Of a DNA stretch of 64,000 bases, positions 1 through 64,000 are shown piece by piece. A program made the position numbers and the translations under genes. Origin of the DNA: Nocardioidaceae bacterium (GTDB lineage: Bacteria; Actinomycetota; Actinomycetes; Propionibacteriales; Nocardioidaceae). Numbering within the stretch: the first letter of the stretch is position 1; each line of letters starts with the position of its first letter. The notes under the pieces were generated by a model. The model saw only the letters and a program-made list of their open reading frames with translations. It ran no database searches and had not been told where the DNA came from. The DNA is taken from contig CP076053.1 in NCBI GenBank assembly GCA_018672315.1, positions 1,537,827-1,601,826 on the forward strand, in the 5' to 3' direction.

Positions 1-47
1 GCGAGGTCGACGTCGACCGTGGTGGGCGTGTCGGACGTGGTGCTCAT
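1..47 (-). CDS. N-terminus of an unknown leftward gene (partial)
   Basis: A leftward ATG at 45-47 opens a frame that reads MSTTSDTPTTVDVDL and then leaves the window, so only about 15 codons are visible. The opening resembles actinobacterial copper P-type ATPases or copper chaperones, where a short polar leader ending in VDL precedes the GMTCASC metal-binding motif. That motif would lie outside the window, so this is only an inference. The GC-rich palindrome 15 bases upstream resembles operators of CsoR/RcnR metal sensors and fits the same idea. Any other gene with a polar N-terminus is possible. Confidence 0.45.
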   Translation of the reverse strand, partial: MSTTSDTPTTVDVDL

Positions 48-62
48 GACACCACTGTACGG

Positions 63-79
63 GTACCCCCCGGGGGTAC
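63..79. promoter_or_regulatory. Perfect GC palindrome, possible metal-sensor operator
   Basis: GTACCCCCCGGGGGTAC is an inverted repeat with two perfect 8-base arms around one central C. It lies 15 bases upstream of the leftward start codon at 47. C-tract/G-tract dyads of this kind are the known target type of CsoR/RcnR-family copper or nickel sensors. The dyad is seen directly; the assignment is inferred. Confidence 0.45.
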
Positions 80-110
80 TCAAGCGACGGACGACGAGCG
101 GCGGTCGATG

Positions 111-269
111 TCAGCCGAGCAGGAGCAGCGCCAGCAGGATCAGCCCCAGCATCACGGCGACGACCCAGCCGAGGCGTACGCCCGTGGACCGGAACCCGGG
201 GTGGCTCAGCGGGAAGTCCGCTCCGGTGCCGCCGGGGCGCTCGGGCTCGTCCTGTCCTGCGCGGCGCAT
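111..269 (-). CDS. Small single-pass membrane protein (52 aa)
   Basis: This short frame starts with MRRAGQDEPERPGG and stops after a C-terminal hydrophobic segment rich in Leu, Val and Ile at about residues 34-51. The first 30 residues are polar and include a Pro/Gly-rich stretch. One membrane anchor with the N-terminus probably cytosolic is the likely topology. It lies 14 bases downstream of the efflux-pump gene on the same strand, so it is probably the second gene of that transcript. No family is recognised. The Shine-Dalgarno signal is weak, which lowers confidence. Confidence 0.5.
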   Translation of the reverse strand: MRRAGQDEPERPGGTGADFPLSHPGFRSTGVRLGWVVAVMLGLILLALLLLG

Positions 270-283
270 GTCATCTCGATGGT

Positions 284-1888
284 TCACACCGGTTCGGATA
301 CCCGATCACCGTCGCCGGCACCGTCGTCAGCACCGCGGTCGTCTCGCTCGGCGTCCTGACCGACCTCGAAGTCCTCGGCCCGGATCAGCCAGAAGCAGAG
401 CAGCCCGGCGACGAGCGCGAGGCCGGCGGCGATCCAGGTGATGGTGTCGAGCGCGTTCACGAACGCGGCGGTGGCCACGTCGGTGATGCGCTCGGCGACC
501 TGGGTGGGCACGTTCATCAGGGCCTGGTCGAGCTGACCGGCGCGGGTGGCCTCGCTGATCTGCTCGGCGCGGTCGGAGGCCGGCGTGTTCTGCAGGGCCG
601 CGGCGATGTCGCGACTGGTCTGCTGGCTGAAGATCGAGCCCAGCGCGGCGATGCCTGTGGCGATGCCGACCTGACGGAAGGTCGAGTTCACGCCAGAGGC
701 CATGCCGGACTTGTCGGGAGTCACGACGCCGACGGCCGTCGAGGCCAGCGGGACGTTGATGAAGCCGATCCCGATGCCCGCGACGACGAGGCCCGGGATG
801 ATCGCGGTCCAGGAGGTGTCGGGCCCGATCAGCGTCAGCAGCGCGAGGCCCACCGACGTGACCAGGAAGCCCGGCGCGATGAGCCACTTCGTCGGGACCG
901 TGTTGGTCAGGCGGCCCGCCGCTGCGGAGGCGAAGAACGCGAGACCGGAGAGGAAGAGCAGCCGCCAGCCGGCACCGAGCGCGGAGTAGCCGAGCACGTT
1001 CTGCAGGTAGATCGTGAGGTAGGTCAGCAGGGAGAAGATCGAGCCCGAGACCGCGAAGGCCGCGATCAGGCCGCCCACGAAGGACGGCTTGCGCAGCAGC
1101 GCGAGGTCGAACATGGGGTCCGTACGCCGCCGCTGGGACACCACGAAGAAGAGCAGCAGGCCGGCCGCGATCGCCGCCGGGACGGTGACGAGCGTGGAGG
1201 TGAAGGACCGCTCGCCGGCCTCGATCAGCGCGAAGACCAGCAGGCCCAGCGCGAGCGAGAAGCTGGCGAAGCCGACGTAGTCGGGCCGTCCGGCGTGCGG
1301 GTCCTTGGACTCGGTGACGTACCGCTTGCTGACCGCGAGCGCGAAGAGCGCGACGGGGATGTTGACGAAGAAGATCCAACGCCACGACAGGCCGGTCGTG
1401 AGCACGCCGCCGAGCACCGGGCCGACCGCGACCGCGACACCCGTGGTGGCGCCGAACAGGCCGAACGCCGTGCCGCGCTCCTTGCCCGAGAAGGTCGAGG
1501 ACAGGATCGCGAGACCCGTGGCGAAGACGGCGGCCCCGCCGATGCCCTGGAACGCGCGGGCTGCGCCGAGGGTGACGATGTCGGGGGCGAACCCGCACAG
1601 GGCGGAGCCGAGCGTGAACAGCGCGAGGCCGATCATGAAGACGCGCTTGCGGCCGTAGAGGTCGGCCAGCGACCCCGCGGTGAGCAGAAGGGCGGCGAGA
1701 CTGAGGGCGTACGCGTCGATCACCCACTGCAGGCCGGCCAGGGAGGTGTCGAGCTCGGACTGGATGTCGGGGAGGGCGACGTTCACGATCGTGATGTCGA
1801 GCAGCAGCATGAAGATGCCGAGGCACACCGCGCCGAGGGTCCACCAACGACCGTCGTGTGCGGCAGCCGTGGGAGAACTGGTTGCCAT
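284..1888 (-). CDS. DHA2 (EmrB/QacA-type) MFS efflux transporter
   Basis: This 534-residue integral membrane protein has about 14 predicted membrane segments, as in the DHA2 drug:H+ antiporters. Family hallmarks are LDITIVNVALP in the first helix, QWVIDAY in the second, the A-motif-like GSLADLYGRKR and the C-motif-like GPVLGG in helix 5. It probably exports toxic or amphipathic compounds using the proton gradient. The C-terminal tail is acidic and hydrophilic. The ATG at 1886-1888 (MATSS) was chosen over a TTG three codons upstream; it sits inside a perfect 16-base palindrome and has no obvious ribosome site. The substrate cannot be told from sequence. Confidence 0.85.
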   Translation of the reverse strand: MATSSPTAAAHDGRWWTLGAVCLGIFMLLLDITIVNVALPDIQSELDTSLAGLQWVIDAYALSLAALLLTAGSLADLYGRKRVFMIGLALFTLGSALCGFAPDIVTLGAARAFQGIGGAAVFATGLAILSSTFSGKERGTAFGLFGATTGVAVAVGPVLGGVLTTGLSWRWIFFVNIPVALFALAVSKRYVTESKDPHAGRPDYVGFASFSLALGLLVFALIEAGERSFTSTLVTVPAAIAAGLLLFFVVSQRRRTDPMFDLALLRKPSFVGGLIAAFAVSGSIFSLLTYLTIYLQNVLGYSALGAGWRLLFLSGLAFFASAAAGRLTNTVPTKWLIAPGFLVTSVGLALLTLIGPDTSWTAIIPGLVVAGIGIGFINVPLASTAVGVVTPDKSGMASGVNSTFRQVGIATGIAALGSIFSQQTSRDIAAALQNTPASDRAEQISEATRAGQLDQALMNVPTQVAERITDVATAAFVNALDTITWIAAGLALVAGLLCFWLIRAEDFEVGQDAERDDRGADDGAGDGDRVSEPV

Positions 1889-1895
1889 GGCAACC
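1880..1895. promoter_or_regulatory. Perfect palindrome over the efflux-pump start codon
   Basis: GGTTGCCATGGCAACC is a perfect 16-base palindrome whose centre contains the ATG of the leftward DHA2 transporter. A TAGTTG hexamer lies six bases upstream of that ATG, so transcription could start at or near the start codon. A repressor bound here would block initiation. The cognate regulator is not identifiable in the window. Confidence 0.4.
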
Positions 1896-1961
1896 AACTA
1901 CCCGTACGGGGGAGTCGTCGCACGTGGCACGGCCCGGTTTCCGACCCGGGAGCAGGTCGGT

Positions 1962-1967
1962 TAGAGT
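1962..1967 (+). promoter_or_regulatory. Probable -10 element of tRNA-Arg
   Basis: TAGAGT lies 39 bases upstream of the mature tRNA 5' end and matches the actinobacterial TANNNT consensus. A weak -35 candidate, TTCCGA, lies 17 bases upstream. Confidence 0.4.
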
Positions 1968-2006
1968 GAGCGTCGGCTCGCAGCGATGCGTGCCAGTGTG
2001 AACCAA

Positions 2007-2079
2007 GCGCCTGTAGCTCAACGGATAGAGCATCTGACTACGGATCAGAAGGTTTGGGGTTCGAATCCCTACAGGCGCG
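2007..2079 (+). tRNA. tRNA-Arg (anticodon ACG)
   Basis: A 73-base cloverleaf can be drawn by eye. The acceptor stem is GCGCCTG pairing with CAGGCGC, with discriminator G at 2079. The D-arm contains TAGCTCAACGGATAGAGC. The anticodon stem TCTGA/TCAGA encloses the loop CTACGGA, which gives anticodon ACG. The T-arm contains GGTTCGAATCC. The A34 is expected to be deaminated to inosine to read the CGN codons. The 3' CCA is not encoded. Confidence 0.97.
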
Positions 2080-2091
2080 CTTCGTGAGATG

Positions 2092-2129
2092 ACGGCCGGT
2101 GACCTGCATTGATGCAGGACTCCGGCCGT
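2092..2129 (+). terminator. Stem-loop terminator after tRNA-Arg
   Basis: An outer 8-bp stem, ACGGCCGG/CCGGCCGT, and an inner 6-bp stem, CCTGCA/TGCAGG, with loop TTGA are separated by a 3-nt internal mismatch. The hairpin starts 13 bases after the tRNA. There is no long U-tract, as is common for actinobacterial terminators. Confidence 0.7.
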
Positions 2130-2233
2130 TCTGCGTCGGACGACAGCGGCTGTCGACCGCCCGTCGGGGTCCGTTTTGCGATCCGACGAGGCTGGTACGC
2201 GGTGGGCTCACCCCCTTTGAAGGAGGAGCGCAC

Positions 2234-2674
2234 ATGAGTGATGACAAGCAGGTCGCCCAGGAACTCGTCGAGACCCTGCGGGACGGCGAGAACGGACTGC
2301 GGCAGACCGCCGACAAGGTCCGCGACGAGCACGCCCCTTGGGCCGAGACCCTCGAGCGGTACGCGCAGCAGCGCGCCGACTTCCGTGCCGAGATCGTCGA
2401 CATGGGCGAGGACTACGGCGACGACGTCGACGAGTCCGGCAGCGCCGCAGCCGCCGTGCACCGTGGCTGGGTCGGTCTGAAGGACGCCCTGACCGGCGAC
2501 GACGCCTCGGCCGTGCTGAAGGCGGCCTCGGACGGCGAGGACCACGCCGTCTCCGAGTACGAGAAGGCGCTGGACCAGGACCTCAGCGACGGCTTCCGCC
2601 AGGTCGTCTCGCGTCAGCACAACGAGGTCAAGAAGGCACGCGACGAGATCAAGACGCTCGGCAACGCGAGCTGA
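2234..2674 (+). CDS. PA2169-type four-helix-bundle protein (ferritin-like, DUF2383)
   Basis: This 146-residue soluble, acidic protein is almost entirely helical in appearance. It carries the ferritin-like spacing of acidic and His residues typical of DUF2383/PA2169 proteins, for example GEDHAVSEYEKAL and SRQHNEVKKARDE near the C-terminus. Members are thought to bind metal or act in stress responses, but the biochemical role is unknown. The ATG at 2234 is preceded by AAGGAGGAG, a strong ribosome site, which settles the start. It stands alone between the tRNA terminator and a promoter for the acyltransferase gene. Confidence 0.75.
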   Translation: MSDDKQVAQELVETLRDGENGLRQTADKVRDEHAPWAETLERYAQQRADFRAEIVDMGEDYGDDVDESGSAAAAVHRGWVGLKDALTGDDASAVLKAASDGEDHAVSEYEKALDQDLSDGFRQVVSRQHNEVKKARDEIKTLGNAS

Positions 2675-2767
2675 CGTACGGGCCCCGGGCGTGAGAGGTC
2701 TCGCGACCCGGGGCGCGTACGCCGCGCACCGATGCCGGCGAGGTCGCCGCGACGAGGACCCGCCCAC

Positions 2768-2773
2768 TAGCGT
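2768..2773 (+). promoter_or_regulatory. -10 element of a likely leaderless promoter
   Basis: TAGCGT lies exactly six bases before the ATG at 2780, with no ribosome site between them. This is the geometry of an actinobacterial leaderless transcript. Confidence 0.5.
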
Positions 2774-2779
2774 CGACCC

Positions 2780-3385
2780 ATGTCGCGCCCCTCGTCCCGC
2801 ATGCCCGTCCGACGGCGCCTGGTGCGCGCCCTGCTCCGCCTGCTCGGGTGGCGGCTCACCGGCGAGGTCCCGCAGTCCGGGATCCTCGTCGGTGCCCCGC
2901 ACACCTCGAGGTGGGACTACCTGGTCATGCTGGCGATCGCCTGGGGCAACGGGGTCAGCCCCCACGTGCTGGTCGCCCACACGTACTTCGACGGCATCAA
3001 GGGCTGGGCGCTGCGCCGGACGGGCGGGATCCCGCTGGACCGCGACGACCCGGGTGACACCATCCGCGCCGTGCTCGCGATGGCCGCGGAGCAGGAGAAC
3101 TTCCAGCTCTGCATCGCGCCCGAGGGCACCCGGTCGAAGGGCGAGTACTGGAAGTCCGGCTTCTACCGGATATCCGGCCAGACCGGCCTGCCGGTCATCC
3201 TCGGCTTCGTCGACGGGCCGTCCAAGACGCTCGGGATGGGGCCGGCCCTCACGCCGAGCGGTGACGTGAGGGCCGACATGGACGTCGTCCGCGCCTTCTA
3301 CGCCGACAAGCGCGGTCTGAAGCCCGAGAACCGCACCGAGCCGCGGTTGCGCGAGGAGGACGAGCAGGACCGAGGCGGTCGCTGA
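2780..3385 (+). CDS. 1-acylglycerol-3-phosphate acyltransferase family protein (PlsC-like)
   Basis: This 201-residue protein shows the two acyltransferase blocks of the PlsC/LPLAT family. The catalytic H-X4-D motif is HTSRWD (about residues 42-47), and the substrate-binding block is EGTRSK (about residues 114-119). Such enzymes transfer an acyl chain from acyl-CoA or acyl-ACP to a lysophospholipid or related acceptor at the inner membrane face. The FDGIKGWALRRTGGIPLDR stretch between the blocks is also typical. It is shorter than canonical PlsC (about 240 aa) and has no clear membrane anchor, so the acceptor is uncertain. The start is set by the TAGCGT element six bases upstream. Confidence 0.8.
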   Translation: MSRPSSRMPVRRRLVRALLRLLGWRLTGEVPQSGILVGAPHTSRWDYLVMLAIAWGNGVSPHVLVAHTYFDGIKGWALRRTGGIPLDRDDPGDTIRAVLAMAAEQENFQLCIAPEGTRSKGEYWKSGFYRISGQTGLPVILGFVDGPSKTLGMGPALTPSGDVRADMDVVRAFYADKRGLKPENRTEPRLREEDEQDRGGR

Positions 3386-3465
3386 GGCCGAGCCGCGTCG
3401 CCACCTGCTCAGGGAGGGCGTCCGTGGGATGCTCGCGTCCGCGCAGGTCGAGCAGAGGAGGACAG

Positions 3466-4272
3466 GTGGCCGGACGTGGGCACGGGCCCGACTTCGTCGA
3501 GTCGCTCGCTCGTGGTCTCGACGTGCTGACCTGCTTCGACGCCACCCGCCGTGAGCTCTCGCTGACGGAGGTCTCCGCCGCCACCGACCTCGCCAGGCCC
3601 ACGGCTCGGCGTCTCCTGCTGACGTTGCAGGAGCTGGGCTACGTCCGCACCACCGAGCGCGGCGCCTTCGCCCTCACCCCGCAGGTGCTGCGCCTCGGCA
3701 TCGCGTACGCCAGCTCGCTCGGGCTGTGGGACGTCGCCCGGCCGCACCTGGAGGACCTCGTCGCCCGGACCCGCGAGTCCTCGTCGATGTCGCAGCTCGA
3801 CGGTCACGACATCGTGTACGTCGCGCGCGTGTCGGTGCCGAAGATCATCACGCTGCGCGTCGACATCGGTACGCGCTTCCCGGCCCCGTTCACCTCCCAG
3901 GGCAAGGTGCTGCTGGCCCACCTGGACGAGGCGGACCTGCGCGCCGCACTGGAGCAGCCCTCGCGCGCCGGCGTCGCCACCCGTCCCATCGACCGCGAGC
4001 AGCTGAGCCGCGAGCTCGCCGAGGTCCGTACGCGCGGCTGGGCCCTTGCCGACGAGGAGCTCGCGCCGGGGATCCGGTCCATCGCCGTCCCGGTGCCCGA
4101 CGGCCAGGGGCGGGTGCTCGCCGCCATGAACGTGACCACCCACGCCGCTGAGACGAGCCTGGACCACCTGGTCGGCGAGCACCTGCCGCTGCTCCGGTCG
4201 GCCGCCGAGCGCGTGACGGCCGACTGGGCGAGGCGTCAGCAGATGCCCACGGCGGAGTCCTCGAACGGCTGA
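3466..4272 (+). CDS. IclR-family transcriptional regulator (PcaR/PobR-like)
   Basis: This 268-residue protein has an N-terminal winged helix-turn-helix (SLTEVSAATDLARPTARR, about residues 33-50) and a C-terminal IclR effector domain with the conserved TSQGKVLLA and PGIRSIAVPVP motifs. Members related to PcaR and PobR regulate aromatic-acid catabolism, often by binding a pathway intermediate. The GTG at 3466 is preceded by AGGAGG four bases upstream and gives the usual length. It lies directly upstream of, and co-directional with, the five-gene catabolic operon starting at 4388. It is therefore the likely local regulator, acting at the -35 and inverted repeat between 4300 and 4356. Confidence 0.88.
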   Translation: MAGRGHGPDFVESLARGLDVLTCFDATRRELSLTEVSAATDLARPTARRLLLTLQELGYVRTTERGAFALTPQVLRLGIAYASSLGLWDVARPHLEDLVARTRESSSMSQLDGHDIVYVARVSVPKIITLRVDIGTRFPAPFTSQGKVLLAHLDEADLRAALEQPSRAGVATRPIDREQLSRELAEVRTRGWALADEELAPGIRSIAVPVPDGQGRVLAAMNVTTHAAETSLDHLVGEHLPLLRSAAERVTADWARRQQMPTAESSNG

Positions 4273-4299
4273 CCCGGTCCACGGATCGCGCCGGAGGTC

Positions 4300-4356
4300 T
4301 TGACACCTCGGCGTGACGCTCGTCATGCTCGTACGCAGACAACGGACAATCGTCCG
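4300..4356 (+). promoter_or_regulatory. Promoter/operator region of the catabolic operon
   Basis: TTGACA at 4300-4305 is a consensus -35 hexamer, although no strong -10 follows at 17 bases. Downstream, CGGAC-AATC-GTCCG at 4343-4356 is an inverted repeat of the size used by IclR-family dimers. The region separates the IclR gene from the CoA-transferase gene. Assignment to that regulator is inferred from position. Confidence 0.45.
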
Positions 4357-4387
4357 CCTGGCGGACAGCAGCGACGAGCGAGGTTCG

Positions 4388-5563
4388 ATGCCCGACACGA
4401 GTGGTCCGAGCGGCCCCCTGGACGGACTCCTGGTGGCCGACTTCTCGCGGGTGCTCGCGGGCCCGTACGCCACCATGCTGCTCGCCGACATGGGCGCCAC
4501 GGTCATCAAGGTCGAGGGACCGGGCGGTGATGACACCCGCACCTGGATGCCACCGTTGCGTGGCGACATATCGACCTATTACCTGAGCATCAACCGCAAC
4601 AAGCAGTCGATCACCCTGGACCTCAAGGACACGGACGACCTCGAGGTCGCGAAGGCGCTGGCCGCCCGCGCCGACGTCGTGATCGAGAACTTCAAGCCCG
4701 GCGGGCTGGGCAAGTACGGCCTCGACTACGACTCCGTCGCGCAGGTGAACCCGGAGGTCGTCTACGCCTCCATCACCGGGTTCGGCACCGGCGGTGGAGC
4801 GCACCTCCCCGGCTACGACCTCATGGTGCAGGCGATGTCCGGCCTCATGAGCCTCACGGGGTCGCCCGAGGGGCCGGCGTACCGGGCGGGCATCTCGGTC
4901 TTCGACGTGATGACCGGCATGCACACCCTCATCGGCATCCTCGCCGCCCTGCAGGAGAAGGCGGTCTCGGGCAAGGGCCAGCACGTCGAGGCCAACCTGA
5001 TGACCTCGGCGCTCTCGGGTCTGGTGAACCAGACCGGGGCGTACGCGGCAGGGGGCGTCGTGCCGCAGCGCATGGGCAACGCCCACCCGAGCCTCTACCC
5101 GTACGAGCCCATGCCGACCTCGGACGGCGAGCTCATCGTGATCGCCGGCAACGACCGCCAGTTCGCCGCCCTCACGAGAGTGCTGGAGGTGCCCGAGCTC
5201 GCCGAGGACCCGCGCTTCCGCACCGTCGGCGACCGCACCGAGAACCGCGACGAGCTGCGTCCGCTGCTCGAGGAGCGCCTGGCGACGCGCACCCGCCACG
5301 AGTGGTTCGAGGCCCTCACCGGCGCCGGCCTGCCCGCCGCGCCGATCAACACGATCGCCGAGGGGGTCGAGTTCGCCGACAGCCTCGGGCTCGAGCCGGT
5401 CGTCGAGGTGGGCGAGGGGGAGGCGGCAGTGCCGCTGATCCGCAACCCCTTGACGTTCTCGCGCTCCCAGGTGCGCTACGAGCGGCCCCCGCCGGCGCTG
5501 GGGGAGCACTCCGACGAGGTGCGCGCCTGGCTGCGCGGCGAGACCGAGGAGGGCCAGGTATGA
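4388..5563 (+). CDS. Class III (CaiB/BaiF) CoA-transferase
   Basis: This 391-residue protein is a full-length family III CoA-transferase, which moves CoA between carboxylic acids through an aspartyl-CoA intermediate. Family features are LDGLLVADFSRVLAGPYATM near the start, the conserved block RNKQSITLDLK, VIENFKPG and the segment GYDLMVQAMSGLMS that contains the nucleophilic Asp. The start at 4388 (MPDTSG) begins just before the conserved fold. It is the first gene of the operon and overlaps the next gene by four bases (ATGA). It probably activates an acid produced by the pathway for cleavage by the citryl-CoA-lyase-like enzyme. The acid is unknown. Confidence 0.88.
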   Translation: MPDTSGPSGPLDGLLVADFSRVLAGPYATMLLADMGATVIKVEGPGGDDTRTWMPPLRGDISTYYLSINRNKQSITLDLKDTDDLEVAKALAARADVVIENFKPGGLGKYGLDYDSVAQVNPEVVYASITGFGTGGGAHLPGYDLMVQAMSGLMSLTGSPEGPAYRAGISVFDVMTGMHTLIGILAALQEKAVSGKGQHVEANLMTSALSGLVNQTGAYAAGGVVPQRMGNAHPSLYPYEPMPTSDGELIVIAGNDRQFAALTRVLEVPELAEDPRFRTVGDRTENRDELRPLLEERLATRTRHEWFEALTGAGLPAAPINTIAEGVEFADSLGLEPVVEVGEGEAAVPLIRNPLTFSRSQVRYERPPPALGEHSDEVRAWLRGETEEGQV

Positions 5564-6366
5564 GCGAGCTCCGGTTCCCGACATCGCTCGGGATGTCGAC
5601 GACGTCGACGATCACGCTGCTCGGCGAGGACCTCGCCGAGGACCTGATGGGGACGGTCAGCCTCACCGGGCTCGTCTACCGCATGGTGACGCTCGAGGTG
5701 CCCACCGAGGGCCAGGTGCGCATGCTCGACGCCTGCCTGCTGGCGCTGGCCGACCACGGCTTCACACCGACCGCCCTGGTGGCGCGGCTGACCTTCCTCT
5801 CGGCGCCGGACTCCGTGCAGGGAGCGATGGCCGCGGGGCTGCTGGGTGGGGGCTCACGGTTCCTCGGCGTCACCGAGGACTGCGGTCAGTTCCTGCACCG
5901 CGTCGTCGAGGACCTCGAGGAGGTGCCGACCGACGACACCGGCTGGGACGCCGTGGCGCTGGAGGTCGTACGCCGCGAGCGCAAGGCGCGCCGCATCATC
6001 CCGGGGCTGGGGCACCCGGTGCACAAGGAGCTTGACCCGCGTACGCCGGCCCTGGCCCGCATCGCCCGCGAGGAGGACTGCTTCGGACCGCACCTCGCAC
6101 TGTTCGAGGCGATCGGGCGGGTCCACGAGGAGGTGCTCGGTCGGCGACTCGTGCTCAACGGCGCCGGGGTCGTCGGAGCGGCCCTCGCCGACCTCGGGCT
6201 GCCGATGGAGCTGCTGCGGGGGTTCGCGCTGTTCGCCCGCGCGGGCGGCCTGCTGGGTCAGCTGGCCGAGGAGCTGCGGATGCCCGTCGGCATGGACGTC
6301 TACCGGACCGTCGAGGACAACGCCGCGTTCGTGGACCCCTCCGACGTCTCCACCCGGACGGAGTGA
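5560..6366 (+). CDS. Citryl-CoA lyase-like protein (citrate synthase fold)
   Basis: This 268-residue protein matches the short citryl-CoA-lyase branch of the citrate synthase superfamily. It has the IPGLGHPVHKELDPRTP loop carrying a catalytic His and the C-terminal PVGMDVYRTVEDNAAF segment. Enzymes of this type cleave a citryl-like CoA thioester into acetyl-CoA or a related acyl-CoA plus an oxo-acid. Length and motifs exclude full citrate synthase (about 370-430 aa). The ATG overlaps the stop of the CoA-transferase gene, so the two are translationally coupled and may form one activation-cleavage module. The usual His in the last helix block (LVGH) is Gln here (LLGQ). Activity on citryl-CoA itself is not established. 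Confidence 0.75.
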   Translation: MSELRFPTSLGMSTTSTITLLGEDLAEDLMGTVSLTGLVYRMVTLEVPTEGQVRMLDACLLALADHGFTPTALVARLTFLSAPDSVQGAMAAGLLGGGSRFLGVTEDCGQFLHRVVEDLEEVPTDDTGWDAVALEVVRRERKARRIIPGLGHPVHKELDPRTPALARIAREEDCFGPHLALFEAIGRVHEEVLGRRLVLNGAGVVGAALADLGLPMELLRGFALFARAGGLLGQLAEELRMPVGMDVYRTVEDNAAFVDPSDVSTRTE

Positions 6367-6376
6367 AGGAGCGCCC

Positions 6377-7273
6377 ATGGCCGATCTCGTCGCGATCCTG
6401 GCGACCACCCACCACCCCTTCTACTACAAGACCAGCCAGATGCCGGCCGAGGAGGCACCGCCGTTCGCGGCCGACTGGGTCCGGCACGTGGAGGCCTATC
6501 GGGAGACCCTGACCAGGGCCCGGCCCGACGTGCTCGTGATGGTCGGCTCCGACCACTTCCACCAGCTCTGGCTCGACAACATGCCGCAGTTCCTCGTCGG
6601 CAAGGCGCCGTTCTACGACGGCAACTGGGAGAACGAGATGCGGGAGTTCGGCCTCCCCAAGCTCTTCTTCAAGGGCGACGAGGAGCTCTCGGCGTACATG
6701 CTGCGCGAGGGCATCGACAAGGGCTTCGACCTGGCCTTCTCCAACGAGCTGCGGGTCGACCACTCGATCACCTGCCCGATCTTCACGGTGCGGCCGCAGA
6801 ACGACCTGCCGATCGTGCCGATCTACACCAACATCTTCGCCCCGCCGCTGCCGCGTCCCGAACGCTTCGTGCAGCTGGGCCGGACGATCCGCGAGATCAT
6901 CGACGCCTGGCCGAGCCACCTGCGGGTCGCGGTCATCGGCACCGGCCACCTCTCCCTGGAGCTCGGCGGCCCCCGCCAGTTCGGGCCGAGCGGACCCGAC
7001 CCGGAGTTCGACGCGAGGGCGGTGCGGTGGATCGCCGAGGGCGACATCGACGGGTGCCTGTCCGGGGTGTCGCTCGACAGCCTCCACGCCCCCGGCAACG
7101 CCACGCACGGGTTCATGGACTTCATGCTGATGATGGGCATCGCCGGCCACCGTCGGGCCGACTACGCCGACAACCTCGACCTGTTCCACACGATGGAGGC
7201 GTACTTCACCTGGTACCCCAACCCCCACCTCATCGAGGGGCCCGCGCTGAGCTCGAGGGGGTCGCTGCTGTGA
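6377..7273 (+). CDS. Class III extradiol dioxygenase beta-subunit-like protein (LigB superfamily)
   Basis: This 298-residue protein has the LigB fold. His12 and His60 match two iron ligands of protocatechuate 4,5-dioxygenase, and the VDHS block (His129) is also kept. Recalled from the Sphingobium LigB sequence, the third iron ligand lies in GVELVMW. The aligned segment here, THGFMDF at 243-249, has Gly245 in its place. The catalytic His of GMSHQ aligns with Leu194 in GHLSLE, while a His occurs three residues earlier at 191. The protein may be a distinct subfamily using other ligands, or may not cleave aromatic rings. It has the ribosome site GAAGGA and overlaps the LigA-like gene by four bases. 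Confidence 0.8.
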   Translation: MADLVAILATTHHPFYYKTSQMPAEEAPPFAADWVRHVEAYRETLTRARPDVLVMVGSDHFHQLWLDNMPQFLVGKAPFYDGNWENEMREFGLPKLFFKGDEELSAYMLREGIDKGFDLAFSNELRVDHSITCPIFTVRPQNDLPIVPIYTNIFAPPLPRPERFVQLGRTIREIIDAWPSHLRVAVIGTGHLSLELGGPRQFGPSGPDPEFDARAVRWIAEGDIDGCLSGVSLDSLHAPGNATHGFMDFMLMMGIAGHRRADYADNLDLFHTMEAYFTWYPNPHLIEGPALSSRGSLL

Positions 7274-7632
7274 GCAGGTACCTGGTCAACAAGTTCCTCT
7301 TCACCGTCGACCGCGACGTCGAGCTGACCGAGCGGTACCGCGAGGACCCCGCCGGCACCGTCGCCTGGTGGGAGGCCGAGATGGCGAACCGGATCCTCAG
7401 CTGCATCCCCGCCGAGCGCAGCACCTGGCTCGCGTTCGAGGACGCCGAGCGCCGCGCGCTCGTCGAGCAGGACCACGTCGCGCTCTTCGAGCTGGGCGCC
7501 CACCCGTTCCTGACGCTGACGCTGTGGATCGCGATGTTCGAGCGGGACTTCGACGAACCCCTGGGCATGCAGCTCGACTACGCAGCCAGGCTCGCCCACA
7601 TCGGCCTGCCGTACCCCGACATCAGCACCTGA
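7270..7632 (+). CDS. LigA-like small subunit of a protocatechuate-type dioxygenase
   Basis: This 120-residue helical protein matches the LigA (protocatechuate 4,5-dioxygenase alpha-subunit) family in size and in the segment GAHPFLTLTLWIAMFERDF. In LigAB the small subunit caps the active site of the LigB-like subunit. The GTG start overlaps the preceding stop (GTGA), so synthesis is coupled to the LigB-like partner. A heteromeric enzyme is therefore expected. The ring substrate cannot be read from the sequence. Confidence 0.75.
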   Translation: MSRYLVNKFLFTVDRDVELTERYREDPAGTVAWWEAEMANRILSCIPAERSTWLAFEDAERRALVEQDHVALFELGAHPFLTLTLWIAMFERDFDEPLGMQLDYAARLAHIGLPYPDIST

Positions 7633-7668
7633 CCATCCACCAGCACCAGCCCTGAGGAGCGACCCGCC

Positions 7669-9117
7669 GTGACCGGACAACCCGCCACCGTCTTCCGCAA
7701 CGCCATCGTGCTGACGATGGACGCGCAGCACCAGGTGCTCCCGGACGCCGACGTGCTCGTCGTCGGCACCGACATCGCCGCCGTGGGCCCCGACCTCGAG
7801 GTGCCCGAGGGCACGACCGAGGTCGACGCGCGTGGCGGCATCCTGATGCCGGGCATGATCGACACCCACCGCCACATGTGGCAGACCGCGCTGCGCGGCT
7901 ACGGGGCCGACTGGACCCTGACGCAGTACTTCGTGTGGAACTACCTCGAGCACGGCCGCAAGTTCCGCCCGCAGGACATCTTCGCGGGCAACCTGATCAG
8001 TGCCTGGGAGGCGCTGGACTCCGGGGTGACCACGAGCGTCGACTGGTCGCACAACCTCCACACCCCTCAGCACGCCGACGCCGCCGTGGACGCCCTGGAG
8101 CAGACGCCGGGGAGGTTCGTCTTCGCGTACGGCAACATCCAGGCCGGCCCGTGGGAGTGGACGGCCGACCCGGACTTCCGCTCGTTCGTCGAGCGCCGCA
8201 TGCCGCGCAGCGAGATGCTCGGCGCCCAGCTGGCGTTCGACGTCACCGGCGACCCTGCGTTCCCCGAGAAGGCCGCCTTCGAGGTCGCCCGCGAGCTCGG
8301 CCTGCCCGTCACCACGCACGCGGGCGTCTGGGGCGCCACCAACGACAACGGCATCCAGCTGATGCACGACCACGGCTTCATGGGGCCGGAGACCGTGTAC
8401 GTCCACGCCGCGACCCTCAGCGACGACTCCTACCAGCGCATCGCCGCCACGGGAGGCCACGCGTCCGTCGCCGCGGAGAGCGAGGCCAGCTGCGGGCAGG
8501 GGTACCCGTCGTCGTGGTCGCTGCGGCGGCACGGCATCCCGATCTCGCTGTCGATGGACACCAGCGTCTGGATGAGCGCGGACATCTTCTCGGCGATGAG
8601 GTCGACGCTGAACGCGGACCGTACGCGGGAGCACTTCGAGGCCCACAGCACCGGTGACACCGTCACCCACATCGGACTGCGCTGCGAGGACGCCGTGGAG
8701 TACGCGACCATGGGCGGCGCCCGCGCCCTGGGCCTGGCCGACGTCGTCGGCAGCATCGAGCCGGGCAAGCGGGCCGACCTCGTGCTGGTCAAGAACGACG
8801 CCTCGCCGGTGATGTTCCCGATCACCAACCCGTACGGGCACGTCGTGATGCAGGCCCAGCGCGGCGACGTCCACACCGTGCTCGTCAACGGCCGGACCGT
8901 GAAGTCCGACGGCCGCCTGGTCGACGCCGACCTGCAGCGGGCGCGGACGGAGGTCGAAAACACCCTCGACCACCTGCGCGGCGAGCTCGGCGCCGAGGAG
9001 TGGGTCAGCGGCATGCAGCCCGACATCCCGGAGTCGAAGGTGCTCGACAACCCCTACATGTACACGGATTACCGCAACAAGGGGGCGGCCACCGAGCCTA
9101 CGGAGACCCTCGCCTGA
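7669..9117 (+). CDS. Metal-dependent amidohydrolase (AtzA/TrzN/SsnA-like)
   Basis: This 482-residue enzyme belongs to the cyclic amidohydrolase superfamily. Visible metal ligands are DTHRH (His67 and His69), THAG (His217), VHAA (His246) and SMDTS (Asp297), followed by the typical PGKRADLVLV beta-sandwich return. Relatives deaminate or dechlorinate heteroaromatic rings or hydrolyse cyclic amides in the cytosol. The GTG at 7669 follows GAGGAG by nine bases. Its place as last gene of the ring-cleavage operon suggests that it either prepares a nitrogen-containing ring for the dioxygenase or opens a lactam-type product. Neither is proven. Confidence 0.83.
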   Translation: MTGQPATVFRNAIVLTMDAQHQVLPDADVLVVGTDIAAVGPDLEVPEGTTEVDARGGILMPGMIDTHRHMWQTALRGYGADWTLTQYFVWNYLEHGRKFRPQDIFAGNLISAWEALDSGVTTSVDWSHNLHTPQHADAAVDALEQTPGRFVFAYGNIQAGPWEWTADPDFRSFVERRMPRSEMLGAQLAFDVTGDPAFPEKAAFEVARELGLPVTTHAGVWGATNDNGIQLMHDHGFMGPETVYVHAATLSDDSYQRIAATGGHASVAAESEASCGQGYPSSWSLRRHGIPISLSMDTSVWMSADIFSAMRSTLNADRTREHFEAHSTGDTVTHIGLRCEDAVEYATMGGARALGLADVVGSIEPGKRADLVLVKNDASPVMFPITNPYGHVVMQAQRGDVHTVLVNGRTVKSDGRLVDADLQRARTEVENTLDHLRGELGAEEWVSGMQPDIPESKVLDNPYMYTDYRNKGAATEPTETLA

Positions 9118-9182
9118 GGATCGTCCCAGGTCAGGGGCGCGTGAACCGGTCCTCGATCGGGCACCGATGGCGCGGTGATCCT

Positions 9183-9210
9183 GGTGCTTCAACGGTGAAG
9201 CACCTAGATT
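9183..9210 (+). promoter_or_regulatory. Palindromic operator next to a -10 hexamer
   Basis: GGTGCTTCA-ACGG-TGAAGCACC is a perfect 9-bp inverted repeat at 9183-9204. TAGATT, a good -10 hexamer, follows at once at 9205-9210. The dyad therefore covers the promoter spacer of the hydrolase gene at 9261 and is a strong repressor-site candidate. It could also end the upstream operon as a stem-loop, although no U-tract follows. Confidence 0.5.
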
Positions 9211-9260
9211 GAGCAGCCGCCCCGAGACCGGTGGGCGGGAGCCGGACTGAGAGGTGTCCC

Positions 9261-10193
9261 ATGAGCGTGCAGGCGCGAATGCTCGGACTGTCCTTGCGCA
9301 TGACGGTGCGACCCTTCATCGCGGTGTGGTCGCGTGCCCCCGGGCTGCCGTGGCCGTACGCGCTGGCCGATCTCGGCGGGCTGATGACCGTCCCGGTCAA
9401 GGGCACGTCCTTCGTCTCCTCCCGCTCCGGAGACGTGAGGGTGGTCGACGTCGTGCCGGCGAAGCGGGTCCACGGGCGTCGCATCCTGTACTTCCCCGGG
9501 GGCGCCTTCCTGGTCGGGGGGCAGCACCTGCACCGCGGTCTGCTGGCGCACGTCGCCCACAAGACCGGCGCACGCATCACGGCCGTCGGGTACCGCAAGA
9601 TGCCGCGCCACCCCATCTCGGCCTCCGTCGCGGACTGCCTGGACGCCTATCGTGCAGCTGTCGAGAAGGGCACCGACGACCTCGTCGTGATGGGCGACTC
9701 CGCCGGCGGCTTCCTGACGCTCGCCGTCCTTGCCGCGGCACAGGCCGAGGGTCTGCCGATGCCCGCCGGCGCGGTGACACTGTCCCCGCTGTGCGAGGTG
9801 CGGGCCGACCAGCGCGACCCGCGGCGTACGGCGTGCGCGGTCTTCGGGCCGGCCGCGATCCCCGCGATGCTGCGCCTGGCCGACGGCATCGAGCGCGCCC
9901 GAGGGTCGGCCGGCTACGCCCACCCCCACGAGCTGTGCGCTCCCGACACCCCGCCGATCCTCATGCAGGCCGCGCGTCGGGAGTCGCTGTTCCCCGAGAT
10001 CAAGCACCTGGCGCAGACGCTGCGGGACCGCGGCATCGACTGCGAGCTCCAGGCGTGGGACCTCGACGTGCACGTCTTCCAGGCGGCCCCCTGGGTGCCC
10101 GAGGCGCGGGACGCGGTGCGCACCGTGGCTGCGTTCTGCGACCGGGCGTGGGCGCAGGCGCGGGACGCGGTGCGCGGCGAGCAGATCGCCTGA
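9261..10193 (+). CDS. Alpha/beta hydrolase, HSL (hormone-sensitive lipase) type
   Basis: This 310-residue esterase-like protein has an HGGG-type oxyanion block changed to YFPGGAFLVGG (about residues 77-87), the nucleophile elbow GDSAGG (about 146-151) and a late DVHVF block with the catalytic His. HSL-family members hydrolyse short-chain esters or lactones in the cytosol. There is no signal peptide, although the first 30 residues are moderately hydrophobic. The ATG at 9261 is preceded by GAGAGGTG. The palindrome at 9183-9204 overlaps its promoter, so expression is probably repressed until an inducer is present. Confidence 0.8.
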   Translation: MSVQARMLGLSLRMTVRPFIAVWSRAPGLPWPYALADLGGLMTVPVKGTSFVSSRSGDVRVVDVVPAKRVHGRRILYFPGGAFLVGGQHLHRGLLAHVAHKTGARITAVGYRKMPRHPISASVADCLDAYRAAVEKGTDDLVVMGDSAGGFLTLAVLAAAQAEGLPMPAGAVTLSPLCEVRADQRDPRRTACAVFGPAAIPAMLRLADGIERARGSAGYAHPHELCAPDTPPILMQAARRESLFPEIKHLAQTLRDRGIDCELQAWDLDVHVFQAAPWVPEARDAVRTVAAFCDRAWAQARDAVRGEQIA

Positions 10194-10214
10194 GTCGGCG
10201 GGCCCTGGCAACGG

Positions 10215-11024
10215 CTACGCGGCGCGTCGCCTCAGCGCCGCTCGTTGCGCCGCGGGACTCCCTGGCGTCGGCCACCAGCGCACGACCACGGCGGTCTGCA
10301 GCAGGGTCCAGGAGCTGTTCACCACCCAGTAGACGAGCAGCGCGACCGGCACGAAGGCCGAGGTGACGAGGAGCGCGACCGCGGACAGCAGCGGCATGGC
10401 CTGCAGCACCTGCGTCATCACCGTGCCGCCGTCGTACGGCACCGCGTTCGGCAGCACGAGGAAGCGCTGCGTGACGAAGGAGAGCGTCGCGGCCGCCGCG
10501 GCCAGGCCTGCGATGACGGCGAGGTGCGTGACGTCGAGCCCGGCGTACCCGTGCTGCGCGAGGGGCACCCCGACCAGGGTGGCCGCGCCGAACGACGCCA
10601 CCAGCCCGGTGTCGACAGCTCCGACCGGCGTCCCGGCGGCGAGGTCCGAGAGCAGGTGGAAGAGCGCGAACCAGATCGGCACCTGCACCAGCACCGGCAG
10701 ACAGCCCCAGGGGCTGAGCCGGTGCTCGGCGGCGACGCGTCGACGCTCCTCGGCGTACGCGCGGACCGACGCGGGGTCCTGTCGCTCGCGGTAGGTCTCC
10801 GCGAGTGCGCGCAGCTGGGGTCGGGCCCGGGCGGCGGCGTGAGCGGTGCGTACGCCGTGGACTGCGAACGGCAGCAGCAGGAGGCGGACGGTCACCACGA
10901 GGACGGCGACGGAAGCGGTCCAGACGAGGCCGGACGCCGGGTCGGGACCGAGCGCGGTCAGTCCGGCATGAGCGAGGTGCAGGGTCTGGGCAAGGGCATG
11001 GGACAGGGGGTCGAGCAGCGACAC
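10215..11024 (-). CDS. YidC/Oxa1-family membrane insertase, second-type paralogue
   Basis: This 269-residue polytopic protein has the Oxa1 core: a VTVRLLLLPF first core helix, a charged cytosolic hairpin (ALAETYRERQDPASVRAY), then CLPVLVQVPIWFALF and three further helices. YidC inserts small membrane proteins and assists SecYEG. It lacks the large extracytoplasmic domain, as usual in Gram-positive bacteria. The neighbours are not the rpmH-rnpA-yidC-jag set found near oriC, so this is probably an additional paralogue. The GTG at 11022-11024 follows AGGAGCC. The companion gene at 11078-11386 lies just upstream on the same strand. Confidence 0.85.
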   Translation of the reverse strand: MSLLDPLSHALAQTLHLAHAGLTALGPDPASGLVWTASVAVLVVTVRLLLLPFAVHGVRTAHAAARARPQLRALAETYRERQDPASVRAYAEERRRVAAEHRLSPWGCLPVLVQVPIWFALFHLLSDLAAGTPVGAVDTGLVASFGAATLVGVPLAQHGYAGLDVTHLAVIAGLAAAAATLSFVTQRFLVLPNAVPYDGGTVMTQVLQAMPLLSAVALLVTSAFVPVALLVYWVVNSSWTLLQTAVVVRWWPTPGSPAAQRAALRRRAA

Positions 11025-11077
11025 GAGGGCTCCTGAGGTGGGACGGGACGGGTCTGCGTGGCTCGCCGGAGCGAGCG

Positions 11078-11386
11078 TCAGACGAGTCCCGGAGCCCGGG
11101 GAGCCAGCAGTGAGCGCTTGGCGTCGGTGACCCGACCGTGCAGGAGCGAGGGCGTCCGTCGGCGCCGGACGGTCGGTGACGTCGCAGGGCGACGGACCAC
11201 CGGCAGCGCCGCCCGCACGTCGGTGACACCGGCTCGGACAGCGAGCACGCCGAGGGACAGGACGAGCAGCTCGGTCGGACCGACGGGGACGACGGAGGCC
11301 AGCGCGAGGATGCCGACGATGGCCGTGACGAGCGCGATCGCGTGCGCGGCCGATGCGCGTACGAGCCGCGTCACCCCGTCGTCCAT
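11078..11386 (-). CDS. Small two-helix membrane protein upstream of yidC (DUF6412-like)
   Basis: This 102-residue protein has two hydrophobic segments at about residues 12-31 and 36-55 and a basic C-terminal tail rich in Arg and Ser. Small proteins of this kind, grouped as DUF6412, often precede the second YidC gene in actinobacteria. I recall that pairing from general knowledge and cannot test it here. The ATG at 11384-11386 is divergent from the TetR gene, about 80 bases away. The function is unknown. It could be a substrate or partner of the adjacent insertase. Confidence 0.6.
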   Translation of the reverse strand: MDDGVTRLVRASAAHAIALVTAIVGILALASVVPVGPTELLVLSLGVLAVRAGVTDVRAALPVVRRPATSPTVRRRRTPSLLHGRVTDAKRSLLAPRAPGLV

Positions 11387-11454
11387 GACCTCATCCTACG
11401 GGCGTCGCGCACTCCGGCGAGGCTCGCCGACGCGGCCACCGAGTTCGCCGTCCG

Positions 11455-11460
11455 TACGCT
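11455..11460 (+). promoter_or_regulatory. -10 element of a likely leaderless promoter (TetR gene)
   Basis: TACGCT lies exactly six bases before the GTG at 11467 with no ribosome site in between, so the TetR mRNA probably begins at its start codon. Confidence 0.5.
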
Positions 11461-11466
11461 GGTGGG

Positions 11467-12129
11467 GTGGTCGACGACGGCTCCCGGCACCGGCGTCGCC
11501 CCGCCGCGACCCGCGACGCCCTCCTCGACGCGGCCGAGCGTCTCTTCGCCGAGCACGGCGTCGCCGCCGTCTCCGACCGGCGGGTGGCGGTTGAGGCCGG
11601 GCAAGGAAACAACGCTGCGGTCGCGTACCACTTCGGCCGGCGCGCCGACCTCGTCGAGGCGCTCGTCATGCGGCATCTCCCGACGGTGGAACGTCGGTGC
11701 GCCGCGATCATCGCGGGGCTCCCGACGGACGCCCCGCCGCGCGCCTGGATCGGTGCCCTGGTGCATCCGTTGGTCGACCACGCCCTCGAGCTGCCGCGGC
11801 CGACCTTCCACCTGCGGTGTGCAGCGCAGCTGCGCGCCGACCCGGCTCACGCCGAGACGATCGCGCGCCTGCGGGCCGAGCACGCGCCGAGCCTCCGTGC
11901 GGCACAGGAGGGCCTCCGCGCCAGCGTTGCTGCCCTGTCACCGACCGCGGAGCGCGCCCGGGGTGACATGACCCGGCTGGTGCTGCTGCACGGCTTCGCC
12001 TCGCTCGAGCTGCGTCTCACCGACGGCCGGGACGACGAGACGGCGGCCCGTGCCTGGCGTACGGCGGGCGCCGAGGTCGTCGATGCGCTGGCCGGTCTCT
12101 GGACCGCCCCGTCCCACACGGCGACGTAG
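11467..12129 (+). CDS. TetR-family transcriptional regulator
   Basis: This 220-residue protein has an N-terminal TetR DNA-binding domain: ATRDALLDAAERLFAEHG, then the helix-turn-helix RRVAVEAGQGNNAAVAYHFG at about residues 43-62. The C-terminal ligand domain is divergent, as is usual. The gene is followed after 120 bases by a DHA2 exporter on the same strand, with a low-GC imperfect palindrome (12155-12170) between them. It is most likely a local repressor of that exporter and perhaps of itself. The leaderless promoter geometry sets the GTG start. Confidence 0.85.
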   Translation: MVDDGSRHRRRPAATRDALLDAAERLFAEHGVAAVSDRRVAVEAGQGNNAAVAYHFGRRADLVEALVMRHLPTVERRCAAIIAGLPTDAPPRAWIGALVHPLVDHALELPRPTFHLRCAAQLRADPAHAETIARLRAEHAPSLRAAQEGLRASVAALSPTAERARGDMTRLVLLHGFASLELRLTDGRDDETAARAWRTAGAEVVDALAGLWTAPSHTAT

Positions 12130-12154
12130 ATCACGGTGGAGCCGGCGCCAATTT

Positions 12155-12170
12155 TAAGGCAACTGCTTTA
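12155..12170 (+). promoter_or_regulatory. AT-rich imperfect palindrome, probable TetR operator
   Basis: TAAGGCAACTGCTTTA has 7-base arms with one mismatch around AC. It lies in the only markedly AT-rich patch between the TetR gene and the exporter gene, about 80 bases upstream of the exporter GTG. Size and position fit a TetR-type operator. Confidence 0.45.
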
Positions 12171-12249
12171 TGGTTGACGGCGACATCTTCTGAGTCATCC
12201 CGTCGTTCTGTCGTCCCGCCGTGAAGTCCGCGGCCGGAGAGGTGAGCCC

Positions 12250-13752
12250 GTGTCCGTCCGTACGTCCTCCGCCGAGCGAACAGCAGCCCGCTCCGCACGC
12301 CCCGACCACCCGACCGTGGTCGTGGCCGCCCTCTGCCTGGGAGGCCTCGTCGCCGCCCTCACGCAGACCATGGTCATCCCGATCCAGGCCGAGCTGCCGC
12401 GGCTGCTCGCCGCGACGGTCGCCGACGCCGCCTGGGTCATCACCATCACCCTGCTGGCCGGCGCGGTGACGATGCCGATCAGCGGACGCCTGGCCGACAT
12501 CCACGGCAAGCAGCGCGTGCTGCTCGGGTCCGGGCTCCTCCTGGTCGCCGGGTCCGTCGTGAGTGCCCTGTCCAGCGGACTCTTCTCCCTGCTCGTCGGC
12601 CGCGGTCTCCAGGGCGTGGCCATGGGCTTCATCCCGGTCGGCATCGCCCTGCTGCGCGAGGTCATGCCGCCCGAGAAGGCCTCCGGCGCCGTGGCGACCA
12701 TGAGCGCGACGCTCGGTGTCGGCGGCGCGATCGGTCTGCCGCTCTCGGCGTGGATCGCGCAGAGCGGTGACTGGCACAACCTCTTCTGGGTCTCCAGCGC
12801 CGCGGCGTTGGTCGTCGTCGTGGCGGTCGCGACCCTGGTGCCGAACACGCCGCCTGCCCAACGGGCTCGCTTCGACGTGCCTGGGGCCGTGGGTCTGGCG
12901 CTCGGTCTCTCGCTCTTCCTCGTGGGCATCTCCAAGGCCAGCACCTGGGGCTGGACGTCGGGTCGCACCGTGGGCGCGATCGTCGCCGGCCTGGCCGTGC
13001 TCGTCGTCTGGGGTGCGATGCAGCTGCGGACGGCGAACCCGCTGGTCGACCTGCGCAGCACCGCGCGTACGCCGGTGCTGCTCACCAACATCGCTGCGGT
13101 CGCCGTCGGCATGGGGATGATGGCCCAGGCGATCGTCATGCCGCAGCTGCTGGAGCTGCCGAGCGCCACGGGCTACGGCCTCGACCAGTCGATCCTCGCC
13201 GCCGGCCTCTGGATGGCTCCCGGCGGCCTGATGATGCTGCTCTTCGCGCCGGTCGCCAGCCGCATCATCGACAGTCGTGGTGCCAAGACCGCTCTCGCGC
13301 TCGGTGCGGCGGTGCTCGGCTTCGGCTACGTCGTCGCGTTCCTGCTGATGTCGGCGCCGTGGCAGGTCATGGTCGCGACGCTGGTGATCTCGGCCGGTGT
13401 CGGCATCGGGTACGCCGCGATGCCCACCCTCGTCCTCGACGCGTCGCCTGCCGAGGAGGCCGGCTCGGCGGTCGGCGTCAACACCCTCATGCGCAGTCTG
13501 GGCACCGCCATCGCCTCCGCGGTGATGGGCACGCTGCTGTCGAGCTCGACGCAGCCGCTGGGTTCCGTACGGGTGCCGACCGAGGGGGCGTTCGAGGCGT
13601 GCTTCGTCTTCGGGGCGATCGCCGCCTTCGTCGGCGTCGCCGTCACGTTGACGATCCCCAGAAGGCCGTCGCAGGCACATTCAGACGCAGACGAGGTGGA
13701 CGAGGCGGGCGAGCAGGCAAGCGCACGGCCGACGGCGCAGCCTGCCACCTGA
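12250..13752 (+). CDS. DHA2-family MFS exporter
   Basis: This 500-residue transporter has about 14 membrane segments. Markers are the A-motif SGRLADIHGKQR (about residues 77-88), a GLQGVAMGF helix, the C-motif-like GVGGAIGLPLS and a late VGVNTLMRSLGTAI segment. It probably exports drugs or lipophilic metabolites by proton antiport. The C-terminal tail is acidic and non-membrane. The GTG at 12250 follows GGAGAGG. It forms a regulator-exporter pair with the upstream TetR gene. The stop codon lies inside a strong stem-loop shared with a convergent gene. Confidence 0.87.
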   Translation: MSVRTSSAERTAARSARPDHPTVVVAALCLGGLVAALTQTMVIPIQAELPRLLAATVADAAWVITITLLAGAVTMPISGRLADIHGKQRVLLGSGLLLVAGSVVSALSSGLFSLLVGRGLQGVAMGFIPVGIALLREVMPPEKASGAVATMSATLGVGGAIGLPLSAWIAQSGDWHNLFWVSSAAALVVVVAVATLVPNTPPAQRARFDVPGAVGLALGLSLFLVGISKASTWGWTSGRTVGAIVAGLAVLVVWGAMQLRTANPLVDLRSTARTPVLLTNIAAVAVGMGMMAQAIVMPQLLELPSATGYGLDQSILAAGLWMAPGGLMMLLFAPVASRIIDSRGAKTALALGAAVLGFGYVVAFLLMSAPWQVMVATLVISAGVGIGYAAMPTLVLDASPAEEAGSAVGVNTLMRSLGTAIASAVMGTLLSSSTQPLGSVRVPTEGAFEACFVFGAIAAFVGVAVTLTIPRRPSQAHSDADEVDEAGEQASARPTAQPAT

Positions 13753-13768
13753 GGTGGCCGGCTGCGCC
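13734..13768. terminator. Bidirectional stem-loop between convergent genes
   Basis: GGCGCAGCC/GGCTGCGCC (9 bp) stacks on CCACC/GGTGG (5 bp) across a two-base internal mismatch, and the loop is the exporter stop codon TGA. The same hairpin can end the leftward Pro-rich gene that stops at 13786. Confidence 0.7.
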
Positions 13769-13785
13769 GCGGCTGGGAGCCCGTC

Positions 13786-13989
13786 TCAGGCGGGCATCGG
13801 TGCCGGTTCGGGGCTCGGGTCCGGTCCCGGGACGGGGGTCGGTCCCGGCTGCGGCGTGGGCCCGGGGCCGGGGCCCGGCACGGGTGTCGGTGCGGGGCCG
13901 GGCGAGGGAGCCGGCCCGGGAGCAGGAACCGGTGTCGGTGTGGGCGCGGGGCCCGGCTCGACGGGCGGGGCGGTTGAGGTGACGGTCAT
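13786..13989 (-). CDS. Small Pro-rich (PGP/PxP repeat) protein, 67 aa
   Basis: After the leader MTVTSTAPPVE the protein is an almost uninterrupted series of P-G-P, A-P and T-P units with a few Val, Ser, Asp, Glu and Gln. It should be an extended, disordered polyproline-type chain. There is no signal peptide or membrane segment. A purine-rich ribosome site (AGAGGAAG) lies eight bases before the ATG, and the convergent terminator lies just past the stop. Both support a real gene. The opposite strand also reads open as a Gly-rich frame, but without a start signal. The function is unknown, and low complexity keeps confidence modest. Confidence 0.5.
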   Translation of the reverse strand: MTVTSTAPPVEPGPAPTPTPVPAPGPAPSPGPAPTPVPGPGPGPTPQPGPTPVPGPDPSPEPAPMPA

Positions 13990-14056
13990 CGAGCGCTTCC
14001 TCTCGTCGGGTGCACATGAAGCCTGCCCTGTCCCGCCGAGAGATCACCTCAGCGGG

Positions 14057-14095
14057 ACAGCGGACAGCGGACAGCGGACGGCGTCCGGCGTCCGG
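14057..14095. repeat. 7-bp direct repeats with inverted partner repeats
   Basis: Three copies of ACAGCGG are followed by two copies of CGTCCGG, the second set being partly complementary to the first (CGGAC/GTCCG). The block lies in the 225-base gap before the large secreted-protein gene and can fold into several alternative hairpins. No other signal is clear in that gap. Confidence 0.55.
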
Positions 14096-14214
14096 CGAGG
14101 AGTCCGGCACCGGGCGAATCGAGAAGGCGCAGGGAGCGGGATGAGGAGATCTCGGGACGTACAGCGCACAATTGGCTGCCGCCAAGTGGGGCGGCTCGCT
14201 CACCTGGGAGAATC

Positions 14215-17200
14215 GTGTTCTTCAGCTCCTCGCGGCGCCCGATCGCCGCGTCTGTCGCATCCGCCGTCACCGCAGCGGTCCTCGGCGCCGCTCCCGCCGC
14301 GACCGCTGTCGCTGAGGACGCCGGCACCCCCGTCCCCCTGGCCGGCGTGCCGATCACGCCTCGCGACACGGCAGTGCCGATCACACCGCTGGCCCAGGTG
14401 GGTGACCGCCTGCTGGTGAGGCGCGACGACATCGGGTGGGGGGACGGGGGGCGGATCTTCTCTGTCTCGCGCGACGGCTCCACGGCCGCCCTCACCGCCG
14501 ATCTGGACGGGCTGTCACCGGTCGCCTTCGGAGATGACGGTCGTGTGGCTGCCATCGAGAGCTCTCGCAGCACGCTGATGACGGGTGTCGTCGACGGCGA
14601 GACCATCGCTCCTCTCGAGAGCTTCGCGACGTGGCCGGTCAATGGGCAGCTCGTCGGCTTCACCGATGACGGCGTGCTGACTCTCGCCCGCCCGCTGCCG
14701 GACCCCTCCCACCTCGAGTTCACCTCCTGGGCCGGTGGAGCTGCGACGCGCTTTCCCGGGCTCGAGGACGGTGAGACCATCGGCCGCTACTCCGTCGGGT
14801 CGAGCGACTCCGTGCTCGCTTTCACGATCGTCGGACCGGACGACGGCTTCCGGTCCCTCGCGACGGTCGATGCGGCGACGGGCACCATTCGCCGCGTACG
14901 CCCCCCGGGTCCCTGCGGCTACCCGGTCCAGGAGTCACGTCTGCACGACGGTGCGCTGGCCTGGACAACGTGGGAGAGCGGGAGCGACGTGCACACCGTG
15001 TGTCGCGCCGCGGTGGACACGAGCGGGTCCGTGAGCGGCCCCGAGCAGCTCGGCACCCTGGCGCGGGCGGATCTGGACGTACTCCCCGTCGGCGGCCCCG
15101 ACGGCGCCGTCGTGCTGACCTCGCGGTGGTACTCCTACGCCGAGACGCCCGCAGGCCTCGTGATGGATCGCAACGGCTCACGCGCCCTGCCCGCGACGGC
15201 GCACGACGCGGTGGCGTACGACGACGGCGCGGTGGTCAGCGTCGACGGCACCAGCCTGGCGACGGTCGACCTCTCGTCGGGCGGTCTGAACGAGCTGCTC
15301 CCCGAGCGGCGACTCCCTGCCGAGGCGTCTCGGATCTCCGTCGACGACGGCCGTGTGCTCGTGGTCGACGACGGCGCAGCCGGCGGGAAGGGGCGGCTGA
15401 CCAGCCGGGCCGTCGGTGCCGGCCTCGCCCTGGGGAAGCCGGTGCGGTCGGCGAGACCGGCTCTCGACGTGCTCGCTCGCGAGGGCGCCTCCGCCATCAT
15501 GTCGACGACGCAGCCCTTCACCCTGATCGACCGTGGCGGCACTGCCCGCACGGCCGGCCTCGGCGCGACGCAGGACAGCACCCGCATCATCGGTGTCAGC
15601 GGCACCGTGGCTCTGGTCGCACCTGTCGACGTCATCGGCTCGCAGTTGATCGACACCGTGGATCCCACACAGGATCCGATGCGCCTCGAGCGTCCCCGCG
15701 GCGCCGGGACGCTCATCGAGCCAGACCCCGACGCCCTGACACACGGACGCGCGTACAGCCCGGGAACGATCTTCTCCGGCCTCGACGGGCTGGTCGCCTC
15801 TTACGACGTGACCTCGCAGACCGCGGTCGATCTCACCGTCCCGCGCTGCGGACTGGTGACCGCGGTGCAGGCTGCCGGACCGTACGTGCTGGCCGTGTGC
15901 CAGGGCGGCGCAGCACACGACGGACCCACCTCGACACGCGTGATCGACGAACGCGGGACGACCCCCGCGGTGACGCTGCCCCCAGCTCCCGCGTCCCTCG
16001 ACGGTTCGGCTTCGCAGGTCATGCTCGGCAACGGCTTCGCTGTGACCTGGACTGCCGAGGGCGTCATCCGCTGGATCGACCTCGACGCCGCCGACCGCGG
16101 CTGGCGGCCGCTCGCCTCGGCCTCGGGGCCTCTGCGCGACCTCGACGTCTCCACCGGTCGCGACCCGCTCGTGGGCTGGGTGGACGCCGAGGGTGCGGCG
16201 ACCGTCGCCCGTGTCCCGGCCACCGGCGCGCTCCCGGCTCCGGTGACGCTCGGTTATCGGGCCCCCGCCGCGCCGGTCGCCGAAGTGGTCCACGAGGGGG
16301 CAGGCCTGCGCATCTCGTGGTCCGCGGAGCCGAAGCAGCCCGTCGACCACTACGTGCTCAGTGGCTTCGGCCACGATCCGGCCGTCTGGACGGTCCCCGG
16401 CGACCGTCTCAGTGAGGTGTTCACGCCGTCGAACCCGCGGGCGGCCGCCGGCGGGACGATCACGGCGGTGAACGGCGCCGGGCGACGCGACACGTACGTC
16501 GAGGTCGGCCGCGCCATGCCGCCCACCCCGACGAACCTGCGCGTGAGCGTCGATCCCGATACCTCGCGCGTCACGGTGAGCTGGGACTACGAGGATCAGC
16601 CGTACGCACCTCGCGCCCGGTATTTCGAACTGCAGGACGCGTACGGTCGTCAGCTCGAGCTGGTGGCTTCTGACCAGAGGTCCGCGAGTTTCGTCGCGGA
16701 CGCCGCGACCGAGGGCCGGGTGAGCGTCGTCGTCATGGGTGAAGAGGGTTCGTCGTCGTCGGCCAGCGTCGCGTATGTCTCGCCCGGGATCGACCGGACA
16801 CCGCCGCGGCTGACCATCGCGGCCTTGCCGGCGGTGACCCTCACCGGTCACGCGCGCGCCTCGGCGTCGGCCACCGACCGCAGCGGCGTCGCCCGGGTCG
16901 AGGTGCGACAGGCCAGCGCGACGCCGCGCACCGTGTACGGGCGCTACTCCTCGGCGGAGCGAGTCGGCACCGACCGTGGCTCCGTGGTCGTGCAGGTGAC
17001 CGAGGGTGCCAGCACATGCGTCCAGTTCCGGGCGGTCGACGGCCAAGGCAACGTCGGGCCGTGGACGAGGGCCGGCTGCACCGTGCGTCCCCTCCGCGAG
17101 ACTGCGCTGCAGCGCAGCGCCGGGTGGCGAACCGTCCGCGGTCGAGAGCTCCTCGACCGAGCTGCGATGTCGACCGTGCAGCGCGGCCGCACCCTGTCCC

Positions 17201-17436
17201 TCCCGATCCGCTGGTCGACCGGGGTCTGGCTGATCGCCGACACGTGTCCGACATGCGGCTCGATCCGGCTCCGTAGCGAGGGGCGGTGGCTAGGCGGCGC
17301 CGTCAGTCTGCGGTCGCCGTCGGTTCGTCACCGGCGCCTGGTCGAGCTTCCTTGGAGCGGGAGCGGCACCGACGTCACCGTCGTGACGACGAGCCGCAAG
17401 CGCGTGGTGGTCGACGGTCTCGCGGTCATGCCCTGA
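14215..17436 (+). CDS. Large secreted protein with propeller-like N-half and Fn3-like domains
   Basis: This 1073-residue protein begins with a Sec signal peptide (basic SSSRRP, hydrophobic Ala/Val core, likely cleavage after AVA near residue 33). Residues about 55-680 contain repeated short beta-strand patterns with DG turns, like a WD/YVTN-type beta-propeller. Residues about 685-765 and 768-860 look like two fibronectin type III domains (LRISWSAEP; VTVSWDYED). A bacterial Ig-like segment (TPPRLTIAAL) follows, then a Cys-containing C-terminal region. No catalytic motif or LPXTG anchor is visible. It probably acts outside the cell in binding. The GTG at 14215 follows GGGAG. It is a stand-alone gene. 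Confidence 0.75.
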   Translation: MFFSSSRRPIAASVASAVTAAVLGAAPAATAVAEDAGTPVPLAGVPITPRDTAVPITPLAQVGDRLLVRRDDIGWGDGGRIFSVSRDGSTAALTADLDGLSPVAFGDDGRVAAIESSRSTLMTGVVDGETIAPLESFATWPVNGQLVGFTDDGVLTLARPLPDPSHLEFTSWAGGAATRFPGLEDGETIGRYSVGSSDSVLAFTIVGPDDGFRSLATVDAATGTIRRVRPPGPCGYPVQESRLHDGALAWTTWESGSDVHTVCRAAVDTSGSVSGPEQLGTLARADLDVLPVGGPDGAVVLTSRWYSYAETPAGLVMDRNGSRALPATAHDAVAYDDGAVVSVDGTSLATVDLSSGGLNELLPERRLPAEASRISVDDGRVLVVDDGAAGGKGRLTSRAVGAGLALGKPVRSARPALDVLAREGASAIMSTTQPFTLIDRGGTARTAGLGATQDSTRIIGVSGTVALVAPVDVIGSQLIDTVDPTQDPMRLERPRGAGTLIEPDPDALTHGRAYSPGTIFSGLDGLVASYDVTSQTAVDLTVPRCGLVTAVQAAGPYVLAVCQGGAAHDGPTSTRVIDERGTTPAVTLPPAPASLDGSASQVMLGNGFAVTWTAEGVIRWIDLDAADRGWRPLASASGPLRDLDVSTGRDPLVGWVDAEGAATVARVPATGALPAPVTLGYRAPAAPVAEVVHEGAGLRISWSAEPKQPVDHYVLSGFGHDPAVWTVPGDRLSEVFTPSNPRAAAGGTITAVNGAGRRDTYVEVGRAMPPTPTNLRVSVDPDTSRVTVSWDYEDQPYAPRARYFELQDAYGRQLELVASDQRSASFVADAATEGRVSVVVMGEEGSSSSASVAYVSPGIDRTPPRLTIAALPAVTLTGHARASASATDRSGVARVEVRQASATPRTVYGRYSSAERVGTDRGSVVVQVTEGASTCVQFRAVDGQGNVGPWTRAGCTVRPLRETALQRSAGWRTVRGRELLDRAAMSTVQRGRTLSLPIRWSTGVWLIADTCPTCGSIRLRSEGRWLGGAVSLRSPSVRHRRLVELPWSGSGTDVTVVTTSRKRVVVDGLAVMP

Positions 17437-17438
17437 TA

Positions 17439-18287
17439 TCAGGCCCTCGGCAGTGCGGCGGCCAGGGTCCGGTGGATCCGGTCGACCTGGGCCGGCGTCA
17501 CATCGCCGACGGCGGTCAGTCTCGGGTAGAGCGTCCTGGGCCAGCAGACCTCGACGCCGCGCACCGAGAACGCGCCGCCGATCAGCGGCCAGTCGGCCTC
17601 GAGGAAGCACAGCACTCCGCGCACGGGCGCCTCGTCCCCGACCAGCGATCTGACGAGGTCCACCTGGCGGAGGGCACCGTCGACCAGCGAGGTGCGATCG
17701 CGTCCCGCGACGAGCAACTTCTCCACACGGGGTCGCAGCACACCGCCCTCGACCCTGCGGGACGGGCGGCCGCGGTACCTCTTGGCGTCGACGACCCAGA
17801 CACCGTTCGTGGTGACGACCAGGTGATCGACGTTGGCCCGCGAGCGAGGGATGCGGCGGTCGTGGAGAAGACGTACGTCGTCTCCCGCCAGTCGATCGAG
17901 GGCCCGACCCAGCCTCTCCTCGCCGAGCGCGCCTGCGTCCCAGGCCTGCGTCGATGGCGGATCGCTGCTCAGCGCGAGCACCAGTCCACCGATGTGGGGG
18001 AATCGCCCACGGATGCGTCGGTCCCGCGCTTCGCGGCGACGCTCGAACTCACGGCGTGCCGAGGCTCCGGCATGACCGCTTGCGACGGCCTCGTCGGCAT
18101 CTTCCTCGGGCGTCGACCCCCATGTCGGCTCGGCTGCATCGGCGAGGTGGCTGAGGCAGCGGACGGTGCGTGTCCGTCGCTCGTGGACGGCGCGTGTGCC
18201 GGCGTCGAGCGGCGTGCCACAGACGCGACAGGAGCCGGCGTAGCGGAGCCGTATGGCCTTCTCCACCGTCGCTCCCGTGTCCTCCAT
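17439..18287 (-). CDS. NERD-domain nuclease-related protein
   Basis: This 282-residue protein has an N-terminal zinc-ribbon-like patch (CRVCG at about residues 20-24, further Cys at 44) and a NERD domain at about 120-240. The NERD core GALGEERLGRAL, then NVDHLVVTTNGVWVVDAKRY, contains the Asp and Asp-x-Lys residues of a restriction-endonuclease-like fold. A DNA-processing role is inferred for the family. It ends two bases before the stop of the secreted-protein gene on the other strand, so the two genes converge. The ATG at 18285-18287 is the natural start. Confidence 0.83.
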   Translation of the reverse strand: MEDTGATVEKAIRLRYAGSCRVCGTPLDAGTRAVHERRTRTVRCLSHLADAAEPTWGSTPEEDADEAVASGHAGASARREFERRREARDRRIRGRFPHIGGLVLALSSDPPSTQAWDAGALGEERLGRALDRLAGDDVRLLHDRRIPRSRANVDHLVVTTNGVWVVDAKRYRGRPSRRVEGGVLRPRVEKLLVAGRDRTSLVDGALRQVDLVRSLVGDEAPVRGVLCFLEADWPLIGGAFSVRGVEVCWPRTLYPRLTAVGDVTPAQVDRIHRTLAAALPRA

Positions 18288-18344
18288 CCCGGCAGTATCA
18301 CCTCACATCGATCGCCTCGCCGCCGTATCGGGAGGATCGTGCGC

Positions 18345-19397
18345 TCAGCCTCGCTCTGGTCGACCGTCGGCGGACTCGTCTCGTCGATGTGGCGGTCCGT
18401 CTGCGGTTCGCGGCCCGTACGCCCCGGTCGGCCACCGCTTCTCGATCTCGGCGTTCAGCTCGGCGCCGAGCAGCACCGCCAGCGCCGAGACCCACAACCA
18501 CAGCGAGACGGCGATGGGCGCGCTGAGCTGCCGGTAGACGGTCTCGCCGCCGTCGAGGCTCGCTCCGCTGAGCGCGAGGTAGAGCCGCAGGCCCGCCGCG
18601 GCGACGAGCCACAACGCCATCGCCAGCACCGCCCCGGGCAGGTCGCGCCGCCAGGGCGTACGCCACGGGACGCCGACGTGGAACACGGTCGCCAGCGCGA
18701 CGACGACCAGCAGGCCGACCAGCGGCCAGAACAACCAGTCGAGAACGGAGGACCCGGCTGCGGCCACGCCGTCGGGCGCGAGGGCACGCATCAGGCGCGG
18801 TCCCAGCACCAGCAGCGGCAGCAGCGCGACCGCTCCGACCGTCGCCGCGACGGTCATCCCGAGCGCGAGGATCCGTTGGCGCCAGCGGGCGCGCGGGTGC
18901 TCGAGGTCGTACGCGATCGTCACCGTCTCCAGCACCCGGTTGGTGGCCCGCGACCCGGTCCACAGACCCAGCAGCAGCCCGAAGCCGATCACGTCGACCC
19001 GTCCCTCGCGGGTGACGGGGCGGACGAGCTGCTCGTACGCCGCGAACGTGTCGCCCGACAGCGCCGCCCGCGGGACGGTGAAGACCAGCCGGTCCAGCTC
19101 GGCGCGCCCGTCGGGTCCGAGGACGTCGGCAACGAAGCCGAGCGAGCCGAGCACCACCAGCAGCAGCGCGGGCAGCGAGATCAGGGTGAACAGCGCGACC
19201 TCGGCCGCGAGGCCCGGGACGCGGTCGCGACGGGCGTCGCGGACGGTGGCGACGGCGAGCTCCAGCCCCGTGCGCACCGGCGCCGGGGCGCGGGAGGCGA
19301 AGCGCTCGCTGCGCCCGAGCGCCGCCTCGCGCAACCGGTCACCGACGGTCGCGACGCGCTCGGCGAGGTCAGCGGCGCGCTCGCGGGGACCCGGCAT
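18345..19397 (-). CDS. YihY/virulence factor BrkB-family membrane protein
   Basis: This 350-residue protein has about six membrane segments with the family pattern EVALFTLISLPALLLVVLG, then GLLLGLWTGSRATNRVLET, and a final ALAVLLGAELNAEIE block. YihY proteins were once called ribonuclease BN, but that activity belongs to a different protein. The real role is unsettled, and transport or cell-envelope functions are proposed. The N-terminal 50 residues and the Arg/Asp-rich C-terminus are cytosolic. AGGAG lies directly against the ATG, so initiation may be inefficient or the start may differ slightly. The YczE-like gene precedes it by 30 bases. Confidence 0.83.
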   Translation of the reverse strand: MPGPRERAADLAERVATVGDRLREAALGRSERFASRAPAPVRTGLELAVATVRDARRDRVPGLAAEVALFTLISLPALLLVVLGSLGFVADVLGPDGRAELDRLVFTVPRAALSGDTFAAYEQLVRPVTREGRVDVIGFGLLLGLWTGSRATNRVLETVTIAYDLEHPRARWRQRILALGMTVAATVGAVALLPLLVLGPRLMRALAPDGVAAAGSSVLDWLFWPLVGLLVVVALATVFHVGVPWRTPWRRDLPGAVLAMALWLVAAAGLRLYLALSGASLDGGETVYRQLSAPIAVSLWLWVSALAVLLGAELNAEIEKRWPTGAYGPRTADGPPHRRDESADGRPERG

Positions 19398-19427
19398 CTC
19401 CTCATGGTCCCAGGCGTGCGCGCGGGC

Positions 19428-20042
19428 TCAGTCCTCGACGGCGCGCGTCCCGCCGATCTCCACGCGCAGGAGGCGCGCGGCCAGGCTCGAGGCCGGGCCC
19501 AGCGCCAGCACCACCACGAGCGTCCCCACACCGACGGTCGCGCCGAGCAGCCAGCCGAGCAGGGCCGAGGCACCCTGGACGGCGTTGTAGCTCCACCGGA
19601 ACGGCACCGGCGGGTCGTACGCGAGCGCGGCCGCCTCGGCCGGGCCCGCCCCCAGCCGGCTGCCGAGGTAGGCCGCGATCCCCACGGCGATCACGGGGAC
19701 CGACCCCGCGAGGAGCAACGCCTGGCCGAGCAGCGAGCCGGGCGTCTCGAGCACCCGCAGGGCGAGGTCGGCGACGAGGCCGACGACCACCACCTGGACG
19801 ACCGTCCCGACGCCCGGCACGACCTTCCGCAGCGCCGCGAGGGCGAGGAAGGTCAGGCTGACGACGACGTTCGCGACGACGAACGCCCACCCCGTGCCGA
19901 GCGCGACCCCGTTCACGAGAGTGGAGAAGCCGTCGGACCCGAGGTCCGCGCGCAGCACCATCGCCACCCCGATCCCGAGGGTGACGCAGCCGCCGATGAG
20001 CAGCATCGCGCGGCGCAGGCCCGAGTTCGCGGTCGAGGTCAC
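19428..20042 (-). CDS. YczE/YitT-like five-helix membrane protein
   Basis: This 204-residue protein has about five membrane helices and begins with the family-like pattern GGCVTLGIGVAMVLRADLGSDGFSTL. That pattern is typical of the YczE/YyaS group, whose Bacillus member is controlled by the MocR-type regulator YczR. The molecular function is not established. It lies 30 bases upstream of the YihY gene and probably forms an operon with it. The GTG at 20040-20042 has no good ribosome site. A MocR-type regulator occurs at 31.8-33.3 kb, too far away to be assigned with confidence. Confidence 0.7.
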   Translation of the reverse strand: MTSTANSGLRRAMLLIGGCVTLGIGVAMVLRADLGSDGFSTLVNGVALGTGWAFVVANVVVSLTFLALAALRKVVPGVGTVVQVVVVGLVADLALRVLETPGSLLGQALLLAGSVPVIAVGIAAYLGSRLGAGPAEAAALAYDPPVPFRWSYNAVQGASALLGWLLGATVGVGTLVVVLALGPASSLAARLLRVEIGGTRAVED

Positions 20043-20114
20043 CGGGAGACCGTACGACCGCCGCTAGGGTCTCTGCGGACCGACCACTGCCGTACGCGCC
20101 ACGAAGGAGCCACC

Positions 20115-20486
20115 ATGGCCGCCAAGCGACTGAGCCCGTGTGCCGAGGGATCGCAGAAGTGCGTCTCGACGCTGGACACGCAGGAGTACTGCGCGATGGA
20201 CCCCGTGCCGTTCACCGGTTCGCCCGAGCAGGCGAAGGCCGCGGTCATGAAGGTCATCGCCGACTTCCCGCGCACCTCGGTCACGACCGAGGAGGCCGAC
20301 TACGTCTCGGCGGTCTTCAAGACGAAGGTGCTCCGCTTCAAGGACACCGTCGAGTTCGAGATCGACGCCGACGACAACATGGTCCACTTCCGCTCCGAGT
20401 CCGTGCCGTACGCCGGCTCCGACCTCGGCGCGAACCGCAAGCGCATGACGACGGTGCGCGAGCAGCTCGTCGCCGCCCTGGGCTGA
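20115..20486 (+). CDS. DUF1499-domain protein
   Basis: This 123-residue soluble protein has the DUF1499 layout. A Cys-rich N-terminus (SPCAEGSQKCVSTL, with another Cys at YCAMDP) comes before an alpha/beta domain. That domain contains the DYVSAVFKTKVLRFKDTVEFEID strand block and a closing SESVPYAGSDLGANRKRM block (FRSASR in many relatives). The function is unknown; the family is common in bacteria and plastids. The ATG at 20115 is preceded by GAAGGA, and TAGGGT about 45 bases upstream is a likely -10. The gene is divergent from the YczE-like gene. Confidence 0.8.
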   Translation: MAAKRLSPCAEGSQKCVSTLDTQEYCAMDPVPFTGSPEQAKAAVMKVIADFPRTSVTTEEADYVSAVFKTKVLRFKDTVEFEIDADDNMVHFRSESVPYAGSDLGANRKRMTTVREQLVAALG

Positions 20487-20525
20487 CCGCGGGCCTGTCA
20501 GCCGCCACCGCGGCCGGCACGACGA

Positions 20526-21434
20526 TCAGGTGTGCATGCCGCTCTCGTGCGCCCCGTGACTGAGCATCTCGAACTGCACGGTCGAGTGCTCGACGTCGTA
20601 CTCATCGGCCAGGCACGCCTGCGCCTCGTCGAGCAGCTGGGCGAGATGGCCGTCGAAGAAGCACGCGTCGTCGACGACGAGGTGCGCGGTCAGGACCGGG
20701 AGCCCGGTGGCGACCTGGGTGGCGTGGAGGTCGTGCACCTCGTGCACGTGCTCCATCGCCAGCAACCGGTCGCGGACGGCGTCGAGGTCCAGGCCCGCCG
20801 GGGTCGCCTCCAGCAGGATGTGTCCGGTCTCGCGGAGCAGTCGCACGGCGCGGGGAAGGATCAGCGCAGCGATCACGAGGGACGCGATCGCGTCCGCGCG
20901 GAGGAACCCGGTCGTGGCCACGGTCGCCGCGGCCACCAGCACCGCCACCGAGCCGAGAGCGTCGTTCGCGACCTCGAGGAACGCCGCCCTCATGTTGAGG
21001 TTGTCGCCGCGCCCCCCGGCCAGGACCAGCAGGCCGATGATGTTGCCGACCAGTCCGACGGCACCGAAGACGATCATCGCGGTCGGCGCGACCTCTTCGG
21101 GCGAGAAGAGGCGGCGTACGGCCTCGACCAGCACGTATCCCCCGACCACGAGCAGCAGTCCGGCCTGGGCGGCGGCGCCGAGCACCTCGGCGCGATGCCA
21201 GCCCCAGGTGCGCTGCGAGGTCGAGGGGCGGGTCACCAGCACGGCCGCCAACAGGCCCATCGTCAGGCCGAGGGCGTCGGTGAGCATGTGTGCGGCGTCG
21301 GCGAGCAGGGCCAGCGACCCGGAGACGATCGCGCCGACGACCTCGACGACCAGCACCGTCACGGTGATGGCGAGGACGACGGCCAGGCGGCCGCGGTGGT
21401 CGGGCATCGGGTGCGCGTGGTCGTGAGCCGTCAC
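20526..21434 (-). CDS. Cation diffusion facilitator (CzcD/ZitB-type metal exporter)
   Basis: This 302-residue CDF transporter has six membrane helices and a cytosolic C-terminal domain. Metal-site signatures are SLALLADAAHMLTDALG in helix II (HxxxD) and EVANDALGSVAVL in helix V, matching Zn/Co/Cd exporters of the CzcD group. A His-containing N-terminus (MTAHDHAHPMPDH) may bind metal. It exports divalent metal by proton antiport. The GTG at 21432-21434 is preceded by a very strong site (GGAGGAGGGAGG). The 350-base leader region upstream contains competing stem-loops that could mediate regulation. Confidence 0.9.
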   Translation of the reverse strand: MTAHDHAHPMPDHRGRLAVVLAITVTVLVVEVVGAIVSGSLALLADAAHMLTDALGLTMGLLAAVLVTRPSTSQRTWGWHRAEVLGAAAQAGLLLVVGGYVLVEAVRRLFSPEEVAPTAMIVFGAVGLVGNIIGLLVLAGGRGDNLNMRAAFLEVANDALGSVAVLVAAATVATTGFLRADAIASLVIAALILPRAVRLLRETGHILLEATPAGLDLDAVRDRLLAMEHVHEVHDLHATQVATGLPVLTAHLVVDDACFFDGHLAQLLDEAQACLADEYDVEHSTVQFEMLSHGAHESGMHT

Positions 21435-21784
21435 GGGTGCCTCCCTCCTCCGGTGCGTGCTGTGTCAGCCACCGTCGCGAGGTTCCCCGATCGAAGTCGG
21501 CTGAGTCGTCCCGATCCGGCCGCGTCGGGGTCCGGACATGGCTGTCGGGGGTGACCCGCCTCCCTGACAGGCCACCCCCGACCGCTCGGGGTGTCTCGTA
21601 CGCCTTCCGCTCCCTCACGCGGCGCGCGTCCGAGTCGTGGTGGTGCTGGACGAGGCGAGGAGGGGCTCGTCTCGTGTCCCGCTGGGGTGGTGATCGGCCC
21701 CGGATGGACCGACCTGAGCGATTCGTCGGAGGAATCCCCGACATCTCGTGACGAAGGCGCACGCCCGGCTCGGACACGACCAGG
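21435..21784. other. 350-base intergenic leader with mutually exclusive stem-loops
   Basis: No convincing gene is seen here; open frames in both directions lack start signals. At 21573-21581, CACCCCCGA can pair either with TCGGGGTG at 21586-21593 (tight hairpin, loop CCGC) or with TCGGGGGTG at 21545-21553 (perfect 9 bp, 19-base loop). The two pairings exclude each other. The stretch lies downstream of the DASS gene and upstream of the CDF gene, both leftward. It could end the former or regulate the latter. It matches no riboswitch class I can recognise. Confidence 0.45.
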
Positions 21785-23419
21785 TCAGATGACCAGCCCC
21801 AGAGCCATCGGGCCGATGAGCACCGTGAACATGGTGATGAGCACCAGGCCGACGATGTTGAGCACGAAGCCTCCGCGCACCATCTCGGCGATGGTCACCG
21901 ACCCGGTGCCGAAGACGATCGCGTTCGGTGGCGTGCCGACGGGCAGCATGAAGGCGCAGGTCGCGGCCAGCGCAGCGGGGATCAGCAGGGTGGTCGGGTC
22001 CACGCCGATGCCGACGGCCACGCCGCCGAGCACGGGGATGAAGGTCGCCGCGGTGGCGGTGTTGCTGGTGACCTCGGTCAGGAAGAGCACGATCGCGGAG
22101 ACCGCGGCGAGCAGCAGCACGATCGGGAGCACCTCGAGCCCGGAGACCTGCTCGCCGAAGTAGACGTCGAGCCCGGAGGTGGCCACGGCGGCCGCCAGGC
22201 TCAGGCCGCCGCCGAACAGGAGCAGCACGCCCCACGGCAGGCCCGTCTCCGCGTCCTTCCAGTCGAGCACCATCGCGCCCTCGCGGTCACCGGGCAGGAA
22301 GAAGAGCGCGAGGCCGGCACCGATCGCGATCGCCGTGTCATCGAGGCCGCCGATCCAGGGGAGGAGGGTCGAGACCGCGTCGATCTCGGCCAGCAGGCCC
22401 GGGACGACCCACAGGAACGCCGCGCCGCCGAAGACGACGCAGACCATCCGCTCGCCCAGCGTCATCTCGCCGAGCGCATCGATCTCGGCCTCGATCATCT
22501 GAGCGCCGCCGGCCACCTCGGGGAGGTCGAAGCGGAACAGCACGCGGGTGATCAGCAGCCAGGAGACGGCGATGAAGGTGATGACGATCGGGACGCCCAG
22601 CATCATCCACTGCAGGAAGCCGACGTCCTGGCCCAGCTCGTCGCTGAGGTAGCCGGCGACGATCGCGTTCGGTGGGCTGCCGAGCAGCGTCCCGAGACCG
22701 CCGATCGAGGCGGCCCAGGCGATGGAGAGCACGAGCGCGACCCCGAAGGTCCGCACCTGCTTGTCAGCGACGATGTCGCTGATGGCGCGACCGGCAGCAA
22801 GTCCTTCGCGCAGGTCCTCGCCGGCAGTCCCAGCGTCCGAGGCCAGGTCGGAGCGCCGCTCCACCACCAGGGCGAGAACGCTCATCGCGATGGGCAGCAT
22901 CATGAGGGTCGTGGCCGTGTTCGACACCCACATCGACAGGAACGCGGTCGAGACCATCATCCCGAGGATGATCCGTCGCGGCGAGGTGCCCACCCGACGC
23001 AGCGTCAGCAGCGCGATCCGACGGTGCAGGTTCCACTTCTGCATCGCGATCGCGATGAGGAAGCCGCCCAGGAACAGGAACACGATCGAGCTCGCGTACG
23101 GCGCCGTCGCGTCGTCCACCTCGATCGAGGTGAGCGCCGGGATCGCCACGATCGGGATCAGCGAGGTCGCTGCCAGGGGGATCGCCTCGGTGATCCACCA
23201 GAACGCCATGAGCACGCCGATGGCGGCCACGGCCCGCGCATCGCCGTCCAGCGAGCCGCCGCCGAGCGCGAGGTAGGTCAGCAGAGCTGCGGCGATGCCG
23301 GCGACCCGGAGGATCCAGGTGGTCCTCCGGGACCGTCCGGACGGTCCGCCGTCGTCGACGGCGGTCGGGGGTGAGTCGGTCGGACCGGTGGTCCGTGGGC
23401 TCGTCGGTGTCGTGCTCAT
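21785..23419 (-). CDS. DASS (SLC13) family sodium:dicarboxylate symporter
   Basis: This 544-residue permease has about 11-12 membrane segments. Family hallmarks are FWWITEAIPLAATSLIPI, the first SNTATT motif (SNTATTLMMLP) and the second (TSNTATAATFIPVL), which form the paired sodium/substrate sites of VcINDY-like carriers. It probably imports succinate, malate or related C4 acids. The ATG at 23417-23419 follows GAGGAGG. It is divergent from a CitA/DcuS-type kinase and its response regulator. This is the standard arrangement for ligand-induced carboxylate transport and supports the substrate class. Confidence 0.9.
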   Translation of the reverse strand: MSTTPTSPRTTGPTDSPPTAVDDGGPSGRSRRTTWILRVAGIAAALLTYLALGGGSLDGDARAVAAIGVLMAFWWITEAIPLAATSLIPIVAIPALTSIEVDDATAPYASSIVFLFLGGFLIAIAMQKWNLHRRIALLTLRRVGTSPRRIILGMMVSTAFLSMWVSNTATTLMMLPIAMSVLALVVERRSDLASDAGTAGEDLREGLAAGRAISDIVADKQVRTFGVALVLSIAWAASIGGLGTLLGSPPNAIVAGYLSDELGQDVGFLQWMMLGVPIVITFIAVSWLLITRVLFRFDLPEVAGGAQMIEAEIDALGEMTLGERMVCVVFGGAAFLWVVPGLLAEIDAVSTLLPWIGGLDDTAIAIGAGLALFFLPGDREGAMVLDWKDAETGLPWGVLLLFGGGLSLAAAVATSGLDVYFGEQVSGLEVLPIVLLLAAVSAIVLFLTEVTSNTATAATFIPVLGGVAVGIGVDPTTLLIPAALAATCAFMLPVGTPPNAIVFGTGSVTIAEMVRGGFVLNIVGLVLITMFTVLIGPMALGLVI

Positions 23420-23535
23420 GTCGAGGCCTCCTCGTGAACGGTGCATGTGCCTACCGTCACGGCTCGTGTGACTCACGTCTCCCTTCTGTTCATTGCGTTC
23501 ACGACATCGCTGGCCGGCCGCGTCATGATGAGCCG
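23420..23535. promoter_or_regulatory. Divergent control region, DASS transporter / CitAB-type system
   Basis: The 116-base gap separates divergent starts and must hold both promoters. An inverted repeat ACGGT-N10-ACCGT lies at 23438-23457. A GTTCATTGCGTTCAC stretch at about 23489-23503 contains a direct repeat of GTTCA. Both are candidate sites for the neighbouring response regulator. Confidence 0.35.
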
Positions 23536-25200
23536 GTGAGGCGAGGTGGACGCGGACCGGCAGCGGGCGAGCGGTCCGTCGCTGCCCGCATCCTGAGCCT
23601 GCTCGCCGCGCTCGTGCTCGTGCTCGTCGTGGTCGCCACGGTCCTGGCCGTCGTCGACGCCCGCCGGGACGCCCGCGACGTCGCCCGCTCCCAGGCACTG
23701 GCCACGGCGTGGGCGGTCGCCGGCGCTCCCAGCGTGCGCGACGCCCTGGCCGACTCCGACCCGTCGCGGAGGATCCAGCCCTACGCCGAGCGGGTCCGCC
23801 GTGACACGGGCGTCGACTTCGTGGTCGTGATGGATCTGGACCGCACCCGCTTCTCCCACCCGATGCCCGACCTGATCGGTGAGAGCTTCGTCGGAGGCCT
23901 GGGCGGAGCGCCGGAAGGGCGCGCCTTCACCCAGCAGTACGAGGGGACGCTCGGACCGTCCGAGCGCGCGGTCGTGCCGGTGGTCGACGGCTCCCGGCCA
24001 GACGGCGGTTCGGTGATCGCGCTCGTCTCGGCCGGGGTGACCCTCGAGAAGGTCGATGCGGGCCTGCGGGGCGAGCTCGCCTGGGTGCTGGCCGCAGCGG
24101 TCGCCGTGCTCGGTCTCGGGTACGCCGGCGCCTGGGGGGTCGTACGCCGTCTGCGGCGCGACACGCACGGCCTCGGACCTGGGGAGATCGCGCGGATCTA
24201 CGAGTACCACCAGGCCGTGCTCCACGCGGTCCGTGAGGGCCTGCTGCTGCTGGACGCCCGCGGCGTCGTGCAGCTCGCCAACGACGAGGCGCAGCGACTC
24301 CTCGGGCTGCCCGGCGCCGTCGCGGGTCGTCGTCTCGACGACCTCGGCCTGCCGCCCTCCCTGGTCTCGGCCGTCGGGGCCGGCGCGGACGAGCACGACG
24401 CCGTCCACGTCGTCGGCGACCACGTGCTGGTGGTCAGCGCCACCCCCGCGGTCGCGCGCGGCCGGGAGGTGGGATCGGTCGTGACGCTGCGTGACCGCAC
24501 CGAGCTGCAGGAGACGATGGGCGAGCTCGACACCGTGCGGGGACTGACCGACTCGTTGCGGGCTCAGCAGCACGAGGCGGCCAACCGGCTCCACACCGTG
24601 GTGTCCCTGATCGAGACGGGCCGCACCGCACAGGCGGTCGAGTTCGCCACCGGCGAGCTGCACGTCGTACGCCGTCTCACCGACGACGTGCTCGCCGCCG
24701 CGGGCGAGCCGGTGCTCGGTGCGCTCCTGCTCGCGAAGCTGTCGCAGGCCGAGGAGCGTGGTATCACGCTGACCCTCCACGGGGCCCTGCCCGCGCGGGA
24801 GGACCTGCCGACCCGCGACCTAGTCACCGTGGTGGGCAACCTCATCGACAACGCCCTCGAGGCCGTCGAGGCCGTCGAGGCCGTCGAGGCCCGGAGCACC
24901 TCCCTGCCGGCGGGCGGGGCCGTCCGCGAGGTGTCCTGCCACCTCGACGGCGACGAGGAGGGTCTGGTGGTGACCGTCGGCGACAGCGGAGACGGCACCG
25001 GCGGCCGCGACCTCGCCGATCTGCAGGTCCGCGGCGTGACGACCAAGGGGGCAGCGGACGGACGCGGCATCGGCCTCGCCCTCGTGACGCAGGCCGTGCG
25101 TCGTCACGGTGGAGAGATCACGCTCGGCGTCTCCGACCTCGGGGGCGCGGAGTTCCAGGTGGAGATCCCTCTCGCCGGGGTGAGGACGGTGCGCTCGTGA
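23536..25200 (+). CDS. CitA/DcuS-type sensor histidine kinase
   Basis: This 554-residue membrane kinase has a first membrane helix at about residues 17-40, an extracytoplasmic Cache-type sensor (about 41-170) and a second helix (about 175-200). A PAS domain, an H-box (RAQQHEAANRLHTVVSL) and an HATPase domain follow, with NLIDNALEA (N-box), GDSGDG and RGIGLALV. The Cache domain should bind a di- or tricarboxylate and the PAS relays the signal. It overlaps the response-regulator gene by four bases. Start choice is uncertain: GTG 23536 lacks a clear ribosome site, but earlier starts lie in the transporter promoter. A 9-bp repeat interrupts the N-box region. Confidence 0.85.
   Translation: MRRGGRGPAAGERSVAARILSLLAALVLVLVVVATVLAVVDARRDARDVARSQALATAWAVAGAPSVRDALADSDPSRRIQPYAERVRRDTGVDFVVVMDLDRTRFSHPMPDLIGESFVGGLGGAPEGRAFTQQYEGTLGPSERAVVPVVDGSRPDGGSVIALVSAGVTLEKVDAGLRGELAWVLAAAVAVLGLGYAGAWGVVRRLRRDTHGLGPGEIARIYEYHQAVLHAVREGLLLLDARGVVQLANDEAQRLLGLPGAVAGRRLDDLGLPPSLVSAVGAGADEHDAVHVVGDHVLVVSATPAVARGREVGSVVTLRDRTELQETMGELDTVRGLTDSLRAQQHEAANRLHTVVSLIETGRTAQAVEFATGELHVVRRLTDDVLAAAGEPVLGALLLAKLSQAEERGITLTLHGALPAREDLPTRDLVTVVGNLIDNALEAVEAVEAVEARSTSLPAGGAVREVSCHLDGDEEGLVVTVGDSGDGTGGRDLADLQVRGVTTKGAADGRGIGLALVTQAVRRHGGEITLGVSDLGGAEFQVEIPLAGVRTVRS
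24859..24891 (+). repeat. 9-bp in-frame tandem repeat inside the kinase N-box
   Basis: GAGGCCGTC is present in three full copies plus six bases of a fourth, encoding E-A-V units directly after NLIDNAL. It is a slippage-prone tract that could change the kinase in steps of three residues. Confidence 0.8.
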
Positions 25201-25892
25201 GCATCCGGGTGCTCGTGGTCGAGGACGAGGAGATCCCGGCGCAGGTGCACGCCGACTACGTCGGCCGCCTGGAGGGCTTCGAGCTGGTCGCGGTGACGCG
25301 GTCGGCCCGCGACGCCCACCGGACCCTGCGTCAGGACCCGACGATCGACCTGGTGCTCCTCGACCTCAACCTGCCCGACGGACACGGTCTGCGACTGGTG
25401 CAGCAGCTGCACGCGGAGCAGGCGACCTGCGACGTCCTCGCGGTGACTGCCGCCCGGGACGCACAGGTCGTGCGGCGCGCGATCGCTCTCGGGGTGGTCG
25501 GCTACCTCATCAAGCCCTTCACGTTCGCCATGTTCCGCAGCCGGCTCGAGACGTACGCCGCCTATCGCGCCGAGGCGTCCGCGGCACCGGACCTCGTCGT
25601 CCAGCACGAGGTCGACCAGCTGCTCGTCGCGCTGCGGCCGCGAGGAGCGACCACGGCGTATCCGAAGGGGATCAACGCCGACACCCTGCGCCTGGTCGTC
25701 GACTGCCTGCGGGCGGCGGAGGAGGACGTCTCGGCGAGCGAGCTGGCGCTCTCCGCGGGCGTCTCGCGGGTGACCGCCCGGCGGTACCTCGAGCACCTGC
25801 ACGAGGAGGGCAGCCTGACCCGACGTCCGCGCTACGTGGCCAGCGGACGTCCCGAGACGGCCTACCGCTGGGTCGACCGCGGCCCCGCCTGA
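25197..25892 (+). CDS. CitB/DcuR-type response regulator
   Basis: This 231-residue protein has an N-terminal receiver domain with acidic pocket VVEDEE, phospho-acceptor Asp in LVLLDLNLPDG (about residue 56) and the conserved Lys in LIKPF (about 105). The C-terminal domain has a helix-turn-helix, SASELALSAGVSRVTARRYLEHL, typical of the DcuR/CitB class. The GTG start overlaps the kinase stop (GTGA). Together they should activate the divergent DASS transporter gene when an external carboxylate is sensed. The gene ends just before a strong stem-loop. Confidence 0.9.
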   Translation: MSIRVLVVEDEEIPAQVHADYVGRLEGFELVAVTRSARDAHRTLRQDPTIDLVLLDLNLPDGHGLRLVQQLHAEQATCDVLAVTAARDAQVVRRAIALGVVGYLIKPFTFAMFRSRLETYAAYRAEASAAPDLVVQHEVDQLLVALRPRGATTAYPKGINADTLRLVVDCLRAAEEDVSASELALSAGVSRVTARRYLEHLHEEGSLTRRPRYVASGRPETAYRWVDRGPA

Positions 25893-25896
25893 GACG

Positions 25897-25941
25897 ACGA
25901 GCGCCCGCCCGGGACCGCGGGGGTCCGGGGCGGGCGCTCGT
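25897..25941. terminator. Strong bidirectional terminator
   Basis: A 14-bp perfect stem (ACGAGCGCCCGCCC/GGGCGGGCGCTCGT) continues into an inner GGACC/GGTCC pairing. It starts four bases after the response-regulator stop and lies between that gene and a convergent one. Confidence 0.85.
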
Positions 25942-25973
25942 TCGTGCTCCTGGGCGCTGCGGCGCGGGGAGAC

Positions 25974-26255
25974 TCAGCCCTGCTGGCCGAGCGCGAACTG
26001 CACGTTGCCCGAGTCGTCCACGCCGGCGTCGAGCACGGCGTTGTCGAGCGCGGCAGCGGCCTCGGTCTCGAGGTAGACGACGGCGCCACCCTGCTCGACG
26101 ACCTGGTCGCCCGGCTCGGGCTGGGTCGCGGGGGCGATCCCGAAGCCCTCCTGCTCGCCCTCGACGGTGGCGATGCGGAGGTGGACGTCCTCGCTGCCGG
26201 GCTGGGCGGCGAGCTGCTGGACGATGGAGGAGGCGTTCTCGGTGAGAGTCAGCAT
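25974..26255 (-). CDS. HesB/IscA-like protein lacking cluster-binding cysteines
   Basis: This 93-residue protein has the A-type scaffold outline: MLTLTENASSIVQQL, then GSEDVHLRIA, PEPGDQVVEQGGAVVYL and EAAAALDNAVLDAGVD. No Cys is present, so the three iron-sulfur ligands of true IscA/ErpA proteins are absent. Actinobacterial relatives of this type are common and have no proven role. The ATG at 26253-26255 begins right at the conserved domain, with only a weak AAAGG upstream. It is monocistronic and convergent with the response-regulator gene across a shared terminator. Confidence 0.7.
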   Translation of the reverse strand: MLTLTENASSIVQQLAAQPGSEDVHLRIATVEGEQEGFGIAPATQPEPGDQVVEQGGAVVYLETEAAAALDNAVLDAGVDDSGNVQFALGQQG

Positions 26256-26334
26256 GGGGCCTTTCGCGTGAATCGGGTGTAAACCGTCCACCGTACGCAC
26301 CTCACACGCTCACGCAACCCGGTCGCGCGCTCGC

Positions 26335-26706
26335 TCAGGCTCCCCAGGGCTTCGTCGGCTGCAGCACGGCCTCCTCGAGCGCGGCCGTCCGCAGGGCGGT
26401 GACCTGCTGGTACCCGGGATCCCCGACCATGTCGAGGAACGCCTGTCGGCTGGGGTAGCGCACGAGCAGCACGGCGTCCCAGGCCTGGCCGTCCTCCGCG
26501 ACCAGGGCGGAGGTGCCTGAGCCGGCGTACAGGACCTCGCCGCCGACCCGCGGCAGGAAGGTCTCCCCGACGGCGCGGGAGTAGTCCTTGTACGAGCGCC
26601 TGCCCGCCTCGTCCTTCCAGCGCAGCAGGTTCAGCATGACGACGGGGCCGCCGTCGTCGTCGGCGAGGAACTGCTTCAGGTCCGGTCCTGTGGGGTCGAT
26701 GGCCAT
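26335..26706 (-). CDS. DUF1330-domain protein
   Basis: This 123-residue soluble protein fits the DUF1330 (dimeric ferredoxin-like alpha/beta barrel) family. It has VVMLNLLRWKDEAGRRSYKDYSRAV near the start, then VLYAGSGTSALVAEDGQAWDAVLLVRYPSRQAFLDM. The function is unknown; relatives resemble monooxygenase/isomerase-like dimeric barrels. The ATG at 26704-26706 was chosen because the family motif starts shortly after; an in-frame ATG six codons upstream is possible. It precedes no partner and may share a transcript with the SRPBCC gene 43 bases upstream. Confidence 0.75.
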   Translation of the reverse strand: MAIDPTGPDLKQFLADDDGGPVVMLNLLRWKDEAGRRSYKDYSRAVGETFLPRVGGEVLYAGSGTSALVAEDGQAWDAVLLVRYPSRQAFLDMVGDPGYQQVTALRTAALEEAVLQPTKPWGA

Positions 26707-26749
26707 GACCCGACCCTGACGCATCGGCGCGCCGGTCCGCGCGCCCGCC

Positions 26750-27193
26750 TCAGGACGTCGGGCGGCGGTTCTCCACGATGAGCCGCAACCGGCGGATCGT
26801 CTCGTGGTTGCGCCAGTGCAGCGGACCCTGACGCAGCACGGACGGGACGAGCCGTGCGGGCCCGGAGCGCACGTCCTCCTCGATCCGCAGCTCCGTGCCG
26901 CTGCCGTGGGGGGTGAGGTGGAGGCGTACGCGGGCATCACCCGAGGGCCAGGCGCGGGCCCGCAGTTGCAGCATCGAGCCGGGACGGCACTCCTCGACCT
27001 CGGTGACGTCGTCCACCACGAACGGCCACACGCCCACCGAGTGGTGCAACCGCGCCCCCGCGGCGGGCCAGTCGTCGTCGACCTCGCGCATCCGCGTGGC
27101 GCCGACGACGAACAACGGGTACAGCCAGCCGTCGGCGAGCACGTCCCAGACCTGGTCGGGCGTCGCGTCCACGACGCGTCGGTTGCTGCTCAT
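26750..27193 (-). CDS. SRPBCC-family (polyketide cyclase-like) protein
   Basis: This 147-residue protein has the START/Bet v 1-like pattern: a strand with RRVVDATPDQVWDVLADGWLYPLFVVGA, a central GARLHHSVGVWP and a late GTELRIEEDV strand before a long C-terminal helix. Such proteins form a hydrophobic cavity that binds lipids or aromatic ligands. Some are cyclases and many are simply binding proteins. No catalytic residue can be named. It follows the 90-residue hypothetical gene by 25 bases, and both may belong to one leftward transcript. Confidence 0.78.
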   Translation of the reverse strand: MSSNRRVVDATPDQVWDVLADGWLYPLFVVGATRMREVDDDWPAAGARLHHSVGVWPFVVDDVTEVEECRPGSMLQLRARAWPSGDARVRLHLTPHGSGTELRIEEDVRSGPARLVPSVLRQGPLHWRNHETIRRLRLIVENRRPTS

Positions 27194-27218
27194 GCGGTCA
27201 CCTCTGCTCGGTGGGGGA

Positions 27219-27491
27219 TCAGGTGCCCGGAACGGCCCTGGCGCGGAGCCAGGACTGGGTGCCGGACGGGAGGTAGCGGATCTTCGGGGCGCCGTCGCAC
27301 GGCGTCACCAGGAGAGCGGCGTCGTCGGGCAGCTCCCACTTCACCGCGTGGAAGACACGGGAGAGGCTCTCGGTGCTGTCGACGAGCACGAGGTGCTCCT
27401 CGACGCGCCGGACCTCCCGCCACGGTCCGTTCGAGGAGCCGTCGAGGTCGGCGGGGATCACGGCGTCGCTCCAGGCCACGAAGACGGTCAC
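27219..27491 (-). CDS. Hypothetical 90-residue protein
   Basis: I do not recognise this family. The protein is soluble and mixed alpha/beta in appearance, with no signal peptide, membrane segment or Cys cluster apart from one Cys (TPCDG). Its GTG start is preceded by AAGGAG at a good distance, which supports translation. It lies between the glycosyltransferase gene (22 bases upstream) and the SRPBCC gene and is probably co-transcribed with them. Confidence 0.65.
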   Translation of the reverse strand: MTVFVAWSDAVIPADLDGSSNGPWREVRRVEEHLVLVDSTESLSRVFHAVKWELPDDAALLVTPCDGAPKIRYLPSGTQSWLRARAVPGT

Positions 27492-27513
27492 CCGAGCACT
27501 CCTTCCCCGCCGC

Positions 27514-28620
27514 TCACGCCTTCATGGGCCGCAGGCGCGTGGCGAGGTCGAGGGCATCGGCGTACACCTCGTCGTACGCGCGTGTCACCTGCGCACGCTG
27601 CGCGCGGCGTGCGTCGACGGTCGCACCCCACCTCGGCCGCTCGTCGTACGCCCGGCGCACCGCGGCGGTCAGGGACGCCTCGTCGAGCCCGGACTCGTCA
27701 TGACCGTAGGTCAGCACCGGGCCCTGGTCGGCGAAGAAGCCGCACGAGGGGGCGAGCACCGTCGTGCCGACGTCGCGGCAGGCCTCGAGCCAGCCGGAGT
27801 GGGTGCCGAAGCGGTAGGGCAGCACCGAGAGGTCCAGCGAGGCGAGGTAGGCCCACAGGTCGGCGTCGGGCAGGAAGTCGTGCACGTGCAGCTCGACGTC
27901 GTCACGCTCGGCGAGGTCGCGCAACAGCGAGCTCGTGGTCGGGGCGTGCGCCGCGCCGCCCTCCATGACCTCGGTGTGCACGTTGACCTGGAGCACCGCG
28001 TCGGGCAGGTCGCCGACGGCCCGGGCGAGGGCCGGCAGCACCGCGTCGGGATCCATCGAGGCGCGCAGGCTCTTGGCGTGCACCCCGACGCGGAACGGGC
28101 CGTCGGGTCGGGGGCGCGAGGCGTACGCCTCCATCGTCGGGAGGTCGACCACGTGCGGGTGCGGGATCACGGTCGCCTCCCGGTCCCACCGCCGTCGGAT
28201 CTCCGCTGCCGCACCCTCGGTGAGGGTCACCAGACCCTCCGCGGCCGGCACGAGCACGTCGAGCTGGGCGTCGTGCAGCGCCCGGTCCACGTGGTGGGGG
28301 TTGCGGAGGTCGTGGACGGTGAAGACGAAGGGGCGACCGCGTGCGTGCACGGCGTCGACGACCTCGGCGAGGCGACTCGGCTCCCACGCGTCGAACCCGA
28401 AGTGCAGGTGGAAGACGTCGAACTCGGCCTGCGCGACCCAGGTCGGCGACAGCATCGCGGGCGGCCACCACTGGCCGGGCTGCGGCCGCGGCACCCGGGG
28501 GACGGGGTCCGGCAGACGCCGCGGGCCGTCGCCCTCGAGGGGGGCGAGGTGGCGTACGTACACGTGCTGGTGCGGCACGGACGCGACGACGACCGGCGCC
28601 GGGAGGGTTCGAGTGGTCAC
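27514..28620 (-). CDS. GT4-like glycosyltransferase
   Basis: This 368-residue cytosolic protein has the two-Rossmann GT-B outline. An N-terminal acceptor half contains FDVFHLHFGFDAWEPSRL and FVFTVHDLRNPH, and a C-terminal donor half contains PFRVGVHAKSLRA, LHVHDFLPDADLWAYLASLDLSVLPYRFGTHSGWLEACRDVGT. The last block is the usual nucleotide-sugar site, where a Glu of the E-x7-E type appears as WLEACRD. It probably transfers a sugar in envelope or secondary-metabolite synthesis. Donor and acceptor are unknown. It starts at GTG 28618-28620. No other glycan gene is nearby. Confidence 0.75.
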   Translation of the reverse strand: MTTRTLPAPVVVASVPHQHVYVRHLAPLEGDGPRRLPDPVPRVPRPQPGQWWPPAMLSPTWVAQAEFDVFHLHFGFDAWEPSRLAEVVDAVHARGRPFVFTVHDLRNPHHVDRALHDAQLDVLVPAAEGLVTLTEGAAAEIRRRWDREATVIPHPHVVDLPTMEAYASRPRPDGPFRVGVHAKSLRASMDPDAVLPALARAVGDLPDAVLQVNVHTEVMEGGAAHAPTTSSLLRDLAERDDVELHVHDFLPDADLWAYLASLDLSVLPYRFGTHSGWLEACRDVGTTVLAPSCGFFADQGPVLTYGHDESGLDEASLTAAVRRAYDERPRWGATVDARRAQRAQVTRAYDEVYADALDLATRLRPMKA

Positions 28621-28674
28621 CCTCGATGCGTTGCCGATCTGGGCGTACGCACACGCACCCGCGGGGGTGGGACC

Positions 28675-29049
28675 TCAGCCGCGGCGCCGCCCCAGCACCC
28701 GGACCAGGCGCCAGCCGACCATGAGCACCACGAGGCTGAGCAGGGCGACCACGAGGAAGGCCGGGTCCAGGCCGCGTCCCGAGAGCCCACGCAGGGTCAT
28801 CCCCACCACGAAGGTCGTCGCGACGACCACGGCCCCGCCGCGGACCGAGCCGACCGCCGGACCACGCGGGACCGCCAGGGCCAGCGCCACGTGGGCGGCC
28901 ACGACGGCGACGGCGAAGGGCCACGCGATGGTCGCCACCGTCCACACCGCGCTGCCGGGCTCGTGGGACTGGCGACCGGCCGCCGCGAACGCGACGACGG
29001 CGACCAGGTCGGCGGCGAGGGCGGGGAGGGCGGGGCGCCAGGAGCTCAC
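28675..29049 (-). CDS. DUF3054-family membrane protein
   Basis: This 124-residue protein has four membrane helices and the DUF3054 opening (ALAADLVAVVAFAAAGRQSHEPG), followed by a WTVATIAWPFAVAVV helix and the TLRGLSGRGLDPAFLVVAL block. The family is widespread in actinobacteria and has no assigned function. The GTG at 29047-29049 overlaps the stop of the small gene upstream (GTGA), so translation is coupled. It is the last of three overlapping membrane-protein genes. Confidence 0.8.
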   Translation of the reverse strand: MSSWRPALPALAADLVAVVAFAAAGRQSHEPGSAVWTVATIAWPFAVAVVAAHVALALAVPRGPAVGSVRGGAVVVATTFVVGMTLRGLSGRGLDPAFLVVALLSLVVLMVGWRLVRVLGRRRG

Positions 29050-29237
29050 TCCTCGCAGTGTGCCCGCCCGGTGCTGCTGAGCCACACGAGTCCCGCCCAG
29101 CCCAGCGACGCGCTCTCGCGGAGGCCCAGACGCGTCCACGGCGTACGCCGCCGCTCCGGTGCGGTCGCCCGGCCCAGCGCGATCAGCCACGCCGCGACGA
29201 GGAGCGCCCACAGGCCGAGGCCTACCACTGGTGCCAC
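29046..29237 (-). CDS. Small membrane protein (63 aa), middle gene of a coupled trio
   Basis: This 63-residue protein has one clear membrane helix at about residues 4-21 and a second, weaker hydrophobic stretch at about 43-54. A basic stretch (RATAPERRRTPWTR) lies between them. It starts with GTG inside the end of the preceding small gene and ends within the GTG of the DUF3054 gene. The double overlap is the main support for it being real. No family is recognised. Confidence 0.55.
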   Translation of the reverse strand: MAPVVGLGLWALLVAAWLIALGRATAPERRRTPWTRLGLRESASLGWAGLVWLSSTGRAHCEE

Positions 29238-29389
29238 CCCGAGGAGTTCAGCGGACGACGGCTGCTCGGCGCCGGGCGCGAACGCGGCCGGCAGTCTCGA
29301 GCGATGCAGACGGCCGTGAGGGCCATGAGGACGAGGAAGAGCGCGACGGAGAGGACGGCGAGGGCGGTGAGGGTCAGCGGCATCGTCAT
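29222..29389 (-). CDS. Small membrane protein (55 aa), first gene of a coupled trio
   Basis: The frame MTMPLTLTALAVLSVALFLV continues as one strong membrane helix to about residue 30. A short basic tail (RDCRPRSRPAPSSRR) follows and the frame ends at TAG 29222-29224. GAGGG just upstream of the ATG may serve as ribosome site. It overlaps the next small gene by 16 bases. Topology should be N-terminus out or membrane-embedded with a cytosolic basic tail. No homologue is recognised. Confidence 0.5.
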   Translation of the reverse strand: MTMPLTLTALAVLSVALFLVLMALTAVCIARDCRPRSRPAPSSRRPLNSSGWHQW

Positions 29390-29609
29390 GCCCTCACGCT
29401 CGTCGCTGCGGCGCAGGTGTCACAGATCCACGGACCGAGGCCGTGGACTGGCCACGGCGGAGCCGGTGAGCAGGCCACCGGGGCGGGAGTGGACTCGTGG
29501 GGCCGTGGGACCGTGCGTCGAGAGGTCATGGCAAGAAGCGTGCGTCAAGTGGAGATGCTGCCACGAGTGGCTGCTCTGCCTCCATGCATCGCTTTCCTGC
29601 CATCGCGCG

Positions 29610-29615
29610 TACGCT
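29610..29615 (+). promoter_or_regulatory. -10 element of a likely leaderless promoter (GlxA-type gene)
   Basis: TACGCT lies exactly six bases before the ATG at 29622 with no ribosome site between. The 230-base divergent gap upstream also has the inverted repeat TCCACGG-N7-CCGTGGA at 29427-29447, a possible regulator site. Confidence 0.5.
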
Positions 29616-29621
29616 GGGTCG

Positions 29622-30584
29622 ATGCGCACCATCGCCGTCGTCGTGGAGGAGGGCGTCGAGGCCTTCGGCCTCGGTTGCCTGGTCGAGGTGTGGGCGGAGC
29701 CCTACCACCCCGAGGACGACAACCCCGTCTTCGACTTCCGGCTCTGCTCCTCGACCCCGGGCACGGTGCGCGGGCGGACGCTCGAGCTGACCGTCGAGGA
29801 GTCGTTGGACTGGGCGGCCGGAGCCGATCTGGTGGCCATCACGCCGGCGAGCCAGGACAGCCGACCACCCTCGGCGGCGGTGACGGAGCTGCTGCAGCAC
29901 GCGGACGGCCGGGGCGCCGACGTGCTGGCGCACTGCTCGGCGGTCTTCGCGCTCGGGGAGGCCGGGCTGCTCGACGGGCGCGGGTGCACCACGCACTGGC
30001 GCTTCGCCGCGCAGCTCGCACAGCAGTTCCCGGACGCGGACGTGCGCCCCGACGTCCTCTACGTGCACGACGGCAACGTGCTCACGGGGGCGGGGTCCGC
30101 GGCCAGCCTGGACGCGTCGCTCCACCTGATGCGGGACCGGTTCGGCGCTCGTCACGCCAACGCCGCGGCGCGGCGCATCGTGGTGCCGCCGCACCGCGAC
30201 GGCGGGCAGGCGCAGTTCATCGCCGCGCCCGTGCGCGAGGTCGAGGCGGAGACGTTCGGACCACTCCTGGACTGGATCGCCGCGCATCTCGCCGAGCGTC
30301 TCGACGTGCCCTCACTGGCGCGCCGGGCGATGATGTCGGAGCGTACGTTCGCGCGCCGCTTCCGCGACGAGACCGGCAGCACGCCGCACGCCTGGGTGAC
30401 CGGGCAGCGTGTCCAGCGGGCCGAGGAACTGCTCGAGACCAGCTCGCTCTCGGTCGAGGAGGTCGCTCGGGCCGTGGGGTTCGGCAACGCGGCGACGCTG
30501 CGAGCGCACTTCGGCAGGGTGCGGGGCATCAGCCCGGCCATCTACCGACAGCGGTTCAGCCGGACGACGGGAGCATCCGTCTAG
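29622..30584 (+). CDS. GlxA-type AraC-family regulator with DJ-1/PfpI domain
   Basis: This 320-residue regulator has an N-terminal DJ-1/PfpI-like domain (MRTIAVVVEEGVEAF; Cys in AHCSAVFALGEAGLLDG) and a C-terminal AraC domain with two helix-turn-helix motifs (LDVPSLARRAMMSERTFARRF; LSVEEVARAVGFGNAATLRAHF). GlxA-like proteins control nitrogen or amine metabolism genes in several genera, and the DJ-1 domain is thought to sense a ligand. No obvious target operon adjoins it; the small-membrane-protein trio is divergent. The start agrees with the leaderless promoter. Confidence 0.88.
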   Translation: MRTIAVVVEEGVEAFGLGCLVEVWAEPYHPEDDNPVFDFRLCSSTPGTVRGRTLELTVEESLDWAAGADLVAITPASQDSRPPSAAVTELLQHADGRGADVLAHCSAVFALGEAGLLDGRGCTTHWRFAAQLAQQFPDADVRPDVLYVHDGNVLTGAGSAASLDASLHLMRDRFGARHANAAARRIVVPPHRDGGQAQFIAAPVREVEAETFGPLLDWIAAHLAERLDVPSLARRAMMSERTFARRFRDETGSTPHAWVTGQRVQRAEELLETSSLSVEEVARAVGFGNAATLRAHFGRVRGISPAIYRQRFSRTTGASV

Positions 30585-30630
30585 ACGGCTGATCAGCGGC
30601 AGGGCGAGTTCTGTCGGTGGTCGAACGTAC

Positions 30631-31821
30631 GTGGGGGGTGCACCTGGCGATCGGTCGGGGTGGGTCTCGCAGTGCGACCTGGTGGGGTGGTTGGCCGAGT
30701 CGTTGCCGGTGACCCGGGCCGAGGCCGGGCGGCGGGTCAGGGTCGCGCGTGATCTCGACACCGAGGACCACGCACCGGTGGCCGCGGCGATGGCTACTGG
30801 GAGGGTCTCGGCTGCCCAGGCCGCGGTGATCATCGAGGCCCTGGACCGGGTCCCTGCCGAAGCGACCGTCGGTGCAGACGAGGGCGGGCAGGCGGGTTCG
30901 GCACGGGACGCCGCTGGTGTCCATCTGATCGAGGCCGCGCGCACCTGGCACGTCCCGGCGCTGCGGAAGCTCGGGCGTCGTATCCACGAGGTCATCGACC
31001 CCGATGATGCCGATGAGCGGGAGGCAACCCGGTTGGCCGTACAGGAGGATGCGGCGCACGAGCGGTGCTCGTTGTCGATGGCCCAGGATGCGCAGGGGTC
31101 ATGGGTGGGCCGGTTCGTGCTGCCCGAGCTGACCGGGTCGATGCTCCACAAGGCCCTCACCGCGATCGCGAACCCCGCCCGCACCACCGACGAGGCCATC
31201 GGCCACCACGACCAACTCGGTCAGGCGGCAGCACGACGTTCGCCGAGCCTGAAGCTCGGGGAGGCGTTCTGTGAGTACGTCGAACGGTTCCCCGCCACCG
31301 CGCTGCCCGCTGCCGCGGGTGGTGCGGCGACGATCGTGGTGACGACCACTCTCACCGACCTCCAGACCGACCTCCAGACCGACCTCCGGACCGCCCTGGG
31401 TGCAGAGGTCGCTCGCGCAGCCACTCTGGACACCGGTGGGCGGCTCTCCGCGGGCGAGGCCCGCCGTCTGGCCTGCTCTGGCGGCATCGTCCCTGTCGTC
31501 CTCGACGGCAAGTCCCAGCCGCTGGACCTCGGGCGTGAACGCCGCCTCCACTCCCGCGCGCAGCGTCTCGCGATGACCGTCCGCGACGGCGGCTGCCGGG
31601 CTCATGGGTGTGACTGGCCGCCGGGCATGTGTCACGCCCACCACCTGCGGCCCTGGTCCCAGGGCGGACACACCACCGTCGATGACGGCATCCTGCTCTG
31701 CCCGGCGGCACCACCGCCTCGCCCACCGACCCGGCGTACAGCTCAGGATCGACGAGCAGGGCCGCGTGCACCTCGAGCCTGTGCACCACGGCGTGGGCCC
31801 ACCCGGGGGCGGGAGAGGCGA
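30631..31821 (+). pseudogene. Decayed DUF222/HNH endonuclease gene (13E12 type)
   Basis: The frame carries the DUF222 core (TRAEAGRRVRVARDLD; GRVSAAQAAVIIEAL; ISAGEARRLACSGGIVPVVL-like region) and an HNH block (CRAHGCDWPPG, then CHAHHLRPWSQGG and DGILLC). Two defects are clear. About 100 N-terminal residues expected for the family are missing, because the GlxA-type gene ends directly upstream. One extra G at 31704-31705 shifts the frame just before the final HNH histidines. The true continuation (RHHRLAHRPGVQLRIDEQG) is found in the +1 frame. The tail then meets the opposing MocR gene. A sequencing error could explain the shift but not the truncation. Confidence 0.85.
31357..31392 (+). repeat. 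12-bp tandem repeat inside the HNH pseudogene
   Basis: GACCTCCAGACC occurs twice and then once as GACCTCCGGACC, encoding T-D-L-Q units. It is a local expansion within the variable linker between the DUF222 and HNH parts. Confidence 0.8.
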
Positions 31822-33273
31822 TCAGGCGATCGTGATGCGCCGCGACGGCAGCGGTGCCGGCTGGTGGCGTTCCACGTCCGACCACGCGGAGACCAGCCGA
31901 TCGAGTGCCGTGTCGATCTGGTCGAGCGGATAGCCGAAGGGGAGCCGTACGAAATCGGCGAAGCCACCGTGCGCGGAGAACGTCGGTCCCGGGACGAGCA
32001 GCACGTCCCGTGCCTCGGCCGCGGCGACCAGGTCCGTGGCGCTGCCGTGGGGGAGCTGCACCCAGAACGACAGACCGCCGCCCGGCGTACGGAACTCCCA
32101 CGACGGCAGCCGCTCGCGCAGTCCCGTCGCGAACCGGTCGCGTGCCTCGCGGATGCGTCCCAGGTGCGCGGGCGAGGCCAGGCCGGTCCCCACGGGCAGC
32201 GCGGACAGCAGCTCGCGCAGCACCAGCTGCTCGAGCACCGCCGCGCCCAGGTCCAGGCTGACCCGCGCCCGCACCAACCCGTCCACGTGACGCACGGGGC
32301 TGCGGATCCAGCCCAGGCGCAGCCCGCCCCACACCGACTTCCCGACGCTGCCGACCGTCAGGGTGTCGGGCAGGTGGGTTGCGAAGGGGGACGGCACCGG
32401 GGTCTCGTCCAGGCGCAGGTCGACGTGCGCCTCGTCCACCACCGTCAGGGTCCCCGCCTCCCGCAGGGCCCGCGCCATCCGGGCGCGACCGTCGTCGTCG
32501 AGCAGCAGCCCTGTGGGGTTGTGGAAGTCCGGCAGCAGGTACGCGAGGTCGGGGCGCACCGTGCGGACGGACTGCTCGAAGGCCTCCAGGTCCCACCCGT
32601 CCGGGTCCACGGGCGTCGTCACCAGACGGGCACCGCGCGACCGCAGCGCCTGCAGGCAGTTCGGGTAGCTCGGGTCCTCCACCAGGGTGCGCGTGCCGGG
32701 GCGCCCCGACCACCGCTCGATGACGGCCACGGCGGCGAGCGCCCCCGGGGTGATGATGATCTGCTCCGGAGTCGTCGGCAGTCCTCGGGCGGCGTAGCGG
32801 TCCGCCAGCGCAGCCTGCAGGTCGGGCAGGCCCGACGGGAAGTAGCCGGTCTGGTCGAGGTACGCCGGCACCTGCTCGACCGCGGCCCGCATCGCGGTGA
32901 CGAGGTCCTGGTCGGCCGAGACGGCGGTGGCGCACGACAGGTCCAGGGTGCGTCCGTCGGCCGCTTGCTGCGGCATCAGGGTGCGGTCGACGCGGCGGCG
33001 GTGACCCTCGGGGACGCGCGCATACGTGCCAGACCCGTGCCGCGACTCGGCGTAGCGCCGGTCTCGCAGCACCTGGTACGCCCGCGACACCGTGGTGCGC
33101 GACAGGCCCAGCGCGGTCACGAGGTCGCGCTCGCTCGGCAGGCGCGCGCCGTTCTCGACGCGGCCGGAGACGATGAGGCGTACGACGGCGTCGGCGAGGC
33201 CCAGGTAGGCCGGGTCGGTGTCGATCTCACCGAGCAGGAGCCTCAGCCGTGACGCGGACACGTGCGATGCCAT
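31822..33273 (-). CDS. MocR/GntR-type regulator with aminotransferase-like domain
   Basis: This 483-residue protein has an N-terminal GntR winged helix (YLGLADAVVRLIVSGRVENGARLPSERDLV, then LSRTTVSRAYQVL) and a class I aminotransferase-like domain. PLP-site residues are visible: the FHNPTG loop, VVDEAH with the ring-binding Asp, and the Schiff-base Lys in GSVGKSVWGGLR. MocR proteins bind PLP and usually regulate B6, amino-acid or membrane-protein genes; the YczR subgroup is the closest resemblance. CAGACT lies six bases before the ATG at 33271-33273. AGTGGC/GCCACT arms at 33292-33316 are a candidate operator. The target is unknown. Confidence 0.87.
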   Translation of the reverse strand: MASHVSASRLRLLLGEIDTDPAYLGLADAVVRLIVSGRVENGARLPSERDLVTALGLSRTTVSRAYQVLRDRRYAESRHGSGTYARVPEGHRRRVDRTLMPQQAADGRTLDLSCATAVSADQDLVTAMRAAVEQVPAYLDQTGYFPSGLPDLQAALADRYAARGLPTTPEQIIITPGALAAVAVIERWSGRPGTRTLVEDPSYPNCLQALRSRGARLVTTPVDPDGWDLEAFEQSVRTVRPDLAYLLPDFHNPTGLLLDDDGRARMARALREAGTLTVVDEAHVDLRLDETPVPSPFATHLPDTLTVGSVGKSVWGGLRLGWIRSPVRHVDGLVRARVSLDLGAAVLEQLVLRELLSALPVGTGLASPAHLGRIREARDRFATGLRERLPSWEFRTPGGGLSFWVQLPHGSATDLVAAAEARDVLLVPGPTFSAHGGFADFVRLPFGYPLDQIDTALDRLVSAWSDVERHQPAPLPSRRITIA

Positions 33274-33358
33274 GCCCCCAGTCTGACCGCGAGTGGCACC
33301 CTCGGGGAGGGCCACTTCTCGTCCGGTGGCCCCGGAGGTCCGCCTCGATGGTCCCGCC

Positions 33359-34855
33359 TCAGTCCGTGGGGAGCTCCACCACGAAGCACGCCCCGCCGCC
33401 CGGGGCGGTCTCGTACCGCACCCGGCCACCGTTGGCGGCGAGCAGCCGTCGCACGATGTAGAGACCGAACCCGTTGCCCCGCTTGGTGCTCGCGACCCCC
33501 TCCTCGGCGCGCTCGAAGCGCCCGAAGAGCCGCGGGAGGAACGAGGCGGGCACGCCCTCCCCGCTGTCGAGGACACGGATCTCGACCCACTGCCGGCCCT
33601 CGGGGTCCGGGTCGAGCGTGCGTGCGGTCACGGTGATGGGCGTGACGCCGTACTTCACGGCGTTGGCGGTGAGGTTCGCCAGCACCTGACGCAGCTGCCA
33701 GGGGTCGACGTACGCCGTGGGCCGTCCGGTGACCGAGACGGTGACGCCGTCCGGGTCGGTCATCTCCTCGACGACCTGGGCGACGACGTCCGCGACGAGC
33801 ACCTGACGTGGGCTGGTCGGCACCTCCTCGTCGCCGAGGGACTCCAGCCTGGCCATCGCCAGGACCTCGTCGATGAGCCCGTCGAGTCGTCGGGCCGCCG
33901 CGATCGCGCGGGTCAGCCCGCGGCGTCTCATGTCCTCGGGAAGATCGTCCCAGTCCTCCTCGAGGTGGCCGAGGTGCCCGCGGATCACGGTCAGCGGCTG
34001 CTTGGCGTCGTGACCGATCAGGGCGATGAGGTCGGCCTGGGTCTGCGCCAGGCGGGCCACGCGGGTGTGGGCGAGACGCGCGTCCTCCTCGGCACGACGC
34101 AGGTCGGTGATGTCGAGCTCCGTGCCGTGGCGGTGCACCGTGCCCTCGGCGGTGACCTCGATGTCGCAGCGCGCGCGGATCGTGCGCGTCTCACCGTCGG
34201 GTCGGCGCAGGCGGTACTCCAGCTCGTAGCCGGCCCCCCGGTCCCGTGCCGTCGTGGCCGTCTCGGTGACGCGCTCGCGGTCCTCGGGGTGGATGTGCTC
34301 GGTCTGGTCGGCCCAGTTCGGTGTCCAGGTGGCGGGGTCGCGACCGACGAGGCGGTACATCGACGGCGAGAACCAGGGGTCGCCGTCGCCGTCGGCGGTC
34401 CAGCTGCCGAGTCCGGCGATGAGCTCGGCCTGCCGGAGCGTACGCAACGCCGCCTCCCGCGCCGTGACGTCGGTGCCGGCGGCGAAGAAGCCCCCACTGG
34501 TCTCGTCCGGCAGGTAGAGCATCTCCAGCTCACGGGCCTCGCCCGCGGCGTTCGCGATGCTGGCGGTGAACCGCTGCGGCACGCCGTCGAGCACGTCGCG
34601 GAGGCGCACGGACTCGAACTCCAGCGCGACCGGTCCGAGCATCTCGCCCAGGTGCACCCCCAGCAGCCCACCGTCGTCGTAGCCGAAGAACCGCTCGTGG
34701 GCGGCGTTGCTGTACAGACAACGGAGGTCCGGGTCCCACAGGGCGACCAGGGTGGGCGTGCTGCTCAGCAGCCTGGCCGCGATGCGCGAGCCGGCGTCAC
34801 CCGGCCCGGCCGGCACCCCCGCGGATGCCTCGCGCGGCGACTCGCGACCTGGCAC
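33359..34855 (-). CDS. Cytosolic PAS-PAS histidine kinase
   Basis: This 498-residue protein has no membrane segment. A first PAS domain (LVALWDPDLRCLYSNAAHERFFGY) and a second PAS/PAC domain (TADGDGDPWFSPSMYRLVGRD to HRHGTELDITDL) are followed by a HisKA domain with phospho-acceptor His in LIGHDAKQPL. The HATPase domain has NLTANAVKYG, LDSGEGVP and GNGFGLYIVRRLL. It should sense an intracellular signal, but no response regulator is adjacent, so it is an orphan. The GTG at 34853-34855 is preceded by GGGAGG. It is divergent from the dihydropteroate-synthase-like gene. Confidence 0.85.
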   Translation of the reverse strand: MPGRESPREASAGVPAGPGDAGSRIAARLLSSTPTLVALWDPDLRCLYSNAAHERFFGYDDGGLLGVHLGEMLGPVALEFESVRLRDVLDGVPQRFTASIANAAGEARELEMLYLPDETSGGFFAAGTDVTAREAALRTLRQAELIAGLGSWTADGDGDPWFSPSMYRLVGRDPATWTPNWADQTEHIHPEDRERVTETATTARDRGAGYELEYRLRRPDGETRTIRARCDIEVTAEGTVHRHGTELDITDLRRAEEDARLAHTRVARLAQTQADLIALIGHDAKQPLTVIRGHLGHLEEDWDDLPEDMRRRGLTRAIAAARRLDGLIDEVLAMARLESLGDEEVPTSPRQVLVADVVAQVVEEMTDPDGVTVSVTGRPTAYVDPWQLRQVLANLTANAVKYGVTPITVTARTLDPDPEGRQWVEIRVLDSGEGVPASFLPRLFGRFERAEEGVASTKRGNGFGLYIVRRLLAANGGRVRYETAPGGGACFVVELPTD

Positions 34856-34981
34856 GAGACCTCCCACCGACCTCTCGCGCGACCGCTCCCCGGCCGCGCA
34901 CCGGCCGGGCTCCCGACCAGCCGCGACCGAGTCTGCCGCAGCCGGACGACATCTGCAGCCGCTCGGACGAACCCTTGCCGC

Positions 34982-34987
34982 TAGCGT
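34982..34987 (+). promoter_or_regulatory. -10 element of a likely leaderless promoter (DHPS-like gene)
   Basis: TAGCGT lies seven bases before the GTG at 34995 with no ribosome site, matching the leaderless pattern seen elsewhere in the window. Confidence 0.5.
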
Positions 34988-34994
34988 CAGCACC

Positions 34995-35906
34995 GTGATA
35001 GATCTCCGTGCCCTCGCACGCTTGACCGAGGCGTACGCCGAGGACCTCGACCGTCCCGTCTCCCCCTTCCGGCTCGCCGGACGCGACATCGACACCGACA
35101 CCGAGCCGGTGCTGATGGGCATCGTGAACCTCTCGCGCGACTCCTGGTACCGCGAGTCCGTCGCAGCCACGCGCGCGTCGGCCGTACGCCGCGGCACGGT
35201 GCTCGCCGCCCAGGGCGCCCACCTCGTCGACGTGGGGGCGGAGTCCGTCGTCACCACCGCCGAGCGGGTGGGCGAGGAGCGGCAGCGCGAGCAGCTCGTG
35301 CCCGTGATCTCCGGCCTCGCCGACGCAGGCGTCGCGACGTCGGTGGAGAGCTACCACCCGAGCGTCGTCGAGGCCTGCCTCGACGCCGGGGCGAGCGTCG
35401 TCAACCTGACCGGGTCCGGCGAGGACGAGGCGATGTTCGAGCTGGCGGCCCGCTTCGACGCGGCTCTCGTGCTCTGCCACATCGGCGGGTCCCACGCCCG
35501 CGACCTGCGGACCGAGGCCCCGGACGAGGAGGTCGCGGACCCCTTCCCGGCGATGCTCGCCTCCTTCGAGGCGCGGCTCGGGGCCGCGAGGGCGGCCGGC
35601 GTACGCAGCGTGTCCATCGACCCCGGGGTCGGCTTCTCCACGCCCTGGATCACCACGCCCGCCGAACGGGTGCGGTGGCAGGCGACCACGCAGCTGCAGT
35701 CCTTCAGGCTGCGACGCCTCGGGGTGCCGGTCTGCCACGCCCTCCCGGCCGCGCCCGACACCTTCGGGGAAGAAGTACGGCACGCCGAGGGTTTCTTCAC
35801 CGTGCTCGCCGCGCTGGGGGGCACCGGGATCTTCCGTACGCACGAGGTGCCGCAGGTCGCTGCGGTGCTCCAGTGCCTGCGGGACTTCGACCCGCTACCC
35901 GCCTGA
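34995..35906 (+). CDS. Dihydropteroate-synthase-like TIM-barrel protein
   Basis: This 303-residue protein has the DHPS order of motifs but with changed residues. The first loop is MGIVNLSRDSW where FolP has a N-V-T-P-D-S-F type sequence. Next come DVGAES, SVESYHPSVVEACLDAGASVVNLTG, VLCHIGGSHARDL and IDPGVGFS. The DPG pterin-site motif is kept, but the usual GFxK Lys is absent and the SIDT-type Asp is Glu (SVES). It may be a DHPS paralogue with another role rather than the folate enzyme. No other folate gene is nearby. It is followed after 13 bases by the antiporter gene and may be co-transcribed. Confidence 0.7.
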   Translation: MIDLRALARLTEAYAEDLDRPVSPFRLAGRDIDTDTEPVLMGIVNLSRDSWYRESVAATRASAVRRGTVLAAQGAHLVDVGAESVVTTAERVGEERQREQLVPVISGLADAGVATSVESYHPSVVEACLDAGASVVNLTGSGEDEAMFELAARFDAALVLCHIGGSHARDLRTEAPDEEVADPFPAMLASFEARLGAARAAGVRSVSIDPGVGFSTPWITTPAERVRWQATTQLQSFRLRRLGVPVCHALPAAPDTFGEEVRHAEGFFTVLAALGGTGIFRTHEVPQVAAVLQCLRDFDPLPA

Positions 35907-35919
35907 GCAGGAGGCGACC

Positions 35920-37926
35920 GTGCTGCCCGTCCCCCAGGTGCTGATCGTCCCCCAGGCGTCCGCTGAGGTGCCCGCCTACCTCGCACCCACCGCCGCCCTG
36001 GTCGTCGCGGCGGCCGCCATCGGCTACCTCAGCGTGCGGGCGGGTGTCGTCCCGATCGTGGGGTTCCTGCTGGCCGGCGTGCTCATCGGCCCGTCGCAGC
36101 TCGGACTGGTCGCCTCCACCGAGGCCGTCGACGCAGCTGCCGAGGTGGGCGTGATCCTGCTGCTCTTCACCATCGGCATCGAGTTCTCCCTCGAGCGCCT
36201 CGCCCGGGTGTGGCGGTGGATCGTCGGCAGCGGCGGGGCCCAGGTGGTGGTGACCTCGTTGCTCACCGCGGCACTCGTCGTCGCGTTCGGCGAGGGCTGG
36301 GGCGTCGGCCTGTTCACGGGGTTCCTCGTGGCGTTGAGCTCGACCGCGATCGTGCTGACCGTGCTCTCGGACAAGAACGCCACGAACACCCCCCGCGGTC
36401 AGCTGTCGCTGGCGGTGCTGGTCTTCCAGGACCTCGCCGTGGTCGCGATGGTGGTCGTGGTGCCGCTGCTCGGGGCCGACGCCGAGGGCGGCGCGGGGTC
36501 GCTTGGCAGGGCGCTCGGCACGGCGGCGCTGGTGATCGGCCTGGTGCTCGTGGTGGCACGCCGGGTGATGCCGCCGCTGCTGGGACGGGTCGCGGCACTG
36601 TGCTCCCCGGAGGTCTTCCTGCTCGCGATCGTGGCGATCTGCCTGGGCACCGCGTACGTCACCGCGCTCGCCGGCGTCTCGGTCTCCCTCGGGGCGTTCC
36701 TGGCCGGTCTCGTGGTCTCGGAGTCCCGTCAGTCGACGCAGGCCCTCAGCGAGATCCTGCCGCTGCAGATCATCTTCTCGGCCGTCTTCTTCGTCTCCGT
36801 CGGCATGCTCCTCGACGTCGGTGCCCTGCTGGAGAACCTGCCGCTGGTGCTCGCCGCAGCGCTCGGCGTGCTCGTGCTCAAGACCGTCGTGACGTTCGCG
36901 GCGGTGCTGCCGACCGGGCAGGGGTGGCGTACGGCGCTGGCGACCTCACTGCTGCTCGCGCAGGTCGGCGAGTTCTCCTTCGTGCTCCTCACCGTCGGTC
37001 GGGACGCCGGGCTCAGCCCGGCCGGACTCGGCGAGCAAGGCTTCCAGCTGGTCGTCGCCACCACGGTGCTGCTGATGATGGCGACACCGGGGCTCGCGTA
37101 CGCCGGCGACCGGCTGCTGGCCGCCGCACCGCGCCGGGTCGACGACCGTGCGCCGACCCGGCCGACCGGCGAGGCGGACCTGACCGACCACGTCGTGCTG
37201 CTCGGCTGGGGCGAGGACTCCGTCGACCTCGCGCGCATCCTGCGCGACCGCGACGTGCCGGTCGTGATGACGACGCTGAACCCGGCCGGCGCCGAGGAGG
37301 CTGCCGAGCTCGGCATCCACGTCGTGACCGGCGACTCCTCCCGGGGGGCCGTGCTCGACCTCGCCGCCGTCGGGGCGGCCCGACTGGTCGTGATCGCCGA
37401 GGACCGTCCCGAGCAGGCCGAGGCGATCGCCACCGTCGTGCGTACGCAGACCGACGCCCCGGTGATGGTGCGCTCCCGGGGGGCCGCCGACGTGGCGTCG
37501 TTCGCCCAGGCGGGGGTCGACCACGTCGTCGACCCGCTCGCCACGAGCCGCCGCGGACTCTTCGTGGCCGCGTTGGACCTGCTCGAGCTGCCCCGTGACC
37601 TCGGTCCCGACGAGGACCGGCGCTTCCGCGTCGACACCTCCCGCGTCTTCCACCGGCCGGTGCCGGCTGACGCCGGCTGCGTGCACGGGGAGTCCTCGCG
37701 GCCGGTCCTGCCGAGCGCGGGCGGTTGCCTGCAGTGTCTCCGTGAGGGCTTGGACTGGGTGCACCTGCGCGTGTGCCTGGCCTGCGGTCACGTGGGCTGC
37801 TGCGACTCCTCGGAGGGCCGGCACGCGCGCGGACATGCCGAGCTCGCCGGGCACCCGATCGCCGGGAGCGCGGAGCCGGGGGAGTCGTGGGCGTACTGCT
37901 TCGTCGACAGGTCGACATTCGACTGA
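35920..37926 (+). CDS. CPA2 cation:H+ antiporter fused to RCK and UBP-type zinc finger
   Basis: This 668-residue protein has about 12 membrane helices (residues 20-400) of the KefB/CPA2 type. A cytosolic RCK/TrkA-N Rossmann domain follows from about 422, with HVVLLGWGEDSVDLARIL. Residues about 585-665 form a UBP-type zinc finger with the Cys/His series CVHG, CLQC, CLACGHVGCC and HARGHA. It probably moves K+ or Na+ against H+ under nucleotide control. The zinc finger, known in eukaryotes for ubiquitin C-terminus binding, has no established role in such antiporters. The GTG at 35920 follows CAGGAGG. Confidence 0.87.
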   Translation: MLPVPQVLIVPQASAEVPAYLAPTAALVVAAAAIGYLSVRAGVVPIVGFLLAGVLIGPSQLGLVASTEAVDAAAEVGVILLLFTIGIEFSLERLARVWRWIVGSGGAQVVVTSLLTAALVVAFGEGWGVGLFTGFLVALSSTAIVLTVLSDKNATNTPRGQLSLAVLVFQDLAVVAMVVVVPLLGADAEGGAGSLGRALGTAALVIGLVLVVARRVMPPLLGRVAALCSPEVFLLAIVAICLGTAYVTALAGVSVSLGAFLAGLVVSESRQSTQALSEILPLQIIFSAVFFVSVGMLLDVGALLENLPLVLAAALGVLVLKTVVTFAAVLPTGQGWRTALATSLLLAQVGEFSFVLLTVGRDAGLSPAGLGEQGFQLVVATTVLLMMATPGLAYAGDRLLAAAPRRVDDRAPTRPTGEADLTDHVVLLGWGEDSVDLARILRDRDVPVVMTTLNPAGAEEAAELGIHVVTGDSSRGAVLDLAAVGAARLVVIAEDRPEQAEAIATVVRTQTDAPVMVRSRGAADVASFAQAGVDHVVDPLATSRRGLFVAALDLLELPRDLGPDEDRRFRVDTSRVFHRPVPADAGCVHGESSRPVLPSAGGCLQCLREGLDWVHLRVCLACGHVGCCDSSEGRHARGHAELAGHPIAGSAEPGESWAYCFVDRSTFD

Positions 37927-37980
37927 GGTCCGGGTCGCTCGATCGGGTGCCCCACCCGCGGGGGTGGGTACGAGCGGGTC

Positions 37981-39060
37981 GTGTGTACGAACCGGGTCCT
38001 GCTGACCACCGCCACCGCTGCTCTGGCCGTCTCGACCCTCGCCGCGTGCGGCTCCTCGGCGGAGCCGGAGCCGCCCCGCCCGGGGACGGTCGTCGTCAGC
38101 CCGTCGGCCACCGGCTCGACGTCGGCCACCGCGTCGCCGTCGGCGACCGGCTCGTCGTCGCCCTCGACGGACCCGACCACGGCAGGGGTGCCGCAGGTGC
38201 CGGGGCTCGTGGTGCACGCGTCCGAGTACGACGTGCCCGAGACGGTGTCCCGGCTGCAGTCGGCGCTGGGGGGCGCCGGCACGGTCGTCGCGACGCTGGA
38301 CCACGCCGAGAACGCCGCGTCGGTCGGCATGTCCCTGCCGCCCACCGTGCTGGTCGTCGGCGGCAACGCCGAGGTCGGCACACCGGTGCTGCAGCAGGAG
38401 TCGGAGGCAGGCCTGGAGCTGCCGTTGCGCTTCCTGGCCTGGGAGGAGGACGGCCAGGTCTACCTCGCCTACAACTCCGCCGACTACCTCGCCGAGCGCG
38501 CCGACCTCGACGACGCCGCCGGTCGGAGGGCTCTGGAGCCGGTCCGGCAGGCCTCGGCGATGCTCGCCGAGACCGCCTCGGGCACGACGGATCCGCTCAC
38601 CGACGGCTCCCGGGGCCTCGGTGACGACGACCGCGAGGTCGAGGACGTCGACGCGGACTCCGACCGCGCGGTGGCCGCCACGCAGAGCCGCCTGCGCCAG
38701 GCCCTGCAGCGCAGCCCCCTGAGCATCGTGGCGGTCGTCGACCACGCCGCGAACGCCCGCTCGATCGGTCGGTCGCTGACTCCCCTGCGGCTGACGCTGG
38801 CGGGCAACCCGGAGGCGGGCACTCCGTTCATCGCCGCCCGGCGGACGATCGGGATCGACCTGCCGATGCGCTTCCTCGTCGCGGCCGACGGGGACGGGGA
38901 CGGGGACAGGGGCGGGGACGACGGGGACGACCGGGGCAGCGAGATCCTCGCGCCCGACTTCTCCGACCTCGTGGACCGCCACGGGATCACCGGCCTCGAC
39001 GAGGCGGTGGCGGCGGTCGAACGGTCCCAAGAGCAGCTCCTGAGGACGGCGACCCGCTGA
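37981..39060 (+). CDS. Lipoprotein with two tandem DUF302 domains
   Basis: This 359-residue protein has a lipoprotein signal ending in the lipobox LAAC (Cys at about 23) and a Ser/Thr/Pro linker. Two copies of the DUF302 fold lie at about residues 85-195 and 228-345. The copies share the patterns TVVATLDHAENAASVG / SIVAVVDHAANARSIG, VVGGNAEVGTPV / LAGNPEAGTPF and LPLRFLAW / LPMRFLVA. A DGDGD-rich insertion lies in the second copy. The domain is found in heme- and thiosulfate-related proteins, but the function is unknown. It should sit on the outer face of the membrane. The GTG start has no ribosome site. Confidence 0.8.
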   Translation: MCTNRVLLTTATAALAVSTLAACGSSAEPEPPRPGTVVVSPSATGSTSATASPSATGSSSPSTDPTTAGVPQVPGLVVHASEYDVPETVSRLQSALGGAGTVVATLDHAENAASVGMSLPPTVLVVGGNAEVGTPVLQQESEAGLELPLRFLAWEEDGQVYLAYNSADYLAERADLDDAAGRRALEPVRQASAMLAETASGTTDPLTDGSRGLGDDDREVEDVDADSDRAVAATQSRLRQALQRSPLSIVAVVDHAANARSIGRSLTPLRLTLAGNPEAGTPFIAARRTIGIDLPMRFLVAADGDGDGDRGGDDGDDRGSEILAPDFSDLVDRHGITGLDEAVAAVERSQEQLLRTATR

Positions 39061-39103
39061 GCCGGGCGGCGATAAGCCACCGCCGGCCGGGTAGAGGTCG
39101 CCC

Positions 39104-40006
39104 ATGAGCAACGGAATCCTCGCCGGCGCCGTCGGCGCCACCGCCCTGAACGCCGCGACCTACCTCGACATGGCACTCACCGGACGCGCCCCCAGCAATG
39201 CGCCCGCCGACACCGTGCTGGCGGCCGCGGACCACCTCGACGTCGCGCTCGACACCGACGGGTCGCGGCCCGAGGCGTACGGGGCCCTCGTCGGCGCGGC
39301 GACGGGTGTGGCGGTCGGCGTGCTCGCGGCGGGCGTGCGTGCGGCGGGAGTGCGTCTGCCCCTGCTCGCCGAGGCGGCCGTGATCGGTGCGGGTGCCATG
39401 GCCGCGACCGACGGGCCGATGCACGCCCTGGGGGTCTCCGACGTGAGCACGTGGAGCAGCGAGGACTGGGTGCGCGACGCCGTCCCGCACTACGCGTACG
39501 GGCTCGCCGTCGCTGGCACCCTGCGTGGTCTGGAGCGGCGTGAGGCGGTGAAGCCGGCGGTGACCCGGCGTACGCCCGCCCGCCCCCGGGGCCGTGTGCT
39601 GACCAAGGCGTTCGCGCTCGGTCTGGCGACGGGTGGGCGGAGCTCGCTGGGTCTGCTTCCCTCGGCCGGTGCCGTGGACTCGCGGCTGGCGAAGCTCGCC
39701 ATCGGCGGTGGTGTGCTCGGTGAGCTGGTCATGGACAAGCAGCCCTCGACGCCGGCGCGTACGCAGACAGGCCCCTTCGTGGGCCGGGCGGTGCTCGGCG
39801 CGGTCGGTGGCATGGCCCTGTCCCGTGACGATTCCGTCGGCACGCTGCTGCCCGCGGTGGCCGGCGCCGCCGGTGCCGCGCTCGGCACCGTCGCAGGCCT
39901 GGCCTGGCGCGAGAAGGCGGCCGAGGCCGGTGCGAGCGACCTGAGGGCGGCACTGCTCGAGGACGGCGCAGCAGCACTGCTCGCCGTGTGGGCCGCCAGG
40001 CGGTGA
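39104..40006 (+). CDS. Predicted multi-helix membrane protein
   Basis: I do not recognise this family with certainty. The 300-residue protein has Ala/Gly-rich hydrophobic segments at about residues 3-22, 60-80, 84-103, 126-142, 202-215, 226-245 and 248-265. A charged loop occurs at about 145-165, where an ARPRGRVLTKAF stretch begins a second half with Gly-rich helices. The second half resembles DUF4126-type membrane proteins. TAGAGG lies six bases before the ATG. It sits between the DUF302 lipoprotein gene and the sugar porter gene, with separate signals for each. Confidence 0.65.
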   Translation: MSNGILAGAVGATALNAATYLDMALTGRAPSNAPADTVLAAADHLDVALDTDGSRPEAYGALVGAATGVAVGVLAAGVRAAGVRLPLLAEAAVIGAGAMAATDGPMHALGVSDVSTWSSEDWVRDAVPHYAYGLAVAGTLRGLERREAVKPAVTRRTPARPRGRVLTKAFALGLATGGRSSLGLLPSAGAVDSRLAKLAIGGGVLGELVMDKQPSTPARTQTGPFVGRAVLGAVGGMALSRDDSVGTLLPAVAGAAGAALGTVAGLAWREKAAEAGASDLRAALLEDGAAALLAVWAARR

Positions 40007-40121
40007 CCGCACCTGCTGAGGCGCACCTGAGCATGACCTGAGGTCCTGCTGGGAACCGTGCCGGGGCCAGATCGTGGCGGAAGACAACCACCACGGCACC
40101 CGGACGCGATGAGGAGCTGCC

Positions 40122-41576
40122 ATGAGCACCGAGGCAGGAACAGGCGGATCAGGCGGGACCGGCGGCTTGTCCGCCGCTCAGGCGGAGGAGGGGTACCACA
40201 CCTCGCGGGTGGTGCTCCTGGCCGGCGTCGCCGCGCTGGGCGGGTTCCTCTTCGGCTTCGACACCTCCGTCATCAACGGCGCGGTCGACGCGATGAGCGC
40301 CGACTTCGAGATCGGCGGCCTCCTCACCGGGTTCGTGGTCTCCACCGCGCTGCTCGGAGCGATGGTCGGCGCCTACCTGGCCGGCACCCTCGCGGACCGG
40401 TACGGCCGGCTCCGCGTCATGTTCGGAGCATCCGCCCTGTTCACGATCTCGGCGATCGGCTCGGGACTCGCGGTGGGCCCCTGGGACATGATCGCCTGGC
40501 GCGTCGTCGGCGGTCTCGGCGTGGGCGCCGCGTCGGTGATCGCGCCGGCGTACATCGCGGAGATCTCCCCGGCCCAGATCCGCGGTCGCATGGGCTCGCT
40601 GCAGCAGCTCGCCATCGTGACGGGCATCTTCGTCGCCCTCCTGAGCGACGCCGCCCTGGCCGGCCTCGCGGGCGGCGCCAACGAGGAGCTCGCGCTGGGG
40701 CTGGACGCCTGGCGCTGGATGTTCCTCGCCGAGATCATCCCCGCGGTCCTCTACGGCGTGCTCGCCACCACGATCCCCGAGTCGCCGCGGTACCTGATGT
40801 CGCTCGGCAACGAGCAGAAGGCCCGCGACGTGCTCAGGCGTGTCATCAAGGGCGGCATCGACCACCGCATCTCCGAGATCCGTCGCACCCTGCGCCGAGA
40901 GCGTCAGACGTCGCTGGCGGACCTCAAGGGCCCGGCCTTCGGCCTGCTGCCGATCGTGTGGATCGGCATCGCGCTCTCGGTCTTCCAGCAGTTCGTCGGC
41001 ATCAACGTGATCTTCTACTACTCCACGTCGTTGTGGCAGTCGGTCGGTTTCTCCGAGTCCGACGCGCTGCTGCAGTCGGTGATCACCTCGGTGACCAACA
41101 TCGTGGTCACCGTGCTGGCGATCGCCCTGATCGACCGCATCGGGCGGCGCAAGCTGTTGACGATCGGCTCCAGCGGCATGGTGCTGAGCCTCGGCACGCT
41201 GGCATACGCGTTCTCCACCGCCACCGTCCGGATGGTCGACGGCGAGGAGACCCCCATGCTCGGCGACGTCATGGGTCCGGTCGCGCTGGTCGCGGCGAAC
41301 GCCTTCGTCGTCTTCTTCGGCATGTCGTGGGGCCCCGCGGTCTGGGTGCTGCTCGGGGAGATGTTCAACAACAAGATCCGCGGCACGGCGCTCGGTATCG
41401 CCGCCGGCGCCCAGTGGCTCGCCAACTTCGTGATCTCCACGGCGTTCCCGCGGGCCGCGGAGTTCTCGCTGACGGTCTCCTACGGCTTCTTCACCGTGAT
41501 GGCGCTGCTGTCGTTGGTCTTCGTCGTCAAGTTCGTGCCCGAGACGAACGCCAAGGAGCTCGAGGACATGGAGTAG
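40122..41576 (+). CDS. MFS sugar porter (SP family)
   Basis: This 484-residue 12-helix transporter has the diagnostic sugar-porter motifs. They are GGFLFGFDTSVINGA in helix 1, LADRYGRLR between helices 2 and 3, PESPRYL after helix 6, FQQFVGINVIFYYS in helix 7 and VPETNAKELEDME at the C-terminus. It most likely imports a hexose, pentose or inositol with H+. The ATG at 40122 is preceded by GAGGAG. No sugar-metabolism gene adjoins it, so the substrate is open. The sequence after the stop repeats GGAGTAGGCCT twice, a small duplication. Confidence 0.9.
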   Translation: MSTEAGTGGSGGTGGLSAAQAEEGYHTSRVVLLAGVAALGGFLFGFDTSVINGAVDAMSADFEIGGLLTGFVVSTALLGAMVGAYLAGTLADRYGRLRVMFGASALFTISAIGSGLAVGPWDMIAWRVVGGLGVGAASVIAPAYIAEISPAQIRGRMGSLQQLAIVTGIFVALLSDAALAGLAGGANEELALGLDAWRWMFLAEIIPAVLYGVLATTIPESPRYLMSLGNEQKARDVLRRVIKGGIDHRISEIRRTLRRERQTSLADLKGPAFGLLPIVWIGIALSVFQQFVGINVIFYYSTSLWQSVGFSESDALLQSVITSVTNIVVTVLAIALIDRIGRRKLLTIGSSGMVLSLGTLAYAFSTATVRMVDGEETPMLGDVMGPVALVAANAFVVFFGMSWGPAVWVLLGEMFNNKIRGTALGIAAGAQWLANFVISTAFPRAAEFSLTVSYGFFTVMALLSLVFVVKFVPETNAKELEDME

Positions 41577-41617
41577 GCCTGGAGTAGGCCTGGAGAAGTC
41601 CGCGGCCCGGCCCGCGC

Positions 41618-42682
41618 TCAGGCCTGCGGGGGCGTCATCTCCGCGCGCACCCCGAGCAGGCGTACGTCACGGTCGTCCTCGAGTGCGTCGAAGAGCGCCA
41701 GCGCGGTCTCCGCGATGACGGCGGGGTCGAGGGTCGGGGCGGGCAGCACCCGGGAGCGGTTCACGGTCCAGAAGGGCACGAAGCGCACCTTGAGGTGCAC
41801 CCGCAGGCACGGGCGGCCCTCGGCACGGATGTCCTCGACGACCCGCACCGCGAGGTCGTGCAGCCCGACCGCGACCTCCTCCCGCGACCCCAGGTCCTGC
41901 TGGTAGGTCGTCTCGCGCCCGTGCGCCTTCGGCACCCACGGCGTCGGGTCGGGCCAGGTGGGCCCCTCCCCACGGCCGCGTACGCGCAGCCGGGGCCCGT
42001 TCGTCGGCCCGAACTCGGTCGCCAGCACGCTCTCGTCGACGGCGGCGAGACCGGCGATCGTCGTGATGCCGAGGGCCTCGAGGCGTGTGCCGATGCGGGA
42101 CCCGACACCGTGCAGCTCGGTGACCGGACGCGGCCCCATCACCGTCGGCCAGGTCTCGGCCGTCAACCACGAGACGCCGCGCGGCTTCTCGAAGTCCGAG
42201 GCCGTCTTCGCGCGCAGCAGGGTGTCGCCGATGCCGACGCTGCAGGTCAGCCCGGTCGTCTGCGTCACCGCCTGCTGCAGCGCGCGGGCCTCGCGCTCGG
42301 GGTCAGCGGTGACGAGGCCGACGTACGCCTCGTCCCAGCCCACGACCTCGACCGTCGCCCCGGGGTGGTCCCGCAGCACGGTCATGACGCGCTCGGAGGC
42401 CTCCTCGTAGTGCGGCTTGTCGACCGGCAGGAACACCGCGTCCGGGCACTTCCGGGCCGCGATCCGCAACGGCATGCCCGACCGCACCCCGAACGCGCGG
42501 GCCTCGTACGAGCAGGTCGAGACGACCGCCCGCTCGGTCGGGTCACCGCGACCCCCGACGACGACCGGCAGCCCGGCGAGCTCGGGACGCCGCAGCAGCT
42601 CGACGGAGGCGAGGAACGCGTCCAGGTCGACGTGCAGCACCCAGCGTCGGGCCTGCTGCGGCTGGTGCGGCGTCTGACTCAC
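41618..42682 (-). CDS. dinB2: Y-family DNA polymerase, DinB2 type (leucine steric gate)
   Basis: This 354-residue translesion polymerase has the catalytic HVDLDAF block (Asp19, Asp21), GWDEAYVG (Asp-Glu pair of the palm), an SVGIGD palm block, a helix-hairpin-helix region (ITTIAGLAAVDE) and a little-finger domain. The residue after the conserved Phe, the sugar steric gate, is Leu24 instead of Phe/Tyr. The same change occurs in Mycobacterium DinB2, which accepts ribonucleotides readily. The C-terminus lacks a clear beta-clamp motif. It is a stand-alone gene; the GTG at 42680-42682 lies six bases after CATGAT. Confidence 0.88.
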   Translation of the reverse strand: MSQTPHQPQQARRWVLHVDLDAFLASVELLRRPELAGLPVVVGGRGDPTERAVVSTCSYEARAFGVRSGMPLRIAARKCPDAVFLPVDKPHYEEASERVMTVLRDHPGATVEVVGWDEAYVGLVTADPEREARALQQAVTQTTGLTCSVGIGDTLLRAKTASDFEKPRGVSWLTAETWPTVMGPRPVTELHGVGSRIGTRLEALGITTIAGLAAVDESVLATEFGPTNGPRLRVRGRGEGPTWPDPTPWVPKAHGRETTYQQDLGSREEVAVGLHDLAVRVVEDIRAEGRPCLRVHLKVRFVPFWTVNRSRVLPAPTLDPAVIAETALALFDALEDDRDVRLLGVRAEMTPPQA

Positions 42683-42712
42683 GCCTCCATCATGCGCGCA
42701 CGCCGCGACGCG

Positions 42713-43060
42713 TCAGCGCATCGCCGGCTCGGCCGGCTCGGTCGGCTCGACCGGCTCGACCGGGGCGGCCCAGGACTCGACGGCGGCGGCGAGGTCGCTC
42801 TCGCGCACGGTCTCGGCGTCGCGCACCCGGCGGCGCAGGTTCCAGGCAATGGTCAGCACGCCGGCGGCGATCCAGAAGACGTTGAGCCCGACGTTGGGGA
42901 ACGCTCCCGCGTGGTACGCCGAGACGGTCAGCAGGAGGCCCCCGACGACGTTCATGGCCTGATAGGCCGTGCCGTCGCTGGGAGTTCGTCGTGTGGACAC
43001 CAGCACGTACGCCACCAGCATCACGACTCCGCCGATCCATCCGGCGAGCTCCTCGAACAT
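42713..43060 (-). CDS. CBU_0592-type small membrane protein
   Basis: This 115-residue protein has three membrane helices with the family pattern AGWIGGVVMLVAYVLVSTRR, then YQAMNVVGGLLLTVSAYHAGAFPNVGLNVFW. A charged tail follows, ending in Pro-Glu/Val repeats (VEPVEPTEPAEP). The function is unknown; members are often linked to amino-acid transporters or regulators. The ATG at 43058-43060 follows GGGAAGG. It is divergent from a LysR-type regulator, which may control it. Confidence 0.75.
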   Translation of the reverse strand: MFEELAGWIGGVVMLVAYVLVSTRRTPSDGTAYQAMNVVGGLLLTVSAYHAGAFPNVGLNVFWIAAGVLTIAWNLRRRVRDAETVRESDLAAAVESWAAPVEPVEPTEPAEPAMR

Positions 43061-43144
43061 GACCTTCCCTGCCTTGCCTCGATCAGGACGCGGGCGCGGG
43101 GCCGACGTCGACACGGGCCGCCGCACGCGGCCTCGTACCGAATC

Positions 43145-43163
43145 GTGACCTACCGGAAGTCAC
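43145..43163. promoter_or_regulatory. Inverted repeat in the CBU_0592 / LysR divergent region
   Basis: GTGAC-N9-GTCAC at 43145-43163 is a dyad of LysR-box spacing. A second short palindrome, TTACGGTAA, lies at 43189-43197. Both are between divergent genes, the usual position for LysR binding. Confidence 0.4.
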
Positions 43164-43224
43164 AGCACCAGCGACGAGAACTGACGCTTTACGGTAAGCA
43201 TCGCTTCATGGTCTGATCGTCGTC

Positions 43225-44169
43225 GTGCTCAACCTCCGTCACCTCCGCACGCTGCAGGAGATCGCCGAGCAGGGCGGTGTCGGAGCGGCGGCCGATGCGC
43301 TCCAGCTCACCCCGTCGGCGGTGTCCCAGCAGATGGCCGCGCTGCACGCCGAGCTCGGCACCGAGGTGGTCGAGCGCGTCGGCCGCGGTGTCCGCCTCAC
43401 CGGCGCGGGCGAGGTGCTGCTCGCGCACGCCGAGGGCCTGCTCGCGGCCGAGAGCGTCGCGCGGACGGCGGTGCTGGACGCCATCGCCACCGCGACCGTA
43501 CGCCTGCGCGTGGGGCTCTTCGCCTCCGTCGCCCTCGGCCTCATGCCGGCTCTCGCTGCCGAGATCGACGCCAGCGCTCCGCACCTGCGGCTCAGCACGC
43601 GCGAGATCGACCTCGAGCAGGCCCGAGTCGACGTGCTGCGCAACCGCCTCGACGCCGCGTTCGTGCTGGACTACCCCGAGGCCCTCGAGAGCTGGTCGCC
43701 CGGCCTGGATCTCGCCGACATCGGCGCCGACACGTTCTCCGTCGCGCTGCCCGAGCACCGCGAGCTGCCCGACGGTCCGCTGCGGCTGCGGGACCTCGCC
43801 GACGAGCACTGGATCATGGCGAGCACCGCGACGTACGTCGGACGCGCGTCGCGCTCGGCGTGCCGCCGCGCGGGCTTCGAGCCGAGGGTCTCCCACGAGG
43901 TCGAGGAGCAGGCGACCGCCCTGGCGCTGGTCTCCGCCGGCCTGGGTGTGTGCCTGGTCAGCGACTTCGGGCGCAGCTCTCCGCCGCCGGGGGTGCAGGT
44001 GCGTCCGCTGCGCGCACCGGTCTCCCGGCAGCTGCTGCTGGCGTACGCGCACACCCAGGCCGACCGGCCCGCCCTGCACGACCTGATCGGCGCCTCGCGG
44101 CGGGCGATGGCGCAGGTGCAGGAGGCGCCGATCGTCCCGCCGTCCGTGGAGGCCGCGGACGAGGGCTGA
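43225..44169 (+). CDS. LysR-family transcriptional regulator
   Basis: This 314-residue protein has the N-terminal LysR helix-turn-helix (LRHLRTLQEIAEQGGVGAAADALQLTPSAVSQQMAALHAELG) and a two-lobed effector domain with VRLRVGLFASVALGLMPAL at its start. A C-terminal extension (QEAPIVPPSVEAADEG) is disordered. The effector is unknown. Its divergent neighbour is the CBU_0592-type membrane protein, the likely target together with itself. The GTG at 43225 gives the standard N-terminus. Confidence 0.88.
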   Translation: MLNLRHLRTLQEIAEQGGVGAAADALQLTPSAVSQQMAALHAELGTEVVERVGRGVRLTGAGEVLLAHAEGLLAAESVARTAVLDAIATATVRLRVGLFASVALGLMPALAAEIDASAPHLRLSTREIDLEQARVDVLRNRLDAAFVLDYPEALESWSPGLDLADIGADTFSVALPEHRELPDGPLRLRDLADEHWIMASTATYVGRASRSACRRAGFEPRVSHEVEEQATALALVSAGLGVCLVSDFGRSSPPPGVQVRPLRAPVSRQLLLAYAHTQADRPALHDLIGASRRAMAQVQEAPIVPPSVEAADEG

Positions 44170-44184
44170 GCCGGGATCCGGCTC
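44168..44184. terminator. Short stem-loop between convergent genes
   Basis: GAGCCGG-GAT-CCGGCTC forms a 7-bp stem with a three-base loop at the end of the LysR gene, 9 bases before the convergent lipase stop. There is no U-tract. Confidence 0.4.
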
Positions 44185-44192
44185 GGCCGTGG

Positions 44193-45563
44193 TCAGCGTG
44201 CCCGCACGGGCGCCAGACCGTTGCCGGGCGCGATCGCACCGCAGCTGCTCGGCCGGCTGACGCCCTCGAACTGCCCGAGCAGCCAGGCGGTCGCGTCCGG
44301 CTGCCAGGCGGCGATGGTGGTGAAGTGGCTGGTCAGGTCGTACTGACGGTGCACCACCTGGTCGTTGCCCAGCCGGCACCAGCGGCGTGCCAGGGCGCGG
44401 ACGTCTCCCGCGATCATCACGCCGTCACCGGCGCCGACGGGCTGGTCGTTGCGTGTGCCCTCGAGCGTGCCGTTGGCGCCCTGGCCGAGGAACACGGGCG
44501 TGGTCGGGACGGGTCGGCGGCCGAGGTTGAGCTTGTTGACGGTGCGGACGTACGGCCGGATGGTGCGGATGTCGCGGAACCTCTTCTTCAGGAAGTCCTT
44601 CTTGCGGAGCCCCGGGTAGGCGCCGAGCACCTCGGCGATCGAGTCGTCCCGCATCTGTCGCACCAGCCGCTTGCCCTGGCGGTTGAGGTAGGGAGCGAGG
44701 TCGATGTCGTACGCCCTGGACACGCCGATCAGCGCCATCGGGGCGACCCCGGCCCAGATCTTCGAGCCCAGCACGTACCCGAGGTTGTGGTGCGGGAAGA
44801 CGAGTACCCCGCCGTTGGCGGCGCCGACCAGCAGCCGGTCGATGGCCGGCGCGTACCGCGGGGCGAGGGAGGCCGCCCACGCCGTGCCGATCGCGCCGCC
44901 GGAGTAGCCGTACAGGCCGATGTCGGGACGTCTCGGGATCCCGGCACCGGGGTGGCGGATGGCCGCCCGCAGCGAGTCGAGCGTCGTCCGGCCGTACTCC
45001 GGGCCGGCGGCGAAGTCGGCGGTGGGGCCCTGGGTGTCGGCCACGACGACCGTGTAGCCCGCAGTGAGGAACGCGGCGATCTGGGTCAGCTCCACGTTCG
45101 CGACCTGGGCGCCGGGGTCGGTGCTGCCCGCGAACGTGTACGACGGCCCGTGCGTGGGGTCCAGGGAGTCGTAGAACGACTGGTAGGCGACGACCCGGTC
45201 CGGGTTCAGCGGCAGCGGCGGCTTCAGCACCGAGGTCGCGTTGGCGGTCGCGCAGCCGCGGGCGTCGTTGCTGCGGTAGAGGATCTGCTCGACCTCGACC
45301 GGCAGGGGCAGGCCGCCCAGGGAGTACGCGAGCGTGCGCGACTTCAGCACCGTCCCGCGGGGCAGGTCCTCCAGCGGGCCCTGCGCGCCGCGGTAGGTGT
45401 GGAACCGGTCCGCCCCGATCGACCGGGGCAGCGAGACGATCGAGCGCTGGTCGTCGCAGCGGTCGGCGGCGAGCGCCGGACTGGGGGTGAGCAGGAGGCC
45501 ACCGGCGAGGGCGGAGGCGAGAGCGGGTGCGAGCAGCGCGGCGATGCGCGTCAGGAGGGGCAC
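44193..45563 (-). CDS. Secreted lipase (LIP family)
   Basis: This 456-residue protein has a Sec signal peptide (LLTRIAALLAPALASALAGG, cleavage near ALA-AD at about residue 34) and the fold of actinobacterial/fungal secretory lipases. The nucleophile elbow is GYSGG in LYGYSGGAIGTAW, and the late SHFTT block supplies the catalytic His. It should hydrolyse acylglycerols or other esters outside the cell. GTG 45561-45563 starts exactly at the signal peptide but lacks a good ribosome site. It is divergent from another secreted esterase gene, with 121 bases for both promoters. Confidence 0.85.
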   Translation of the reverse strand: MPLLTRIAALLAPALASALAGGLLLTPSPALAADRCDDQRSIVSLPRSIGADRFHTYRGAQGPLEDLPRGTVLKSRTLAYSLGGLPLPVEVEQILYRSNDARGCATANATSVLKPPLPLNPDRVVAYQSFYDSLDPTHGPSYTFAGSTDPGAQVANVELTQIAAFLTAGYTVVVADTQGPTADFAAGPEYGRTTLDSLRAAIRHPGAGIPRRPDIGLYGYSGGAIGTAWAASLAPRYAPAIDRLLVGAANGGVLVFPHHNLGYVLGSKIWAGVAPMALIGVSRAYDIDLAPYLNRQGKRLVRQMRDDSIAEVLGAYPGLRKKDFLKKRFRDIRTIRPYVRTVNKLNLGRRPVPTTPVFLGQGANGTLEGTRNDQPVGAGDGVMIAGDVRALARRWCRLGNDQVVHRQYDLTSHFTTIAAWQPDATAWLLGQFEGVSRPSSCGAIAPGNGLAPVRAR

Positions 45564-45653
45564 CGTGCCAGGGTCGGCCCGGCGCGGGTGGGTGTCAACG
45601 GTCCCCGCGGGACTCATCCTCGGCGGTTCCTGACAGCGGGCGGATGCCGCGCC

Positions 45654-45659
45654 TACTGT
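45654..45659 (+). promoter_or_regulatory. -10 element for the SGNH hydrolase gene
   Basis: TACTGT lies 25 bases before the ATG at 45685 and about 17 bases after a TGACAG (-35-like) block. GGAGGT before the ATG shows that this transcript has a normal leader. Confidence 0.45.
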
Positions 45660-45684
45660 GAGCGCACCCGACCCGGAGGTCCCC

Positions 45685-46575
45685 ATGCCGTTCACCGCTC
45701 GCCGTCTCCTCGCTGCCGCCGCGGGTGTCGCCATGGCCCTGGCGACCGTGCCCGGGGTCGTCGGTGCGCCGGCGGCCGCCCGCATCGCCGGCGACGGCCG
45801 CGGCCCGCTGACGTACGTCGCGCTGGGCGACTCCTACTCCGCCGCCACCGGTGTGCTGCCGCTCGAGGTCAACGCGCAGCCGCAGTGCCTGCGCTCGGAG
45901 CGCAACTACCCCTCGGTCATCGCCTCGCGCCTCGGTGCCCGGCTGACCGACGTGAGCTGCGGCGCCGCGGACACCTCGGACTTCTTCACCGCGCAGTACG
46001 ACAACGTGCCGCGCCAGCTGGCGGCGCTGGACCGTCGCACCGACCTGGTCACCATGACCATCGGTGGCAACGACTCGAGCGTCTTCAGCGACGCGATCCT
46101 CTCCTGCGGCGCGGCGGCCCTCACGACGCTCGGCCGCGGCAACCCGTGCGAGCAGCAGTACGGCAGGTCCTTCGTCCGCACCGTGCGGCAGGACACCTTC
46201 CCGGCCATCCGGAAGGCGCTGCGTGCCGTGCACCGCAAGGCGCCCAACGCCGAGGTCGCGATCCTGTCCTACCCCTGGATCCTCCCGAAGCGGGTCGGCT
46301 GCTTCCCGCAGATGCCGGTGGCCCGCGGTGACGTCCGCTACCTGCGTGAGCTGCAGCGCGTGCTCAACCGGGTCGTACGCCGCGCCGCCGATGCGACCGG
46401 CACCACCTTCGTCGGCCTCAACCGCGCCTCGAACGGCCACGACGCGTGCCAGGAGATCGGTGTGCGCTGGGTCGAGCCGGTGGTGCTCGGCACGAACCCC
46501 GTGATCGTCCACCCGAACGCTCTGGGGTCTCGCCGCATGGCCGCGCGCACGATCCGGGTGCTGCGCAACAACTGA
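45685..46575 (+). CDS. Secreted SGNH/GDSL esterase (Streptomyces lipase-like)
   Basis: This 296-residue protein has a signal peptide (MPFTARRLLAAAAGVAMALA, cleavage near GAPAA) and all SGNH blocks. Block I is GDSYSAATG with the nucleophile Ser, block III is GGNDSS and block V is VHPN with the catalytic His. Cys pairs in CLRSERN, VSCGAAD, LSCGAA and GNPCEQQ suggest disulfides, as in the Streptomyces rimosus/scabies esterase group. It should hydrolyse ester lipids or polymers outside the cell. The start follows GGAGGT. It is divergent from the LIP-type lipase gene, so the two secreted esterases may share control. Confidence 0.87.
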   Translation: MPFTARRLLAAAAGVAMALATVPGVVGAPAAARIAGDGRGPLTYVALGDSYSAATGVLPLEVNAQPQCLRSERNYPSVIASRLGARLTDVSCGAADTSDFFTAQYDNVPRQLAALDRRTDLVTMTIGGNDSSVFSDAILSCGAAALTTLGRGNPCEQQYGRSFVRTVRQDTFPAIRKALRAVHRKAPNAEVAILSYPWILPKRVGCFPQMPVARGDVRYLRELQRVLNRVVRRAADATGTTFVGLNRASNGHDACQEIGVRWVEPVVLGTNPVIVHPNALGSRRMAARTIRVLRNN

Positions 46576-46643
46576 CTGGGTCCGCCCTGGGTCCGCCCCG
46601 CAGGGTGGGCGTGACGGTCCGGCCCGGCGGGCAGGACGACAGG

Positions 46644-47762
46644 ATGCCTGCGCCGAGACCCGCCCCGACCCGTGCCCCCGACGTCGCCGTGATCGGTGCC
46701 GGCGCGGTCGGGCTGAGCACCGCGTACGCCCTGCTCGAGCGGGGCCTGGAGGTGCGCGTCTACGAGACCGGCCTGCCCGGCAACGCCCAGTCCGGCGGGC
46801 AGGCGCGCATCTTCCGGCACGCCCACGGCGACCCGCGCCTGGTCGCCGACACGGTCACCAGCCGGCAGACCTACGACGACTGGTCGCGCGACCTCGGCGT
46901 CGAGCTGGTCTCGCCCGACGGTGCCGTTGCGCTGGGACCCCAGGTGCACGACCAGCTGCCGATGCTCACCGAGGCCGGGGTCGACGCCCGGCTGGTGGAC
47001 CCCGAGGAGGTGGCCCGGCTGGTGCCGATCCTGGGTTCCTACGACGGCCCGGCGATGCTCGATCCGCGTGGCGGCTCGATCCGTACGCGCGCCCTGGTCT
47101 CGGCACTCGTCGAGGAGCTCGGCGACCGCCTCACGACCGACGAGGTGATCTCGGTGCGTCACGTCGGCGACGAGGTCGAGGTGCGCGCCGGCGCGAGCAC
47201 GCACCGCTACCGCCGCGTCGTGGTGTGCGCCGGACAGCAGTCGCCCCGCATCGCCCGGACGCTCGGGGCCTCGTTGCCGATCGAGCAGGCCGCCCACGTG
47301 CGGCTGACGTACGCCGTGCGTGGAGCCGCACCGCAGCAGCTGGCGACGCTGCAGGACTCCAGCGGCCACTTCGGGGCCTCGGGCATCTACGCCGCCGCCC
47401 TGCCGGGCAACACCCACTTCGCGGTCGGCAACCCCGACGCGACGCCCGCGCAGCAGGACGGCACGCTCCTCGACCCGGGGCAGCTCGACCAGTTCGCCGA
47501 GGACGCCACCGACTACGTGCGAGCCGCACTACCGGGCCTGGACCCCGAGCCCGTCGACGTACGCCACTGCTGGGTGACCCGGCTGCCGTGGGGCGAGGAC
47601 GGCATCGGCGTGTGGGACCTGGACGGGGTGCTCGTGCCCGCCGGCCACAACCTCTTCAAGCAGGCTCCCGGGCTCGGTCGCCAGCTCGCCGCCGTCGTCG
47701 ACGGCGAGGAGCTCCCCGACCACCTTCGGCCCGAGGCGCGCCTGGGGGCCGTGACCGCCTGA
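46644..47762 (+). CDS. FAD-dependent amino-acid/amine oxidase (DAO family, SoxA-like)
   Basis: This 372-residue protein has an N-terminal dinucleotide fold (VAVIGAGAVGLSTAYALLERGLEVRVYE) and the DAO-family layout. A QARIFRHAHGDPRLV loop follows, and late GVWDLDGVLVPAGHNLFKQAPGLG contacts the FAD. It resembles monomeric sarcosine or N-methyltryptophan oxidases, which oxidise N-methyl amines to aldehyde and H2O2. The usual covalent-FAD Cys block is not obvious. It is monocistronic. Its stop codon TGA is the first three bases of a 16-bp inverted repeat shared with the convergent UvrA-like gene. Confidence 0.83.
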   Translation: MPAPRPAPTRAPDVAVIGAGAVGLSTAYALLERGLEVRVYETGLPGNAQSGGQARIFRHAHGDPRLVADTVTSRQTYDDWSRDLGVELVSPDGAVALGPQVHDQLPMLTEAGVDARLVDPEEVARLVPILGSYDGPAMLDPRGGSIRTRALVSALVEELGDRLTTDEVISVRHVGDEVEVRAGASTHRYRRVVVCAGQQSPRIARTLGASLPIEQAAHVRLTYAVRGAAPQQLATLQDSSGHFGASGIYAAALPGNTHFAVGNPDATPAQQDGTLLDPGQLDQFAEDATDYVRAALPGLDPEPVDVRHCWVTRLPWGEDGIGVWDLDGVLVPAGHNLFKQAPGLGRQLAAVVDGEELPDHLRPEARLGAVTA

Positions 47763-47844
47763 GAAGAACAGGCATTACACCGTCGCCCCGGGGCGCGCAA
47801 GGCGTGGAGCAGCCCGCCGAACCCCGTGATGCCTGTTCTTCTCA
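47760..47844. terminator. 16-bp inverted repeat joining two convergent stop codons
   Basis: TGAGAAGAACAGGCAT (47760-47775) and its exact reverse complement (47829-47844) flank 53 bases. Each arm begins with the stop codon of the gene that reads into it. Each transcript ends in TTCTTCTCA, which is U-rich, and an inner GCCCCGGGGC can also fold. A long bidirectional terminator is the simplest reading. A small inserted repeat element is the alternative. Confidence 0.65.
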
Positions 47845-50358
47845 GCCCGCTCGCGCTCCCCGGCGCGCGAGGTGGGCGGCGAGGTGCCGCGCCGTGGCCC
47901 CGTCACCCTCGGCCACGTCCCGCGGGCGGCCGGAGGCGACGACCCGACCTCCCCGGTCACCACCCCCTGGTCCGAGGTCGAGCAGGTGGTCGGCCGTCGC
48001 GATCGTGGCGAGGTCGTGCTCGACGACCACCACGCTGTCGCCCTCGTCGACGAGCCGGTGCAGCTGCCGCACCAGCAGGGCGGCGTCGCTCGGGTGGAGC
48101 CCCGAGGTGGGCTCGTCGAGCAGGTAGAGCGTGTGTCCGCGGCGCACCCGCTGCAGCTCCGTGGCCAGCTTGATGCGCTGGGCCTCCCCGCCGCTGAGCT
48201 CGGTCGCCGGCTGCCCGAGCCGGAGGTAGCCGAGCCCCACCTCCTCCAGTGCCGCCAGCGCGCGCGACGCGGCGGGCAGCCCACCGAGGAGGGGGCCCGC
48301 TCGCTCGACGGTCAGGTCCAGCACGTTGGCGATCGTCAGACCCTCGGGCGTGACGTCGAGCCGGACCTCGAGGGTCTCCGCGTCGTAGCGGGAACCGCCG
48401 CAGGTCGAGCAGGGGGCGTACGTGCCCGGCAGGAACATCAGCTCCACGCTCACGAAGCCCTCGCCCTGGCACGTCTCGCACCGCCCCTCGGGGGTGTTGA
48501 AGGAGAACCGTCCGGCGTCGTACCCGCGGCGCCGTGCCTCCTCGGTGTCCGCGAACGCACGGCGCACGGCGTCGAAGAGTCCCGTGTACGTCGCCAGATT
48601 CGACCGCGGCGTCCGCCCGATCGGCTTCTGGTCGACGACCACCAGCCGGTCGACCTGGTCGAGACCCTCCGCGGCCTCCACGGCGCCTGCCTGCGACCCG
48701 GCGAGGTGGTCCCGGACGGCGCCGGCCAGCACCTGGGTGACCAGCGTGGACTTGCCCGACCCGCTGACGCCGGTCACCGCGGTCAGCTGGCCGAGCCCGA
48801 ACGTGACGTCGACGCTGTCGAGGTTGTGCCGGCGCACGCCCCGCAGCAGGACGCGCCCGACCGGCGCGCGGTCGCGCGGCGGGAGGGTCTCGGCGCGGTC
48901 GAAGAGGTGGTCGCTGGTCGGGGAGTCGACCTGCTCCAGTCCCTCGACGGGACCGGAGTAGAGCACCGTGCCGCCCGCCTCGCCCGCCCCCGGGCCGATG
49001 TCGACGACGTGGTCGGCGCGGCGTACGACGTCCATGTCGTGCTCCACGACGAACAGCGTGTTGCCTGCTGCCTTGAGTGCGTCGAGCACCCGCATCAGGG
49101 GCTCCGCGTCGGCGGGGTGGAGGCCCGCCGAGGGCTCGTCCAGCACGTAGACGACACCGAAAAGCCCCGACCGCAGCTGGGTGGCGATGCGCAGCCGTTG
49201 CATCTCGCCGGGGGAGAGGGTGGTCGAGCGTCGCGCCAGGGCGAGGTAGCCCAGCCCGAGGTCGACGAGCACGGCGATGCGCGCCCGCAGGTCCGCGACG
49301 ATGCGGGTCGCGGCCTCGTCCGGCGCGGTCTGCGCGCGCCCTGGGCCGCGACCGGGGTCGGCCTCCCACGCCGCGAGCGCGGCGGCCAGGTCGACCAGCG
49401 GCAGCGTGCTGAGCGCGGCGATCGAGTGCCCGGCGAACGTCACCGCGAGTGCGTCGCGGCCGATGCCGGCACCGCCGCACAGGTGGCAGGTGGTCGAGCG
49501 CACGTACGCCATGAACTTCGCGCGCTGCCGTTCCGAGCCGGAGTCGGCGAGGATGTGGCGCACGTATCTGCGGGCGCTCCAGAACTGCCCGTTGTAGTCG
49601 CGGCCCACCGTCGCGTCCGGGTCGCCGGCGAAGTCCTCGCGCGTGATCCGCAGCGTCGGCTGCTCGTCGGTGAAGAGCAGCCACTCCTGCTGGGCCCGGG
49701 GCACCTCGCGCCACGGCGCGTCGATGTCGACGCCCGAGAGCTTCGCGATGCGCAGCAGGTTCTTGCCCTGCCACGCGCCGGGCCAGGCGGCGATGGCTCC
49801 CTCGCGGATGGACCGGGAGGGGTCGGGCACCATCAGGTCCTCGGCCACGTCGTGGGTCTCGCCGAGACCGCCGCACGCGGGGCAGGCGCCGGCGACGGTG
49901 TTGGGGCTGAACGCCTCGGCGGGCAGGTGCGCGGGGTGGTCGTGGTCCCGGGCGGCCGGCCCCCCGGGGTAGTCGCCGGCCCTGGAGTACAGGATGCGCA
50001 GCAGGTTCGACAGCGTCGTGATCGTGCCGACGCTGGACCGGGCCGACGCCTGGGCGCGTCGCTGCTGCAACGCCACCGCCGGCGGCAGCCCGCTGATCTC
50101 CTCGACGTGCGGGGCGCCGACCTGCCCCATCATCTGCCGGGCGTACGGCGAGACCGACTCGAAGTAGCGGCGCTGCGCCTCGGCGTAGAGGGTGCCGAAC
50201 GCCAGCGAGGACTTGCCGGACCCGGAGACGCCGGTGAAGGCGACGAACGCGTCCCGCGGCAGGTCGACGTCGACGTCGCGCAGGTTGTGCTCGGAGGCGC
50301 CGCGGACGCGGACGCAGCCGTCGTCGACGGCGTGGGGGGACGAGGCGTACGCGGTCAC
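47842..50358 (-). CDS. UvrA-like ABC ATPase (shortened UvrA paralogue)
   Basis: This 838-residue protein has two ABC modules. Walker A motifs are FTGVSGSGKSSL (N-half) and VTGVSGSGKSTL (C-half). Signatures are LSPGEMQRL and LSGGEAQRI, with Walker B VYVLDEPSAGL and LYLLDEPTSGLHP. Zinc-binding pairs remain (CPACGG; CHLCGG; CETCQGEG to CSTCGG). It is about 100 residues shorter than UvrA, consistent with reduced UvrB-binding and insertion domains, as in UvrA2/DrrC-like proteins linked to drug tolerance. Its start GTG 50356-50358 is 17 bases after the YeiH stop. The genomic repair uvrA is probably elsewhere. Confidence 0.85.
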   Translation of the reverse strand: MTAYASSPHAVDDGCVRVRGASEHNLRDVDVDLPRDAFVAFTGVSGSGKSSLAFGTLYAEAQRRYFESVSPYARQMMGQVGAPHVEEISGLPPAVALQQRRAQASARSSVGTITTLSNLLRILYSRAGDYPGGPAARDHDHPAHLPAEAFSPNTVAGACPACGGLGETHDVAEDLMVPDPSRSIREGAIAAWPGAWQGKNLLRIAKLSGVDIDAPWREVPRAQQEWLLFTDEQPTLRITREDFAGDPDATVGRDYNGQFWSARRYVRHILADSGSERQRAKFMAYVRSTTCHLCGGAGIGRDALAVTFAGHSIAALSTLPLVDLAAALAAWEADPGRGPGRAQTAPDEAATRIVADLRARIAVLVDLGLGYLALARRSTTLSPGEMQRLRIATQLRSGLFGVVYVLDEPSAGLHPADAEPLMRVLDALKAAGNTLFVVEHDMDVVRRADHVVDIGPGAGEAGGTVLYSGPVEGLEQVDSPTSDHLFDRAETLPPRDRAPVGRVLLRGVRRHNLDSVDVTFGLGQLTAVTGVSGSGKSTLVTQVLAGAVRDHLAGSQAGAVEAAEGLDQVDRLVVVDQKPIGRTPRSNLATYTGLFDAVRRAFADTEEARRRGYDAGRFSFNTPEGRCETCQGEGFVSVELMFLPGTYAPCSTCGGSRYDAETLEVRLDVTPEGLTIANVLDLTVERAGPLLGGLPAASRALAALEEVGLGYLRLGQPATELSGGEAQRIKLATELQRVRRGHTLYLLDEPTSGLHPSDAALLVRQLHRLVDEGDSVVVVEHDLATIATADHLLDLGPGGGDRGGRVVASGRPRDVAEGDGATARHLAAHLARRGARAG

Positions 50359-50374
50359 CCGGTCACCCTGCCCG

Positions 50375-51415
50375 TCAGAGCAGCAGCACACCCGCGAGAG
50401 GGACGGCGAGCACGACGGCGGTCGCAGCGGTGCCGACCAGCAGGGGGCGTACGCCCGACCGCAGCAGGCGCGGCAGGTGCACCCCCGTGCCGAGCGCGAA
50501 GAGCGCGGCCGCGAGCAGCACGGTCTGCGCCTGCTCCGCGACCGTCAGCACGGGCGCGGGCAGGACCCCGGTCGACCGGAGCAGCACGCAGCCGAGGAAG
50601 CCGAGCACGAATGCGGGCACCAGGGGCGGGAGCCCGTCCTGGGTCGGGCGCCCGGACGTCCGCAGCGCCCGCCGCCGCTGCAGGCCCACCGCGGCGACGA
50701 CCGGGGCGAGCAGCAGCACCCGGGTGAGCTTGACGGCCACGGCGACACCGACGACCGCGGCACCCGCGGGCTGCGCGGCGGCGACGACCTGGCCGACCTC
50801 CTGCACGCCCGCACCGACCCAGGTGCCGTACGCCGCGTCGCCGAGGCCGAGCGGCCCCTGCAGCAGCGGCAGCGCCACCATCGTGACGGTCCCGAGCAGG
50901 GTCACCGCGGCGATCGCGGTCGCGACGTCGTCGTCCTCGGCGTCGGCCGTACGCTCCATCGCGGCGATGGCGGAGGCACCGCAGATCGAGAAGCCGGTGG
51001 CGAGGAGCAGACCTCGAGGACCGGAGAGCCCCATGCGTCCCGCGATGAGCAGCGTCGCCGTGAAGGTGACCGCCACGGTCAGCACGATCAGCACGAGCAC
51101 CTCGGGTCCGAGCGCCGCGACCGTCGCCAGGGGGAGCGAGAGACCGAGCAGCACGATGCCCGCCCGCAGCAGTCGCCGTGACGCGACGCGCACACCAGGG
51201 AGCGCCCGGTCGTGGACGAGGCCGAGGTTCGCGAGCACCGCGCCGACGGCGATCGCCCAGGTCAGCGAGCCGACGGCCGGCACCAGGGCGTGAAGGCCCA
51301 GGGCGGCGCCCACGCCAGCAGTCGTAAGCACCAGACCCGGCAGCGGGGACGACGCGACATCAGCCGTGGAGTCGACGAGCGGGCGGCGGTGCCGCGCGAC
51401 GTCGAGGAGTGCCAT
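50375..51415 (-). CDS. YeiH-family putative sulfate/sulfonate-type exporter
   Basis: This 346-residue protein has about ten membrane helices and the YeiH/UPF0324 motifs. GIVLLGLSLPL comes first, then LIAGRMGLSGPRGLLLATGFSICGASAIAA, then WVGAGVQEVGQVVAAA. Relatives are annotated as putative sulfate exporters, with little direct evidence. The ATG at 51413-51415 starts just before the first helix. It is divergent from a LysR-type regulator, as in the Escherichia yeiE-yeiH pair. It is followed by the UvrA-like gene, possibly in one transcript. Confidence 0.83.
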   Translation of the reverse strand: MALLDVARHRRPLVDSTADVASSPLPGLVLTTAGVGAALGLHALVPAVGSLTWAIAVGAVLANLGLVHDRALPGVRVASRRLLRAGIVLLGLSLPLATVAALGPEVLVLIVLTVAVTFTATLLIAGRMGLSGPRGLLLATGFSICGASAIAAMERTADAEDDDVATAIAAVTLLGTVTMVALPLLQGPLGLGDAAYGTWVGAGVQEVGQVVAAAQPAGAAVVGVAVAVKLTRVLLLAPVVAAVGLQRRRALRTSGRPTQDGLPPLVPAFVLGFLGCVLLRSTGVLPAPVLTVAEQAQTVLLAAALFALGTGVHLPRLLRSGVRPLLVGTAATAVVLAVPLAGVLLL

Positions 51416-51474
51416 GACGCCAGCGTGGCCCGACCGGTGCGTGGGCAGTAGTGCCCGTCGGTGCATCCGAGGCA

Positions 51475-51480
51475 TACGCT
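51475..51480 (+). promoter_or_regulatory. -10 element of a likely leaderless promoter (LysR gene)
   Basis: TACGCT lies exactly six bases before the ATG at 51487 with no ribosome site. Confidence 0.5.
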
Positions 51481-51486
51481 GAGTGC

Positions 51487-52386
51487 ATGACCGAGGCCCG
51501 ACCGGCGCTGACCGATCTCGCGCTGCTCCTGACCGTCGTGCGCGAGGGCAGCATGGGTCGCGCCGCGGACCGGCTGGGCGCCTCGCAGCCCGCCGTCTCC
51601 CGCCGTGTCGCCGCCCTCGAACGCGAGCTCGGCGTCGGCCTCGTCGAGCGCACCCCGCGGGGGTCCGTGCTCACCGCGCAGGGCCGCGTGGTCGCCGACT
51701 GGGCGGCGGAGCTGCTCGAGCACGCCGACCACTTCTCGCGCCTCGTGGCGACGCTTCGGGCCGACGGTGGCGAGGCGTTGCGCATCGCCGTCAGCGTCAC
51801 GATCGCCGAGCACCTGGCGCCGGCGTGGGTGGCGAGGCTGCGGGCCGAGGCGCCCGACGTGCAGGTCGCGATGGCCGTCGGCAACTCCGAGGACGTCGTG
51901 GGACGCGTACGCCGCGCCGAGGTCGACCTCGGGTTCGTGGAGAGTCCACGCATCCCCGAGGGCCTCGCCCACCGCCGGGTCGGCAGCGACCGGCTCATGG
52001 TGGCGGTCGCCCCGACCCACCCGTGGGCCGGCCGCGCGGCACCGGTCGGGCCGGGCGAGCTGGCGTACGCGGGTCTTCTGCTCCGCGAGTCCGGGTCGGG
52101 CACGCGGGAGACGCTGGACGCGGCCCTGGCCGCGCACGGACAAGCCGCCGTGCGGCCCACGGTGATGGCCTCCAACGCCGCCCTGCGCGCCGCCGCGCTC
52201 GCAGGCGCCGGACCCGTCGCCCTGTCCGAGCGGGTCCTGGCGAGGGCGGTCGAGGGCGGGGAGCTGGTGGCCGTGCCGACCGTCGACCTCGACCTGACGC
52301 GACCCTTCAGCGCCGTGTGGCGCCGAGGGTCGCGGCCCGGTCACACCGCGAGCCGCCTGCTCGAGGTCGTCCTCGGCGGCTCCTGA
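51487..52386 (+). CDS. LysR-family regulator (YeiE/CysB-like context)
   Basis: This 299-residue protein has the LysR helix-turn-helix (LTDLALLLTVVREGSMGRAADRLGASQPAVSRRVAALERELG) and an effector domain beginning ALRIAVSVTIAEHLAPAW. Its gene is divergent from the YeiH-type exporter gene, 71 bases away, the common arrangement for a LysR activator and its target. It ends four bases before the convergent mycothiol-type gene. The start agrees with the TACGCT element six bases upstream. Confidence 0.88.
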   Translation: MTEARPALTDLALLLTVVREGSMGRAADRLGASQPAVSRRVAALERELGVGLVERTPRGSVLTAQGRVVADWAAELLEHADHFSRLVATLRADGGEALRIAVSVTIAEHLAPAWVARLRAEAPDVQVAMAVGNSEDVVGRVRRAEVDLGFVESPRIPEGLAHRRVGSDRLMVAVAPTHPWAGRAAPVGPGELAYAGLLLRESGSGTRETLDAALAAHGQAAVRPTVMASNAALRAAALAGAGPVALSERVLARAVEGGELVAVPTVDLDLTRPFSAVWRRGSRPGHTASRLLEVVLGGS

Positions 52387-52390
52387 CGGT

Positions 52391-53080
52391 TCACTCCTGC
52401 AGGTCGGTCTCCCGCAGCGCGCCGAAGGGGGACAGGTGTGCCAGGTACGGCTCGGGGTCGCCGTCCCAGTCCCAGGCGCGCACCTGGTCGGTCGAGCGAC
52501 GGCCGCCGAGTCCTCGGGAGAGCTCCCACTTGCTCGGTGCGGTGACGGTCGCGGCCGGGTCGCCGTCTCCGACGACGGTGTCGAAGTCCTCGGCGACGAG
52601 TCGCAGGGGAGGGCAGTCGCCGTTCGCACAGGCTGCCCCGAGGCCCATCTGGGTGAAGGCGCCGAGGGTCACGTCGACGGCGCCGTCCTCGCGTCCGGCC
52701 GCGGGGAACTCCGGCACCGAGCGCATGTCCTGCTCGTGCACCCAGGCGTCGACGACGAGGCTCGCGACCTCGTCCTCGGGACCCTGCCGCAGCGCCTCCT
52801 GGATCTTCGGCGCGTGCTGGTCCCACTCGGCGAGCAGCTGCTCGGGGGAGAGGTTCGCGCGGTCCTCGACGTGGTGGGTCGTCCACTCCGGGTTGAGGTC
52901 GTCGGGCACCGCGTCCTTGAGGGCGTCGTCGTTGACGCCCACCATGTGGGACAGCAGCTGCCGGACGGTCCAGGCGTCGGTGGCGGGCACCGTCTGCTCG
53001 GCCTGCTCAGAGGACAGGCCCTGGGCGAGGGCGCGTACGCGGTCGTAGGTGTCGGTCCAGTGCTGTGCGAGATCAGTCAT
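52391..53080 (-). CDS. Maleylpyruvate isomerase-like (DinB/MDMPI) family protein
   Basis: This 229-residue protein starts with the MDMPI N-terminal helical bundle (TDTYDRVRALAQGLSSEQAEQTVPATDAWTVRQLLSHMVGVNDD). In mycothiol-dependent isomerases and transferases this bundle binds a metal through three His residues. Only some are evident here (SHM; HEQDM). The C-terminal half resembles the SCP2-like MDMPI_C domain. A thiol-linked transferase or isomerase in the cytosol is the likely role, consistent with an actinobacterial host. The ATG at 53078-53080 follows GGAGG. Confidence 0.8.
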   Translation of the reverse strand: MTDLAQHWTDTYDRVRALAQGLSSEQAEQTVPATDAWTVRQLLSHMVGVNDDALKDAVPDDLNPEWTTHHVEDRANLSPEQLLAEWDQHAPKIQEALRQGPEDEVASLVVDAWVHEQDMRSVPEFPAAGREDGAVDVTLGAFTQMGLGAACANGDCPPLRLVAEDFDTVVGDGDPAATVTAPSKWELSRGLGGRRSTDQVRAWDWDGDPEPYLAHLSPFGALRETDLQE

Positions 53081-53159
53081 GGGAACCTCCTACCCATCGC
53101 GCGCGATGTAATCGGGCGTCGCCTGATGAGCAGGGCCCGTGAGCGGGTAACGAGGGGCC

Positions 53160-54140
53160 ATGGATCACGCGCGACTCGGCCGCACCGGCCTGGAGGTCTC
53201 CCGACTCACCCTCGGCTGCATGAGCTGGGGTGACCCGTCCCGTGGGGGCCACCCGTGGGTGCTTGGCTACGACGAGGCCAGGGTGATCATCGAGCGCGCC
53301 CTGGAGCTCGGCATCACGACTTTCGACACCGCCAACGTCTACTCCGGCGGGTCCAGCGAGGAGTTCACCGGCCGCGCTCTCCGCGAGGTCCTGGGCGGCC
53401 ACGACCTCGACGACGTCGTCGTCGCCACGAAGGTCCACGGCCGGATGCACGAGGGCCCGAACGGTGCCGGCCTCTCCCGCAAGGCGATCCTCCGCGAGAT
53501 CGACGCGTCGCTGGCCCGGCTCGGTGTCGACCACGTCGACCTCTACCAGATCCACCGCTGGGACCCCGACACCCCGATCGAGGAGACGATGGAGGCGCTG
53601 CACGACGTCGTGCGCGCCGGCAAGGTCCGCTACCTGGGCGCCTCCTCGATGTGGGCGTGGCAGTTCGCCAAGGCCCAGCACGTCGCGGCGAGCAACGGGT
53701 GGACGCCGTTCGTGTCGATGCAGGACCACTACAACCTGCTCTACCGCGAGGAGGAGCGGGAGATGCTGCCGTTCTGCGCCGACAGCGGTGTCGGGGTGCT
53801 GCCGTGGAGCCCGCTGGCCCGTGGTCGGCTGGCGCGTCCGTGGGACACCGACACCGCGCGCAGCGAGACCGACGAGTTCGGCAAGACGCTCTACCGCGAC
53901 TCCGACGAGCAGATCGTCGACGCCGTCGGACACATCGCCGAGCGGCGCGGGGCGAGCCGGGCCCAGGTGGCCCTGGCGTGGCTGCTGCACCAGCCGGTCG
54001 TGACCAGCCCGATCGTCGGCGTCACGAGCATCGCGCACCTCGAGGACGCGGTCGGCGCCCTCGACGTACAGCTCGAGGACGACGAGATCGAGGCACTGCA
54101 GGAGCACTACGCGCCGCACCCGGTCGTGGGCCACCGCTAG
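53160..54140 (+). CDS. Aldo/keto reductase
   Basis: This 326-residue (alpha/beta)8 NADPH-dependent reductase has the family tetrad: Asp in FDTANVY, Tyr in the same motif, Lys in VATKVHG and His in DLYQIHRWD. Late blocks YLGASSMWAW and SPIVGVTSIAHLEDAVGALD form the cofactor pocket. It resembles the AKR11/YajO-like group that reduces aldehydes and ketones. The ATG at 53160 is preceded by TAACGA at six bases and no ribosome site. The gene is single. Confidence 0.9.
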   Translation: MDHARLGRTGLEVSRLTLGCMSWGDPSRGGHPWVLGYDEARVIIERALELGITTFDTANVYSGGSSEEFTGRALREVLGGHDLDDVVVATKVHGRMHEGPNGAGLSRKAILREIDASLARLGVDHVDLYQIHRWDPDTPIEETMEALHDVVRAGKVRYLGASSMWAWQFAKAQHVAASNGWTPFVSMQDHYNLLYREEEREMLPFCADSGVGVLPWSPLARGRLARPWDTDTARSETDEFGKTLYRDSDEQIVDAVGHIAERRGASRAQVALAWLLHQPVVTSPIVGVTSIAHLEDAVGALDVQLEDDEIEALQEHYAPHPVVGHR

Positions 54141-54162
54141 CCGGTCCGGGCATGCTGGCCTC

Positions 54163-54999
54163 GTGAGCAGCGAGGGGTCCCGGCGTACGCGTCTGGTGGA
54201 GGCCCTGCGGCCCGACCCGGCCGTGCCCGGGGGCCTGCCGGACCTGGCGCGCTCGCTCCTGTGGTTCGAGATCGCGCTCGTGCTGCTGCTGAGCCTCGGC
54301 CGGTCCGCGGTCTACTCGGTCGTCAGCATCGTCGCCGCGCTCACCGCGCCGGAGCCGCTGAGCGGACAGACCGCGACGCTCAACGCGTCGCGCTCCGAAC
54401 GGTCCTACCTCGATCTCACCTACCAGCTGCTGGCCATCGGCTTCGCGCTCGTGGCGGTGGCGCTGGCGGGCTACCTGCTCGTGCGTGCCGGCACCTCGCT
54501 GCGCGAGACGTGGGCGGCGGGCGACCGCTGGGTGCGGCTGTCCGACGCAGGGTGGGGCGCCCTGCTGGCGCTGGGCGTCGGGTCGGTCGGGGTCGTCTTC
54601 TACCTCGCGTCGTACGCCCTCGGCATCAACCTGGCCGTGAGCGCCTCCGGGCTGACCGACACGTGGTGGCGTGTCCCGGTGCTGGTGCTCGCGGCGCTGC
54701 AGAACTCGGTCGTCGAGGAGTTCATCGTGCTCGGCTTCGTGCAGGTCAGGCTTCGCCAGCTCGGGTTCGGCAACGCAGGCGCCATCGGCATCGCAGCGCT
54801 GCTCCGGGGCAGCTACCACCTCTACCAGGGGTTCGGCGGCTTCCTCGGCAACCTCGCGATGGGTCTGCTCTTCGGCTGGCTCTTCGCCCGCTGGGGTCGG
54901 GTGATGCCCTTCGTGGCCGCGCACTGGCTGCTCGACATCGGGGCCTTCGTCGGGTACGCCCTGCTCGCCGGGCAGGTCAGCTGGCTGCCGAGGCCGTGA
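54163..54999 (+). CDS. CPBP-family intramembrane metalloprotease
   Basis: This 278-residue protein has about seven to eight membrane helices and the CPBP/Abi motifs. The paired Glu with a downstream Arg is VVEEFIVLGFVQVRLR (about residues 184-199). A His follows in RGSYHLYQGFGG, and a last block, FVAAHWLLDIGAF, has another His. These residues should bind zinc and cleave peptide bonds within the membrane. Roles in the family range from CAAX processing to bacteriocin self-protection. CATGCT lies six bases before the GTG at 54163. Its gene closely follows the reductase gene but need not be linked in function. Confidence 0.85.
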   Translation: MSSEGSRRTRLVEALRPDPAVPGGLPDLARSLLWFEIALVLLLSLGRSAVYSVVSIVAALTAPEPLSGQTATLNASRSERSYLDLTYQLLAIGFALVAVALAGYLLVRAGTSLRETWAAGDRWVRLSDAGWGALLALGVGSVGVVFYLASYALGINLAVSASGLTDTWWRVPVLVLAALQNSVVEEFIVLGFVQVRLRQLGFGNAGAIGIAALLRGSYHLYQGFGGFLGNLAMGLLFGWLFARWGRVMPFVAAHWLLDIGAFVGYALLAGQVSWLPRP

Positions 55000-55038
55000 C
55001 CGGAGAACCGCGGCGGCCGTCTGACAGGCTCGGCGACC

Positions 55039-55998
55039 ATGACCTCGGACCCGTCGCCCCTGCCGCTCGCCGGCACCCACGGCGGCGACGGCCTCGCGGT
55101 CGCCCGCGCGCTCGGCCTGGACCCGTCCGAGCTGCTCGACCTCTCGCAGAACCTCAACCCGTTCGCGCCGCCCGCTGCCGATGTCGTACGCCGTCACCTC
55201 GACGCGGTCGGGCGCTACCCCGACGACCGCGACGCCACGGCTCTCCTCGCCGACGCGCTGGGGGTCGATCCGGCCAGGCTCCTGCTGACCAACGGCGGTA
55301 GCGAGGCGATCAGCCTGGTGGCCGCACGGATCGGCGGACGCGTCCGCAGCGAACCCGAGTTCGCGCTGCACCCGCGCGCAGCCGCGGGCACGAGCGAGGG
55401 GGCCGGTCCGGTGTGGCGCAGCAACCCCCACTCCCCGTCCGGCCGCCTCGCGACCGCGGACGAGCACGCCGACGTGTGGGACGAGGCATTCCACGCCCTG
55501 GCCACGGGTCACTGGTCGGCCGACCGCGGCGCCACCGACGACACCCGCAGCGTGGTCGTCGGCTCCCTCACCAAGACCTTCGCCTGCCCCGGGCTGCGCC
55601 TGGGGTACGTGGTCGCCCGCGACGCCGACGAGCGGGCCGCCCTGGCCGAGCGACAGCCGCACTGGTCGGTCGGTGCGCTGGCGCTGGCGTGCCTGCCCGA
55701 CCTGCTCGCCTCCGCGGACCTGCCGGGGTGGGCCGGCGCCGTCGCCCGGGCACGGGCTGAGCTGGTCGCGGTGCTGCAGGCGTACGACCTCGTCGTCGAG
55801 GCCGCGGATGCCCCCTGGGTGCTGGTGCACCGGCCGGGTCTGAGGGAGCTGCTCGCCCCGCACGGCGTGCTCGTGCGCGACTGCACCAGCTTCGGCATGC
55901 CCGGCTGGGCGCGGGTCGCGGTGCCCGACTCCGCGGGTCTCGTCCGTGTGACCCAGGCCCTGTCCCGGGCGGTCGCCCCGACGCCCGAGGGCCCGTAG
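55039..55998 (+). CDS. cobC: Rv2231c-type PLP-dependent CobC (threonine-phosphate decarboxylase-like)
   Basis: This 319-residue fold-type I PLP enzyme has NGGSEAISL at the phosphate site, the shortened NPHSPSGR loop, VWDEAF with the ring-binding Asp and the Schiff-base Lys in GSLTKTFACPGLRLG. In cobalamin synthesis the enzyme converts threonine phosphate to aminopropanol phosphate, the linker of the nucleotide loop used by CbiB. It is shorter than Salmonella CobD (about 364 aa), like its mycobacterial counterpart. Its stop codon is followed at once by the cobalamin riboswitch of the uptake operon. Confidence 0.85.
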   Translation: MTSDPSPLPLAGTHGGDGLAVARALGLDPSELLDLSQNLNPFAPPAADVVRRHLDAVGRYPDDRDATALLADALGVDPARLLLTNGGSEAISLVAARIGGRVRSEPEFALHPRAAAGTSEGAGPVWRSNPHSPSGRLATADEHADVWDEAFHALATGHWSADRGATDDTRSVVVGSLTKTFACPGLRLGYVVARDADERAALAERQPHWSVGALALACLPDLLASADLPGWAGAVARARAELVAVLQAYDLVVEAADAPWVLVHRPGLRELLAPHGVLVRDCTSFGMPGWARVAVPDSAGLVRVTQALSRAVAPTPEGP

Positions 55999-56010
55999 GG
56001 TGGCGTACGC

Positions 56011-56111
56011 GTCGGTGGGACGAAGTCCGGTGGGATCCCGGCACTGACCCGCAACGGTGAAGCCCCGCAGCCCATGCCGGCTGAGGGGACGAGTCCGGTC
56101 GAGCCACCGAC
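56011..56111 (+). ncRNA. Cobalamin riboswitch
   Basis: GTCGGTGG (56011-56018) pairs with CCACCGAC (56104-56111) as the closing stem. Inside are GTCCGGTGGGATCCCGG, the highly conserved GCACTGACCCGCAACGGTG core (B12-box type), a CCATGCCGGCTGAGG arm and ACGAGTCCGG. The order of elements matches the cobalamin riboswitch class. It lies about 95 bases upstream of the BtuF start, whose AGGAGG it could mask when ligand is bound. TAGGGT at 55996-56001 is a likely -10. Confidence 0.88.
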
Positions 56112-56206
56112 GGCAGGGACCACATCACCCTCGAGGTCCAGGGTGGGTCCGTGCGGCGGGCTCACCGTCGTCGGGCGCAGCGAGCCTCGACGACAGGAGG
56201 ACATCC

Positions 56207-57187
56207 ATGAAGCATCCGCGCACTCGCCGGGGCCCTCTCGCCTCGGGGCTCACCGCAGCTCTGCTCGCTCTCACGCTCGCGGCCTGCGGCGGCGACCCGG
56301 AGCCGGCCGGCGACGACTCCGAAGCCGGCTCACCGACCCCGAGCGGCTCGTCGTCCGCGTCGTCGGACTTCCCCGTGACCCTCGAGAGCGGCGAGGGCGA
56401 GATCACCCTGGAGTCCCAGCCGGAGCGCATCGTGTCGCTGTCGCCGTCGGCGACCGAGTCGCTGTTCGCGATCGGCGCCGGCGAGCAGGTCGTGGCGGCC
56501 GACGAGTACAGCAACTTCCCCGCCGAGGCCCCCACCACCGACCTCTCGGGCTTCGACCCCAACGTCGAGGCGATCCTGTCCTACGAGCCCGACCTGGTCA
56601 TCGCCTCCGCCGACACCAACGACCTCGTCGCGGGGCTCGACGCCGCCGGGGTGCCGACGCTGATCAGCGGGGCACCGGCGGACATCGAGTCCGGTTACGA
56701 CAACTTCGCCCTCCTCGGCATGGCGACCGGACGCGTCGACGAGACCGCCGCGTTCGTCAGCGACCTGCGCGGACGCATCTCCGACGCCCTCGACGCGGCT
56801 CCGCAGGACGCCGACGTCCGCGTCTACCACGAGCTCGACGACACCTACTTCGCGGCGAGCTCGAACAGCTTCATCGGCTCGGTGTACGAGGCCATGGGCG
56901 CCACCAACATCGCCGACGGAGCGGACAGCGACGGCAGCGGCTTCCCGCAGCTGACCGCCGAGGCCGTCATCGCCGCCGACCCGCAGCTCATCGTCATCAC
57001 CGACCAGGTCTCCTACACCGCCGAGGACGTCGCGCAGCGTCCCGGCTGGGGGGACGTCGCCGCGGTGCGCTCGGACAGCATCGTCACCGTCGACGCCGAC
57101 ATCGCCTCGCGCTGGGGACCTCGCCTGCCGCAGTTCATCGACGCCGTCGCGGAGGCCATGAACCAGGTTCCCGCCGTGACGGGCTGA
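56207..57187 (+). CDS. btuF: Cobalamin ABC transporter substrate-binding lipoprotein
   Basis: This 326-residue lipoprotein has a signal peptide ending in LAAC (Cys at about 26) and a Ser/Gly linker. A BtuF/FecB-type two-lobed domain follows (PERIVSLSPSATESLFAIGAGEQVVAADEYSNFP). It should capture cobalamin or cobinamide outside the membrane and deliver it to the BtuC-BtuD permease encoded next. The ATG follows CAGGAGG. The upstream cobalamin riboswitch makes B12-repressed expression very likely and supports the ligand assignment over siderophores. Confidence 0.9.
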   Translation: MKHPRTRRGPLASGLTAALLALTLAACGGDPEPAGDDSEAGSPTPSGSSSASSDFPVTLESGEGEITLESQPERIVSLSPSATESLFAIGAGEQVVAADEYSNFPAEAPTTDLSGFDPNVEAILSYEPDLVIASADTNDLVAGLDAAGVPTLISGAPADIESGYDNFALLGMATGRVDETAAFVSDLRGRISDALDAAPQDADVRVYHELDDTYFAASSNSFIGSVYEAMGATNIADGADSDGSGFPQLTAEAVIAADPQLIVITDQVSYTAEDVAQRPGWGDVAAVRSDSIVTVDADIASRWGPRLPQFIDAVAEAMNQVPAVTG

Positions 57188-57201
57188 GGGGGTCGTCGCT
57201 G

Positions 57202-58353
57202 ATGGCCGACCTGTCCGTCGTACGCCGCTCAAGTCCCGCCCAGCGACCGCGCTCCGGGGCGCCCGCTGCGAGGGCGGACGGTGACGTCCATGCACCGGAC
57301 GCCCTGGACGAGGCGGCGGCGCGGGCCTTCCGGCTGCCGTTCGTGCCGCTGCTGGTCGCGCTCGGCACGCTCGTCGCGGTCGGCCTCCTCAGCACGGCGG
57401 TCGGGGCCGCCGGGCTGCCCGTGGGCGGCGTGATCACGGCGCTGCTGGACCGCGTGCCGCTGCTGGGCGTCGAGTCGACGCTGAGCGCGTCGGAGGAGGC
57501 GGTGCTGTTCTCGATCCGCCTGCCGCGGCTGGCGCTGGGCGCCGTCGTCGGCGGCTGCCTGGCGCTGGCGGGCGCCTCCTTCCAGGGCACCTTCCGCAAC
57601 CCGCTGGCCGACCCGTACCTCCTCGGCGTCTCCGCCGGCGCCGGCCTCGGCGCGGTGCTGGCGCTGGGGTTCGACCTGGACCTCGCGGTCGGGCCGGTCT
57701 CCGCAGTGCCCGCGGCGGCCTTCTGCGGGGCGCTGCTGGCGGTCGCCGGGTCGGCGGTCGTCTCACGGGGATCGTTCTCCGACCCCGCGACGCTGCTGCT
57801 CGCCGGGGTCGCGATGGCCGCGCTGTTCTCCGCCGCGCAGACGTACGCGATCACCCAGCTCACCCCCGACCTCGCCCGACAGGTGCTGTCGTGGCTGTTC
57901 GGCCAGCTGTCCACCGCGGGGTGGGACGCGACGCTGCTGGTGCTGCCGTACCTGGTGGTCGGCGGCACCGTCCTCCTGGTGCACGCCCGGCACCTCGACG
58001 TGCTGCGGCTGGGCGACGACGAGGCCCGCGCGCTCGGCCTCGACCCCACGCGCAGCCGGCTCGTCGTGGTCGTGGCGGCCACGCTGGTGACGGCGGCGGC
58101 GGTGTCGGTCTCCGGGCTGATCGCCTTCGTCGGACTGGTCGTGCCCCACCTGGTGCGGCTGCTCGTGGGCAGCAGCTACCGGGTCGTCGTGCCGGTCTCG
58201 ATGATCGCCGGCGGGGCGTTCCTCGCGCTGGTCGACGTCGGCGCCCGCACGCTCGTGGCACCGGCCGAGCTGCCGGTCGGTGTGATCACCGCCTTCATCG
58301 GCGCACCGTTCTTCGCGCTCGTGCTGATGACCCGTCGCCGGGGTGGCGTGTGA
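57202..58353 (+). CDS. btuC: Cobalamin ABC transporter permease (FecCD family)
   Basis: This 383-residue permease has about ten membrane helices. FecCD landmarks are FSIRLPRLALGAVVGGCLALAGASFQGTFRNPLADPYLLGVSAGAGLGAV, AQTYAITQLTPDLARQVLSWLFGQLS, and SGLIAFVGLVVPHLVRLLVG, the site that couples to the ATPase. The first 45 residues are a charged cytosolic extension. It starts 14 bases after the BtuF stop and overlaps the BtuD gene by four bases, so the three genes form one uptake unit. Confidence 0.92.
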   Translation: MADLSVVRRSSPAQRPRSGAPAARADGDVHAPDALDEAAARAFRLPFVPLLVALGTLVAVGLLSTAVGAAGLPVGGVITALLDRVPLLGVESTLSASEEAVLFSIRLPRLALGAVVGGCLALAGASFQGTFRNPLADPYLLGVSAGAGLGAVLALGFDLDLAVGPVSAVPAAAFCGALLAVAGSAVVSRGSFSDPATLLLAGVAMAALFSAAQTYAITQLTPDLARQVLSWLFGQLSTAGWDATLLVLPYLVVGGTVLLVHARHLDVLRLGDDEARALGLDPTRSRLVVVVAATLVTAAAVSVSGLIAFVGLVVPHLVRLLVGSSYRVVVPVSMIAGGAFLALVDVGARTLVAPAELPVGVITAFIGAPFFALVLMTRRRGGV

Positions 58354-59243
58354 GCGCCCTGCCTGCCGGCCACGCCGCCGACCACAGGGCCGACCACGGG
58401 ACCGACCACCGGACCGACCACGGGGTCCCTGTCGGTTCCGCGGAGGGTCTGGCGCTGCGTACGCGTGGTCTCGGTGTCCGCATCGACGGCAAGGTGCTGC
58501 TCGACGACATCGACCTCGACGTCTGCCGGGGCGAGTGGCTCGGGGTCATCGGGCCCAACGGAGCCGGCAAGTCCACGCTGCTCCGCGCCATCCTCGGCCT
58601 CGGCCGACCCACCGGGCGGGTCCTCGGCGCCGACGGCCGACCCGTGGGACGCACCGAGGTGGCCCTCATGCCGCAGCAGCCGATGCTGCCGGCGGGCATG
58701 ACGGTCGTGGAGTACGCGTTGCTCGGCCGCACCGCCCACCTCGGCTGGCTGCAACGCGAGTCGCGCTCGGACCGCGACGTCGTGACCGGGGTGCTGCGCC
58801 GCCTCGACCTCGCCCGGTTCGCCGACCGGGAGGTCTCCAGCCTCTCCGGCGGCGAGGCCCAGCGCGTCGTGCTCGCCCGCGCGCTCACGCAGGAGGCCGA
58901 CGTGCTGCTGCTCGACGAGCCGACCTCGGCCCTCGACGTCGGCCACCAGGTCGAGGTGCTCGACCTCGTCGACGAGCTCCGCCGCGCCGACGGGCTCACC
59001 GTGCTCGCCGCCATGCACGACCTCGGCACGGCCGCGCGCTACGCCGACCGGCTCGCGCTGGTCCACGAGGGCCGCGTACGCCACGTCGCCCAGCCCGCCG
59101 AGGTGCTCGAGGCGACGCTGCTGTCCGAGGTGTACGCCACGCCGCTCGCCGTGCACGTCGTCGGCGGCGACCTCGTGGTGCTGCCCGCCTCGCCCCGGTC
59201 GCCCCGCCCCCACCGATCGCCCGACCGTCAGGAGTCCCCGTGA
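58350..59243 (+). CDS. btuD: Cobalamin ABC transporter ATPase
   Basis: This 297-residue ABC ATPase has Walker A GPNGAGKSTLL, a Q-loop in ALMPQQPML, signature LSGGEAQRVVLARAL, Walker B VLLLDEPTSALD and a switch His in AAMHDLG. It powers the BtuC permease. The N-terminus is unusual. About 25 residues precede the domain and consist mainly of A/T-D-H-x repeats (ADHRADHGTDHRTDHG), encoded by a 12-bp tandem repeat. GTG at 58350 overlaps the permease stop (GTGA), so these repeats are translated if that start is used. Confidence 0.92.
   Translation: MSALPAGHAADHRADHGTDHRTDHGVPVGSAEGLALRTRGLGVRIDGKVLLDDIDLDVCRGEWLGVIGPNGAGKSTLLRAILGLGRPTGRVLGADGRPVGRTEVALMPQQPMLPAGMTVVEYALLGRTAHLGWLQRESRSDRDVVTGVLRRLDLARFADREVSSLSGGEAQRVVLARALTQEADVLLLDEPTSALDVGHQVEVLDLVDELRRADGLTVLAAMHDLGTAARYADRLALVHEGRVRHVAQPAEVLEATLLSEVYATPLAVHVVGGDLVVLPASPRSPRPHRSPDRQESP
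58377..58424 (+). repeat. Four 12-bp repeats encoding A/T-D-H units
   Basis: Four units of the form RCCGACCACNGG run in frame through the btuD N-terminus. The core GCCGACCAC recurs at the start of cobT (63663-63701), also in tandem. Confidence 0.85.
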
Positions 59244-59833
59244 GCGACCAGCGCGAGCCGAAGGACCACGCCGAGCCCCGTACGAAGAAGCCGTACGACC
59301 AGCGCGAGCTGCGTCGTGCCGACAGCCTCGTGCTGGTCAACACCGGCCACGGCAAGGGCAAGTCGACCGCCGCGTTCGGCACGGTGCTGCGCGGCGTGGC
59401 GCTGGAGTGGCGCTGCGCGGTGGTGCAGTCGCTGAAGTCCGGTAAGTGGCACACCGGCGAGGAGAAGGTCTGCCGAAGCCTCGGCGTCGACTGGTTCTCC
59501 GCCGGCGACGGGTTCAGCTGGGACTCGCGCGACATGGACGAGTCGCAGGCCAAGGCCGTCGCCGCGTGGGAGTTCTCCCGCGACCTGATCGCCGCGGCGA
59601 GCCACCAGCTGGTCGTGCTCGACGAGATCAGCTACCCGATGAACTGGGGCTGGATCGACGCCGACGACGTCGCCGCGGTGCTGCGCGACCGTCCGCGCAC
59701 GGTCAACGTCGTCGCCACGGGCCGCGAGATGCCGGCCCCGGTGGTCGAGGTCGCCGACACCGTCACCGAGATGCAGGTCGTCAAGCACGCGTTCGCCGAC
59801 GGCATCCGCGCGCTGCGGGGGATCGACTTCTGA
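59240..59833 (+). CDS. cobO: Cob(I)yrinic acid a,c-diamide adenosyltransferase
   Basis: This 197-residue CobA/CobO-type corrinoid adenosyltransferase has the P-loop NTGHGKGKSTAAFG (about residues 34-47) and conserved blocks VVQSLKSGKWHTGEE, DEISYPMNWGWID and VVATGREMPAPVVEVADTVTEM. It moves the adenosyl group of ATP to cobalt(I). The GTG overlaps the btuD stop. Fresh import followed by adenosylation in one transcript fits salvage of incomplete corrinoids as well as late synthesis. Confidence 0.93.
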   Translation: MSDQREPKDHAEPRTKKPYDQRELRRADSLVLVNTGHGKGKSTAAFGTVLRGVALEWRCAVVQSLKSGKWHTGEEKVCRSLGVDWFSAGDGFSWDSRDMDESQAKAVAAWEFSRDLIAAASHQLVVLDEISYPMNWGWIDADDVAAVLRDRPRTVNVVATGREMPAPVVEVADTVTEMQVVKHAFADGIRALRGIDF

Positions 59834-61326
59834 GCGCCCCACCCGCCGCCGGCGCGCTCCTGGTCGTCGGTGCCACGAGCAGCGCCGGCAAGTCGACCGC
59901 GGCCACGGCCCTGTGCCGGGCCTGGTCGCGGCGTGGGCGGCGGGTGGCGCCGTACAAGGCGCAGAACATGTCCAACCACGCCGCCGTCACGGCCGACGGC
60001 GGCGAGGTCGGGCGGGCGCAGGCGATGCAGGCGTACGCGGCCGGGGTGCCGCTGGACCGGCGGATGAACCCGGTGCTGCTCAAGCCCGCCGCCGACGGCA
60101 CCAGCCACCTCGTCGTCCTCGGGGAGGAGGTGGGTCGCGCCGGGTCGCGCGGCTACCGCGAGCAGGCGCGCGACCTGCGCGGGACCGTGCTCGACGCGCT
60201 GGTCGGCCTGCGCAGGGAGCACGACTGGGTGGTCGCCGAGGGCGCCGGCGGCGCCGCCGAGATCAACCTGCTCGACCGCGACCTGGTGAACCTGCCGCTG
60301 GCCGCGGCCGCCGGCATCCCCGCGGTGCTCGTCGTCGACGTCGACCGCGGCGGGGCGTACGCGGCCGCGTACGGGACCCTCGCGCTGCTGCCCGGGCACC
60401 TGCGCCGGACGGTGCGCGGGGTGGTGTTCAACCGGATCCGCGGGGACGCGTCGCTGTTCGCCGACGGGTTCGCGGCCTTCGAGGAGGTCGCCGGGGTGCC
60501 GGTGCTGGGGGTGCTGCCGCACCTGGGCGAGCGCCCGATGCTGGGCGCGGAGGACTCGCTCGACCTCGACGCGGCGTATGCGCTGGGTGAGGCCGACGGC
60601 GGGCACGGCGTGGACGGTGCCGACCCCCTGAGTGTCGCCGTGCTGCGTCTGCCGCGGCTGGCGAACCCCTCCGACCTCGACCCGCTGGTCTGCGAGCCGG
60701 GCGTCGCGGTGCGGTGGGCGACCCGTCCCGCCGACCTGGCCGGCGCCGACCTGGTCGTGGTGCCCGGCAGCCGCGCCACGGTCGCCGACCTGGACTGGGT
60801 GCGCGCCCGTGGCCTCGACCGAGCCCTGCGCGACCTCGCCACGACACCGCACGGCCCGGTGCTGCTCGGCATCTGCGCCGGCCACCAGATGATGGGCGCG
60901 ATGATCCACGACGACCTCGAGTCCGGACGCGGCAGCGTGCCGGGGCTCGGTCTGACCCCGGTGGTGACGACGTTCCGTGCGCCGAAGATCGTGCGGCAGG
61001 TGGGCGCCGGGTGCCCGGGCGGCTACGAGATCCGCTGGGGGCGCCCCGACCCGGACGCGTACGCGAGCGCCGACGGGTCGGTGCGTGGCACCAGCATCCA
61101 CGGCTGCCTCGACGACGACGCGACCCGGCACGAGCTGCTCGCCGCGGTCGCTTCACGGCGGGGGCGTCCGTGGCCGGGCTCCGACGTGTGCTTCGCCGAC
61201 CTCCGTGACCGCCACATCGAGGAGCTCGCCGACTGGCTCGAGGCACACCTCGACCTCGAGGTGCTCGACGACATCGCCGCGACAGCGGTCGCGGTCGGCT
61301 CCGAGCCGGGGTGGGACGCACCGTGA
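59830..61326 (+). CDS. cobQ: Cobyric acid synthase (CTG start proposed)
   Basis: This protein has an N-terminal DTBS-like ATPase domain (VVGATSSAGKSTAATALCRAW; PYKAQNMSNHAAV; EGAGGAAEINL) and a C-terminal class I glutamine amidotransferase domain. The amidotransferase has nucleophile Cys in GICAGHQMMG and a late His in SIHGCL. It amidates four side chains of cobyrinic acid a,c-diamide. The conserved sequence begins only 10 codons after the cobO stop, and the frame has no ATG, GTG or TTG nearby upstream. CTG at 59830, overlapping that stop as CTGA, is the best start and gives 498 residues. Confidence 0.88.
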   Translation: MSAPPAAGALLVVGATSSAGKSTAATALCRAWSRRGRRVAPYKAQNMSNHAAVTADGGEVGRAQAMQAYAAGVPLDRRMNPVLLKPAADGTSHLVVLGEEVGRAGSRGYREQARDLRGTVLDALVGLRREHDWVVAEGAGGAAEINLLDRDLVNLPLAAAAGIPAVLVVDVDRGGAYAAAYGTLALLPGHLRRTVRGVVFNRIRGDASLFADGFAAFEEVAGVPVLGVLPHLGERPMLGAEDSLDLDAAYALGEADGGHGVDGADPLSVAVLRLPRLANPSDLDPLVCEPGVAVRWATRPADLAGADLVVVPGSRATVADLDWVRARGLDRALRDLATTPHGPVLLGICAGHQMMGAMIHDDLESGRGSVPGLGLTPVVTTFRAPKIVRQVGAGCPGGYEIRWGRPDPDAYASADGSVRGTSIHGCLDDDATRHELLAAVASRRGRPWPGSDVCFADLRDRHIEELADWLEAHLDLEVLDDIAATAVAVGSEPGWDAP

Positions 61327-61344
61327 CGGCCCGGTGACCGCCCC

Positions 61345-62037
61345 GTGACGGCGTACGGACTGCTGCCTCCTGACCGGGGAGCCGATCACCGGGGCGTCCT
61401 GTGGTGGCGCTTCCCGACGCCGCGACCGGTGGTGTCCACGGCCGCGGTCGGTGGTGGCCTCGGCGAGACCGCGTGGGTGCTCAACGTGGGCGTCGATCGG
61501 GACTACCGGCGGACGGACCTCGACGCCCACGCTGCACAGATCGCCGCCTCGGCGGACCTCGCAGGCCCCGGGATGGCGTTGTTCACCGCGGCGGCCGTGG
61601 AGCGGGTGACGTACGCGACCGAGCCCGGACTGCCCGGTGGGCAGGAGGTGCAGGCGTGGGCGACCGTCGGGGTCACGCGCCCGACCTGGCCTGCCGACCG
61701 TGCGGCACTGCCGGGTGCGGGGGAACGGCTGCCCGGCACGATCAACGTCGTCGTGTTGGTGCCGGCGGCGTTCACCGCGGCGGCGTTGCTGCAGCTGAGC
61801 CACACCGCCACCGAGGCGCGTGCGCAGGCGTGCCTCGAGCACGGGGTGGCCGGCACGGGCACGGCGAGCGACGCCGTGGTGGTCGCCGGGCTGCCCCCGT
61901 CGACGTCGGCGTCGACATCGGTGTCGGGGCAGGACCTCGATCCCTTCGGCGGCGTGCGCTCGTGGTGGGGCGCGCGCGTGGCACTGGCCGTGCACGCCGC
62001 GGTGACCTCCGGCCTGCGGGGGGCGTCCGATGGGTGA
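61345..62037 (+). CDS. cbiZ: Adenosylcobinamide amidohydrolase
   Basis: This 230-residue protein matches CbiZ: VLNVGVDRDYRRTDLDAHAAQIAAS, a GMALFTAAAVERVTY strand, GTINVVVLVPAAFTAAALLQLSHTATEARAQACLEHGVAGTGTASDAVVVA, and a closing FGGVRSWWGARVALAV. CbiZ hydrolyses the amide that joins the aminopropanol to the corrin ring, so corrinoids with foreign lower ligands can be rebuilt from cobyric acid. It follows cobQ by 18 bases and overlaps cbiB by eight. No ribosome site is seen before its GTG. An ADHRG sequence near the start echoes the btuD and cobT repeats. Confidence 0.88.
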   Translation: MTAYGLLPPDRGADHRGVLWWRFPTPRPVVSTAAVGGGLGETAWVLNVGVDRDYRRTDLDAHAAQIAASADLAGPGMALFTAAAVERVTYATEPGLPGGQEVQAWATVGVTRPTWPADRAALPGAGERLPGTINVVVLVPAAFTAAALLQLSHTATEARAQACLEHGVAGTGTASDAVVVAGLPPSTSASTSVSGQDLDPFGGVRSWWGARVALAVHAAVTSGLRGASDG

Positions 62038-63097
62038 GGAACGGAGCGCCGGCGGAGTGTCTGGACACGCAGCCCTCGTCGAGCCGCTGACCACCCCGCC
62101 TCAGTGGTACTCACGTCAGGATTCCGGCGGCCTCCGGCTGACGTACGCACCACCGAGGACAGCGAGGCGGGTCCGGCACCGTGCCGGCTGGGTCGCAACC
62201 GGCCTCCTCCTCGACCGGCTGCTCGGCGAGCCGCCCACACAGGTCCACCCCGTGGTCGGGTTCGCCTCGGTCATGGCGCGGGTGGAGCGGCTCACCTACG
62301 CCGACGGGCGAGCCGCCGGGGCCGCGTACGCAGGGGCCGGGCTGGCGCTCGGACTGCTCGCCGGCCGGTTCACCCCTCTCGGCCCCGCGGTCGCCGTGGC
62401 CGTGGCCGGGCGCATGCTCCGCGACGCCGGCGACCAGGTGGCGGACCCCCTGCTCCGGGGTGACCTCGACGCCGCCCGCGCGGCGCTGCCGGCGCTCGTC
62501 GGTCGCGACCCCACGCAGCTCGACGCGTCAGGCATCAGCGCAGCCGCGATCGAGTCGCTGGCCGAGAACACCGTCGACGCCGTCGTCGCGCCCGTCGTCT
62601 GGGCGCTGCTCGCGGGGGCGCCGGGCGTGATCGCGCACCGGGCGGCCAACACGATGGACGCGATGGTGGGTCACCGCTCGGTGCGGTACGCGCGCTTCGG
62701 CACCGCCGCTGCGCGGCTCGACGACGCGATGGCGTGGGTGCCTGCCCGGCTCACGGCGGTGCTGGTGGCCGGAGTACGCCCGCACCGGGCCCGCGCGGTC
62801 GCGCGCTGCGTACGCCGCGACGCCCCCGCCCACCCCTCGCCCAACGCCGGCGTCGCCGAGGCCGCGGCGGCCGCAGCGCTGGGCGTCGAGCTCGGCGGCC
62901 CGCTCACCTACGCGTACGCTGACGGCTCCGACGCACGCGTCGAGCAGCGGCCGCGCCTCGGTGAGGGTCCCCGCCCGACACCGGGCGACGTCGCCCGGGC
63001 CCGACGGCTGCTCGACCACGTGGAGCTGGCCCTGGTGGCCGGTCTCGTCGGGGTCGCGCTGGGGTCGGCCGTGGGACGGGGCAGGGTGCACCCATGA
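62030..63097 (+). CDS. cbiB: Adenosylcobinamide-phosphate synthase
   Basis: This membrane enzyme joins aminopropanol (phosphate) to adenosylcobyric acid. Family features are LLLDRLLGEPPTQVHPVVGFASVM, ISAAAIESLAENTVDAVVAPVVWALLAGAPGVIAHRAANTMDAMVGHR, and PAHPSPNAGVAEAAAAAALGVELGG. At 355 residues it carries about 50 extra N-terminal residues compared with typical starts. No alternative ATG or TTG lies closer to the domain; a GTG at codon 10 is possible. It overlaps cbiZ by eight bases and cobU by four. Four to five membrane segments are expected. Confidence 0.9.
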   Translation: MGEERSAGGVSGHAALVEPLTTPPQWYSRQDSGGLRLTYAPPRTARRVRHRAGWVATGLLLDRLLGEPPTQVHPVVGFASVMARVERLTYADGRAAGAAYAGAGLALGLLAGRFTPLGPAVAVAVAGRMLRDAGDQVADPLLRGDLDAARAALPALVGRDPTQLDASGISAAAIESLAENTVDAVVAPVVWALLAGAPGVIAHRAANTMDAMVGHRSVRYARFGTAAARLDDAMAWVPARLTAVLVAGVRPHRARAVARCVRRDAPAHPSPNAGVAEAAAAAALGVELGGPLTYAYADGSDARVEQRPRLGEGPRPTPGDVARARRLLDHVELALVAGLVGVALGSAVGRGRVHP

Positions 63098-63645
63098 GCC
63101 TGACGTTCCTCACCGGCGGTGCCCGCAGCGGCAAGTCGGCGCTCGCGGTGCGCTGGGCGCAGACGTACGAGGGCCCCGTCGCCTTCGTCGCCACAGGCCG
63201 TGCCGGCGACGGTGAGATGGCCGAGCGGATCGCGCGCCACCGGGCCGAGCGTCCGGCCGACTGGTCGACGGTCGAGGAGCCCCGGGACGTCCCCGCCGCG
63301 GTCGCCGCGCTGCCGGCCGCGACCTGCGTCGTGCTCGACTGCCTGTCGCTGTGGGTCTCCACGCTGCTCGAGGACGGTCTCGACGAGGACGCCTGCCGCG
63401 ACCGCGGCGAGGAGCTGGGCCGCGCCCTGGCGGCGCGGGATGCTCCGGCGTACGTCGTCACCAACGAGGTCGGTCTCGGACTCGTGCCGATGCACCCCGT
63501 GGGCCGGGCCTACCGCGACGCGCTCGGTCGGGTGAACGCAGCCGTCGCCGCGTACGCCGACCACGCCGTCCTCGTCGTCGCCGGGTGCACGCTCGACCTC
63601 GAGGCACCGTCCCCGCTCCCACCCGCGACCGGAGGATCCCGATGA
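63094..63645 (+). CDS. cobU: Adenosylcobinamide kinase / adenosylcobinamide-phosphate guanylyltransferase
   Basis: This 183-residue bifunctional enzyme has the P-loop TGGARSGKSALA, the ATGRAGDGEMAERIARHRAERPADW segment with the guanylylated His, VVLDCLSLWVSTLL and TNEVGLGLVPMHPVGRAYRDALG. It phosphorylates adenosylcobinamide and attaches GMP to give GDP-cobinamide. It is coupled by ATGA overlaps to cbiB upstream and cobT downstream. Confidence 0.94.
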   Translation: MSLTFLTGGARSGKSALAVRWAQTYEGPVAFVATGRAGDGEMAERIARHRAERPADWSTVEEPRDVPAAVAALPAATCVVLDCLSLWVSTLLEDGLDEDACRDRGEELGRALAARDAPAYVVTNEVGLGLVPMHPVGRAYRDALGRVNAAVAAYADHAVLVVAGCTLDLEAPSPLPPATGGSR

Positions 63646-64000
63646 GCACTCCCGACCCCCGGGCCGACCGGGCCGACCACCAGGCCGACCACCAGGCCGA
63701 CGCTGCACGCGCCGCCCTCGCAGATGTCTGCGCTGCGATCGAGGCGCAGGACATGAGCCGGTACGCCGCCGCCCGTGACGCCGCGACGGCCGAGATGGAC
63801 GGCAAGCTGAAGCCGCCCGGCAGTCTCGGGCGGCTCGAGACGCTCGCCGTACGCCTGGCCGGTGCGACCGGCTCGGCGACGCCGCGGGTCGAGGACCCCG
63901 TCGTCGTGGTCTGCGCCGCCGACCACGGCATCACCGCGCAGGGCGTCAGCGCGTTCCCGGCCGAGATCACCGGCTTGATGCTGCGCAGCTTCGCCACCGG
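63642..64000 (+). CDS. cobT: Nicotinate-nucleotide:dimethylbenzimidazole phosphoribosyltransferase (partial)
   Basis: The first 119 codons are visible and the gene runs off the right edge. CobT motifs are MDGKLKPPGSLGRLETLAVRLAG (substrate-binding KPPGSLG) and VVVVCAADHGITAQGVSAFP. The enzyme makes alpha-ribazole phosphate for the lower ligand. An N-terminal D-P-R-A-D-R-A-D-H-Q-A-D-H-Q-A-D tract, encoded by 12-bp repeats at 63663-63701, precedes the domain. It is unusual for the family and resembles that of BtuD. It overlaps cobU by four bases; cobS probably follows outside the window. Confidence 0.93.
   Translation, partial: MSTPDPRADRADHQADHQADAARAALADVCAAIEAQDMSRYAAARDAATAEMDGKLKPPGSLGRLETLAVRLAGATGSATPRVEDPVVVVCAADHGITAQGVSAFPAEITGLMLRSFAT

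Follow-up and report, generated by a model that had tools for sequence, protein, structure and literature searches.

The LigB-like protein encoded at positions 6377–7273 of the DNA analysed here (hereafter the window; 64,000 nucleotides of a Nocardioidaceae bacterium) has, judging by alignment, lost two active site residues. The third metal ligand, a glutamate, is replaced by Gly245 and the second catalytic histidine by Leu194. Conversely, the same alignments indicate that metal-ligand residues His12 and His60, and the substrate-orienting His129, are kept. Despite the two losses, many bacteria have a well-conserved version of the protein, encoded next to the same set of degradation genes. Hence, this LigB-like family probably has a rebuilt active site or catalyses a different reaction.

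The host genome is 3.6 Mb in size. Around the LigB-like gene, the following genes are all encoded by the forward strand. Those for the regulator, CoA-transferase and citryl-CoA lyase-like protein are upstream of the LigB-like and LigA-like pair, and the amidohydrolase gene is downstream.

3424–4272, + strand: IclR-family regulator, PcaR/PcaU/PobR-like (TIGR02431, 270.5 bits, slightly below the cut-off of 284.75)
4388–5563, + strand: CoA-transferase family III (PF02515, 396.7 bits)
5560–6366, + strand: citryl-CoA lyase-like protein of the citrate-synthase family (NF004868 (PRK06224), 273.6 bits, above the cut-off of 193)
6377–7273, + strand: LigB-like subunit without the Glu ligand and catalytic His (PF02900, 80.8 bits against a cut-off of 26.3)
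7270–7632, + strand: LigA-like subunit (PF07746 match weak; best matches of the structural model are 1bou_A and the C-terminal part of DesB)
7669–9117, + strand: TRZ/ATZ-type amidohydrolase (PF01979, 106.6 bits; NF006056, 406 bits, above the cut-off of 391)

The LigB-like gene starts with ATG and encodes 298 amino acids. It overlaps by four bases with the LigA-like gene, which starts with GTG and encodes 120 amino acids. The CoA-transferase and citryl-CoA lyase-like genes also overlap by four bases. Among solved structures, the CoA-transferase is nearest to 4ed9 (CaiB/BaiF family) and 10uh (formyl-CoA transferase), followed by 9br7 (succinate-hydroxymethylglutarate CoA-transferase, 298 bits). 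The citryl-CoA lyase-like protein is nearest to the citryl-CoA lyase 6hxp. None of the ten NCBIfam class III dioxygenase models matched the LigB-like protein above its cut-off; the best, NF009901, scored 122.5 bits against 290. The same genome encodes a second PF02900 protein (L112; G000:C1:636301-636939). This is 4,5-DOPA-dioxygenase-like, has the motif EHYVPLF, and scores 125.5 bits with NF007914, below the cut-off of 233.

Relatives of the LigB-like protein were confirmed in genome contigs in 341 cases, and the best 80 were kept. Together with 8 copies from a sample of the phylum, 8 plasmid copies and the window itself, these form a core set of 97 rows. The set was assembled by similarity, so its conservation is partly selected for. 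Eleven plasmid records had 60–80% identity; 8 were counted and H1, H10 and L164 were left out. The last of these, from Neorhizobium galegae pNgVX, is outside the core set because its reading frame breaks near residue 240. The broken gene (10001-10842) is unannotated, while the annotation still has a citryl-CoA lyase and, in the place of LigA, a hypothetical gene. The positions of interest are as follows.

6410–6412, + strand: His12 codon, metal-ligand position (97 of 97 core rows)
6554–6556, + strand: His60 codon, metal-ligand position, LigB residue 61 (97 of 97 core rows)
6635–6643, + strand: codons 87–89, with Glu87 and Arg89 of a clade-specific segment, candidate displaced carboxylate ligand (both residues in 31 of 31 Glu-less rows)
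6761–6763, + strand: His129 codon, equivalent to LigB His127, the His of the VDH motif (97 of 97 core rows)
6947–6958, + strand: codons 191–194, His-Leu-Ser-Leu, where His replaces Gly at 191 and Leu replaces the catalytic His at 194 (97 of 97 core rows)
7106–7111, + strand: codons 244–245, His-Gly, with Gly245 in place of the ligand Glu242 (97 of 97 core rows; hhalign)

In LigB, residues 12, 61 and 242 are metal ligands, and residues 127 and 195 are catalytic, according to PMC11926856. The first-pass annotation had placed the two substitutions using a gapless alignment by eye to Sphingobium LigB, and both placements hold. For the catalytic histidine, phmmer aligned GTGHLSLEL with GTGGMSHQL of 1B4U_B, so that Leu194 occupies the position of His195. 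The phmmer matches stop short of the glutamate, at residue 201 (1B4U_B) or 214 (DesB). Hence, the register for this position was taken through intermediates. Using MAFFT with relatives, GNATHG lies opposite GNGAHE, GNVAGE and GNGGQE, putting Gly245 in the Glu column. The same register was obtained at 100% probability when a family profile of 34 rows was compared with 9 canonical proteins using hhalign. Aligned by eye on a downstream Gly-Ala, the DOPA-dioxygenase-like paralogue EHYVPLFVALGA also puts its His at the Gly245 position. Since these three comparisons agree, Gly245 is assigned to the ligand position.

Both substitutions, and the three retained histidines listed in the original annotation, are found in every core row. 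The full set of invariant residues comprises His12, His13, Asp59, His60, His62, Gln63, Glu87, Arg89, Asp128 and His129 in the first half of the protein. In the second half, they are His191, Leu194, Glu195, Asn241, Thr243, His244, Gly245, His271 and Glu274. The last two belong to a C-terminal segment, LFHTMEAYFTW (window positions 7181–7213), that differs from the canonical rows. We assume that this segment may sit where LigB touches its substrate. Hence, His271 and Glu274 are further candidate active site residues. The dN/dS ratio was 0.08–0.44 in nine pairs of LigB-like genes (NG86, with the first 255 codons assumed to be free of gaps), although such estimates are rough at this GC content. 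Gene decay is thus rejected on conservation and dN/dS; the first-pass annotation had already argued against it from the retained partner and operon. Copies with at least 72% identity occur in 9 of 396 genomes in the phylum sample, and copies with at least 61% identity in 21 of 197 genomes in the family sample, the host genome being included in both. One copy in the family sample (G577) has an internal TGA. The closest copies found are from Nocardioides, and relatives are spread over many actinobacterial genera. The occurrence in these two samples is patchy, which fits an accessory pathway.

The 31 Glu-less proteins formed one group in a tree of 50 rows (support 100/97; 100% of 200 bootstrap trees). 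Of these, 28 have Gly at the ligand position, and L091, L168 and L169 have Gln. Similarly, the catalytic position is Leu in 28 and Asn in 3. The next branch, L122 and L123 (from Shinella and Ochrobactrum), has Leu in place of the catalytic His, keeps the Glu ligand and lacks Glu87. Because this branch without the His still has the Glu, loss of the two residues looks stepwise in these sequences. Both trees gave long-branch warnings and were midpoint rooted; the terms "next branch" and "stepwise" presume that the canonical rows are outside. The trees took 25 of the 97 core rows. From the 17 distant rows, L099, L101 and L103 were removed prior to building the first tree, and the selection did not include L104, L106, L107 and L109. 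L170, represented by the weaker of its two matches and with a doubtful start, is in the 51-row residue table and absent from the 50-row tree.

Glu87, Arg89 and Gln63 are present in all 31 Glu-less proteins. The segment with Glu87 and Arg89 is missing from most canonical rows, and of the 20 rows in the 51-row table that bear the Glu, 1 has Glu87 as well (the canonical row L098, with Glu at both positions). Hence, Glu87 seems to arise where the canonical Glu vanishes, and is a candidate for a displaced metal ligand. Because gain and loss share one branch, and are one event rather than many, the correlation is suggestive only. Glu87 and Arg89 could simply bind substrate.

We compared a single-chain AlphaFold model of the LigB-like protein (mean pLDDT 81; pTM 0.86; pLDDT below 50 for residues 194–200) with known structures. 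The best match was 1bou_B (Z 30.4, rmsd 2.6, 280 residues). Several other LigB-fold families also match the model, and the common fold shows no function. The model of the LigA-like protein (pLDDT 85) matched 1bou_A with Z 8.1 over 88 residues, and the next unrelated row had Z 2.6. DesB was matched too, through its C-terminal part (Z 8.1 and 8.0). The Pfam LigA model, PF07746, matched weakly, with 18 of 22 family members listed, a best E-value of 0.00049 and an E-value of 0.049 for the protein of the window. A search of the PDB with a sequence profile of the LigA-like family gave no LigA chain. Taken together, the Pfam and structural matches support the identity of the partner as LigA-like. In LigAB the active site sits at the subunit interface, according to PMC10094722.

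With LigAB protocatechuate 4,5-dioxygenase (1B4U/1BOU) and DesB gallate dioxygenase, the pair shares both subunit folds, gene pairing, two metal-ligand histidines and the His127 equivalent. However, it has no equivalents of Glu242 and His195, has the additional Glu87/Arg89 segment, and differs in both the C-terminal segment and the operon partners. Other class III extradiol dioxygenases, such as MhpB and the Novosphingobium KA1 meta-cleavage subunits (known as CarBaBb), share the superfamily and the GN-x-x-x-E register. These proteins retain the Glu, the SH motif and the catalytic His, unlike the protein of the window. MEMO1 (7kq8, 7l5c) shares the fold with Z of about 16 but is far more distant, at 8–9% identity in the structural alignment. 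With its Cys ligand, it is a relative with a changed metal site. The 4,5-DOPA dioxygenase and YgiD structures (8IN2 and 2PW6; Z 22.8 and 19.2) belong to the same superfamily and have a third ligand other than Glu. In these enzymes the ligand is His, and BvDOD keeps both catalytic histidines (PMC11926856), whereas the window protein has Gly and Leu. Hence, a DOPA-dioxygenase-type His is absent from the third-ligand position; Gly245 is there and His244 is one residue off, with the DOPA-type register set by eye.

Both metal-ligand histidines, His129 and the LigA partner are conserved. This argues for a metal-dependent enzyme rather than a relic. With a little less than even confidence, we favour a functional alpha-beta enzyme of the LigAB type whose site has been rebuilt. 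It would act in a catabolic pathway, the last steps of which are CoA transfer and a cleavage of the citryl-CoA lyase type. The PcaR/PobR-like regulator in the operon is counted in its favour. A divalent metal would still be bound by His12 and His60. The missing carboxylate would be supplied from elsewhere, most likely by Glu87 of the clade-specific segment, or its place left to substrate or water. That other third ligands exist in the superfamily is illustrated by BvDOD and YgiD, which use three histidines (PMC11926856). His129, with Arg89, Gln63 and usually His191, would bind and protonate the substrate. The reaction would be oxidative ring opening, or a related metal-assisted cleavage, of a carboxylated cyclic compound. 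The amidohydrolase may then act on a pathway amide, lactone or amine, and the CoA-transferase may activate the resulting tertiary-hydroxy polycarboxylate. Finally, the citryl-CoA lyase-like enzyme would cleave the CoA ester into an acyl-CoA and a keto acid. We infer the tertiary-hydroxy polycarboxylate, as a late intermediate, because of the solved relatives of the CoA-transferase and the citryl-CoA type of lyase; the adjoining genes belong to the family III CoA-transferases and to the PRK06224 citryl-CoA lyases. A bolder proposal is tentative. Here, the metal carboxylate would have moved from the canonical helix to the Glu87 segment and the acid catalyst would have been discarded. The reaction would be new for LigAB, for instance a non-oxidative C-C cleavage or a new reaction with O2. 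It would serve a widespread and as yet undescribed catabolic pathway that has the same two final steps.

The operon is maintained in relatives. Using a threshold of at least 50% identity over at least 60% of the query, LigA was present in 80 of the best 80 of 341 loci, the CoA-transferase and citryl-CoA lyase each in 79, the amidohydrolase in 78 and the IclR regulator in 76. Coupling to a LigA-like partner and an operon, claimed for the window alone, thus extends to the family. The alpha/beta hydrolase of the window (9231–10193) was found in none of the 80 loci. A zinc-type dehydrogenase/quinone reductase recurs in 51 of them, as judged by clustering with one copy typed. On plasmids of Martelella and Sinorhizobium, the lyase, CoA-transferase, LigB, LigA-like and amidohydrolase genes are all present. 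An Aminobacter plasmid has the same genes without an annotated amidohydrolase nearby. TRAP or ABC transporter genes adjoin the copies in these three genera. In the Aminobacter copy (L116), a gene at 8959–9984 is labelled as uroporphyrinogen decarboxylase family, and its best matches are methionine-synthase-type models. It adjoins genes for a CocE/NonD hydrolase and a TRAP transporter. A Rhodococcus plasmid copy has an MhpA-like monooxygenase in addition. On Rhizobium plasmids L118 and L124, the LigB and LigA-like genes are all of the operon that is still together. Genes encoding cytochrome P450, cytochrome c peroxidase and sensor kinase lie in the vicinity of this pair.

Gene context also bears on whether the protein is an oxygenase. 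The LigB fold could have abandoned Fe(II)/O2 chemistry and now catalyse a hydrolysis, hydration or C-C lyase step. Its substrate might be a CoA thioester, and a redox-inert metal, for example zinc, might or might not take part. We consider this doubtful, although it is a serious alternative. A non-oxygenase would likewise show loss of both the third ligand and the catalytic acid, and this counts against a rebuilt oxygenase site. Furthermore, of the five Glu-less relatives that branch deeper, three (L091, in L114; L168; L169) have family III CoA-transferase genes nearby. In L168 and L169, where the ligand position is Gln, two different CoA-transferases flank LigB, and in L168 a ChsH2-type OB-fold/zinc-ribbon protein adjoins it. 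The context of these two is possibly a separate pathway. Conversely, the deepest-branching Glu-less relatives, L120 and L121, have no CoA-transferase among their annotated neighbours. No other ring-opening enzyme was found in the gene clusters present in at least 51 of the 80 loci (flanks up to 8 kb; rarer clusters are mostly unannotated). Invariance of His12, His60 and His129 also argues against a non-oxygenase, as if the old metal and substrate binding were retained.

The residue at the ligand position itself suggests another solution. 2-Oxoglutarate halogenases have Gly or Ala instead of the carboxylate, and the vacated place is filled by an anion or a group of the substrate. By analogy, an open two-His iron site could support an oxygenase or halogenase with new reactivity. 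Gly in all core rows, and in most of the Glu-less group, fits this idea. However, the three Gln-bearing proteins do not, Glu87 may occupy the site, and we saw no link to 2-oxoglutarate or halide. Such a site is therefore improbable. The alpha subunit of aminophenol dioxygenase is metal-free, and the superfamily includes heteromers of related chains, such as 3vsg_A with 3vsg_B. A protein that has lost two catalytic residues could, by analogy, serve a different, catalytic protein as a pseudoenzyme or structural subunit. This is more improbable still, since the partner is of the LigA type and the remaining metal and catalytic histidines never vary. Moreover, the genome has a single further PF02900 match, the DOPA-dioxygenase-like paralogue, and this is unlinked.

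The least plausible alternative, rejected here, is a three-His site like that of DOPA dioxygenase with His244 as third ligand: such sites are known in the superfamily (PMC11926856) and His244 is invariant in the core set, but the register sets the ligand one residue on, some canonical rows (L098, L100, L102 and L161) have the same His beside a real Glu, and at position 244 L167, L120 and L121 have Pro, L091 has Tyr, and L168 and L169 have Phe. Of these, L167 (61% identity, added later) has an intact operon. Asp248 was also rejected as a ligand, being present in only 92 of 97 core rows, with Val or Asn in the other 5. The first-pass annotation had named both residues, together with His191, at a changed metal site, and had described the histidines at 191 and 244 as new. 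His191 is indeed new, replacing a Gly that is invariant in 17 compared canonical rows, and is found in 29 of the 31 Glu-less proteins (Asn in L168 and L169). His244 is not new. The suggested subfamily is conserved, but all three residues vary in relatives and so do not stand as substitute ligands.

Plasmid records give family members the label "extradiol ring-cleavage dioxygenase" or "hypothetical protein". A full-text literature search, in which most subscription papers were out of reach, returned no account of such a LigB group or operon. It found no paper linking genes for citryl-CoA lyase or family III CoA-transferase to a LigAB-type gene, and a search for the substrate found no paper on this gene set; PMC13118837 proved irrelevant. 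Two residues central to extradiol chemistry are missing throughout a sampled group that carries these labels. Should the metal still be bound, through a relocated ligand, the family would be a case of natural active site migration, with an intermediate surviving in L122 and L123, where the Glu is kept and the His lost. Otherwise, the LigB fold would have acquired a new reaction. In both cases, the protein marks a catabolic operon, without description in searchable papers, that is present in many actinobacterial genera and, whole or in part, on plasmids of the alphaproteobacterial rhizobia.
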